In this document: piece by piece, positions 1-39,474 of the stretch
How positions within the stretch are numbered: position 1 is the stretch's first letter
How the letters are laid out: each line of letters starts with the position of its first letter
Origin: Deltaproteobacteria bacterium
GTDB taxonomy: Bacteria > Myxococcota_A > Polyangia > JAAYKL01
Assembly: GCA_016935665.1 (NCBI GenBank)
Contig: JAFGQN010000123.1
Coordinates: 1 to 39,474 of the forward strand
DNA length: 39,474 bases
Direction of reading: 5' to 3'
Made by a program: the position numbers and the translations under genes
Notes under the pieces: model-generated
The model's database searches: none
Told to the model about the DNA's origin: nothing
The model's input: only the letters and a program-made list of their open reading frames with translations

Positions 1-717
1 AAGGAAAAGCGGCAGGCCGTCATCAGCCACGCCGTCACCAAAGGCCTCAACCCCGATGTGCCCATGAAAGATTCCGGAGTGGAGTGGATAGGCGAGGTGC
101 CGGTGCATTGGGGGATCACTCGCCTAAAAAACGAATGCATCAATATTGTGGATTGCCTTCATTCAACGCCTGACTATACCGACGATGGTCGGTATCCAGC
201 CATCCGCACAGCAGATATTTCATCTGGCAAATTAGATGTCGACAATGCGAGAAAAGTAACCGCTGCGACCTATAGAGAACGTAACATACGTTTGGTTCCG
301 GCTCATGGAGACATTATTTACTCACGAGAAGGAGAGCGATTTGGATTGGGGGCCACAGTCCCGGAAGGTGCGAATGTATGTCTTGGACAGAGAGTGATGT
401 TGTTTCGAGCCAAGGAAACTCCCGGTTTTTTAATGTGGGCATTAAATGCTGAATCCACGTACCGACAAGCACAGCAAGATGTTATTGGTTCGACATCTCC
501 ACATGTGAACGTTGAAACAATTAAGAATTTTTGTTTTGCATGGCCTCCCATGGAAGAGCGAGAACAAATTGCAGCTTGGATTTCAACAATGTCAGATAAA
601 CTTGAAAAAAAAATTAACACGGCGCCTTTGGGGGCCAGGCTGGACGACGCGATTGCGCTTTGGGGGGAGGCGGATGAATACGAGGAATCTGATGAGTACG
701 AAGACACAACGGTGTAA
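1..717 (+). CDS. hsdS: Type I restriction-modification specificity subunit (HsdS), 5' end outside window, 3' end rearranged
   Basis: HsdS gives a type I restriction-modification complex its DNA target through two target-recognition domains separated by conserved helices. The reading frame is open from base 1 and begins in the middle of the protein, in the typical central helix (KRQAVISHAVTKGL, then KDSGVEWIGEVPVHW), which introduces the second recognition domain. The second domain runs to about base 600 and ends in the usual PPMEEREQIAAW stretch. The normal closing helix is then missing: after LEKKI (about base 615) the sequence switches to unrelated protein ending in an acidic tail and a TAA at 715-717. 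A GTG at 58 opens a shorter frame but lies within the conserved helix, so it is not the true start. The gene is probably non-functional or altered at its 3' end. No hsdM or hsdR is visible. Confidence 0.8.
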   Translation, partial: KEKRQAVISHAVTKGLNPDVPMKDSGVEWIGEVPVHWGITRLKNECINIVDCLHSTPDYTDDGRYPAIRTADISSGKLDVDNARKVTAATYRERNIRLVPAHGDIIYSREGERFGLGATVPEGANVCLGQRVMLFRAKETPGFLMWALNAESTYRQAQQDVIGSTSPHVNVETIKNFCFAWPPMEEREQIAAWISTMSDKLEKKINTAPLGARLDDAIALWGEADEYEESDEYEDTTV

Positions 718-1159
718 CCGTTTTCACCATCGTGGTTTCATGAGGCCAATGTTTTTGTGAAAGATGGAATTGTTCAATCGGTGGCGTATTTTTCCGACAA
801 ATCCGACCCCAATCGGGATTTGGCGTTTGTGATGAATGAATATTCAGAGGGACAGGAATGGAACGCGCTGACATCCGGTTCTTTGTACCAGCGGGAAGAC
901 AGGGCTCGGCGTCTTTGGTGCAGTGCGATGACTGCAATTGGCGTGGGTCTTTGTGCTTTTCTGGATTCAGAAAAGCGGGATGAGGGGGAAGACCAAGCTG
1001 TTTTTCAATGCGCCCAAATCATTGTCCCCGCGCCAATCGAATCGCTTATCTGCGGTTGCTACCCGAACATGGTCGCTCAAGCGATTGAATGTTTTGCCAA
1101 TTATTGCTACAACGCCTGAGAGTAGTCGACTCATAGTGCAAATGTTGGAGAAAATATGA
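625..1159 (+). pseudogene. Decayed gene fused to the end of hsdS (in-frame stop plus probable frameshift)
   Basis: From about base 625 the hsdS frame continues into protein of a different character (LGARLDDAIALWGEADE). After the TAA at 715-717 the same frame resumes at once with compatible sequence (FVKDGIVQSVAYFSD), down to about base 930. Beyond that, this frame becomes cysteine-rich and unnatural, while the +1 frame reads more like protein (KLFFNAPKSLSPRQSNRL). It ends at the TGA at 1157-1159, which overlaps the next gene's ATG by four bases (ATGA), as in a translationally coupled operon. The simplest reading is one ancestral gene broken by a stop and a frameshift, with its 5' end joined to hsdS by recombination. 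The family is not recognised; the LG..LDDAIALWGE opening vaguely resembles small BamE-type modules. Sequencing error is an alternative for the frameshift. Confidence 0.5.
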
Positions 1160-1626
1160 AAGTTGTTCTTTTTGTTGTGAGTATGTTTTTTCTTTTTGGA
1201 TGCGGTCAATATCAAGGTACACTCCTTAGTCCGGAATCACCTCGCATTTTTAACGGTTGTGCATCGGATTCTGTCGTTGATAAGAGAGAGCGAAGCTACA
1301 ATGCATTAATGGCATCACTGGCACATGATGGCTGGGTAGTTCGGTCATCCAATCGTGATTTGAGCATTATTAGTGCGCGAATGTGTAAGGAGGGATATCG
1401 TAGAGGAGATATGCTCAAAAAGCCGGCAGAAAAATGTTTGGATATGAATTTTGAAGTAAGCATTTCAGGAAACATTGCCGCATACAATCCCCGCAAAAGA
1501 AGATTCTATAAACCAATAGAGTTTTACGTTAAAGGGTGGATAGTTGATTTAGAGTCAGTGTTTAGTAAAATTCGTTGCTTCAGCAACGAAGAATTGAGCC
1601 GATGGAGTGTTCGATCTCTTCGATAG
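1156..1626 (+). CDS. Small hypothetical lipoprotein
   Basis: A 156-residue protein with a short type II signal peptide: basic start, hydrophobic core and the lipobox FLFGC with the lipidated cysteine near residue 16. The mature part is soluble-looking with four further cysteines (C35, C79, C95 and one near the C-terminus), and no repeats or catalytic motif was recognised. A ribosome-binding site (TTGGAG) lies just upstream, and the ATG overlaps the stop of the preceding decayed frame by four bases, suggesting it was once coupled to that gene. A perfect 8-base inverted repeat with a 4-base loop lies inside the coding region near the 3' end (1571-1590). Function unknown. Confidence 0.65.
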   Translation: MKVVLFVVSMFFLFGCGQYQGTLLSPESPRIFNGCASDSVVDKRERSYNALMASLAHDGWVVRSSNRDLSIISARMCKEGYRRGDMLKKPAEKCLDMNFEVSISGNIAAYNPRKRRFYKPIEFYVKGWIVDLESVFSKIRCFSNEELSRWSVRSLR

Positions 1627-1683
1627 AATTTATTTAGCGTCCAATGTACATACCGTTCTCCTGTTAAGACAGCACCGTAGCGA

Positions 1684-2034
1684 CTACATCTCACAATCGC
1701 CATCCGGGCGTGATAAAGGATCAGGCACTTCTTTATTCTGATATGATTCCGGTTTGCGCTTACTCTGATTGACTTTCACCAGCACAACGATAATTGCCGA
1801 AATTAAACTGAGAACGGCGCCTGCTGCGAAAAACAGTGCGAGCATGGCTTCTCCCAATCCGCCAAAGGGACCGCTGCCGTTTCGTGCAGCCACAAGCAGT
1901 GCCACAGTGCAGCCTCCAAAAATGGCGCATGGAACGAATGACCATCGTTTTCGGTTTGCTTTTGACAGGAGCACGGTGGCCACCACGGGGATGATGCAGG
2001 CCAGAAATAAAAGGAAAAAGCCGGTTGAACTCAT
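1684..2034 (-). CDS. Small hypothetical inner-membrane protein
   Basis: A 116-residue protein with three predicted membrane segments: an N-terminal one (FFLLFLACIIPVVATVLL), a short middle one (VPCAIFGGCTVALLVAA) and a third (MLALFFAAGAVLSLISAIIVVLV). A charged cytoplasmic tail rich in Lys, Glu and Asp follows. The start at 2034 is preferred over an in-frame ATG at 2052 because AAAGGA lies seven bases upstream of it. The gene stands alone on the minus strand between two plus-strand lipoprotein genes. It belongs to no family I recognise. Confidence 0.55.
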   Translation of the reverse strand: MSSTGFFLLFLACIIPVVATVLLSKANRKRWSFVPCAIFGGCTVALLVAARNGSGPFGGLGEAMLALFFAAGAVLSLISAIIVVLVKVNQSKRKPESYQNKEVPDPLSRPDGDCEM

Positions 2035-2135
2035 ACGGTGTCCTTTATTCAATGAACATTATGTTCAAAACCGGTAATATGTCTTTTGCAGGGATTTGTC
2101 TCCTTGTGTTTTTTCTTAAAGTAATGGGTTATAAA

Positions 2136-3491
2136 ATGAAGAACTGTTGGCTTTTCTTTTCTATTATCTGTTTGGGAAACGGCTGTTTTTTGAATGGGTG
2201 TGACTACAACGGGGAGCATTCGAAGCCGTTTTGCACCGATGAGCAGGACTTCTATGTTGGCGATGTGCACATTACCGCCAACACCGAGTTGGAAAAACTG
2301 GCGTCCTGTCGTTCTATTGAAGGGTCTCTCGATATTAGGTGTGAACGATGCGATGACTTGTCACCGCTAAAAAATCTGGCGCACGTGACGGACCGTTTGA
2401 GGATCGCCAGATGTCCCATGCTCACATCTCTGGCGCCTCTGGAAAATGTGAGCGGATATGTGGAGGATATATCGATTTTCGACAATGACGGACTGATTGA
2501 CTTGTCCGGGCTGCAGAATATCCAGGCCACGAGTCGATTGTTGATTGGGGACAATGCGCAATTGGAGAGTCTGCATGGCCTAGAAGGTCTGACGGAAATT
2601 GAGGGGGGCATAGACATTGAGCGGAATTCGAGTTTGACGAGTATACGTGCACTGAAAAATGTCCGGGGTTATTTAACAGACAATATTCACATTGAAGGTA
2701 ATGATGTCCTCGATAGTTGTTCAGGATTGGAAGGTATTCACGGTACGGATAGCGGGCTGATAGTCACAGACAATCATCGGCTGAGGAATTTGGTTGGACT
2801 CAGTGGCCTGGAACGTGTGAGAACATTGCACGTTGGTCGAAGCGAATCTCTAACGGAACTTACTGGATTGTCCGCGTTGCGGAAAATTGAGTATCTGAAT
2901 CTGCGGCGGACCAACATAGAGAATCTGGATGGCCTCTGTGCGCTTGAAGAGTTGACGAATCTAAATTTAGACGAAAATCCTGTCCTTGAAAATATTGACG
3001 CTGCATCGATTATGGCGGACTATGCTTCCGAAATCTACATTTCCGATTGCCCTCGACTGACCGAGCTGCCACCGTTTTCGAATACCATTTCCATTAAATG
3101 GCTCTTCCTGAGTCAGTTGAAAATAGAAAACCTGAACGCTTTTGAAAATCTGATGTTCGTCGACAGTTTGAGGCTAATTGAGCTTCCCCACTTGATCACA
3201 TTGTCGGGACTGGAAAATTTGGTGCATATTGATACGGATTTGAACATCGAAAACAATACAGCGTTGGAAGATATCTCCGCGCTGTTGGGAACGCGGCCAA
3301 ATGAACAGAATCTGGAGATGTCCAGCAATGTCTATATATTGGAGAATCCACTTCTTCCTACATGCGATGCAATAGCCGTCGGTGAGCTAATGGAAAAGTC
3401 TCGGCAGAATCGTAAATGTGTTGAGGGAAATCAAAGGGATGACTGCCCCGAATATATCTGTGAATTCTTAATGGAAGACGACTATGAATAG
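2136..3491 (+). CDS. Leucine-rich-repeat (receptor L-domain-like) lipoprotein
   Basis: A 451-residue predicted lipoprotein. The start at 2136 is chosen because the following residues form a clean type II signal peptide ending in the lipobox LNGC (cysteine 22); the frame is open further upstream but only yields extra hydrophobic sequence. No strong ribosome-binding site is visible. The body is a chain of irregular leucine-rich repeats of about 22-25 residues of the form L..LxGLxxLxxIxxxLxIxxNxxL (for example LESLHGLEGLTEIEGGIDIE), resembling receptor L-domain repeats. These make a curved beta-solenoid used for binding proteins or sugars. The C-terminal part has a few cysteines (CDA, KCVEG, DCPEYIC) that may cap the solenoid. 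Likely an outer-membrane-anchored binding protein; the ligand is unknown. Confidence 0.75.
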   Translation: MKNCWLFFSIICLGNGCFLNGCDYNGEHSKPFCTDEQDFYVGDVHITANTELEKLASCRSIEGSLDIRCERCDDLSPLKNLAHVTDRLRIARCPMLTSLAPLENVSGYVEDISIFDNDGLIDLSGLQNIQATSRLLIGDNAQLESLHGLEGLTEIEGGIDIERNSSLTSIRALKNVRGYLTDNIHIEGNDVLDSCSGLEGIHGTDSGLIVTDNHRLRNLVGLSGLERVRTLHVGRSESLTELTGLSALRKIEYLNLRRTNIENLDGLCALEELTNLNLDENPVLENIDAASIMADYASEIYISDCPRLTELPPFSNTISIKWLFLSQLKIENLNAFENLMFVDSLRLIELPHLITLSGLENLVHIDTDLNIENNTALEDISALLGTRPNEQNLEMSSNVYILENPLLPTCDAIAVGELMEKSRQNRKCVEGNQRDDCPEYICEFLMEDDYE

Positions 3492-3705
3492 CCGGGATAT
3501 ATGAGAAACGGTTTTTTCATCCCTGAGCATTGATTTCTATTTTTTTTTATACGTGTCAATCGCTCGAAAAGTTGTGGCTTTCCCACCTGCTCTCACGATT
3601 GTTGAGCTGGTTTGAATTTCACAACACACTCCTTATATGGCAGATTATTTTTCAGAATGTGGGGTTGTGTCAACGTTGTCACTGTTGAAGCTAAGGATAT
3701 GATGT

Positions 3706-5832
3706 ATGCGTTTTACCTTATTGTTAAGAGTCGTTTATTTTCTTCTTTTTATTTCATTATTACAGGGCAGCTGGGGGTGCAAATCTTCGGCAAAAAACAG
3801 CGGTACTGCAGCAGATACCCACACGGGTACAGATGCTGACACACATTCAGATACCGACACGGGAACGGATTCTGACAAGGGCTTTGAAAAAGTGACCTTG
3901 AAACAGCAGAATGAAACCGTTTTTGCCATGAACAAAATACTGGAATATCACGTGACCATTGACGACGATTTGCTGGCGGACCTGGATGCCAATGGCATTG
4001 AGGAAGAGTATAAAAAGGCCTCGCTTCGGGTGACGGGAGACGGCGTGTCACAGACGTTTGAAGAAGTGGGGATTAGATACAAAGGCGCCGGATCGATAGC
4101 GCCATGCTGGGCGGGCGGCAAGCGGAACTATGATGGCTATTGTGCCCGAATTTCCATGAAATTTAAGTTTAACAAATACGACAAGGATGCGCGGTTTTAT
4201 GGCCTGAAAAAGCTGAACATGCACAGCATGCTTGACGACGCAACCCTGATGCGCGAACCATTAGGCTATAGTCTTTTTGCCGATGCCGGGATTGTCGCGC
4301 CGCGAACGGCGTATGCCAAACTGTATATCAACGGCGAGCTGTCTGGTTTGTATGTGGCGGTGGAAGTCGTCGACGGGCGGTTTACGCATTTTCGGTTTCC
4401 AGAAAGCAAGGACGGCAACCTGTACAAGGAAATATGGCCCAAATCAAATGTGACAGAATCCAGGGCTCTGGAACATTTGGAGACCAATGACGACCCTGAG
4501 GATAATCCGAATGTGTCGGACTTTTTACAATTCAAAGATGCCATTGCAAAAGCAGATGAAAGTAACTTTGAATCTGTGATGAAAGATTGGGTGGACCTGG
4601 ATTTGCTGCTTCGATACGTTGCAGTCGATCGCGCACTTCGTAACTGGGATGGCATTATGGGCTTTTATTCAGCGGATACATCTCACAATTTTTTCTGGTA
4701 TTTTGACAAGGGGGCAACCAATCAGTTTGTTTTGATACCATGGGATATGGACAACACCATGGGCGAGTTTGATTTGCTGATGGATCCAAAGGGGTGGTGC
4801 GGTGCTGTTCCCGTGCCAGACTGGAATATGGTGCCTCTCAACTGTGATGAACGCGCCACGTGCATGAGCGTGGAGGTGGGCATGACTCCGCCAAGATGCG
4901 ACCATTTGATTGATATGCTGGCATTGACACAATGGGACGCGTTTACTGAAATTGGGGATGCGCTGCTGAATGATGTGCTTTCCTACGATAGTATGAACGA
5001 CAAAATTTCAAGGTGGTCCGCGCGGATTGAGGATGCTGTTGACGAAGATCCCATGATGGACGTGGATGATTGGAAAAAAGAACTCGATGCGTTTCGCAAC
5101 ATACTTTTAGACGCGATTTTTGGATTTAAGGAACATTTGGACGAGGGGCTCATAGACGAAGTCAATCCCACGCCGCGCGACGAGTTGGAACTGGTGAAAA
5201 AGATTACTGTTGGAGAACTGCGAACGGATATTGTGAACGGTTTTGAATTTGACAGTGAAGATACTGATGAGTGGACCAAAGCGTTGGACGGGTGGGTATT
5301 GGGAAGCGCGGATTCGCGCACGACAATCAGCCATTCGGTGAATACAACGTCTCCGATAACTGGAACTGCCGACCTTAAGTTGACTGCAGATTTTGTATCG
5401 ACCAATGGCGCGTGGAGTGAATGGGCACACTTTCAGTTGAACGCGCCGAAAGAAACCGACATTAGCGGATATCGATACCTGTGGTTCAGTGCCGCGTCCG
5501 AGACGGCGGCCACAATGCGGATAGTGTTTCGCAGTCCGGCGTATCGCGATTATGGCAATATCTACGAGATGTTCTCCCATGATTATGATTTGAGCGCGAC
5601 GCCGACATTTTATTATATTGACTTAAAAAAAGTGTCCTATCCCAAATGGGCCAAAGACGCCTGGAAAGATGGCGAAGGATGGCCGCCGCCGGATAACGAA
5701 GCGCGGAAGAATGTTCTATCTCATTTTACCGGATTGGAGATTCAGTTAATGCCTACCGTGGACACCTCCGGCGAAATGCCGGCAGACACCGAGCTGATGA
5801 CTGTTTCGTTGGATAACATTTATTTCGAATAG
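3706..5832 (+). CDS. CotH-kinase-like lipoprotein with C-terminal jelly-roll-type domain
   Basis: A 708-residue lipoprotein. The signal peptide ends in GSWGC (cysteine 25) and is followed by an Asp/Thr-rich spacer at residues 33-58. Residues about 70-500 match the CotH family, whose characterised spore-coat members are atypical protein kinases. Visible CotH hallmarks are GIRYKGAGS (122-130), KFNKYD, the LMREPLGYSLFADAG segment (181-195), VDRALRNWDG (307-316, the probable catalytic-loop equivalent) and LIPWDMDNTMG (343-353, the probable metal-binding segment). Residues about 515-708 look like a beta-sandwich binding domain (a carbohydrate-binding or galactose-binding-like fold), judged only from strand pattern. 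The start is supported by AAGGA eight bases upstream. Kinase activity is not established for such surface-anchored versions. The spacer and context suggest a surface or extracellular role. Confidence 0.8.
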   Translation: MRFTLLLRVVYFLLFISLLQGSWGCKSSAKNSGTAADTHTGTDADTHSDTDTGTDSDKGFEKVTLKQQNETVFAMNKILEYHVTIDDDLLADLDANGIEEEYKKASLRVTGDGVSQTFEEVGIRYKGAGSIAPCWAGGKRNYDGYCARISMKFKFNKYDKDARFYGLKKLNMHSMLDDATLMREPLGYSLFADAGIVAPRTAYAKLYINGELSGLYVAVEVVDGRFTHFRFPESKDGNLYKEIWPKSNVTESRALEHLETNDDPEDNPNVSDFLQFKDAIAKADESNFESVMKDWVDLDLLLRYVAVDRALRNWDGIMGFYSADTSHNFFWYFDKGATNQFVLIPWDMDNTMGEFDLLMDPKGWCGAVPVPDWNMVPLNCDERATCMSVEVGMTPPRCDHLIDMLALTQWDAFTEIGDALLNDVLSYDSMNDKISRWSARIEDAVDEDPMMDVDDWKKELDAFRNILLDAIFGFKEHLDEGLIDEVNPTPRDELELVKKITVGELRTDIVNGFEFDSEDTDEWTKALDGWVLGSADSRTTISHSVNTTSPITGTADLKLTADFVSTNGAWSEWAHFQLNAPKETDISGYRYLWFSAASETAATMRIVFRSPAYRDYGNIYEMFSHDYDLSATPTFYYIDLKKVSYPKWAKDAWKDGEGWPPPDNEARKNVLSHFTGLEIQLMPTVDTSGEMPADTELMTVSLDNIYFE

Positions 5833-6074
5833 AAATTTTACTGCCTCATTTGATTTTAGGGTCGTCAGCCCCACTTGGGACACTGATTCAAGTGTCTTTC
5901 AACTGGAAGGTACAGCGCGACGGGGAGCCTTTTTTTTTCGGGCTTTGAATAATTTGCCCGTTTGCCTTGAGACCTCCGGGCAAGCCTTGGAAATTGTGGT
6001 ATGTTTTTTGGCGTGCCTGTGTTTTGGGTTCCAGAAAAGACATTTACTTTTGTTGCACGGTTGAGGAGTCTGTT

Positions 6075-7664
6075 TTGTCGGACGATAACAATTTTCGAGG
6101 AAGAAACTATCCCCATTCCGATAATCCTGTGTTGAGCCTGGATGAACCATCCGTTTCGTCTCTCCCGATGGCGCCGCCACCTCCGGGGCGCAGCGGACCA
6201 CCGCCGGCCCCCCAAAGACCCCCCGCTCCCCCAACTGCCGGGCAGCTTCGACCCTTGGGGCCACCTCCCACACCGGGGGGGGCCAGAACGGGGCAACATC
6301 ACATTTCGTTGCCGCCGCCGTCGGATGCTACCGGTCAGATTCCCCTGTATGGATTGAAAATATCCGGTGGACTGATTGGGCAAATTTTGGTGGACAACGG
6401 ATTTTTAACGGAGCAGCAGCGGGATTACTGCTTGAAACTGCAAAACCAGTCGGGGAATTTTTTCAGGTTGGGCGAGCTTGCGGTGAAACAGCAGTTTGTG
6501 TCAGAGGAAAACCTCATCCTGTGTTTAAAGGCGCAGCGCGCTTATGTAAAGAAGGTGAAAAAGGAGCAGTCGCGCATGATGAAGCTGCCCGAAGAGGTGG
6601 CCAAGGCGCAGATGGCATCGGAGGCGCGCGGGAAGCAGACCATTCACAAATGGCTGGCGTCGGCGTTGAAGCATGGGGCCAGTGATTTGCACGTGATGGT
6701 GGGGCAACCGTTGGTGCTGCGTCATATGGGAAAGCTGGTACGCTCTAAACAGGCGCCGTTGACGGCGGCGCAAACGGCTGAAGTGCTGGAAGCCGTTTTT
6801 ACCGATGCCGAAAAAGAAACCTTTGCCACCAATCAGAGCATTTTAAAATGCATTCAACTGCGTGAAGGGCGCGCCAGAGTGAACATTTTTCGTCACATGG
6901 GCGGGGTCAATGGCATCTTTCGCCTTATCCCCAATCGCCCGCCTTCGCTGGTGACACTGAGTCTTCCGTCCAAGCTGGCCAAGTTCACCACGTATTCCCA
7001 GGGACTGGTGCTGGTGACCGGCCCCACCGGTTGCGGAAAAACCAGCACCATGGCCGCGCTGGTGGATATTATCAACAGTGAACGGCACAGCCATATCATT
7101 ACGGTGGAACGCCCCGTGGAGTTTATTCACCAGAATGCCTACTCGGTGGTCAGTCAGCGGGAAGTGGGCGTGCACACCGACGGATACGAAAGTGCACTGC
7201 GCGCTGCACTGCGTCAGGATCCCGATGTGATTGTGGTGGGCGAAATGAACGATGTGAATACCGCCCGTCTCGCCATCTCTGCGGCGGAGACGGGGCATCT
7301 GGTGTTTGCCACCCTGCATACCGACAATGCGGTGCGCACCATTAACCGCGTTCTCGATATTTTTCCGCCGGATGAGCAGCAGCAGATTCGCACCATGCTA
7401 TCGGAAAGTCTTCGGGGGGTTATCTGCCAGCGACTGGTGCAACGGCACGGAGAGCCGGGACTGATTCCCGTGATGGAACTGCTGTTCACCACACCGGCCA
7501 TGCGCAATCTTATTCGGGAGAGCAAAGTGTATCAGATGCCCAACGCCATTCATATGAGCAAAGATATTGGGAATCGGACGTTTGCAGATTTTGCGAAAGA
7601 GTTGCTTGAAAAAGGGGACATCAGCGAGGCGGTGTACGAGCAGTTCTGCAGGGAGGAGACCTGA
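6075..7664 (+). CDS. PilT/GspE-type ATPase with N-terminal MshEN-like domain and altered motifs
   Basis: A 529-residue secretion/retraction-type ATPase. A TTG start at 6075 is preferred: GAGGAG lies six bases upstream, and the frame upstream of it looks non-coding. Residues about 31-73 are a proline-rich disordered segment. Residues about 100-160 (LIGQILVDNGFLTEQQRDY) resemble the N-terminal domain of GspE/MshE ATPases. The catalytic core has Walker A GPTGCGKT (316-323), an Asp-box reading TVERPVEF (343-350), Walker B DVIVVGEMND (384-393) and a His-box ATLHTDNA. Compared with PilT, the Asp-box aspartate is Arg346 and the arginine of GEMRD is Asn392. Two bases separate it from the next gene, a canonical PilT, so the two probably act together in type IV pilus retraction as a PilU- or PilT2-like partner. 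Confidence 0.82.
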   Translation: MSDDNNFRGRNYPHSDNPVLSLDEPSVSSLPMAPPPPGRSGPPPAPQRPPAPPTAGQLRPLGPPPTPGGARTGQHHISLPPPSDATGQIPLYGLKISGGLIGQILVDNGFLTEQQRDYCLKLQNQSGNFFRLGELAVKQQFVSEENLILCLKAQRAYVKKVKKEQSRMMKLPEEVAKAQMASEARGKQTIHKWLASALKHGASDLHVMVGQPLVLRHMGKLVRSKQAPLTAAQTAEVLEAVFTDAEKETFATNQSILKCIQLREGRARVNIFRHMGGVNGIFRLIPNRPPSLVTLSLPSKLAKFTTYSQGLVLVTGPTGCGKTSTMAALVDIINSERHSHIITVERPVEFIHQNAYSVVSQREVGVHTDGYESALRAALRQDPDVIVVGEMNDVNTARLAISAAETGHLVFATLHTDNAVRTINRVLDIFPPDEQQQIRTMLSESLRGVICQRLVQRHGEPGLIPVMELLFTTPAMRNLIRESKVYQMPNAIHMSKDIGNRTFADFAKELLEKGDISEAVYEQFCREET

Positions 7665-7666
7665 GC

Positions 7667-8749
7667 ATGGCTGGATTGGACAGTTTACTTACAAAAATGG
7701 TTCAAAGTGGCGCCTCGGATTTGCATTTGAGCAGTGGGGAACCCGTGCGCATGCGCATCGATGGCGAGCTCAAGCGCGTGGCCGACAAGCCGCTGGAATC
7801 AAAACGACTGCAGGCGTTGATGAAAGAGATATGTTTGCCGAGCGCCTGGGAGTATTTTCGGGCCAATAAAGATTTGGACTTCTCGTACGGTCTCAAAGGC
7901 ATCAGCCGCTTCCGCTGCAATTATTTTATGCATGTGCGTGGGCCGGGAGCCGTGTTTCGGCGCATTCCGGAAAACATTGTGCCGCTGGAAAGCCTGGGAC
8001 TGCCGCAATCAGTGTACCAGATAGCCGATATGAAGCGGGGGCTTGTACTGATGACCGGTCCCACCGGCAGTGGTAAATCCACCACTTTGGCCGCATTGAT
8101 TGACCGCATTAATCGGTCCCGCTCACTGCACATTGTCACTATTGAGGACCCCATTGAGTTTGTGCACAAATCCGATCGCTCCGTGATTGTGCAGCGGGAG
8201 GTGGGACAGCACGCACCCACGTTTTCCCGTGCCCTGTTTGACGCGTTAAGTCAGGATCCGGATGTGATTCTGGTGGGGGAGCTGAGGGATACCGAAACCA
8301 TGCAGCTGGCCATTAGCGCGGCGGAAATGGGGATTCTGGTTCTGGGCACGCTGCACACCAACAGCGCATCTAAAACCATCGACCGTCTGGTGGACAGTTT
8401 CCCGGCGGCGCAACGCACCCAGATTCGCGGCATGCTGGCGGAATCGTTGCGGGCGGTGGTGGCGCAACAGCTGCTGAAACGCGTTGACAGACCGGGTCGC
8501 ATTGCCGCCATCGAGGTGTTGCTGGACGGACCGGGACTTCCCAATATCATTCGGGATGGGAACGCAAGCAAACTGATGTCCTACATTGAGGGGGGCAAGG
8601 GTCGGGGAATGCAACTGCTGGATGATGCGTTACTGTCCCTGGTTGCCCGGAATGTGGTATCCAAAGAAGATGCCTATCTGAAAGCGTCTGACAAACACCG
8701 TTTTGTCAAAGCGTTGAAAGCGGAAGGGTATGAAATCGAAGAGATGTGA
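7667..8749 (+). CDS. pilT: Twitching motility ATPase PilT
   Basis: A 360-residue hexameric ATPase that powers retraction of type IV pili at the inner membrane. All motifs are intact: the N-terminal SGASDLHLSSG, Walker A GPTGSGKS (131-138), Asp-box TIEDPIEF (158-165), Walker B with GELRD (204-208) and the His-box GTLHTNSA. Its length matches the family (about 345-375 residues). A strong AGGAG precedes the ATG. It follows the altered PilT-like ATPase with only two bases between and overlaps the following MoxR gene's first possible start, so one transcript is likely. No pilin or pilus assembly genes are in the window. Recognising it as PilT rather than another paralogue rests on motif identity only. 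Confidence 0.87.
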   Translation: MAGLDSLLTKMVQSGASDLHLSSGEPVRMRIDGELKRVADKPLESKRLQALMKEICLPSAWEYFRANKDLDFSYGLKGISRFRCNYFMHVRGPGAVFRRIPENIVPLESLGLPQSVYQIADMKRGLVLMTGPTGSGKSTTLAALIDRINRSRSLHIVTIEDPIEFVHKSDRSVIVQREVGQHAPTFSRALFDALSQDPDVILVGELRDTETMQLAISAAEMGILVLGTLHTNSASKTIDRLVDSFPAAQRTQIRGMLAESLRAVVAQQLLKRVDRPGRIAAIEVLLDGPGLPNIIRDGNASKLMSYIEGGKGRGMQLLDDALLSLVARNVVSKEDAYLKASDKHRFVKALKAEGYEIEEM

Positions 8750-9732
8750 GCCACACTGCGAAAGAGCGATATATGACAAATCCAACCCTCGATATTTCGA
8801 GCGATACTACTGACAAACTGCACGCTGTCAAATCCTGGATTGAAACGGTGATTCGCGGCAAATCCGAAGTAGTATCCAAACTGCTCATTTGTCTGTTGGC
8901 CAAAGGCCACGTACTGCTGGAGGATGTGCCGGGAGTGGGCAAAACCACATTGGCGCACGCGCTTTCGGCAGCGTTGGATTTGCGGTTTTCGCGTATTCAG
9001 TTTACACCGGATTTACTGCCGCAGGACCTTTTGGGCGCCAATGTGTTAAACCCCAGAGATGGTTCATTTACGTTTCACAAAGGCCCGGTGTTCACGCATC
9101 TGCTGCTGGCCGATGAAATCAATCGCGCATCGCCCAGGACGCAGTCGGCGTTGCTGGAGGCCATGAATGAGCAGCAGGTCACCATTGATGGCGAAACATT
9201 CCCGCTGTCATCGCCGTTCATGGTGATTGCCACGGAAAACCCGGTGGAGTTTCAGGGCACCTATCCGCTGCCGGAGGCGCAGCTGGACCGATTCATGATG
9301 CGACTGTCGATGGGGTATCCCAGTCCGGACGAAGAGCTGCTGATGCTTAAGGAACGGCGGGCGGATGATCCATTGCGTCATGTGCACAAAGTTTTGTCCG
9401 CTAAAGAGCTGCCGGCGTTGCAGCAAAAAGTGTGTGAGGTCACCGTGTCTGAAGATGTGGCCAAATACATGTTGCGTCTGGTGGGGCGCACGCGGCGGGA
9501 AAGCGGTGTGGAGATTGGCGCCAGTCCCCGAGCCTCGCTGGCGTTGTATCACGCCGCGCAGGCCCAGGCGTTTTTTTTAGGGCGCACCTACGTCTCCCCC
9601 AAAGATGTGCAGGAATTGTTTGCCGACTGCATGACGCATCGTCTGGTGCTCAATTCGGCTGCGCGCTATGGCGGAATGTCCGCTGCGCATATCATCAACA
9701 CCATCGTGGCCGAGGAACCCGTGCCGGCATGA
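8746..9732 (+). CDS. MoxR family AAA+ ATPase
   Basis: A 328-residue AAA+ ATPase of the MoxR group, which act as chaperones maturing or regulating partner proteins, often those with von Willebrand factor A-type domains. Visible motifs are Walker A VPGVGKTT (61-68), Walker B LLADEINRASP (120-130), sensor 1 ATENPVEFQGTYPLPEAQLDRF (starting at 162) and the C-terminal lid with GASPRASLAL. The ATG at 8746 overlaps the pilT stop (ATGTGA); an alternative ATG at 8773, preceded by AAAGAG, is equally plausible and would shorten the protein by nine residues. It overlaps the next gene by four bases. MoxR, DUF58 protein and transglutaminase in this order is a widespread conserved set. Confidence 0.92.
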   Translation: MSHTAKERYMTNPTLDISSDTTDKLHAVKSWIETVIRGKSEVVSKLLICLLAKGHVLLEDVPGVGKTTLAHALSAALDLRFSRIQFTPDLLPQDLLGANVLNPRDGSFTFHKGPVFTHLLLADEINRASPRTQSALLEAMNEQQVTIDGETFPLSSPFMVIATENPVEFQGTYPLPEAQLDRFMMRLSMGYPSPDEELLMLKERRADDPLRHVHKVLSAKELPALQQKVCEVTVSEDVAKYMLRLVGRTRRESGVEIGASPRASLALYHAAQAQAFFLGRTYVSPKDVQELFADCMTHRLVLNSAARYGGMSAAHIINTIVAEEPVPA

Positions 9733-10997
9733 ACTTTGCCAGATTCAACCACGTGCTGGTCCCCCAGAGCGCCGCCGAACGGATGAAGTGGCTGAGCACC
9801 GGGCGGCACAGGTGGTTTTTTGGAACGTACAGACTTTATCTGGCATTAACGCCTCTGGGCCGGGGGCTGCTGCTTTTCTGGCTGTTTGCCGGAGCGTTGG
9901 GGCTGAATGTGGCGCAGACAGTGGTGTACATCATGTGGTCTCTCATCACTGGTCTGATTGGCGCATCTCTTTTGTTGCGGCGATGGTTTGCGCTGCCCTT
10001 TGTTCGGGTCGACGTCAGCGCACCCGCACGTGTGCAGGTGGGCGTCCCCATCACGTTTGATGTCACGCTGAACAATCCGGGCCCCATTGTGCGGGATATT
10101 CGCATGCAATCGCCGTTTTTAACCTGGGATGGCAAGTATGTGTCGGTGGACGAGTATCTGCCGGTGCTGCCATCTGAATCCTGTGTGCGCCTTTTTGCCA
10201 TGGCCACCTTCAGTGCCAGGGGAAGTCATTCGCTCATGCCGTTTATGGTGACTCGGATGCTCCCGCTGGGCATTGCAGCGGGCCCGACGGTGCAAAGCGG
10301 TGTTGTGGCGTTTTTGGTGGTGCCTTCGTTTCCGAAGATTCATTCGCTGCATATGGCCAGCCGGGACAGATGTCATCCCGGCGGTGTGCCCATGGCCTCG
10401 CACACCGGTGAAGCCATGGAGCTGGCCGGTGTCCGGGCGTATCGAACAGGGGACCGTGTTCGCGATTTGCACGCGCGCACCTGGGGTAGAACAGGCGTTC
10501 CCCACGTAAAACAGTATCAGCAGGAATTTTTCACACGCCTTGGCATTGTTTTGGATGTGCAGCAGCAGGGCATGTCCGAGGCGCCATTTGAGGGGGCCAT
10601 ATCACTGACGGCCGGGGTGCTGGCACATCTGGCAGCGAAAGACGCGCTGGTGGACATTCTGTGCACCGGCAATCGGTTTTATGACCTGACCATTGGTCGC
10701 AGCGTTGGTTTTTTTCAACAGGGGCTGGATTTGCTGGCCGCAGTTCAACCCGGAGAGCCGCTGAAGCTGGAGGGGATTGCGCAAAGGCTGGTGCATCATA
10801 TCGACAAAATGTCCGGCGTTGTCATTGTCACGTCGTTCTGGGGTGATTCGGTGCGGCAGGTTCGACAGTGGTGCCTGTTGCACAATGTTCCGGTGCGGGT
10901 ACTGGTGGTATGCAAAGAAAAATCGAATACAGCGCATGACGGGGTGACACAGGTATCTCTGGCAGACCTCAAACGACCGGAGGGGCTGTGGCTTTGA
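9729..10997 (+). CDS. DUF58 domain protein (MoxR partner)
   Basis: A 422-residue protein with two N-terminal membrane segments (about residues 35-60 and 62-80), an extracytoplasmic beta-rich stretch, then the DUF58 core. The signature is AMELAGVRAYRTGDRVRDLHARTWGR followed by KQYQQEFFTRLGIVLD, a degenerate von Willebrand A-like fold. The usual metal-site aspartate region reads GIVLDVQQQG. The gene overlaps moxR by four bases (ATGA) and the following transglutaminase gene by ten, indicating translational coupling. In characterised operons of this type the protein is a membrane-linked partner of MoxR; its substrate here is unknown. Confidence 0.88.
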   Translation: MNFARFNHVLVPQSAAERMKWLSTGRHRWFFGTYRLYLALTPLGRGLLLFWLFAGALGLNVAQTVVYIMWSLITGLIGASLLLRRWFALPFVRVDVSAPARVQVGVPITFDVTLNNPGPIVRDIRMQSPFLTWDGKYVSVDEYLPVLPSESCVRLFAMATFSARGSHSLMPFMVTRMLPLGIAAGPTVQSGVVAFLVVPSFPKIHSLHMASRDRCHPGGVPMASHTGEAMELAGVRAYRTGDRVRDLHARTWGRTGVPHVKQYQQEFFTRLGIVLDVQQQGMSEAPFEGAISLTAGVLAHLAAKDALVDILCTGNRFYDLTIGRSVGFFQQGLDLLAAVQPGEPLKLEGIAQRLVHHIDKMSGVVIVTSFWGDSVRQVRQWCLLHNVPVRVLVVCKEKSNTAHDGVTQVSLADLKRPEGLWL

Positions 10998-12910
10998 ACT
11001 GGCAGCAGCGTATGGCAATGGTTCCCGCAGTGATGTGCACCGTGGTGGCGCTGTGGTGGTTTGGCAACGATCCTTTGGCGTGGTTGCCCGGGGGACTGGC
11101 TGTGATCAGTATTTTCGTTGGGCATCGCGTCGCTCTGGACAATATTGGTCAATTGATATTGGCACTGGTATGGGCGGCTCTGGTGTACGCCGTCTATTTT
11201 GTATGGCGCGAAGTCCCTGCGCAAACGCCAGAACGACTGGATGTGATTGGGCAGGTGGGGGCGCTGTTTTGCGTGGGTATTGTGGCCATGCGTCTATGGA
11301 TGCTGCAGCCGGTGGGGCGAGATGTAACCACCGCCATCGTGCTGCTCACAGGATGGCTCTTTTTGGGATTGGGGCCACAATGGGATGAATACCTGATACT
11401 GGCGGCAGTGAGTGTGCTTGCGGTACTGGCGGGCGTGACCCGGCGTCAACTGCCTGTAAACAACAATGTGAAACAGCGTTATTTTAATTGGTCCACCGCG
11501 GGTGTGCCGGTGAATCGGGGAGGTGTCCTTGCGCGACTTGCCGGTGTGGCACTGATTTCCGCATCCATCAGTAGCGTATTTATCGTGGCGATTCCGAAGG
11601 CATATGCATGGGTGGAGGAGCGATATCTGAATTCGATGTCTTTTTCCACCACCGGGTTCAGTCCGGCGCTGGCACTGGGGTCTGTGAATCAAATGTTTGT
11701 CTCCAGCGATATCGCCGCACGGGTATTTACCACCCGGCGAGATATTCATTATTTGCGCGGCGTGGTGTACAACAAATACAGTGGCCACCACTGGATAAGA
11801 ACTATCCCCAACGCGTCCACCCGTGTTGACAGCTCATCTTCGAATATCAGCGACGCCGATATGAAAATGATTTTTTCCACTCCTCAGCATCGGTTGTTTG
11901 CGCCCCTTCGTTTCAGCGCGCTAATGTCGGAAGGCAGGGTGCAAAAAGATGAGCTGGGGCTGGTGTCCGTTGACAGTAATGACGAGATTACCGCATACGC
12001 AGTGCAATTGTCCCAAAGGGCAGAAGAACCACATATTCTGCACCCGGTACCGGACGATCTCGCAGTACCTGTAAAACTTCAGACGTCCCTTGCCAAATGG
12101 CTTGCCACATATGCCGGGAGCGGCGAAAACGAGGCAACGACGCTGGTGGCCATTCGCAATGCGTTGCAGCAGAAATACACATATTCTCTGACGTTTACCC
12201 GCCCCGGGGGCAAGGACGCGCTGTTAAACTTTTTATGGGAAAATCGCGAAGGACACTGTGAATACTTTGCCTCCGCGTTTGCGCTGCTGGCGCGATCGGC
12301 ATCTGTGCCCACACGTGTGGTTGGGGGATATTTACTGAAGGAGTACAACACATTTGGCAAGTATTATATTGTTCGCGAGAAGCACGCCCACGTATGGACC
12401 GAAGTATGGCTGAACGGCACGTGGGTCATCATGGACCCCACCCCGGCGGGAGGCGCCGGTGAATCGGGGGCATCTGTCGTGGCGGCAGTGGACTTCGTGT
12501 GGGTCCTGCTGCAGGACGCATTTGGGCGACTGCTGCATGTGGACGGATGGGTGTTTTTTTGGGGCGTTCTCGGATTGCTGGCACTTTGGGGGGGGATTGT
12601 GTGGCGTCGGCGCAGAAGAGCCAGAATTCACAGCAACGACGTTCTTTCCTACACCGCCGCCCATGAGGTACTGATTCGCCTTGAAAAAAAAATGGCCACA
12701 TCGCTCCCCAGAGGAAAGAGCGAATCTCTGGAAGACTGGGCACAGCGAATGCTGGGACATGACGATGCATTTGCCGCCACTGCACATCTGTTGCGAGAAT
12801 ATGCCGCATGGCGATATGGCGATGTGGGGAACATCACGGATATTGCGTTGCGAATGACACAATTGGATGAACAATCGCCAGAGACGACAGATATGGGCGT
12901 GGTCCCTTGA
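10988..12910 (+). CDS. TgpA-like membrane transglutaminase-family protein
   Basis: A 640-residue protein with a run of N-terminal membrane helices (residues about 10-205), a periplasmic transglutaminase-like domain, a further membrane helix near 515-535 and a C-terminal cytoplasmic DUF4129-like tail. The catalytic triad is visible: Cys423 in GHCEYFASAF, His468 in HAHVWTEVW and Asp483 in IMDPTP. The start is GTG at 10988 with GGAGG a few bases upstream, overlapping the DUF58 gene by ten bases. The length and layout match TgpA of Pseudomonas. It is the last gene of the run; a large inverted repeat lies about 60 bases downstream. The acceptor substrate is unknown. Confidence 0.9.
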   Translation: MALNWQQRMAMVPAVMCTVVALWWFGNDPLAWLPGGLAVISIFVGHRVALDNIGQLILALVWAALVYAVYFVWREVPAQTPERLDVIGQVGALFCVGIVAMRLWMLQPVGRDVTTAIVLLTGWLFLGLGPQWDEYLILAAVSVLAVLAGVTRRQLPVNNNVKQRYFNWSTAGVPVNRGGVLARLAGVALISASISSVFIVAIPKAYAWVEERYLNSMSFSTTGFSPALALGSVNQMFVSSDIAARVFTTRRDIHYLRGVVYNKYSGHHWIRTIPNASTRVDSSSSNISDADMKMIFSTPQHRLFAPLRFSALMSEGRVQKDELGLVSVDSNDEITAYAVQLSQRAEEPHILHPVPDDLAVPVKLQTSLAKWLATYAGSGENEATTLVAIRNALQQKYTYSLTFTRPGGKDALLNFLWENREGHCEYFASAFALLARSASVPTRVVGGYLLKEYNTFGKYYIVREKHAHVWTEVWLNGTWVIMDPTPAGGAGESGASVVAAVDFVWVLLQDAFGRLLHVDGWVFFWGVLGLLALWGGIVWRRRRRARIHSNDVLSYTAAHEVLIRLEKKMATSLPRGKSESLEDWAQRMLGHDDAFAATAHLLREYAAWRYGDVGNITDIALRMTQLDEQSPETTDMGVVP

Positions 12911-12971
12911 ACAACAATATTTTTTGGTTCGAGCATTAAGCAAACCGCGTGTGGTTCGTTAATTTAGTGTC

Positions 12972-13027
12972 ACCGCAGTGTTCTCTTTGTTCCTGAGGGC
13001 GACTCATCTGCCGGATGTCACTGCGGT
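12972..13027 (+). other. Inverted repeat between the TgpA operon and the 88-residue gene
   Basis: Nine-base perfect arms (ACCGCAGTG at 12972-12980 and CACTGCGGT at 13019-13027) enclose 38 bases. There is no T-run after the second arm, so it is not a typical intrinsic terminator. It lies in the leader of the small gene that begins at 13051 and could be an operator, a leader RNA structure, or a factor-dependent terminator of the upstream operon. Confidence 0.4.
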
Positions 13028-13050
13028 TTCTATTGCGAAGGTAATAAAAT

Positions 13051-13317
13051 ATGCAGGATATAATAGTGACTTTGTACAGAAGAACCGGAACAGATAATTC
13101 ATATACTGCAAAAGTACTGGTTTCCGACTCGCAATCCAGCAATGTCCATTATGCCTCTGTGGGGGTGGTGTACCGTCTGGACGACGACTATCAATATGAC
13201 CTCTTTTTACAGACCAAAGTGTTGATTTCCGAGTTTCCAGATGTGCAAATGCGGGCCGCCGTGGAAGATGCCATTTTAAGAGAAGGCAATCGGCTGCTGT
13301 CTCAAACAGCCCAATGA
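13051..13317 (+). CDS. Hypothetical small protein (88 residues)
   Basis: A short soluble protein with no signal peptide or membrane segment. The first half is beta-rich (DIIVTLYRRTGTDNSYTAKV, then SVGVVYRLDDDYQYDLFL) and the second half is helical (VQMRAAVEDAILREGNRLL). The ATG is preceded by GAAGG at about ten bases. It sits alone between the TgpA operon and the convergent RND permease gene, behind the inverted repeat at 12972-13027. Coding is supported by natural amino-acid composition and a plausible ribosome-binding site. No family recognised. Confidence 0.55.
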   Translation: MQDIIVTLYRRTGTDNSYTAKVLVSDSQSSNVHYASVGVVYRLDDDYQYDLFLQTKVLISEFPDVQMRAAVEDAILREGNRLLSQTAQ

Positions 13318-13351
13318 CTTTTTCCTGGATGAAATTCGGCGGCCGATGACG

Positions 13352-16300
13352 CTATCCCGCCGGGGTCACTTCGGCGAATTCTGATTTTTTAACATTCTTT
13401 TTGCGTTTAAATATCCGGCGCAGCAGGGAACGCACATCCTGCTCCGAAGCAAAGAGACACGGCAGCAAAATGAGCGATACCACTGTTCCAAAAAGAACAC
13501 CCCACAACATGGCCATAATCATTGGCGTCATAAATGGATTGGCCCCACCGATTTCGTAGGCGGCCGGCGCGAGACCAACTACAGTAGTGATCGATGTAAT
13601 CATAATGGGGCGCAAACGGGTGGCGGCGCCATCGGCCACCTGCTGACTCGACAGGGCGGTCACATTCAGCTCTTCTTTTTTGCGGTTCAGGCCATGCACC
13701 ATGACGGTGGAGTCGTTGACCAGCACGCCGGCAAGTCCAATGATACCAAACATGGCTATCATGCTCAGCTCCATTCCCTGAATGCCAAATCCGATAAGGA
13801 CGCCAACGAAACCAAACGGAATCACCGACATAATTAAAAATGGCTGTGTAAAGGAATTAAACAGCAGAACGAACAGGAAAAAGAGTCCCATAATTGAAAA
13901 TAAAAAAGCAATGCCCATGTTGCCCATGGCTTCCTGCTGCTGTTCCAGTTCTCCGCCGAAAAACAGCCTTGAGTCCTTGTATCTTTGCAGCAGTCCAGCA
14001 TCGTCGATGTGTTTTTTTAGTGCATTGTTGATTTGCGCCGTACTGGTTTTGCCTTTGTCGATGGATGCGTACACCGTTACTGTGCGATCTCCCAGATAAT
14101 GTTTTATGGCGGCCTCTCCCGGGTGTTCCTCAAACGCAGCCAGACTTCGAAGCGGGATAAATTGGCCCTCTTTTCCCTGTATCATCAACTCATTGAGGGT
14201 TTGCAGTTTGCCCTGATCACTTTGCTGAAACTGCAACCGAAAATCGATGGATTCTTCCACGGTTTGCAGTTGATTTATAATGACGCCATCAAACGCAACC
14301 CGCACCACCCGTGTTATATCTGCCACGGTAAGTCCTTTATTGGCCAGGGCTTCGTGATTCAGTGACAGTTTGACGATTTCCTTGCCAGGCTTGTAGCTGG
14401 TCCATGCATCCACTACATTCTCGTTGCTTTGCAGCCATTGTTGCAGCTCATCGGCCAGATCGTATCGTTCGTCAGTGTTGCTGATGACCTCCACTTCCAC
14501 AGGTTGTCCCGCTACTGGTGTATCCTCCATGGGGCGAATGACAATGGATTTAAATCCCCTCATGTCTTTGGCATCTTTACGCAGCCTGGCAATGATGTCG
14601 TTGGAATTCGATTTGCGCTCGCCCTGAGGTTTCATAAACACGGTCAGCAGCGCCCATGCGGGGTTTCGTCCTTCGGTACCACCGTATATATCGGTATCGT
14701 GATGTCCCAGTTGCGCGGTGATATTGAGCATGTCCGTTTGGGGAATGGATTTTCGGATATGGGTTTCCAGAGCCGCCACTTTTTCTCTGGTTTCGTCCCT
14801 TGACGCCCCTTCCGGAAGCTCCACACTCACCCAAAACGTGTCGATGTCCATTTCCGGGTATAGATTAAAGTGCACCACCTGGCTGCTGGCCAGGATGATG
14901 CCGGCGCACGCAGCCACAAAAATGCCAATGGTGACGTATCGTCGATGCACCGCACGGTGGATGAATCGGTCGTAACCGTTTTGAATTTGAACAAACCATT
15001 TTTTTGGTTTAGGAACCACGTTTTTGCCACTGGAGAGATGTGCCGGCAAAAAGGTCTGGCATTCGAGCAGGGAACCCAGAAGAATCAGAGCCACCATGAC
15101 CGGAAACGCAAAGAGAAATTTTCCTTCCAATCCTCCGAGAAAAGCGAGGGGCAAAAATGCCAGCACGGTGGTTACGGTGCTGACAATCACCGGCATTGAA
15201 ATCGCAGCGGCGCCATCGACGGCGGCCTTCTTCCAGGAGAGACCGCTTTCCCGGGCTGCAAAGATGCTTTCTCCGGTAACAATGGCGTCATCCACCAGCA
15301 TTCCCAGCATGAGAATAACCGCGTAGAGCGTGAGCATGTCAATATTCAACCCAAATGCAGGCATCAGAACGGCAGCGATGAGCATAGCTACCGGAAGCCC
15401 CATGGCTACCCAGAATGCCAGCCGAAACTGAAAGAACGCCAGCAGGACCACCAACACCAGCACAAATCCGATAATGGCGTTGCTGCTCAATGTGGCAAGC
15501 ATGTCTTTGGTAAATCGTGACACATCGTTCACTGTCACAACAGATACCCCCGGGGGGAGGGTGGAGCGGATTCTTTTCACGTATTGCTGAACCGCCGCCG
15601 CCAGTTTAAGTCCATCCACTTCAGCCTTCTTTTTAGGCAGCAGTGCAATCCCAAATTTGCCGTCGCATCTGTTTTCCACAGACCAGTCTGTAAAATCCTC
15701 GATAACTGTGGCCACATCTTTAATACGCACATAGTTGCCCGCACCGTTGCTGCGGATGATGACATTCTCCACCTCTTTGGGAGTGTCAAACTGCCCAACG
15801 GTCAACACCTTTTTTTCCGCACCAAATGATTCCAGGGTTCCGCCGGAATCGCGCACATTTCTGCGCTGAACAGCGGCAATGATTTCATCGTACGAAATGT
15901 GACGGTGATAGAGTCTTTCCGGACTGATATAAATCTTTACTTCCCGCTTTCTGTATCCTGTTAAATCCACCGCTGCCACGCCGTTCAGTTCCCGCAATTC
16001 ACGCTGCATTTTTTTTGCGGTTTTTCGAAGCGTTTTTTCCGGAACGTTTCCGGATATATGCAGTTCCATCACCGGCACCTGTGCACTGGATAATTCTTCC
16101 ACCTCGGGTTTGGCGGTTATATCTCCTGGCAATTTACCTGCAGCCCTATCCACGGCTTTTTGAATATCCTGAATTATTTTTTTAGTATCTGTGGCGTCGG
16201 GCATTAGCCTCGCCACAATCACCGACATCCCCTCCATGCTTCGCGACTGCAGTTTGTAAACCCCGTTGACATTCAACACTTCTTCTTCGATGGGAACAGT

Positions 16301-16492
16301 GACTGCCAACTCCATATCTTCCGGACTGGCGCCTTGACGCACCGTGGTAATATTGACAATACCCAAATCGAACTTTGGCATGGTGTCCACGGGCATGGAT
16401 TGGACTGTCATTAAGCCGCCAATGATAATAAGGGCCATGAGAACGTGAACAAGTAACGGTCGATTTACAAAAAATGCGTAATACCGTTTCAT
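13352..16492 (-). CDS. RND-family efflux permease (HAE1/AcrB-like)
   Basis: A 1046-residue inner-membrane proton-driven exporter, the usual size for the family. The layout is the typical duplicated one: one N-terminal helix (residues 12-30), a large periplasmic loop, six helices including the proton-relay segment GMLVDDAIVTGES (Asp401-Asp402), then a second periplasmic loop and a second helix bundle (from about residue 860). The motif PVDTMPKFD after helix 1 is family-typical. It overlaps the upstream adaptor gene by four bases, so the two are co-translated. Substrates cannot be told from sequence. Members of this subgroup need an outer-membrane channel, and no TolC-like gene is in the window. 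Confidence 0.9.
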   Translation of the reverse strand: MKRYYAFFVNRPLLVHVLMALIIIGGLMTVQSMPVDTMPKFDLGIVNITTVRQGASPEDMELAVTVPIEEEVLNVNGVYKLQSRSMEGMSVIVARLMPDATDTKKIIQDIQKAVDRAAGKLPGDITAKPEVEELSSAQVPVMELHISGNVPEKTLRKTAKKMQRELRELNGVAAVDLTGYRKREVKIYISPERLYHRHISYDEIIAAVQRRNVRDSGGTLESFGAEKKVLTVGQFDTPKEVENVIIRSNGAGNYVRIKDVATVIEDFTDWSVENRCDGKFGIALLPKKKAEVDGLKLAAAVQQYVKRIRSTLPPGVSVVTVNDVSRFTKDMLATLSSNAIIGFVLVLVVLLAFFQFRLAFWVAMGLPVAMLIAAVLMPAFGLNIDMLTLYAVILMLGMLVDDAIVTGESIFAARESGLSWKKAAVDGAAAISMPVIVSTVTTVLAFLPLAFLGGLEGKFLFAFPVMVALILLGSLLECQTFLPAHLSSGKNVVPKPKKWFVQIQNGYDRFIHRAVHRRYVTIGIFVAACAGIILASSQVVHFNLYPEMDIDTFWVSVELPEGASRDETREKVAALETHIRKSIPQTDMLNITAQLGHHDTDIYGGTEGRNPAWALLTVFMKPQGERKSNSNDIIARLRKDAKDMRGFKSIVIRPMEDTPVAGQPVEVEVISNTDERYDLADELQQWLQSNENVVDAWTSYKPGKEIVKLSLNHEALANKGLTVADITRVVRVAFDGVIINQLQTVEESIDFRLQFQQSDQGKLQTLNELMIQGKEGQFIPLRSLAAFEEHPGEAAIKHYLGDRTVTVYASIDKGKTSTAQINNALKKHIDDAGLLQRYKDSRLFFGGELEQQQEAMGNMGIAFLFSIMGLFFLFVLLFNSFTQPFLIMSVIPFGFVGVLIGFGIQGMELSMIAMFGIIGLAGVLVNDSTVMVHGLNRKKEELNVTALSSQQVADGAATRLRPIMITSITTVVGLAPAAYEIGGANPFMTPMIMAMLWGVLFGTVVSLILLPCLFASEQDVRSLLRRIFKRKKNVKKSEFAEVTPAG

Positions 16493-17706
16493 GATTCCCC
16501 CCGTGTCGATTGGTTTTTTTGGGGATTGTCAGTGGCGTTGGGGGTATCCGTGGTGCTGTCCGGGGCTGCCTCAATTTCGTTGCTGCCGTTGATTTCCGAC
16601 ATGGCGGGTTTGAATGGGACCGTGCCCATTACTTTAACCGAACTGCCATCTGCAACGTCGTCCAGTCCGCCTACGATGACGCGGTCGCCATTTGAAAGGC
16701 CATGAAGCACCTGGCGTACCGTGCCGGTCGTCGCCGAAAGGATGGGTTCCACTTCACGCGCTTTGCCGTTATCTTCCAAAAAGACAACGCGCTTGCGATT
16801 GCGATCCACCACGGCAATGTCGGGGATTAAAATGGCATCGTTCATTTCGAGGCCGGTTAAAGTGACCATGGCACTCATTCCCGCTTTGAGAAGGCCATCG
16901 GTATTGTTGACTGTCAGCTTGACTGGGAAGTTGCCTGTGACGGGATCAGCCTCCGTGCCAACGCTTTCCACATGCGCCTTCCATGTTCGGCCCCGAACAC
17001 CGTTGGTAGTGACCTTGCACTCGATTCCCGTTCTGACCGTATTCACTTCTTCCTGAGTGACCCAGGTGGTCACCCGCATGGTGTCCGTGACGTGAATCAC
17101 CGCCAGGGGCTGTCCGGGCATGGCCACCTCGCCTGCATCCACACTTTTGCTGACCACTGTTCCCTGGACTGGGCTTTGCAATTGCGTGCGGCGAATATTT
17201 TGCCTCGCCAGGTTTCGACCCGCCATCAGCTGTTCGTATTGGGCCTGAAGCGTGGCCACACTGGTGCGGGCCCCTTCCAATTGCTCTTTTGAAATGGCAC
17301 GTTGTTTAAACAACCCTTCTCGCCGGGAGAGCATGTCTCGGGCTTCCTGAAGACGCGCCGAAATTCCGCTGAGATTTCCTTCGGCCTGTTTCAGTTGCAT
17401 TCGGCTTTCCGCCACATCGAACGACACCAGTTTCTGGCCCGCTTCAATTTGGTCTCCTTCGTTAAACAGTACGTCATTTATTTTTCCCGAGATTTCCGAG
17501 GAAATAGTGACTTTTTCCGCCGCCTCAATGCGTCCGAACGTACGGATGGTCTGGCGCCAGATTTGGGGGACTACTTTTTGTATCTGGACATGGGCCACAG
17601 ATGGTTTGACGCTCTTGTCCTTTACGGGGGCCGGTTTTCGACATGCCGTCAGAGATAACCCTGCAACAATGAACAAAACAGTTTGTGTGATATGTCTGGA
17701 GAACAT
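16489..17706 (-). CDS. RND efflux periplasmic adaptor (membrane fusion protein), lipoprotein
   Basis: A 405-residue AcrA-type adaptor that bridges the RND permease and an outer-membrane channel. The signal peptide ends in the lipobox LTAC (cysteine 22), so it is likely anchored by lipid as AcrA is. Following it are a barrel-sandwich hybrid with GRIEAAEKVTISSEISGKI, a helical hairpin (LKQAEGNLSGISARLQEARD to about NLARQNIRR), the returning lipoyl half VQGTVVSKSVDAGEVA, a beta-barrel and a C-terminal membrane-proximal domain. A Ser/Thr/Asn-rich tail ends the protein. It overlaps the permease gene by four bases (ATGA). The 288 bases upstream probably hold its promoter. Confidence 0.9.
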   Translation of the reverse strand: MFSRHITQTVLFIVAGLSLTACRKPAPVKDKSVKPSVAHVQIQKVVPQIWRQTIRTFGRIEAAEKVTISSEISGKINDVLFNEGDQIEAGQKLVSFDVAESRMQLKQAEGNLSGISARLQEARDMLSRREGLFKQRAISKEQLEGARTSVATLQAQYEQLMAGRNLARQNIRRTQLQSPVQGTVVSKSVDAGEVAMPGQPLAVIHVTDTMRVTTWVTQEEVNTVRTGIECKVTTNGVRGRTWKAHVESVGTEADPVTGNFPVKLTVNNTDGLLKAGMSAMVTLTGLEMNDAILIPDIAVVDRNRKRVVFLEDNGKAREVEPILSATTGTVRQVLHGLSNGDRVIVGGLDDVADGSSVKVMGTVPFKPAMSEINGSNEIEAAPDSTTDTPNATDNPQKNQSTRGES

Positions 17707-17966
17707 AATTGTGACGCTCCTTTCGCTTGATTCAGGCGGACATTGGAAAAGTGGTGTTTGCCAGGGACACCACTGAAACGGATTCGGTCGCGATGTGTCT
17801 CTTAAAACTCAGTGTGGCGGCTGTTGTATCCGTACACATGGCATCTCCCTGTTTGGATACTCCGTCCGTATCATACCTGCGGGAGATGGGCAATTGCGTA
17901 TTATCGGATCAAAAGACGCATCTATTGGTTTGCTCCGAATGAGAACGGGAATGCGTCATGAGAACG

Positions 17967-18006
17967 GGACGCCTTTTCAGATTGAATGGCAAATTCAATC
18001 GCGTCC
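17967..18006 (-). other. Stem-loop spanning the stop codon of the GH10-like gene
   Basis: An 8-base perfect stem (GATTGAAT / ATTCAATC, loop of five) at 17980-18000 is extended by a further 6-base stem (GGACGC / GCGTCC) with a seven-base bulge on one side. The structure contains the stop codon of the minus-strand GH10-like gene. No T-run follows in the direction of transcription, so transcript-end processing or stabilisation fits better than intrinsic termination. The rest of the gap 17707-17994 shows nothing recognisable apart from the likely promoter region of the efflux genes. Confidence 0.4.
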
Positions 18007-19236
18007 AAGATATTGCATAAGCCAGGTCAGCGCTGGGCGCGGCACGCCATTGGAGTGGATTAACCATGCGTCGGTTTTCCAGGTGAGCCCCTGTACATAT
18101 CCCCACAGGGTGATGCCTTTGATGGCGGGATGCTCGTATAAAGCGGGAAATAACCGCATCATTTCACCTTCCTGCTCATCGTCGCTGGTTCCCCCCACAC
18201 CAAACTGAGAGACATAAATGGGAAGCTGGTAAAACGCGAGGGAATCGATGTTGAACTCTAATTCATCAAGAGGGATTCCATCGAGGTCATTGCCGGTGCA
18301 CGCGATACCATCAATGAGCTCTCTTTCGTTCAGGAGAGCGACAACGTGGGCAAATTTGTACGTTTCATGAATCAGCGCATTGTATTCTTCTACCAGCAGG
18401 TTGGCCGCGGGGCAGTGATCTCGCGCCATTTGGTAGATGGCAATGACCCAATCATAGCCCGTTATCCCATCTCCCCCGAGGGCGGCTGCATAGGCGGGTA
18501 CACTATGAGCGGGGGCACTGACTACGTTGATCGTTTCCACATCGGGATACTGCCTGCAGAATTCAGCAATCCACTCTTCCACTTCCGCTTTCTGTTCTTC
18601 CGGCGTCAGGGTACTTAACCAGCTGGGTTGCTGCTGGTGCCATACCAGCGGATGCGCTGTAAATGTAATGCCGTTTTCCACAGCTTCTTTATATATGGCG
18701 TCCAGTGCATCCCATTCCATCACATCGCGTTTCGCCTCGATAGTACCCCATTTTCCCGCATTTTCAGGCGTTATCTGATTCCATAACAGAAAGTAACCCT
18801 CTGGAATTTCTTCGTTTTGAGTGATGTTTCCAACCCATTTTGTCTCGTCTGGCACTGCTGTTTCAGTTGCCGTTTCGCTGTCGTCCGTTCCTGTATCGAC
18901 AACCGTATCTGTTCCGATTTCCGTGTCGGTCGCCGAATCGGTCTGGGTTACAGAGTCAGAATCCGTTGGGACAGGAATGCGGGAGTCTGTGGAGGTTTCC
19001 GTAGAGCTGGAAGAGTCATATGTGTTGGTATCGCTGTCTGTTGCATTCGTATCCGATTGTGCGCTGGCAGAATCGGTATTCGGGGTCGTTTCGGACTCGG
19101 TGGGGTGTACAGTATCCACCTGAAATACGCCATCAATGGGTTGGAGGTCCTTTGCATAGCAGCCGGTCACGCCCAGTGCGAAACATCCCAGCGCCGCAGG
19201 TGCGAACAACATAACGAGTGATAATCGCTTTTTCAT
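17995..19236 (-). CDS. GH10 xylanase-like lipoprotein lacking both catalytic glutamates
   Basis: A 413-residue lipoprotein. The start at 19236 gives a standard signal peptide (MKKRLSLVML) ending in VTGC (cysteine 26) and has TGGAA upstream; an ATG at 19263 would add nine residues without a ribosome-binding site. Residues about 41-129 are a Ser/Thr/Asp spacer. The remainder follows glycoside hydrolase family 10: WNQITPENAGKW (152-163), HPLVWHQQQPSW (195-206), LVEEYN and GITLWG (374-379). GH10 enzymes cut xylan using a Glu in DVVNE and a Glu in ITELD. Here these read NVVSA (Ala241) and VSQFG (Gln344). The fold and much of the substrate cleft look retained while hydrolysis should be lost, suggesting a glycan-binding or sensing role. 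It is divergent from the sigma factor gene. Confidence 0.82.
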   Translation of the reverse strand: MKKRLSLVMLFAPAALGCFALGVTGCYAKDLQPIDGVFQVDTVHPTESETTPNTDSASAQSDTNATDSDTNTYDSSSSTETSTDSRIPVPTDSDSVTQTDSATDTEIGTDTVVDTGTDDSETATETAVPDETKWVGNITQNEEIPEGYFLLWNQITPENAGKWGTIEAKRDVMEWDALDAIYKEAVENGITFTAHPLVWHQQQPSWLSTLTPEEQKAEVEEWIAEFCRQYPDVETINVVSAPAHSVPAYAAALGGDGITGYDWVIAIYQMARDHCPAANLLVEEYNALIHETYKFAHVVALLNERELIDGIACTGNDLDGIPLDELEFNIDSLAFYQLPIYVSQFGVGGTSDDEQEGEMMRLFPALYEHPAIKGITLWGYVQGLTWKTDAWLIHSNGVPRPALTWLMQYLGRD

Positions 19237-19288
19237 CTGGTTCCAGAAAACTGAAAGTGACATTTTTATCTATTGGGACAACCCAGTG

Positions 19289-19304
19289 TGACACCAATGT
19301 GTCA
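19289..19304. promoter_or_regulatory. Perfect 16-base palindrome in the divergent region, candidate operator
   Basis: TGACAC-CAAT-GTGTCA lies about 50 bases before the GH10-like start and 130 bases before the sigma factor start. A second short palindrome, TGGAT-TAT-ATCCA (19308-19320), follows four bases later. Two adjacent dyads in a divergent intergenic region are typical of binding sites for a dimeric regulator, but no regulator was identified, and no clear -35/-10 pair could be assigned. Confidence 0.45.
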
Positions 19305-19434
19305 ATTTGGATTATATCCATTTTGGGGAAATATTTATATTGAAAAAAATTGTCGAATTCTTCTGTATGCTGAGCTGATAAATACATTAAAGGTACTCCT
19401 TGTACAGGAAAGACGGAAAAGTCAGGAATTTCCA

Positions 19435-20025
19435 GTGAGGCAGGTTATCGATAACTTAATTTCCAATCAGGATTTAATAGATGGGATTGATTCCGGGGAT
19501 GGCTCCTGTGCAGCGGAATTTTATCGAAGATACGGAAAACGAATAGAAAGGCTGGTTCGCAGTTTGCTTGGCGTGGATAATGCACACGACGATGTGGTGC
19601 AGATGGTTTTTTTAAATATATTGGATTCCATCTCAAGCGTGAGAGACGCGAGCCGTTTAGATTATTGGGTTGATAGTGTGACGTTTAGAACTGTTTATAA
19701 AGAACTGCGCAGTCGCAAATATAGACGGCAGGTCGTTCCTGCTTCCGACACAATGCCGGAGGTGGTGGATACTCGAAATCCTGAGGGAACATGGGTTGCG
19801 AGACAATTTTATGTGGCGCTCGATCAATTGAAGCCTGAAGAACGGATGATGCTGGTAATGAAGTATTTTGAACATTGCACGCTGTCGGAGATGGCCAAAA
19901 TCAGCGGGTGGAGTGTGGCAACCGTGAAGCGGAGGATTCAACGAGCGGTAGCCGCGTTCGAGAAGATTGCAAGAGAAGATACGATCCTGGCGTCGTATGT
20001 TGGAGAAAATCACCATGTTGGATAA
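19435..20025 (+). CDS. RNA polymerase sigma factor, ECF-like
   Basis: A 196-residue sigma-70 family factor with only regions 2 and 4. Region 2 includes the segment around DDVVQMVFLNILDSI, and region 4 has the helix-turn-helix CTLSEMAKISGWSVATVKRR. The GTG start at 19435 is preferred because AGGAA lies a few bases upstream and homology begins soon after; the frame extends further upstream with sequence that does not look like a sigma factor. It overlaps the FecR-like gene by eleven bases, so the pair is translationally coupled, as expected for a sigma factor and its membrane regulator. The target promoters are unknown, but the divergent GH10-like gene is an obvious candidate. Confidence 0.87.
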   Translation: MRQVIDNLISNQDLIDGIDSGDGSCAAEFYRRYGKRIERLVRSLLGVDNAHDDVVQMVFLNILDSISSVRDASRLDYWVDSVTFRTVYKELRSRKYRRQVVPASDTMPEVVDTRNPEGTWVARQFYVALDQLKPEERMMLVMKYFEHCTLSEMAKISGWSVATVKRRIQRAVAAFEKIAREDTILASYVGENHHVG

Positions 20026-21346
20026 TGATTTTGCTTGCAGAGAATTGACGGAAATTGTGCGGGAAACGCTCGACGCCGAGGATGTGCTGGCATCGAAAAG
20101 GCATGAGCAGCTCTTTGTTTCACTGGTGAAGAGTCAAAAAGAGCGAAAACAACGGATGAAGAAAATTCGGATTGGGTTGCGGATTGCGGCGATTGCTGCT
20201 GCAGCGATTATTGTCACATCCATCGCTTTGGTCCGACTGCCTGGAGATTTGTCTTTTAAGGTAGGCAGCGCTGCGTCCGATTTTGTTACCGGTGAACCCG
20301 GAGAATGGGTTCAGGCGGATACCGGCGAAAGCATGCAGATAAAATTTGACCAGGGATCATCGTTTGAGGTGAAGGATGGCTGCGCTGCGCGGGTTGTGGA
20401 ATCAGGTGAGGAAGCGGTGACTATCGAATTGTCAAAGGGCGATATATCTGCGGATGTGAAAGGCAACAAAAAGACACGCTGGAAAATCAACGCCGGTCCG
20501 TTCACAGTGACCGTACTGGGAACTGCATTCGATGTTTCGTGGGATGCCGCATCCAATGCATTTGATGTGAAAGTCAGACGGGGGGCGGTTCTTGTTCAGG
20601 GCGCGGGTCTGAGTCGTCACGGGGTTCGACTGCTTGCCGGTCAGCATTTGGCGGCCAATGGGCGTTCCGGGGAGATTTCCCTCAAGTCGCCTGGGACAGT
20701 TACTGCGGAAAAAACGCAGGTTATCGACAGTGAAGCGGGTTCCGCCAGCCAGCTGGCCGTGGATGACGAGCTGATTGAAGATACAATGAACATGTCTTCA
20801 CACGAAGAAGTTGATAAATCCGATGCAGATTTGAGTGCATCGAAACGCCATCCTGGAAAATCCGGCGTTGGTCATAGTCTTAAGAATTCATTTGATAATC
20901 ATTACAAAGAGGGGCGTTATGCGGATGCGGTTCGCGCCGCTGAAAAAGAGGGCTTGAGCCGGCTGTATCAGAATGCGGACGCCAAAACCCTTTGGAATCT
21001 GGCGGATGCGGCACGCAATGCCCGACGTGTTTCTGTTTCCAACGAATCCCTCATAGCGCTTCGCAAGCGATTTCCCGGAAGCAAAAAAGCCCAATTGGCG
21101 GCGTTTATTATTGGGCGCTCCGCCATGGATGTGTCGCACAACCCGTCCCTGGCGGCGCAGTGGTTCCAGGCGTATTTGGTCGAATCTCCGGGGGGGGCCA
21201 TGTGTGAAGAAGTTCATGGCCGCTTAATGTCCATCTATACACAAATGAATCGTCCTGCGGCAGCAAAGCGCATTGCAACGCAATATTTGAGACAATATCC
21301 GGCGGGGCTCTATGCGGGGCGCGCAAACCAGGTGTTGCAGAAATAA
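20015..21346 (+). CDS. FecR-domain membrane protein with C-terminal TPR-like helices
   Basis: A 443-residue protein. The start at 20015 follows GGAG (in TTGGAG) and overlaps the sigma gene's end. A cytoplasmic stretch of about 50 residues, without the HxxxCxxC zinc motif of many anti-sigma factors, leads to one membrane helix (about 53-73). A periplasmic FecR domain follows (about 95-230, with WVQADTGESMQIKF and VTVLGTAFDVSW), then a charged linker and a C-terminal helical repeat region (about 300-443, with TLWNLADAARNARR and FIIGRSAMD) resembling tetratricopeptide repeats. FecR proteins transmit surface signals to their partner sigma factor. The TPR-like part may bind the downstream outer-membrane protein. 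This architecture, without a TonB receptor, is common in myxobacteria-like genomes. Confidence 0.82.
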   Translation: MLDNDFACRELTEIVRETLDAEDVLASKRHEQLFVSLVKSQKERKQRMKKIRIGLRIAAIAAAAIIVTSIALVRLPGDLSFKVGSAASDFVTGEPGEWVQADTGESMQIKFDQGSSFEVKDGCAARVVESGEEAVTIELSKGDISADVKGNKKTRWKINAGPFTVTVLGTAFDVSWDAASNAFDVKVRRGAVLVQGAGLSRHGVRLLAGQHLAANGRSGEISLKSPGTVTAEKTQVIDSEAGSASQLAVDDELIEDTMNMSSHEEVDKSDADLSASKRHPGKSGVGHSLKNSFDNHYKEGRYADAVRAAEKEGLSRLYQNADAKTLWNLADAARNARRVSVSNESLIALRKRFPGSKKAQLAAFIIGRSAMDVSHNPSLAAQWFQAYLVESPGGAMCEEVHGRLMSIYTQMNRPAAAKRIATQYLRQYPAGLYAGRANQVLQK

Positions 21347-21366
21347 AAAATGTGTATAATGGGCGA

Positions 21367-22446
21367 ATGACTTGCCCGTCGCAATTTATTCCAAACATGG
21401 TGTTTTTAATGCTGTTTTTAGTTGCTGGGTCGATTGCGGCGCAAGCAGAGGAGTCACCTGCTGAATCAATTCGACCCGTTGTGGTAATTGTCTCTTTGAG
21501 CCAGTGTTGCCAGGCGGAAGCGTGGCCGGAAGCCGAAGAAAAGGTTCGGTTGGAATTCACGCAGGGCGGAATTGATGTGGTTGTGGTTCAGGGGACTACC
21601 GAGACAGAATCAGAGCGGCGGGCAGAACTGATGGAAATTGCATCGGAATACAATGCCGCCGCCGCGATACGTATTCTGAAACCGCCCTCCAACGCGAAAA
21701 GGGCTGGCGTCGATTTGTGGATTAGCGACCGGGTTACCCAGAAAACGGTATACCGATTTTTGCCTCTTCACGACATTCATTCGGGCGAATCCTCTTTGGT
21801 CGCTGCTTTGAAAACGGTGGAGTTGTTTAAAGGCAGCCTTCAGGAGATTCACCTTGATGGAGAATCGAAACGAAAGTTACCCACCACTGTTCAGAAGATG
21901 GCGGAGACACCTCATCGTCCGTTGTCCGCCCGCAAGACCTTGCGAATGGCGGCGGGATTTGGCGGTATTTTTTTCGCACGTGATGTGGGTTTTCGAGGCG
22001 CTCCCATGATTTGGTTTGGGTGGTCGCCCATTGGCGCATTTGCCATTAAACTCGAAGGCGCGTTGGGCGTTATTGGCAGGGATATTGAGAAAAGCGGCGC
22101 TGCGTCGACACTTCATTTCAATTCCGTTTCACTGAAACCCATGTGGGTAATGGACAAATCCCATCTGGTCATGCCAGCTATCGGTCTGGCAGTGGGCGCC
22201 GCTTATGTTCGGGTGGAAGGTGTGCGGGGAAACAATCCGATTCAGCGAGAAGACCATTTCACCGCTCTATATGTCGGACTGACATCAGAAATGTCATTTT
22301 CAATGACGGAATCCCTCTGGTTGACCCCCTCGTTTGATATTGGATTTATTGCACCTCAGGCCAGAATACTGTTTTCCGATAAGGAAGTGGCAGAATTCGG
22401 CGTACCTGTATTGACATTTGCTTTAGTGGTGGACGTCCACTTCTGA
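21367..22446 (+). CDS. Predicted outer-membrane protein of the sigma/FecR cluster
   Basis: A 359-residue exported protein. The ATG at 21367 is chosen over a GTG five codons upstream; neither has a strong ribosome-binding site. A signal peptide ends near AAQA (about residue 26). The N-terminal half (residues about 35-155) is an alpha/beta domain (PVVVIVSLSQCCQAEAWPEAEEKV, then IDVVVVQG) with a cysteine pair. The C-terminal half (from about residue 190) alternates short amphipathic strands (MAAGFGGIFFARDVGF, AFAIKLEGALGVIG, YVRVEGV) and ends in VVDVHF, with the terminal Phe typical of outer-membrane barrels. It follows the FecR-like gene after 20 bases. It probably presents a periplasmic domain attached to a small barrel. 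No function is assigned. Confidence 0.65.
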   Translation: MTCPSQFIPNMVFLMLFLVAGSIAAQAEESPAESIRPVVVIVSLSQCCQAEAWPEAEEKVRLEFTQGGIDVVVVQGTTETESERRAELMEIASEYNAAAAIRILKPPSNAKRAGVDLWISDRVTQKTVYRFLPLHDIHSGESSLVAALKTVELFKGSLQEIHLDGESKRKLPTTVQKMAETPHRPLSARKTLRMAAGFGGIFFARDVGFRGAPMIWFGWSPIGAFAIKLEGALGVIGRDIEKSGAASTLHFNSVSLKPMWVMDKSHLVMPAIGLAVGAAYVRVEGVRGNNPIQREDHFTALYVGLTSEMSFSMTESLWLTPSFDIGFIAPQARILFSDKEVAEFGVPVLTFALVVDVHF

Positions 22447-22593
22447 AATTGACCATTAAAAATCGTGCCAGATGTTCGGGGGGCGCTGGGAACGTTTATT
22501 TGATTCTGTCCTGTTGCAACAACCCTGCTTTTCTTTTATGACCCTTCCAGAGTGGTTTGCGAAGCGGTTAATAAACGTGCCGAGGTTAGGACT

Positions 22594-23946
22594 ATGGGCA
22601 ATATGGATAATTTGAAAACAGTTTACTTCGTTTCTCTGGGATGCCCCAAAAACAGAGTGGATACCGACGTGATGGCCGCAGCGCTGGTTGAGAGAGGACT
22701 GGAACTGGTTTTTTCTCCGGACGAGGCGGACGTGATTGTCGTCAACACCTGCTCGTTTATTGGGGATGCGAAAGAGGAGTCTGTGGATGAGTTGCTGGAA
22801 ATGGCCCAATACCGTAGCCGTGGGCGATGTCAGATGCTTGTGGCAGCGGGATGTTTACCGCAGCGAAATGGCGATGACCTGAAAGAGGCCATGCCTGAAA
22901 TTGATGTGATGTTGGGCACTGGTTCGCCAGACAGAATTGCGGACTTGCTGGAGGGGCAGAAGGTGGAATTGCATCCGGGGACCGGAGCTCACTTTTTACA
23001 GAATGAGGGGACTGCCCGACTGGTGACTCCTGGACAGACGAGCGTTTACATCAAGATAGCCGATGGGTGTTCCAGGAAGTGCGCGTTTTGCGCAATTCCT
23101 GGCATTCGTGGCAAAGCGGGGAGCCGATCCATTGAAAATGTGGTGGCCGAAGCGAAAATGCTGGCGGAATACGGTGCAAAGGAGCTGGTCCTGGTGGCTC
23201 AGGATACCGCCGCATATGGTCGGGATTTGAAAGATGGCACATCATTGCAAAAACTGTTGGTGGAACTCAATAAAATCGATGGTGTGCACTGGATTCGCGT
23301 CATGTACCTGTATCCGGATTCTGTGGATGCCGCGTTGCTGGAAACCATGCGCGATTTGAAAAAAGTAGTGCCGTATCTCGATATTCCAATTCAACATGCC
23401 AGTGAATCCATGCTGCGCGCAATGAGACGGGGACATGGGCAGAGGGAATTAAAAACATGCCTCCTGGAAACCCGGCGTATCTGGCCCGAGGCATTTTTGC
23501 GGACCACGGTACTGGTGGGCTTTCCCGAGGAAACCGATGCGGATATTGATGAATTGCTGGCGTTTATGGAAGAATATCGTTTCAACCATCTGGGGGCGTT
23601 CCGATACAGTGACGAAGAGGGAACGCCGGCATTCGGTCGTCAGCCGCAGGTGTCGAAAAAAGAGTCCTATAATCGATTTCGTAAAGTGATGGCGCGACAG
23701 CGAAAAATCGTGAATAAAAATCATCGGGCACTGGTGGGGCAGACGCTGGATGTGCTTGTTGAAGATGTGGAAGACGAGGGTGGATTCGTGTTGTTGGGAC
23801 GTCATGCGGGCCAGGCGCCGGAAATTGACGGAATCACCTACATCGTGAATTGCGACGCCCAGCCCGGCGACATCATTCCCTGCCGAATTACAGAATTTAA
23901 AGAACATGATTTGGTGGCCGAACCGGTGCAGGAAGACGACGTATGA
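22594..23946 (+). CDS. rimO: Ribosomal protein S12 methylthiotransferase RimO
   Basis: A 450-residue radical-SAM enzyme that adds a methylthio group to the conserved aspartate of ribosomal protein S12. The N-terminal methylthiotransferase domain has VSLGCPKNRVDTD (Cys17), VNTCSF and AAGC as ligands for the second iron-sulfur cluster. The radical SAM triad is CSRKCAFCAIP, followed by IRGKAGSRSIE. A TRAM domain closes the protein (QTLDVLVEDVED onward). The GCPKN signature and the QDTAAYGRDL motif favour RimO over MiaB. The start at 22594 has GAGG about eight bases upstream; a GTG at 22552 is less likely. It overlaps the next gene by four bases. Confidence 0.93.
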   Translation: MGNMDNLKTVYFVSLGCPKNRVDTDVMAAALVERGLELVFSPDEADVIVVNTCSFIGDAKEESVDELLEMAQYRSRGRCQMLVAAGCLPQRNGDDLKEAMPEIDVMLGTGSPDRIADLLEGQKVELHPGTGAHFLQNEGTARLVTPGQTSVYIKIADGCSRKCAFCAIPGIRGKAGSRSIENVVAEAKMLAEYGAKELVLVAQDTAAYGRDLKDGTSLQKLLVELNKIDGVHWIRVMYLYPDSVDAALLETMRDLKKVVPYLDIPIQHASESMLRAMRRGHGQRELKTCLLETRRIWPEAFLRTTVLVGFPEETDADIDELLAFMEEYRFNHLGAFRYSDEEGTPAFGRQPQVSKKESYNRFRKVMARQRKIVNKNHRALVGQTLDVLVEDVEDEGGFVLLGRHAGQAPEIDGITYIVNCDAQPGDIIPCRITEFKEHDLVAEPVQEDDV

Positions 23947-24632
23947 CGCAACCCGCACATATTACCGTCTCTTCACTGAAGCGGGAAACCGTTGGAGTGT
24001 ATCTGGGGCAGTTGGTGGCGGTGGTGATTTTGGTTCATACCGCAAAAATGCTGGGTTTTGAAGGCGCCCTTTCCGCGTTGATTGGCGCATTGTTTGTTTT
24101 TCTTCCCGTGGCCATCCTTGACAGACGCGGTCGCCCCTATGGACGCTATGGTCTGATTTTCAAGAACCCGCTGGCCGATGTGCCTCTGGTTTTAGTTTTT
24201 ATGCTGATTACCTGGCCCCCCATTGTGGCGGCTATTTTTCTTTTTCCAGAACTGTGGCAGTTATCCGCCACGGATTGGCAACTGGTGATTCCGAAGGGGT
24301 ATGCATCGGTGGCGCTGGCACATTTTCTGGTGGTGGCGCTGCCCGAAGAGTTTTTTTTTCGCGGTTATTTACTGGGGCGCCTCGATGACATATTTTCAAC
24401 GCGGTTTAAAATGCTGGGTGTTAAAGTGGGGCACGGATTGTGGCTGTCGTCATTGCTTTTTGCGCTGGGGCATTTTGCGGTGGATTTCCATCCGGCGCGA
24501 CTGATGGTTTTTTTCCCTGCGTTGGCCTTTGGATATTTACGATTGAAACGACAGAGTATTGCAGCCCCCATTCTGTTTCATGGTTGTTGCAATATATTTA
24601 TGGATTTATTCAGAGCGGGATTGGGGCTCTGA
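23943..24632 (+). CDS. CPBP-family (Abi) intramembrane glutamic protease
   Basis: A 229-residue integral membrane protein of the CPBP/CAAX-like protease family. The conserved motifs are present: ALPEEFFFRGYLLGR with Glu135-Glu136 and Arg140, a histidine in FALGHF (His177) and another in LFHGCCN (His213). Six or so membrane segments surround them. Bacterial members process or modify membrane or exported proteins, and one branch (myxosortases) trims sorting tails, but no matching sorting tail was seen in this window's proteins. It starts within the rimO stop (ATGA), so it is co-translated with rimO, and nadC follows 18 bases later. Natural substrate unknown. Confidence 0.85.
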   Translation: MTQPAHITVSSLKRETVGVYLGQLVAVVILVHTAKMLGFEGALSALIGALFVFLPVAILDRRGRPYGRYGLIFKNPLADVPLVLVFMLITWPPIVAAIFLFPELWQLSATDWQLVIPKGYASVALAHFLVVALPEEFFFRGYLLGRLDDIFSTRFKMLGVKVGHGLWLSSLLFALGHFAVDFHPARLMVFFPALAFGYLRLKRQSIAAPILFHGCCNIFMDLFRAGLGL

Positions 24633-24650
24633 TACACGCTGGAGGATAAA

Positions 24651-25493
24651 ATGAAAGCTGGGACGCCGCCAACTGTTGGACAAATGATTGATATTGCACT
24701 TGAAGAAGATTTGGGACGCGGAGATGTCACCACCCGGCTGTGTGTTCCCGGTGATGCAACGAGTGAGGGGCGCGTCATCGCCAAACAGGAACTGGTTGTG
24801 TGTGGTCTGGATATATTTGAAGAAGTGATGAAACGGGTTGACCCCGATACCGTTCTTGAGCAAATGGTTCGCGAAGGCGAAAAAATTGCACCGGGCACGT
24901 TAATGGCTGTGGCCAAAGGAAAAACCGCCTCATTGCTGATGGCTGAACGCGTGGCGTTGAATTTTTTACAGCGTATCAGTGGGACGGCCACTATGACGCG
25001 GTCATTTGTGGACGTCATTCCCGGGAATTGTAAAGTGCGTCTGGTGGATACCCGGAAAACGACGCCAGGGCTGCGCTATCTGGAGAGAGCTGCGGTGCTG
25101 GTGGGGGGCGGCAACAACCATCGGGTGGACCTGGGGGGCGGCATTCTCATAAAGGAAAATCATATTCGGGCGGCGGGGTCACTCACAGAGGCAGTAATCC
25201 GGTGCAAGCAATTGGGGCCGCACCCGTTGGCAGTGGAAGTGGAAGTCACCAGCCAGTTGGAGGTGGATGAAGCTCTCCTGGCTGGCGCGGATGTTATTAT
25301 GCTGGACAACATGAACAACCAGAAAATGGCAGAGGCCGTGCAGCGAATCGCAGGTCGGGCGCTTGTGGAAGCCAGTGGCGGCGTGAACCTGAATACCGTG
25401 GCCCAGATTGCACAAACGGGCGTGGATATTATTTCGGTGGGCGCGTTTACCCACTCGGCCCCATCGGCAGATATAAGTTTTTTGATTCATTGA
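24651..25493 (+). CDS. nadC: Nicotinate-nucleotide diphosphorylase (quinolinate phosphoribosyltransferase)
   Basis: A 280-residue cytoplasmic enzyme of de novo NAD synthesis. It converts quinolinate and phosphoribosyl pyrophosphate to nicotinate mononucleotide with loss of CO2. Family motifs are EDLGRGDVTTRL near the N-terminus, RISGTATMTR, VDTRKTTPGLRYLE, NNHRVDLGGGILIKENHI, VEVEVTS and ADVIMLDNM, together giving the substrate-binding barrel. The length is normal. GGAGG lies six bases before the ATG. No nadA or nadB is in the window. A perfect stem-loop separates it from birA. Confidence 0.95.
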   Translation: MKAGTPPTVGQMIDIALEEDLGRGDVTTRLCVPGDATSEGRVIAKQELVVCGLDIFEEVMKRVDPDTVLEQMVREGEKIAPGTLMAVAKGKTASLLMAERVALNFLQRISGTATMTRSFVDVIPGNCKVRLVDTRKTTPGLRYLERAAVLVGGGNNHRVDLGGGILIKENHIRAAGSLTEAVIRCKQLGPHPLAVEVEVTSQLEVDEALLAGADVIMLDNMNNQKMAEAVQRIAGRALVEASGGVNLNTVAQIAQTGVDIISVGAFTHSAPSADISFLIH

Positions 25494-25494
25494 T

Positions 25495-25512
25495 CTGTCA
25501 GCGCTCTGACAG
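25495..25512 (+). other. Perfect intercistronic stem-loop between nadC and birA
   Basis: CTGTCAG-CGCT-CTGACAG forms a seven-base stem with a four-base loop, beginning one base after the nadC stop and ending four bases before the birA ribosome-binding site (AGGAGG). No T-run follows, so it is more likely an RNA-stability or translation-tuning hairpin than a terminator. Confidence 0.45.
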
Positions 25513-25526
25513 AGCCAGGAGGATGT

Positions 25527-26339
25527 GTGAGAGATCTCCAGTCGGCGTCGTTTTTTAATACAGAGATTTTCGAATCGGTGCTCCCCAGCCCTTCCGACGA
25601 TATTGTTTCGGATTTGTTGTTGTTTGATGAAATAGATTCCACGTCAACCCTGCTAATGAACCGGATGACCCACGGTTCTCCTGTAGGCGCCACTGTTATC
25701 GCCGCCAGACAAACCGGAGGAAGGGGCAGAAGTGGGAACAGCTGGTATTCGACACATCACCTGAATCTGTATATTTCCTACGCGATCAGAATTGAAGGGG
25801 ATATTGTTCGACGACTGCCGCTGGTACCACTCGCCGCCGGGATTGCAGCTTACGAGGCGTTGGGTGCACAGGAAATTCACAATGTGCTGTTGAAGTGGCC
25901 AAATGATTTAATGAAGAATGGCAAAAAAATCGGCGGGATTCTTTGTGAAACGCCTGGAATAGAGGGGGACGGCGCCACTGCGGTGGTGGGGATGGGGATA
26001 AATATTGGTAAGCAGATATTTCCGGATGAACTGAGAACCATTGCGGATTATCTGGACGTCTCCTGTGAAACGATTGGTTTTCGGGAGCGTGTGGCCGCAC
26101 ACTGGATTGTTGCCCTGTATCATTGGTGTCAGGTCATTGAGTCCAACGATATATCTGGTTTGATTGAACGCTGGAAAAAATGCTGCGAGCCTTTTGGCCG
26201 CCGGGTGCGTGTGGGCGAACGGATTGGTCATACTCTGGATTTGGACAGCGATGGACGCTTGCTGCTGAAACAGGATTCCGGGCACATCTGTACGGTACCC
26301 GGCGGAATGGTGGAATATCTGGATGAAACCGTGAAATGA
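25527..26339 (+). CDS. birA: Biotin--[acetyl-CoA-carboxylase] ligase, monofunctional
   Basis: A 270-residue enzyme that activates biotin with ATP and attaches it to the biotin carrier domain of acetyl-CoA carboxylase. Core motifs are FDEIDSTSTLLM, TGGRGRSGNSWYS (the biotinyl-AMP loop), LLKWPNDLM, KIGGILCE and VVGMGINI, followed by a C-terminal SH3-like domain (FGRRVRVGERI). The N-terminal winged-helix repressor domain of the E. coli protein is absent, so it should not act as a repressor. The start is GTG at 25527, close behind AGGAGG. It lies 33 bases after nadC. Confidence 0.92.
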   Translation: MRDLQSASFFNTEIFESVLPSPSDDIVSDLLLFDEIDSTSTLLMNRMTHGSPVGATVIAARQTGGRGRSGNSWYSTHHLNLYISYAIRIEGDIVRRLPLVPLAAGIAAYEALGAQEIHNVLLKWPNDLMKNGKKIGGILCETPGIEGDGATAVVGMGINIGKQIFPDELRTIADYLDVSCETIGFRERVAAHWIVALYHWCQVIESNDISGLIERWKKCCEPFGRRVRVGERIGHTLDLDSDGRLLLKQDSGHICTVPGGMVEYLDETVK

Positions 26340-26465
26340 TTTTATCTGGTTATTTTTATGCGTAATGCTGGGAAAATGGTGTTTTCTCTGTAATAATAAT
26401 TTCGTTTTAATGAACGGTTTCAAGATTTCAAAAAACGGGAATCGGTTGAATTTTGGGAGGATGTT

Positions 26466-27338
26466 CTGAAACAGGGTATACACAAATGGATTGCGTTCGG
26501 ATTGCTTGCGGTGATGTTTGTCTATGGCATGCCACTTCGAGCTCAGATTGAGACAACCCCCGAGGATACGACAGCCAAAAAAGAAGAAGTCACAGCCAAA
26601 GGTGTGGGGGTCGTGGGGGGAATCGTTGCCGGCGCGGAATTGGTTCTGGTTACCGAATCCATTATTCGCGTCAAGCCGCTGTGGCCCTACCTGGTTTTTC
26701 CGATTGTGGGGGCCGCCGGAGGTGGTTTTGGGGGATACAAGCTGGAAAAAAATTCCCGAGGAGGGGCCATTGCACTGCTGATAACCGCCATGGTGGGTGT
26801 CATTCCAACAGCGATTGCGGTCTCTGCGTCCCGGTCATTTGATCCGGAGGACGTTGGCGCCCGGATGGGCACAGACGCTTTACAACCCACGTCGCTTCCG
26901 CCACCTGATTATTCCAACGGCGTCAATGCAAACATGGGGACAGATGAAAGCACCGTGGAAGTGGAGGCGAAACCGGATGCGCTTCCCGAGTCCAGGGAGG
27001 GACCACCTGCGCCGCCAAAACCGGCAGAGGCAGCGCCTGATGCGGCATCCATTCCAGCTGAGGTCATTCCGTCCTCTCCGGATGGCGAGGAATCTCAGGC
27101 AGACGATGGGACGCAGGAGGAATCGTCTTTAAAACCGGAGAGTTCTTCGGCACACGTGGCACAGCGAGAGCGCATCGCCCATTTATCGAGCGGCGCGTTG
27201 TTCCATTTGAACCGGGAGCTCCGTTTTGGCATGGGAATCCCAGCGGTCGATGTCTTTCCGCTTCAGTTGCCAGAGGCTGGCACCCATCTGCCGGGAGTGG
27301 AAGTGCAAATTCCCCTCATCGCATTGGATTTGCCGTAA
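26466..27338 (+). CDS. Hypothetical exported/membrane protein, probable CTG start
   Basis: A 290-residue protein. The best start appears to be CTG at 26466: GGGAGG ends five bases upstream, and from there the protein begins with a textbook signal peptide (KQGIHKWIAFGLLAVMF, then LRAQ). The first conventional starts in frame, TTG at 26502 or ATG at 26514, would cut into this signal. An ATG at 26461 is out of frame and stops after two codons. After the signal come a Gly/Ala-rich membrane-like segment (GVVGGIVAGAELVLV) and two more (YLVFPIVGAAGGGFGGY, AIALLITAMVGVIPTAIAV). A long Pro/Glu/Ser-rich linker follows, then a conserved-looking C-terminal stretch (LRFGMGIPAVDVFPLQ, VEVQIPLIALDLP). No family name is assigned. 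Confidence 0.65.
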   Translation: MKQGIHKWIAFGLLAVMFVYGMPLRAQIETTPEDTTAKKEEVTAKGVGVVGGIVAGAELVLVTESIIRVKPLWPYLVFPIVGAAGGGFGGYKLEKNSRGGAIALLITAMVGVIPTAIAVSASRSFDPEDVGARMGTDALQPTSLPPPDYSNGVNANMGTDESTVEVEAKPDALPESREGPPAPPKPAEAAPDAASIPAEVIPSSPDGEESQADDGTQEESSLKPESSSAHVAQRERIAHLSSGALFHLNRELRFGMGIPAVDVFPLQLPEAGTHLPGVEVQIPLIALDLP

Positions 27339-27350
27339 CGGCGCTTTTTT
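27332..27350 (+). terminator. Compact intrinsic terminator with the stop codon in its loop
   Basis: GCCG-TAA-CGGC is followed by GC and six T residues. The TAA loop is the stop codon of the preceding gene (27336-27338). The stem is only four G/C pairs, so strength is uncertain. The position, exactly between convergent genes 13 bases apart, supports a terminator. Confidence 0.45.
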
Positions 27351-27351
27351 G

Positions 27352-28827
27352 TCATTCCACCTTTCCCTGTAGAAACCACTGTCGACGATGGCGATCAAAG
27401 TATACCCACAGAAGTTCACTGTCGGTTTTGGCGAAATAATACTCTCTGCAGATTTCGTTCATCCACCAGCCGCCTTCCACAATATACGGCCCTATCATTT
27501 CTTTTACGGCCATACCGCCGAGACCACCAAAATGGATACCTGCCGGCCCTTTGACTGGCCTTGAGTTGAGTAGCAGTGGTTTGGTCAAAATACGGCGGAT
27601 CAGTGCGTGCCGCTGTGGCGCCGGCGTAGGGTATACAAAACCGGTTGCCGGAACAAAACTATATTGCGCTGAGGGTAAATGGCCCTGTGTCAGTTGGGGG
27701 CGGCAGACGCTGTCTTCTCCGAATCTGGCCCGGATTCTTGCGAGCGCCCGGTTGGCGGCTTCAATATCCCGCCTGTGTTCGTTTTGAAAAAGCGCCATTT
27801 GTCCCAGCGTTGCGGGTTTGGCCTCTGCTTCCAGCATGATTTCCTGCACACCGGCATCCAGAGTGGTGTGTTCCAGTTTTAGCCGCAGCAGTTCCACCCA
27901 TAGGGCAATATTCATTGAGGGGAGAGCGGGAATGATGTTGAGTGTTATCTTTGGGGCGTGGTCCAGGGCAAAAGTGATGTTGAGCTGGCAAAGAATAAGT
28001 CGTTGTCCCATCAGTTCGTTTATCAGGGACTCCAGCATGGTTTTCATCACAAAGAGCAATCCCAGTGCGTTGGTTTGGATGCCGTCCAGCTGGCAGCTCT
28101 GTTGGATGGGAGTGGTATCCTTTTGCCCGATGAGAGGGTTGAAGCGACTGCCTGAGGCAAGCTGGTGCAGCTCCACCAGTGTCTGGGTAAAGCGGGACTT
28201 CAGACTGTCGGCCGGCAGCGAGAGCAATTCTCCAAGGGTTTGGATACCAAGGCGCAAAAGCAGCTCCAGGTCCTTGACCGGGATGTCCATATGGGCGAGT
28301 GGTGTGTTAAATACGGTCTGCTGTTCTTCTTCGTCACTTTTCAGGACATATTTACCCCGAATGGATTTGGCGACGGCATACGTACCGAATTTAGAGCTGC
28401 CCACACAGATACCGGCAATAAAACCGTGTTGGGCGATGGTTTCGCGCACGTGTGTTGTCCAGTTTTCTTCTGTCTGATACATCCGTTCAATGCCACTGCA
28501 GTCGAGCCAGAATACACCGGGGGCATTGCCTTTTTCCACAGTGGGCGAAAATGTCTGCAGCAGTTTAACCAACTGGTTGGAATGCGCGGCAAGCACATCG
28601 GAAGAAACCACCTGCGCTTTTAAAAGCGGGCACAATGAAAGCGCGGAAACGTAACTGTCGTTTTTTTTTATCCCAAACTGTTTGGCGATGTGATTCAGCT
28701 CCTGTATTCGCCCCGATGCGTTTTCGGCAGATACCACCGCCACAGGAAAATCGCGCCACTCCCGGTGTTTTTGCAGCAGGATTTGCAGCGGGAAGGCAAA
28801 GAGATTAACACAGGCCGTCCGGGGCAT
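27352..28827 (-). CDS. imuB: ImuB, Y-family DNA polymerase-like mutasome protein
   Basis: A 491-residue relative of Y-family polymerases that serves in SOS mutagenesis without polymerase activity, linking the error-prone polymerase DnaE2 and ImuA to the sliding clamp. The first catalytic motif has lost its acidic residues (ACVNLFAFPLQ in place of DxDxFFA), and the second reads FWLDCSG in place of SxDE, as in known ImuB proteins. A clamp-binding motif QMALF lies at residues 343-347. The start at 28827 (ATG CCC) has AGGAGG six bases upstream; a GTG one codon earlier is less likely. It overlaps imuA by 23 bases. No dnaE2 gene is in the window. Confidence 0.87.
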   Translation of the reverse strand: MPRTACVNLFAFPLQILLQKHREWRDFPVAVVSAENASGRIQELNHIAKQFGIKKNDSYVSALSLCPLLKAQVVSSDVLAAHSNQLVKLLQTFSPTVEKGNAPGVFWLDCSGIERMYQTEENWTTHVRETIAQHGFIAGICVGSSKFGTYAVAKSIRGKYVLKSDEEEQQTVFNTPLAHMDIPVKDLELLLRLGIQTLGELLSLPADSLKSRFTQTLVELHQLASGSRFNPLIGQKDTTPIQQSCQLDGIQTNALGLLFVMKTMLESLINELMGQRLILCQLNITFALDHAPKITLNIIPALPSMNIALWVELLRLKLEHTTLDAGVQEIMLEAEAKPATLGQMALFQNEHRRDIEAANRALARIRARFGEDSVCRPQLTQGHLPSAQYSFVPATGFVYPTPAPQRHALIRRILTKPLLLNSRPVKGPAGIHFGGLGGMAVKEMIGPYIVEGGWWMNEICREYYFAKTDSELLWVYFDRHRRQWFLQGKVE

Positions 28828-29467
28828 CACACACCTCCTCTATTTTCCAGTTAGAGGTGCCGGTTTTGTCTTTTTGGGGAGTCACTCCCAGTTGGTATGC
28901 ACCAAACGGAAGTGACAGTGGCGTCTTGCTGGTTTTAACGGTCAGGGAAACCAGGACACCATTGTCATCATGACGATTCTGGTGAAAAGGCAATATGATC
29001 ACTGCGCAATTGTGGGTTCTGGCCAGTCCCGATAAACGATGTTGAAGCGCCAGCGAATTTTTGGATGGACGGCGTTCTTCAAGGGAAGCCAAATCAATGA
29101 CAACCATTCCCACGGCGCCACTGCGAATCAGGGTATCTGCGGCAAACCATATGTCTTTGTCGGCGCTGAGTCGAATAACGGTAATCGCATTTAAATCAAC
29201 GCCCAGACGCGCCACATCCGGTGGATAAAAGCAGCTCTGGGTGCCGCCGACCCATGCGACGGTTTCTCCTTCTTCCTGGGCATCCCATATCACCTGAAAA
29301 AGAGCGGTGAAAGGCGCGTTCATTGCGCCGGGAAGCAGTGATACCAGACGCCCCTGCAGCGCGGCATAACTCCACGGTGATATTCCCCTGGCAAAAGAGC
29401 GCAGACTCTTTCCCCGGGTAATGTATCTGGCCTGCAAAAGCTCATCGAGACGTCTGGCAACATTCAT
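28805..29467 (-). CDS. imuA: ImuA, RecA-like mutasome protein
   Basis: A 220-residue protein in the ImuA/SulA-like position between lexA and imuB. It has a RecA-like core in which the P-loop region reads LLPGAMNAPFTALFQ rather than a true Walker A. Later segments ITVIRLSADKDIWFAADTLIRSG and VGMVVIDLASL fit the RecA-like strand pattern, and RLSGLARTHNCAVIIL follows. In studied bacteria ImuA supports mutagenic translesion synthesis with ImuB and DnaE2. The ATG overlaps the lexA stop by four bases, and the 3' end overlaps imuB, so all three are one SOS-controlled unit. The family call rests partly on gene order. Confidence 0.8.
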   Translation of the reverse strand: MNVARRLDELLQARYITRGKSLRSFARGISPWSYAALQGRLVSLLPGAMNAPFTALFQVIWDAQEEGETVAWVGGTQSCFYPPDVARLGVDLNAITVIRLSADKDIWFAADTLIRSGAVGMVVIDLASLEERRPSKNSLALQHRLSGLARTHNCAVIILPFHQNRHDDNGVLVSLTVKTSKTPLSLPFGAYQLGVTPQKDKTGTSNWKIEEVCDAPDGLC

Positions 29468-30090
29468 GAAAGCACCATGCTGTCGAGGTAACGGCGCACC
29501 TCAATGACTTTGCCCAGAAGGCGCAATTCTCCCTTTGGAATAATGGGACTGAATTCCTCATTTTCCGGGTGCAGCTGCGGGCGGCCTTTGACTATCCTGA
29601 ATCGTTTGACGGTGGCTTCCTCTTCCACCATGGCCACGACAATGTCGCCACTGTTTGCGGTTTCCTGTCTGCGGACAATCACAATGTCTCCTGGCAGAAT
29701 TCCCGCGTTTATCATTGAATATCCGCGGACTTTTAAGGCGAACAGTTCCTTGCCCGGGGGGTGCGGCTGTTGAACCCCGATGTAGCCGTCGGGATCTTCG
29801 ATGGCTTCGGTGAGCTGACCGGCCTGGACGCTGCCGAGCAGGGGGACGGGGGCCTGTGGCAGCAAATCGATTTCATCGGGAAGTCGATATCCCCTGGAAA
29901 TGCCGCTTGTCTTTACCAGCTTGCCATCCTTTACCAGGTTCTCGAGATGCTCCCGGGCAGTCTGTACCGATTTAAATGCAAACGCTTCCTGCACTTCGCG
30001 GACTGTGGGGGGAAGCCCATCGGTGATACGATCGCGCATAAAGCGAAAAACTTGACGTCTGGTTTGTCCTTTGGGAGTCCTGGAAGCCAT
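29464..30090 (-). CDS. lexA: LexA repressor
   Basis: A 208-residue SOS repressor. An N-terminal winged helix (residues about 8-70, with PPTVREVQEAFAFKSVQTAREHL as the recognition region) binds the operator, and a C-terminal peptidase domain performs RecA-stimulated self-cleavage. Visible residues are the cleavage bond Ala90-Gly91 in SVQAGQ, nucleophile Ser125 in GYSMINAGI and general base Lys162 in EATVKRF. All are intact, so it should be inducible. The helix sequence differs from the E. coli type, in keeping with the unusual candidate operator at 30149-30170 upstream. It is first in the lexA-imuA-imuB unit, with a four-base overlap to imuA. Confidence 0.93.
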   Translation of the reverse strand: MASRTPKGQTRRQVFRFMRDRITDGLPPTVREVQEAFAFKSVQTAREHLENLVKDGKLVKTSGISRGYRLPDEIDLLPQAPVPLLGSVQAGQLTEAIEDPDGYIGVQQPHPPGKELFALKVRGYSMINAGILPGDIVIVRRQETANSGDIVVAMVEEEATVKRFRIVKGRPQLHPENEEFSPIIPKGELRLLGKVIEVRRYLDSMVLS

Positions 30091-30148
30091 TTTTCCTCAC
30101 TTGCTGATAATAAAAAAAAATCTCAAAAACTGTCCAATTTCTTGTTTA

Positions 30149-30170
30149 CCATACAAATGTATGGCATACA
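30149..30170. promoter_or_regulatory. lexA: Candidate LexA operator with three overlapping half-sites
   Basis: About 60-80 bases upstream of lexA, the 16-base palindrome CCATACA-AA-TGTATGG (30149-30164) overlaps a second, TGTATG-G-CATACA (30158-30170), giving three alternating copies of the half-site CATACA/TGTATG. The position fits autoregulation. The half-site does not match the E. coli (CTGT-N8-ACAG) or Gram-positive (GAAC-N4-GTTC) SOS boxes. Its binding protein is inferred only from location. Confidence 0.5.
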
Positions 30171-30189
30171 AGGAGGTGCCATTACATTT

Positions 30190-30253
30190 TTACCTTTCCT
30201 CCCAAAGGTAAGTTCGGTGTCGGGAGAAATCGCCAATTCCTCCCGGCACCGAA
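30190..30253 (+). promoter_or_regulatory. Two adjacent stem-loops upstream of the outer-membrane protein gene
   Basis: The first stem-loop is TTACCTTT / AAAGGTAA around six bases (30190-30211). One base later comes a 14-base stem (TTCGGTGTCGGGAG at 30213-30226 and CTCCCGGCACCGAA at 30240-30253) with one G-U pair and a 13-base loop. They lie in the divergent lexA / outer-membrane protein region, about 107 bases before the ATG at 30360. No T-run follows directly, though GCCGTTTT comes shortly after, so a leader RNA, attenuator or small RNA is possible. Confidence 0.5.
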
Positions 30254-30359
30254 GCCGTTTTATAATTCAAAGGATACCTCTTCTCTTAAAAAATCCGGTT
30301 GTTGTCAGCTTCAATGTTGGATACATTTCGAATTCCATAATGATTAAAAAGGAAAAGGA

Positions 30360-31142
30360 ATGAAAAAGAAATTCGCGCCGTTTGGTGTTTCACTGATAAT
30401 GGTTTTAATGGTGTTTCCTGCCTCGGTCCTGGCAAAACCACCCAATGTCGCCATAAGTGCCGGCATCAAAGGCGCTGTGGGGGGAAATCACATGGCAGCA
30501 AAGGATGCATCCGCAGAAATCGATGAAGACGCCTATTTTGAGGCGGGTGGGGCGCCTTTTGAGCGGGAGATTGTTGGTTCAGGCGGGGGAGGCGGCATTT
30601 TTGGTGAGGTGCGTTTTTTTAATGGGCATCTGGGGGTGGAGTTGAATCTGCTGTTCGATGTAAACAGGGCGAGATGCGCTGTAGTGCAAACCGACGGCGT
30701 CGATGTGGACTATATTCTGACCTATTCCATGTTGAGAGTGCCGCTGTTGCTGAAGGCCGCCTTTACGCGTGGTCGAACGCGAATGGGAATTGGAATAGGG
30801 CCGGAGTTTCGCTTTGGGCTGACAGCCAAAACAGATTTGGAGATAATTGACGGCGAACGATATCGCTTTGAGGACCAGCTGTCGGCGTGGAAATCCAATT
30901 TCTCTGCCCAAAAGAGAGATGATGTGGCAATCGCATGGGATGTTGCCATGGCTTTTGATTTGTATCCGTTCGAAATTACAGTGGATTTGCGTGTTTCCCA
31001 CGTATTGACCTATCCCGACGCGTTCCATGAGCGTGTTGAAATAGATGGGACCTACAAATTGCCAACCATCCGGGTTCAGTCTACGCATGCCATGGATGGC
31101 CGAATTCTGCTGGGGATGGCTTATATATTTCAGTTTTTGTAA
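30360..31142 (+). CDS. Outer-membrane beta-barrel protein
   Basis: A 260-residue exported protein with a signal peptide (MKKKFAPFGVSLIMVLMVF, ending near VLAKP). A chain of amphipathic strands follows (VAISAGIKGAVGGNHMA, GGIFGEVRFFNGHLGVELNLLF, MLRVPLLLKAAF, RMGIGIGPEFRFGL), and it ends in the phenylalanine-rich AYIFQFL, as in small eight-stranded outer-membrane barrels. The strand order GxxGEVRFFNGHLGVELNLLF / LRVPLLLK resembles PorT/OmpW-like barrels. The start has AAGGAAAAGGA directly upstream. The transcript probably carries the two leader stem-loops. Function unknown. Confidence 0.72.
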   Translation: MKKKFAPFGVSLIMVLMVFPASVLAKPPNVAISAGIKGAVGGNHMAAKDASAEIDEDAYFEAGGAPFEREIVGSGGGGGIFGEVRFFNGHLGVELNLLFDVNRARCAVVQTDGVDVDYILTYSMLRVPLLLKAAFTRGRTRMGIGIGPEFRFGLTAKTDLEIIDGERYRFEDQLSAWKSNFSAQKRDDVAIAWDVAMAFDLYPFEITVDLRVSHVLTYPDAFHERVEIDGTYKLPTIRVQSTHAMDGRILLGMAYIFQFL

Positions 31143-31273
31143 CAATTATTACGTTATATACAAAAAAATGAATCGGCTGTTGCCATTCCTGTCAAACCTC
31201 GATAGTAAAAAGTGAAATCTTTAATCGACGGTATCGAATTCGTGACAAAAGTTCACGGTGAGGAGTTCCAAAA

Positions 31274-32647
31274 ATGAAAAGAGTGACATTGGAAATTCAA
31301 TACGCAGATAATCGTACCGAAATGAAGCAGTTGGAAGATGGTACATATATCATCGGAAGAGATACCGGTGATATTGTGTTGAAAAACACATTGGTGTCCG
31401 GACGCCATGGGGAGTTGAAAGTAAGTGGTTCCCAGGTGATATATACGGATCAGGGCTCAACCAACGGTACGTTTACATTCAATGGTTCCAGACTTTCAGG
31501 ACCGTTGCAGATGGCTGCCGGAACGGGACTTCGCATTGGGGAATGCAAGATTATTTTAAAGGCCATTCATGTGCTGACATCCAAAACCGTGATGCAGCCT
31601 GCAGTAAAGCCCGCGTTTTCTCAAACAAAAACCGTTTTGGGACAGCCGGCAGTGATGTTCCCGCCATCTTCTCCGCCACCGGCAACCAACCCTGCGTCGG
31701 TACCTCCAGCTGCGAAATCGACGTCCATACCGCCCGCTGCGAAACCGGCCACCATACCGCCTGTTTCCAAATCAACACCCGCATCTGCCGCGGGAATGGC
31801 CGCCGCCAGTGATGCCGCAACTGCGCCAACGGCGCTACAGCCATCGGTGGCGCCCCAGGCGGCACAGCCATCTGTGATAAGCGAATCTGCATCTGCTCCA
31901 GCGGAAGCAACTCTTGCCACGGAGCCCGCTCCACCTGCGTACGATATGGCCGTTATTGCCGAACCGGAAAGCAGCCAAAGCGCTGCAAATGAAGCTGCGG
32001 GTGCGACTGAGGATTCGTTTGCAGATGAACCTGTATCCTTTGGCGACAGATTCTCCTATCAGATGGATATTGGCGCATTGGTCAACGCCCCCATGAAAGA
32101 TAAAGGATGGATTACCAAATGTCTGCTGATTGGGCTGATGACCATTATTCCCGTTGCCGGAGCGCTCAATATGATGGGGTGGATGATTGCGCTTTACAGA
32201 AACCGAAAGCAGGGAAGCGAAGAGCTGCCGCCAGCCAATCTATCCTATATTGGTGATGGTGTGAAAATTCTGCTGGCCTTTTTACCGGTAATTGGTGCGT
32301 TTGTCGCAGTAGCCGTCGTGTCCGTTGTGATAACCATGGTGCTTCCATTCCTGTTTTTCATTGGCCCATTGCTGAATCTGGCTCTCGGTTTGGCGGTGTT
32401 TGCGGCAACGCCCGCTATTCTGTATCTGACCGTTGAGAAAAACATTTCCTTTGCTTCGGTGAAATTCAACGCCATAATGGCGTTTGCCAAATCCAATACG
32501 CAGGCGTATGTGCAATTGCTCATTGCGTTTTTTGTCGCATCGGTGGTTAGTGGAATTGGCGGTGTTGTTTTGATAGGAACGCTGCTCACTGTGCCGTTTG
32601 CCACAGCGATGCAGGGCGTTATTCTTTCAGAGATTAAAGAGGAATAA
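31274..32647 (+). CDS. FHA-domain protein with C-terminal DUF4013-like membrane domain
   Basis: A 457-residue protein. The N-terminus (1-100) is a forkhead-associated domain, which binds phosphothreonine: IIGRD (26-30), SGRHGEL (42-48) and STNGTF (62-67) carry the usual binding residues. Residues about 110-250 form a Pro/Ala/Ser-rich linker with nine-residue repeats. The C-terminal part (about 258-457) has several hydrophobic helices beginning at WITKCLLIGLMTIIPVAGAL and resembles DUF4013, a family of membrane proteins of unknown role. GAGGAG precedes the ATG. The protein probably lets a phosphorylated partner dock at the inner membrane; a Ser/Thr kinase is expected elsewhere in the genome. 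Confidence 0.8.
   Translation: MKRVTLEIQYADNRTEMKQLEDGTYIIGRDTGDIVLKNTLVSGRHGELKVSGSQVIYTDQGSTNGTFTFNGSRLSGPLQMAAGTGLRIGECKIILKAIHVLTSKTVMQPAVKPAFSQTKTVLGQPAVMFPPSSPPPATNPASVPPAAKSTSIPPAAKPATIPPVSKSTPASAAGMAAASDAATAPTALQPSVAPQAAQPSVISESASAPAEATLATEPAPPAYDMAVIAEPESSQSAANEAAGATEDSFADEPVSFGDRFSYQMDIGALVNAPMKDKGWITKCLLIGLMTIIPVAGALNMMGWMIALYRNRKQGSEELPPANLSYIGDGVKILLAFLPVIGAFVAVAVVSVVITMVLPFLFFIGPLLNLALGLAVFAATPAILYLTVEKNISFASVKFNAIMAFAKSNTQAYVQLLIAFFVASVVSGIGGVVLIGTLLTVPFATAMQGVILSEIKEE
31700..31780 (+). repeat. Three 27-base tandem repeats in the FHA protein linker
   Basis: Three consecutive units encode the nine-residue degenerate repeat (V/I)PPxxKxxx: VPPAAKSTS, IPPAAKPAT and IPPVSKSTP. This is a flexible proline-rich spacer between the FHA and membrane domains. 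Confidence 0.7.
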
Positions 32648-32696
32648 TCCTTTTAGGAAATCGATTACCCCGTCTTTTTGCCCTGTCTCTTCCGTA

Positions 32697-34367
32697 TTAT
32701 TTCACACATTTTTTAATGTTGCAGAAGTTGCCATTGAGAATGGCCGCGCCGAACCACGCCAGAAACTGGTCAAAATACAGTTCATTGTGCTCCAGGTCCT
32801 CGTCGTTTCCGCTGGGATCGGTTTTAAGCCCCCACACGTCTCCGTCCTCGTAGAATTCATCCAGCTCGCGACTGAATGCCTCTGCGGCATTCATATCGCC
32901 CATTCCCATGGCAGCGGCCGCCCACATTCCAATTGTTAGATGACTGTGTTCGTTTCTGGAGCGACTGATGGTGCCGCCAGCGAGGTCATTCCACATGTCG
33001 GATTTGGGAACCTGCTCGCCGTTCATCTTGTAAAAGTTGGCCAGATGTGCCGGAGAATTGGGGTCGTCGTCACTGCCGTCATCACTGGCTTTGTCTTCCA
33101 GGAATTCAATGGCGTTTTCCAGAAATTTAACGGCGCGGGGTTCGTTGAACCAGATGGCATCGGTGGCCAGACGCCAGTAGACGCGAATGCCGTCTTTGAA
33201 CATGGACTGCCCGTTATCGTATGCATTGTATCCGGGGCCATTTGCCAATAAATCCCCCCAGGCGTTCATCCAGTCCGGGAGCAGGCCTTTGTCGTAACCG
33301 GGATTGGCTTCGATAGTATCGTAGCATTGATTAATAACGTCATTCCAGTTGTGGTCGTCCCACTGGTCAAATTCGTCGAAGATGCGGTACCACGCGGGTG
33401 CAAAATAACCGGGGTTTAAACTGTCTTTACTGCCGAATGCGTTGCCTGGAATCACATACTTATAATCTTCAATCATATTATCCCAGATAGAGGTGACGAT
33501 GGACTGGGCGCGATCGTAGTAGCTGACATCTCCGTGACGATGATCGCTCCAGATACCCTGATTCACCAGATGATCTGCAAAAATGAGCGCCAGGGCAATG
33601 TCTTCATCGGCATCGGTGGCGGCGTTTACACCGTTTTCGTCAAATATTCCACCCTGTTCATTGCAGTGCCAGTTGTAGACAAATCCGTTCCACATGTGGT
33701 CTTCGGCAGCGCCCCAGATCTTATTAAAATAGCTCTGGTCATTGGCGTAGAGCGCCAGAATCATTCCGTATCCGACACCCTCGGACACCGCGTCATTGGG
33801 GTATTCGGATTTGGGCCGGTGCACCAGAGGAACAGAATATTTGTCAATATTTCGTTTCTTCAGACCGTCCCACGTGGCCAGGAGTGCCGGTGTCCAGTCT
33901 TTTTCCACACGGGCGTCACCGTTGGTTTGCTCGATGGGGTAATCAACCGGCTCTGTTTCCTCTTCGGTTTCCTGCTCCGAACCGGTTTCGGTGTCTGCAT
34001 CACTGTCGCTATCTCCGTCCCCATCCGAGTCCGAGTCCGAGTCCGCATCACTGTCCCCATCTGAGTCTGCGTCTGAATCCGAATCGGAATCGCCATCTGC
34101 ATCGCCATCACTGACGTCGCCGCTGGTGTAGCAACCGGGTTCGCCATCGACGGTGCCGCAGACTTTTGATTCGTCAGCACAATTTTGAATTTCCGTCCAC
34201 TGCTGTGATGTGCATTCCATTAGAGCGCCATCGTAACAGCCGGTTTCCCCATCGCTATTGCAGCTGCTGCCGGCAATGGCGGCATTGGACATCATATCCC
34301 CGCCGCAGGCGGCGCTGAAAATGCCAAATGGTATGAGGATTGAAATAAGAAAAGAAATGTGTTTCAC
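32697..34367 (-). CDS. Glycoside hydrolase family 8 lipoprotein
   Basis: A 556-residue surface glycosidase; GH8 members cut cellulose, chitosan, lichenan or xylan. The GTG start at 34367 follows GGAG and gives a lipoprotein signal ending in SAAC (cysteine 21). Residues about 35-80 hold a six-cysteine module (CNSDGETGCYDG and later C residues), then an Asp/Ser/Gly spacer (86-127). The catalytic domain (about 145-550) shows the GH8 signature SEGVGYGM, with proton donor Glu196, and ATDADEDIALAL (250-261) around the substrate-binding aspartates. Both appear intact, so activity is likely, unlike the GH10-like protein in this window. It converges on the FHA gene with a 49-base gap. Confidence 0.87.
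   Translation of the reverse strand: MKHISFLISILIPFGIFSAACGGDMMSNAAIAGSSCNSDGETGCYDGALMECTSQQWTEIQNCADESKVCGTVDGEPGCYTSGDVSDGDADGDSDSDSDADSDGDSDADSDSDSDGDGDSDSDADTETGSEQETEEETEPVDYPIEQTNGDARVEKDWTPALLATWDGLKKRNIDKYSVPLVHRPKSEYPNDAVSEGVGYGMILALYANDQSYFNKIWGAAEDHMWNGFVYNWHCNEQGGIFDENGVNAATDADEDIALALIFADHLVNQGIWSDHRHGDVSYYDRAQSIVTSIWDNMIEDYKYVIPGNAFGSKDSLNPGYFAPAWYRIFDEFDQWDDHNWNDVINQCYDTIEANPGYDKGLLPDWMNAWGDLLANGPGYNAYDNGQSMFKDGIRVYWRLATDAIWFNEPRAVKFLENAIEFLEDKASDDGSDDDPNSPAHLANFYKMNGEQVPKSDMWNDLAGGTISRSRNEHSHLTIGMWAAAAMGMGDMNAAEAFSRELDEFYEDGDVWGLKTDPSGNDEDLEHNELYFDQFLAWFGAAILNGNFCNIKKCVK
33987..34112 (-). repeat. Asp/Ser-coding low-complexity repeat in the GH8 spacer
   Basis: A simple-sequence stretch of six-base units reading GAC/GAT plus TCN/GGN/GCN encodes about 42 residues of alternating Asp with Ser, Gly or Ala. 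It acts as the flexible, possibly calcium-binding spacer between the lipid anchor and the GH8 domain. Such tracts can change length by slippage. Confidence 0.75.
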
Positions 34368-34668
34368 CTTAAGTCTCCATTGGGTTTTGTGCCAAAATTG
34401 CAATATTGCTCCGCGTGCGCGACGCCAGCAAAATAGCGAATTTTCACGTCGAAGCAATTCATTCTAAAGAGATGATGCGTCCTCTTCTGATTGTAACAAT
34501 ACCGGAAAACAGTCACACTGTACAGAGTAGAGTCCATATCTGTGAGAACCTTTCAGTTTTTTTCAAAAATGTCATGTTTGAACCATCGCGGGCTCGACAA
34601 GCGTCAGATGTTTTTATAAGTAACAACAGCCCGACGAATCGGGCCAGACAACCTTCCAGGAGTATTCT
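34368..34668. other. Divergent intergenic region between the GH8 gene and purB
   Basis: This roughly 300-base stretch must hold the promoters of both divergent genes. It is AT-rich in the middle (around 34550-34620). I could not assign a clear -35/-10 pair. The only distinct structure is the hairpin at 34629-34644; no small gene was recognised. Confidence 0.4.
34629..34644 (+). other. Hairpin in the purB leader
   Basis: GCCCGA-CGAA-TCGGGC forms a perfect six-base stem with a four-base loop, about ten bases upstream of the purB ribosome-binding site (AGGAG). It may tune translation or transcript stability. No purine riboswitch or PurR-type box was recognised. Confidence 0.4.
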
Positions 34669-36117
34669 ATGGGAACAGATTTATACACCGAGCCACTGGT
34701 CAGTCGATACACCAGTAAACATATGCAGGAGCTGTTCAGTCCGGATCATAAATTTCGTACATGGAAAAAATGCTGGATTGCACTGGCGGAATCTCAAAGG
34801 GAGTTGGGACTGACCGATATCGTCACCGAAGAGGCTCTGACAGACATGAAGGCAAACGCAATGGACATTGACTATGTCACCGCCGCCGAAAAAGAAAAAG
34901 AGTTGCGTCACGATGTGATGGCGCATGTGTATGCGTTTGGCGGTCAGGCGCAAAAAGCCGCCGGGATTATTCATTTGGGGGCGACCAGTCAGTATGTGGT
35001 GTGCAACACCGATTTGTCTATACAACGAGATGCTCTGGCATACATCAAAGCGGATTTGGTTAAAGCCATTGCAGAACTGACCAAAACGGTGAAACGGCTG
35101 AAGTCTGTTCCCGTGCTGGGGGCAACGCACTTTCAGGTGGCCCAGCCCACCACCATGGGAAAACGGTTCACGCTTGCCATTCAGGATTTGCTGATGGATT
35201 TGGATGCCCTTGAGTGGGTGGAAAAACAGATCCACGCGCGGGGCGCCAAAGGAACCACCGGGACTCAGGCCACATTCCTGAAACTGTTTAAGGGAGACAG
35301 TGAAAAGGTTTTAAAGTTGGACGAGATGGTCTCCAGAAAGTTGGGATTCGACCGCTCATTTGCGGTTACCGGGCAAACCTATCCCCGAAAGCTCGATACC
35401 AAAATTGTGGAAGTTTTGGCCGGTATCGCCGCCAGCGCGCACTGGGTGGGCACAAATATTCGATTGCTCTCCGGGCTAAAGGAGCTGGATGAACCGTTTG
35501 GCAAGAAACAGGTGGGCTCCTCGGCAATGGCGTACAAACGCAATCCCATGCGTTCGGAGCGGATGTGTTCCCTGGCCCGAAAACTGATGAATCTGCCTGT
35601 CAATTTTCACGCCACCCATGCCAATCAGTGGCTGGAGCGCACCCTGGACGACTCTGCAATCCGCCGTATGGATATTCCCCAGGCCTTTTTATTGGCGGAT
35701 GCCGTGCTGGGATTGCTCATTAATGTCGGCGGCGGTCTCATCGCCAATACTGCAGCCATTAACAACCGAATGAAAGCGGAACTGCCCTTCCTTGCCACAG
35801 AAGAAATTCTGATGGCGTCCGTGGAAAAGGGCGCCAGCCGTCAGGTGGCCCATGAAGCGGTACGTGATCACTCCGTGGAAGTGGCCCGGCTGGTTAAAGA
35901 CGAGGGGAAACCCAATGATTTGCTGGATCGGTTGGCGTCAGATGAGCGTATTCCTTTGACCGCCGAAGAATTGCACCAGATAGCCGGTGATCCCGTTCGA
36001 TTCATTGGGTTGAGTATATCTCAGGTCGATGCATTTTGCCGGGATATTGTAGAGCCACGCCTCGACGCATACTCCTCCATTCTGGATGGGGCTGACGAAG
36101 AACGCGTTCAGCTGTAA
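34669..36117 (+). CDS. purB: Adenylosuccinate lyase, animal-like type
   Basis: A 482-residue enzyme that cleaves SAICAR to AICAR and adenylosuccinate to AMP in purine synthesis. The superfamily signature GSSAMAYKRNPMRSE, with the catalytic serine loop, is clear, as is the first catalytic-histidine region LGATHFQVAQP. Several stretches (GSSAMAYKRNPMRSER, QWLERTLDDSAIRR, ELPFLATEEILMA) closely resemble the human enzyme as I recall it, and the length (about 480) is that of the animal type rather than the shorter Bacillus-type PurB (about 430). AGGAG lies seven bases upstream of the ATG. It stands alone, not next to other pur genes, and is convergent with the DoxX gene. Confidence 0.93.
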   Translation: MGTDLYTEPLVSRYTSKHMQELFSPDHKFRTWKKCWIALAESQRELGLTDIVTEEALTDMKANAMDIDYVTAAEKEKELRHDVMAHVYAFGGQAQKAAGIIHLGATSQYVVCNTDLSIQRDALAYIKADLVKAIAELTKTVKRLKSVPVLGATHFQVAQPTTMGKRFTLAIQDLLMDLDALEWVEKQIHARGAKGTTGTQATFLKLFKGDSEKVLKLDEMVSRKLGFDRSFAVTGQTYPRKLDTKIVEVLAGIAASAHWVGTNIRLLSGLKELDEPFGKKQVGSSAMAYKRNPMRSERMCSLARKLMNLPVNFHATHANQWLERTLDDSAIRRMDIPQAFLLADAVLGLLINVGGGLIANTAAINNRMKAELPFLATEEILMASVEKGASRQVAHEAVRDHSVEVARLVKDEGKPNDLLDRLASDERIPLTAEELHQIAGDPVRFIGLSISQVDAFCRDIVEPRLDAYSSILDGADEERVQL

Positions 36118-36126
36118 TTTTAAATT

Positions 36127-36570
36127 TCATGCACCGGCATGCTGCGAACGCATCAGTTTGGCATCAATACTGAACGGACCCGCGCCATGCACAAAGGAAA
36201 GCAGCAGTGCTCCACCAATGGCCATATTTTTCATGAAATTAATCATTTGCATCTGCTGCATCTCCGGCGGTACGGCCCAGAACGCATGAAAGATCAGAGT
36301 GGCTGGAACCAGGAATACAAGCAGCGCCACGACCCCCCAGCGAACCTGATAACCCAGAAGAAGTGACAGGCCGCCTCCGGTTTGCAGTAAAATCGCCCCC
36401 ACCAGAAAGAAGGCTGTCAAAGGCATTCCGGCGGATTCCATGTAGGCCTGAGTTCCCTGAAAATCGAAGATTTTACCCAGCGCACTCATCAGAAAAATGG
36501 CAGATAAACCAAATCGTCCGAGAATGGCAGCAACCTGTTTCGTTCTTTCATTATTTGCAATTGTATTCAT
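36127..36570 (-). CDS. DoxX family membrane protein
   Basis: A 147-residue four-helix membrane protein of the DoxX family. Landmarks are RFGLSAIFLMSALGKIFDFQGT near the N-terminus, AFFLVGAILLQTGGGLSLLLGY, GVVALLVFLVPATLIFHAFW and a C-terminal helix with MKNMAIGGALLLSFVHG. The start at 36570 is chosen for GAGG eight bases upstream; the frame extends 33 codons further without sign of coding. DoxX proteins are linked to redox and respiratory functions in some bacteria, but the reaction is not settled. It lies downstream of dnaB on the same strand after 186 bases and ends nine bases from convergent purB. Confidence 0.82.
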   Translation of the reverse strand: MNTIANNERTKQVAAILGRFGLSAIFLMSALGKIFDFQGTQAYMESAGMPLTAFFLVGAILLQTGGGLSLLLGYQVRWGVVALLVFLVPATLIFHAFWAVPPEMQQMQMINFMKNMAIGGALLLSFVHGAGPFSIDAKLMRSQHAGA

Positions 36571-36756
36571 GCGTAACCTCTCATTTGTGTTGAACCCCCA
36601 ACAAGGCGTCGATTCAAAATTTCGCTCCGTCTTTTGGGAAAAATTAATGATGGTCACCAGGGGGCGCAAGGGCTTAAGTTGCTTTTTGGTATTTGTTTGC
36701 CTGTTTTTGGTATCATTCGTTCAGGGAAAGCCTCTCAAAAGGACTGTTTCCGAAGA

Positions 36757-38187
36757 TCAGTAGTCGCCGGGCCCGTCGGCAAAGGGCGGCGGCTCATCGG
36801 CGAATCCATCCGGTGGGCCGTCCATGGAAAGATTTTCAAATCGCGTGTATTGTCCCTGGAAGGCAAGTCGGACGGAACCGGTTGGTCCGGAGCGCTGTTT
36901 GGCAATGATGATTTCGGCGATGCCTTTATCTTCGGTGTCTTCGTGGTAGACCTCATCCCGGTAGACAAACATGATAATGTCTGCATCCTGCTCGATGGCA
37001 CCGGATTCCCGAAGGTCGCTCATCATGGGCCTCTTGTCCGGGCGGCTTTCCAGTCCGCGATTGAGCTGGGAGAGAGCGATGATGGGGACGTTCACTTCTT
37101 TGGCGAGCATTTTAAGCGTTCGGGAAATCTCTGAAATTTCCTGCTCCCTGTTCATCTGTCTTTTTCCCCCTGCCTGCATCAGCTGGAGGTAGTCGATGAC
37201 GATGAGCCCCAATCCTCTGCTGGCTTTCAATCGCCTCGCCTTGGCGCGAATTTCAATGGGCGTCATGGGCGCAGAGTCATCGAGATAAATCGGGACCTTG
37301 TGCAGAACCCCTGCCGTATCCGTCAATCGACGCCAGTCTGCAGCATCTAGTTTGTTGGGAGAGCGCAGTTTGTTGGCGTCCACTCGTCCCTCAGATGTGA
37401 GCATACGCCGGACTAACTGCTCTTTGGACATCTCGAGAGAGAAGATGATGGCGGGATGACCGGTTTTGGCCGCAGCATTGTACGCCACATTGAGGGCAAA
37501 TGAGGTTTTTCCCATGGCGGGACGTCCAGCCAGGATAATCAGGTCTGTTGGCTGCAATCCGGCCGTCAGCCTGTCCAAATCCTTAAAACCGGTGGTGAGT
37601 CCCGTTATTTCGCCGGAGTGCTGCGCGGCCAGCTCCAGATTTTCAAAGGCCTCTTTAAGTACGCCTGAAATGGGTGAGTAACTCTCGCCAACGCGCTTTT
37701 TCGCCGCCTCAAAGATAGCCTTTTCCGCGCTGTCCAGAAATTCGTCGGCGTCGTCGATGTCGCTGAGGCCTTCCGCCGCCACCTGTTGCGCTGCGTATAT
37801 CATGCGTCGCACCAGCGCTTTTTGCGTAACGATTTTAGCGTAATACTCCACATTTTTGACCGTCGCCACATTGTCGGTCAGATTGTTGAGCGCCATGGGA
37901 CCACCGATTTTTTCGAGATCTCCTTTTTGCGCCAAAGCATTGCCCAGCGTGACATGATCGACGGGCAAACCGGTTCGCGATAATTCACAGATTGCACCGT
38001 AGATGCGCCGATTGGCTTCTACATAGAAATCGTCTTCGGCAATCGAATTCTGAATCAGGAACAATGCTTCGTTGTTCAGCAGAATACATCCAAGGACGGC
38101 AGCTTCAGCATCAGCACTGTACGGAGGAATACGGGCGTCTAACCGCTTTTCGCTCTGGTCACGGTCACGTTTTTCACGAACTGACAC
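36757..38187 (-). CDS. dnaB: Replicative DNA helicase DnaB
   Basis: A 476-residue hexameric helicase that unwinds DNA at the replication fork. The N-terminal primase-interacting domain (from about residue 20, PPYSADAEAAVLGCIL) is followed by the RecA-like motor with Walker A GRPAMGKT (Lys227), Walker B LIVIDYLQLM and the C-terminal arginine-finger region QRSGPTGSV. No intein interrupts it. The GTG at 38187 is preferred over a GTG two codons earlier because GAGGAG is then six bases upstream. The acidic, proline-rich tail (DGFADEPPPFADGPGDY) is lineage-variable. It is last in the rpsF-rpsR-rplI-dnaB cluster, a widespread gene order. Confidence 0.95.
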   Translation of the reverse strand: MSVREKRDRDQSEKRLDARIPPYSADAEAAVLGCILLNNEALFLIQNSIAEDDFYVEANRRIYGAICELSRTGLPVDHVTLGNALAQKGDLEKIGGPMALNNLTDNVATVKNVEYYAKIVTQKALVRRMIYAAQQVAAEGLSDIDDADEFLDSAEKAIFEAAKKRVGESYSPISGVLKEAFENLELAAQHSGEITGLTTGFKDLDRLTAGLQPTDLIILAGRPAMGKTSFALNVAYNAAAKTGHPAIIFSLEMSKEQLVRRMLTSEGRVDANKLRSPNKLDAADWRRLTDTAGVLHKVPIYLDDSAPMTPIEIRAKARRLKASRGLGLIVIDYLQLMQAGGKRQMNREQEISEISRTLKMLAKEVNVPIIALSQLNRGLESRPDKRPMMSDLRESGAIEQDADIIMFVYRDEVYHEDTEDKGIAEIIIAKQRSGPTGSVRLAFQGQYTRFENLSMDGPPDGFADEPPPFADGPGDY

Positions 38188-38243
38188 GAGCACTCCTCTG
38201 GGTTGGACCTGTGTTGGAGTTTAAAAAAGAGAATAAACGATGG

Positions 38244-38687
38244 TTATTGTTTAACAACCCACACTTTGAATTCGGCGAGTTCACCACCAAACAATTTGGC
38301 CTTTACAACGAAATCCCCCAGCGATTTGATGGGTTCTTCAATGATGATGCGGCGTTTGTCCATGGTGATACCCTCTGTGGCCAGTGCTTTCTCGATATCG
38401 GAAGCAGTGACAGAGCCAAACAACTTGTCGTTGTCGCCACTGGGTTTGGCGATGGTAACACTGGTCTCACTCAGACGGGCTTTCACTTCGGCCACTTCAG
38501 CTTTCGCAGCATCGATTTGTTTTTTGATGACGCGCAGCTTGTGCTCCATCTCTTTGATGTTGCGAGGGGTTGCGTAGTCTGCCAGTCCCTGAGGAACCAG
38601 GTAATTGCGACCATAACCGGGTTTTACATTGACGATTTCGCCGGAATCACCCAGATGAGGTACATCTTCTTTTAAAATTACTTTCAT
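38244..38687 (-). CDS. rplI: 50S ribosomal protein L9
   Basis: A 147-residue ribosomal protein that binds 23S rRNA domain V and helps keep reading frame. The N-terminal RNA-binding domain MKVILKEDVPHLGDSGEIVNVKPGYGRNYLVPQGL is canonical, followed by the long connecting helix and the C-terminal domain. The length matches the family. It lies 13 bases after rpsR and 56 bases before dnaB. Confidence 0.97.
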   Translation of the reverse strand: MKVILKEDVPHLGDSGEIVNVKPGYGRNYLVPQGLADYATPRNIKEMEHKLRVIKKQIDAAKAEVAEVKARLSETSVTIAKPSGDNDKLFGSVTASDIEKALATEGITMDKRRIIIEEPIKSLGDFVVKAKLFGGELAEFKVWVVKQ

Positions 38688-38700
38688 GGCCTACCTCCTT

Positions 38701-38940
38701 TTATTTGGGTGAAGTAAACGGCATCAAAGCGATATTACGCGCACGTTTAATTGCCTGACACAGTTGTCTCTGATGTTTGGCACAGGTGCCCGAAATGCGG
38801 CGGGGCACAATTTTACCGCGATCAGACATGAAATATCTGATGGATTGCGGATCTTTATAATCAATTACGAATTCCTTGTCGGCGCAGAATTTACATACGC
38901 GACGACGTCTACTCGGTTTGCGCTGTTTTTTTCCGTTCAT
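38701..38940 (-). CDS. rpsR: 30S ribosomal protein S18, zinc-type
   Basis: A 79-residue ribosomal protein of the small-subunit platform, partner of S6. The core [27 protein letters not shown] and [11 protein letters not shown] is typical. Four cysteines (the CKFC pair and the two in [11 protein letters not shown]) form a likely zinc site; many bacteria have lost these. The ATG at 38940 is chosen over one two codons upstream because AGGAG is then six bases away. It lies nine bases downstream of rpsF. Confidence 0.96.
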
Positions 38941-38949
38941 GACCATCTC

Positions 38950-39474
38950 CTAATCCTCATCTTCCTCAGAGGAATCGTCATCGGCATTATCGTCCGTGGC
39001 GTTCTCTGCAGCCGCGTCGTCATTTACGTCTTCGGCATCTGCATCACCGTCGCTGTCTTTTACTGCTTCCGGTGCGGCATCGTCCGCTGCGGGAGCTGCC
39101 TCTTCGACGGCTTCCTCGGACTCAATAAAAGTGCTGACAAAAGAGATGTCAGATTCATTTATCGGGCGTGCATCCGGATTCACATCTTCGTCAACCTTTA
39201 CCGAGAGGAATTTGATAATGGCGTCGATGGCACGGAAGTTTCGCTCCAGTTCGTGAACCAAATCCTGGTAGCCCAGATAACGCAGATAAATGTAAATGCC
39301 TTTCTGGTGCTTTTTAACCGGATACGCCAGTCTGCGACGTCCCCAGTTTTCGGCGCGTAGCAATTTGCCCTCGAGTCTGCTGATAATATCCTGACAACGC
39401 CCCGCGATGTTATCAATCACATCGGCCTGGGAATCGGGATTCAGGATGAAGATGCTTTCGTACTCTCGGGCCCT
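38950..39474 (-). CDS. rpsF: 30S ribosomal protein S6 with long acidic tail (5' end outside window)
   Basis: S6 binds 16S rRNA and S18 in the small-subunit platform. The frame is open to the window edge, and the first visible residues (REYESIFILNPDSQADV) match the normal N-terminus, so only a few residues are missing. The conserved core includes NWGRRRLAYPVKKHQKGIYIYLRY. After about residue 115 it carries an unusually long acidic, low-complexity tail of about 55 residues, rich in Asp, Glu and Ala and ending in DDDSSEEDED. It is the first gene of the rpsF-rpsR-rplI-dnaB cluster visible here; a short GTG-start version beginning at 39420 would cut away the first strand and is rejected. Confidence 0.95.
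   Translation of the reverse strand, partial: RAREYESIFILNPDSQADVIDNIAGRCQDIISRLEGKLLRAENWGRRRLAYPVKKHQKGIYIYLRYLGYQDLVHELERNFRAIDAIIKFLSVKVDEDVNPDARPINESDISFVSTFIESEEAVEEAAPAADDAAPEAVKDSDGDADAEDVNDDAAAENATDDNADDDSSEEDED

Follow-up and report, generated by a model that had tools for sequence, protein, structure and literature searches.

A lipoprotein with a GH10 xylanase fold that lacks both catalytic glutamates and the surrounding catalytic network

The window analysed here, a stretch of 39,474 nucleotides from a Deltaproteobacteria bacterium, encodes a lipoprotein that has kept the GH10 fold and lost both catalytic glutamates together with the wider catalytic network. It is probably a catalytically dead descendant of an active xylanase, kept to bind xylan or xylooligosaccharides through its retained cleft; this ligand and this role are what we infer by analogy with characterized proteins. 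The gene and its parts were as follows.

17995-19236, minus strand: coding sequence of the pseudo-GH10 lipoprotein, 413 residues (422 residues from the upstream ATG at 19263)
19159-19236, minus strand: lipoprotein signal peptide with lipobox VTG-C, recognized in the sequence (Cys codon at 19159-19161, followed by YAKDLQPIDG)
18844-19158, minus strand: Ser/Thr/Asp-rich spacer of about 105 residues, from the ORF translation
17998-18843, minus strand: GH10-fold domain without catalytic residues (Pfam, AlphaFold model, structure comparison)
18514-18516, minus strand: Ala250 (Ala241 in the 413-residue form) at the position of the acid/base Glu, Cex E127 (pairwise and multiple alignments)
18205-18207, minus strand: Gln353 (Gln344 in the 413-residue form) at the position of the nucleophile Glu, Cex E233 (pairwise and multiple alignments)
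18385-18390, minus strand: Glu292-Glu293 where the NDY motif has an invariant Asn-Asp; each member of the clade described below (three proteins) is acidic here

The 413-residue form begins at the second of two in-frame ATGs. This start, at 19236, is likelier than the one at 19263 because a GGAA lies about six bases upstream of it and because the shorter form has the better signal peptide (MKKRLS...GVTG-C). The coordinates and residue numbering of the first-pass annotation are those of the 413-residue form and were right; its description of a lipoprotein with a long spacer also agreed with the VTG-C lipobox and the Ser/Thr/Asp-rich stretch. We infer from these features that the protein is exposed at the cell surface.

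A Pfam profile search matched PF00331 to residues 151-417 of the 422-residue form (E 4.9e-38, 131.5 bits, cut-off 22.1), and the top solved relatives were structures of the xylanase XacXynB (4pn2/4pmx, E 3e-68). The AlphaFold model of the GH10 domain, computed from a 15-sequence alignment (prediction from the single sequence reached a pLDDT of 48), was a complete (beta/alpha)8 barrel with the usual strand-helix order (pLDDT 84.9, pTM 0.86), in which model residues 251-258 formed one poorly predicted loop. The model superposed on XacXynB 4pmy with a Z of 37.0 and an rmsd of 1.6 over 280 residues, and Foldseek agreed with a XacXynB-like fold (TM 0.92). The scaffold is kept, as the first-pass annotation had stated. 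XacXynB, from Xanthomonas axonopodis pv. citri (4pmx, 4pmy, 4pn2), has the closest fold among solved structures (about 39% identity, Z 36-37), but it is an active enzyme with both glutamates, whereas the window protein has neither.

In the pairwise alignment with XacXynB (4pn2/4pmx), VVNEP is replaced by VVSAP and ITEFD by VSQFG, and there is no gap at either motif; a 40-sequence alignment and a larger one gave the same two replacements. The acid/base Glu of the VVNE motif is Ala and the nucleophile Glu of the ITE motif is Gln. This is what had been read from the sequence at first (Ala241 and Gln344), and alignment to GH10 structures, the check proposed at that time, placed these residues at the two Glu positions. 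We discarded the idea that the catalytic glutamates sit at shifted positions, since neither the pairwise nor the multiple alignments need a gap at the motifs and the superposition of the predicted fold covers its whole length. An assembly or sequencing error was also rejected, because an independent ortholog in a separate genome and a paralog at a second locus of the same genome share the double loss.

These two proteins are clearly the closest relatives: L012, in the congener G001 (56% identical), and L018, on contig C95 of the genome of the window, G000 (53%). Both lack the two glutamates, their motifs reading VVAM/ISGLE and VAKA/ITAFN, respectively. In the tree the three proteins form a clade with a support of 100/100, and the next relatives (about 40% identity) retain both glutamates; a single loss in the common ancestor of the clade is the simplest history. 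The mature N-terminus is alike in all three (C-x-x-x-D-L-x-P), the lipobox Cys being followed by VTRDLEPIGA and FAVDLEPLDG in the two relatives. The search for relatives with the same substitutions thus found the loss of both residues again, but with other replacements: the acid/base and nucleophile positions are Ala/Gln, Met/Gly and Ala/Ala across the clade. Because the replacements differ between members, the catalytic sites seem to have drifted after the loss, so the scaffold would have been kept by selection and the catalytic positions left free to change, with no particular replacement selected. The three loci, all in one genus, were the only members found in 14 genomes from the family and a sample of 379 from the phylum. 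Fourteen loci in GTDB species contigs were more distant GH10s, and those inspected retain both glutamates.

The loss extends well beyond the two residues noticed at first. We used 25 apparently active GH10 relatives as a reference, which gave 55 near-invariant columns. Nine of these were altered in all three clade members, and eight of the nine belong to the catalytic network: D246, N249, E250, N292, D293, Q323, E353 and D355 in the numbering of the 422-residue form (Cex D123, N126, E127, N169, D170, Q203, E233 and D235). The ninth is G209, and H325 (Cex H205) was altered in two of the three members. The enrichment of lost columns in the catalytic network (Fisher p 6.5e-8) is descriptive, the categories having been set after the data were seen. 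Residues E167, N168, H204, W208 and W387 (Cex E43, N44, H80, W84 and W273) were retained in all three proteins, as were many structural positions, while K171 and W395 (Cex K47 and W281) were retained in two of three, K47 of the -2 subsite being Leu in the paralog. The subsite assignments are those that we take to hold from established knowledge of Cex. This pattern of changed and retained columns indicates that the proteins lost their catalytic network but kept the barrel and the -2 side.

One set of changes could be read as chemistry that has moved: Glu292 and Glu293, together with the retained Glu167 (E43), would form a new active site with a changed mechanism or substrate. The NDY motif has become [E/D]EY, each of the three members being acidic at both sites, and the position of N169 is Asn in 25 of 25 intact relatives. 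Against this, the second change, Asp to Glu, is conservative and both sites lie on the +1 side. Furthermore, no GH10 enzyme is known to function when either of the usual glutamates is missing. We consider such a relocated site quite improbable. Several glycoside hydrolase folds have been reused in non-catalytic roles, the GH18-fold inhibitors being an example, and the protein could likewise act in adhesion or as a structural element and have no defined glycan ligand, for instance by making protein-protein contacts on the surface. This is very unlikely, as there is no evidence for a partner and the retention of the -2 subsite fits glycan binding better.

The gene is maintained. L012 is the positional ortholog, as nadC, a CPBP-type gene, rimO, the outer-membrane protein gene, the FecR gene and the ECF sigma gene follow in the same order in G001. 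Comparison of the window gene with L012 gave a pN of 0.30 and a pS of 0.78, the latter too saturated for a dN/dS; there were no stops, while neutral simulations of the pair produced about 6 to 11. The clade evolves faster than its surroundings, with 56% identity where the syntenic genes have 61-83% and pairs of intact GH10s 74-79% (77% for the intact pair that includes L031, G002:C56; G002 is a genome of the same genus). This indicates that constraint is relaxed relative to the enzymes. A redundant copy left over from the expansion of the GH10 family, which has lost activity and is slowly on its way out, would also evolve faster than its active paralogs, and the genome does contain two fragmentary GH10 copies (G000:C111:21229-21582 and G000:C132:6209-6508, one with an internal stop), which are probable pseudogenes or assembly breaks. 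We nevertheless find this improbable: even with silent sites diverged to saturation, the frames are open in both species and at both loci, silent changes are in strong excess, and the lost columns are concentrated in the catalytic network rather than spread across the fold. The first-pass annotation had judged that the gene was not decaying, and the open frames, with replacement changes well below the saturated silent ones, support that judgement. At the level of sequence, maintenance argues against simple decay and favours no one function.

Glycan binding or sensing, as the first-pass annotation suggested, is a reasonable prediction. For the binding reading, we propose that in the small clade's ancestor an active GH10 xylanase lost the catalytic network as a whole, and that the lipid anchor and flexible spacer would hold the resulting pseudoenzyme on the outer membrane. 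The retained cleft, mainly its -2 side, would bind xylan or xylooligosaccharides, and the bound substrate might be captured for the cell's own apparently intact GH10s, of which there are roughly ten, or its presence might be reported. The 16 GH10 matches in the genome (8.16 Mb, 249 contigs) and a GH8 protein encoded in the window count in favour of binding; counting against it, the cleft residues could be retained for folding, K47 is Leu in the paralog, constraint is relaxed relative to the enzymes, and the known members number just three, from a single genus. Two MYXO-CTERM matches in the genome, against none in the control, hint that the organism is Myxococcota-like.

There is a precedent in Bacteroides ovatus. 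BACOVA_03431, encoded within a SusC/D locus for xylan, is an inactive GH10-like surface lipoprotein that binds xylan; its nucleophile is reported to be lost and its -2 subsite disrupted (Rogowski et al. 2015, PMC4491172). According to the same paper, a second naturally inactive GH10 had yet to be described. Compared by description, the window protein resembles it in its GH10 descent, in being a lipoprotein (lipobox VTG-C) whose GH10 domain has lost catalytic residues, in that no hydrolysis is expected and in its proposed binding of xylan. The two differ in that BACOVA_03431 lacks the nucleophile and has a disrupted -2 subsite, whereas the window protein lacks both glutamates and the network and retains its -2 residues. 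They also differ in setting: no match to SusD_RagB was found in the whole genome of the window, while a control genome was positive. Any uptake scheme would therefore differ from that of Bacteroides.

Divergent from the pseudo-GH10 gene lies the following unit.

19405-20025, plus strand: ECF sigma factor, also adjacent in G001 (Pfam Sigma70_r2/r4, synteny)
19967-21346, plus strand: FecR-domain, anti-sigma-like protein with a hydrophobic transmembrane-like stretch (PF04773, E 1e-10; 67% identical in G001)
21352-22446, plus strand: third gene of the unit, for a putative outer-membrane protein (synteny in G001 and G002); a Pfam profile search gave no match for its product

This arrangement makes it possible that the pseudo-GH10 acts in sensing. 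It would detect extracellular xylan and signal, perhaps through the outer-membrane protein, to the FecR anti-sigma and the ECF sigma factor, which would turn on genes for xylan use. In Clostridium thermocellum, the GH10 domain of RsgI6 is the xylan-sensing module of an anti-sigma factor; it binds both xylan and cellulose and is very weakly active (PMC4711584). The window protein is like it in that a GH10 domain is used for binding (as predicted here) and is encoded together with an alternative sigma factor. The pseudo-GH10 and the ECF sigma, FecR and outer-membrane protein genes are syntenic in G001, and the corresponding unit in G002 carries the start of a lipoprotein with a similar N-terminus (GCSVERLYPVG) and a repeat spacer, which runs off the contig end. 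Similar units elsewhere in the genome also adjoin surface lipoproteins. Nevertheless, the GH10 domain of RsgI6 is fused to the anti-sigma, whereas the pseudo-GH10 is a separate ORF on the opposite strand beside the ECF/FecR unit; the paralog on C95 sits elsewhere, with no ECF/FecR neighbour; and since ECF/FecR units and lipoproteins are both abundant in the genome, their association may be chance. On this evidence we hold a sensing role to be rather unlikely. The upstream regions of the clade genes were too diverged to show a shared promoter element, and a promoter scan gave nothing above chance. The RND pump encoded downstream (17706-13352) is not conserved, a search of G001 and G002 having given no close homolog of its adaptor, and the idea of a link to it was dropped.

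Many further units of ECF sigma, FecR and outer-membrane protein genes were seen at L104 and L118-L129, several with divergent surface lipoproteins adjacent. Near one of them, a lipoprotein (L104:5905-7629) resembled, by eye, a beta-helix pectate lyase. Elsewhere in the window are a GH8 lipoprotein (32697-34457), from a family of endoglucanases or xylanases, whose spacer is rich in Asp, Ser and Gly, and a CotH-domain lipoprotein (3706-5832). The CotH-dockerin protein CseP is a cellulosomal component in C. thermocellum (PMC4711584).

At least four other degenerate GH10 lineages occur in the genus, which points to repeated active-site change. One is present in two species (L036:1266-2132, G000:C210, and L037:102-962, G001:C400; 65% identical); both glutamates are kept and the equivalents of Q203, H205, D235 and W273 are lost, and in G000 L036 is followed, at a distance of about 2 kb, by an ECF sigma/FecR pair. 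A GH10 lipoprotein of the Cex type, L006:1092-1991 (G000:C130), forms a long branch amid closely related intact paralogs and has Arg for E43, Asp for N44, Lys for N126 and Asp for the acid/base Glu. Two more GH10 lipoproteins keep both glutamates and have altered -1 subsite residues: L028:1501-2334 (G001:C504), with Tyr for N126 and Gln for H80, and L013:1501-2328 (G002:C38), with Phe for H80, Ala for Q203 and Thr for H205. A bolder reading, to which we give a low probability, is that non-catalytic GH10 surface lipoproteins arose repeatedly in the genus (at least five lineages) and that one of them forms, together with an ECF sigma/FecR unit, a xylan sensor in separate parts, a trans-acting counterpart of RsgI6.

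The clade, whose inactivity is predicted from sequence, is a clear further case in the known but very small class of inactive GH10s. It is new in coming from a genome without a SusD match and in its pattern of loss, the whole network being gone while the -2 side stays. Its three diverged members may help to separate the GH10 residues that serve folding and binding from those that serve catalysis alone, and with an ECF/FecR unit next to the window gene, the sensor idea can be tested directly. For genome surveys, the finding is a caution that GH10 genes should not be equated with xylanases, since several of those matched in this genus seem to be inactive or changed.
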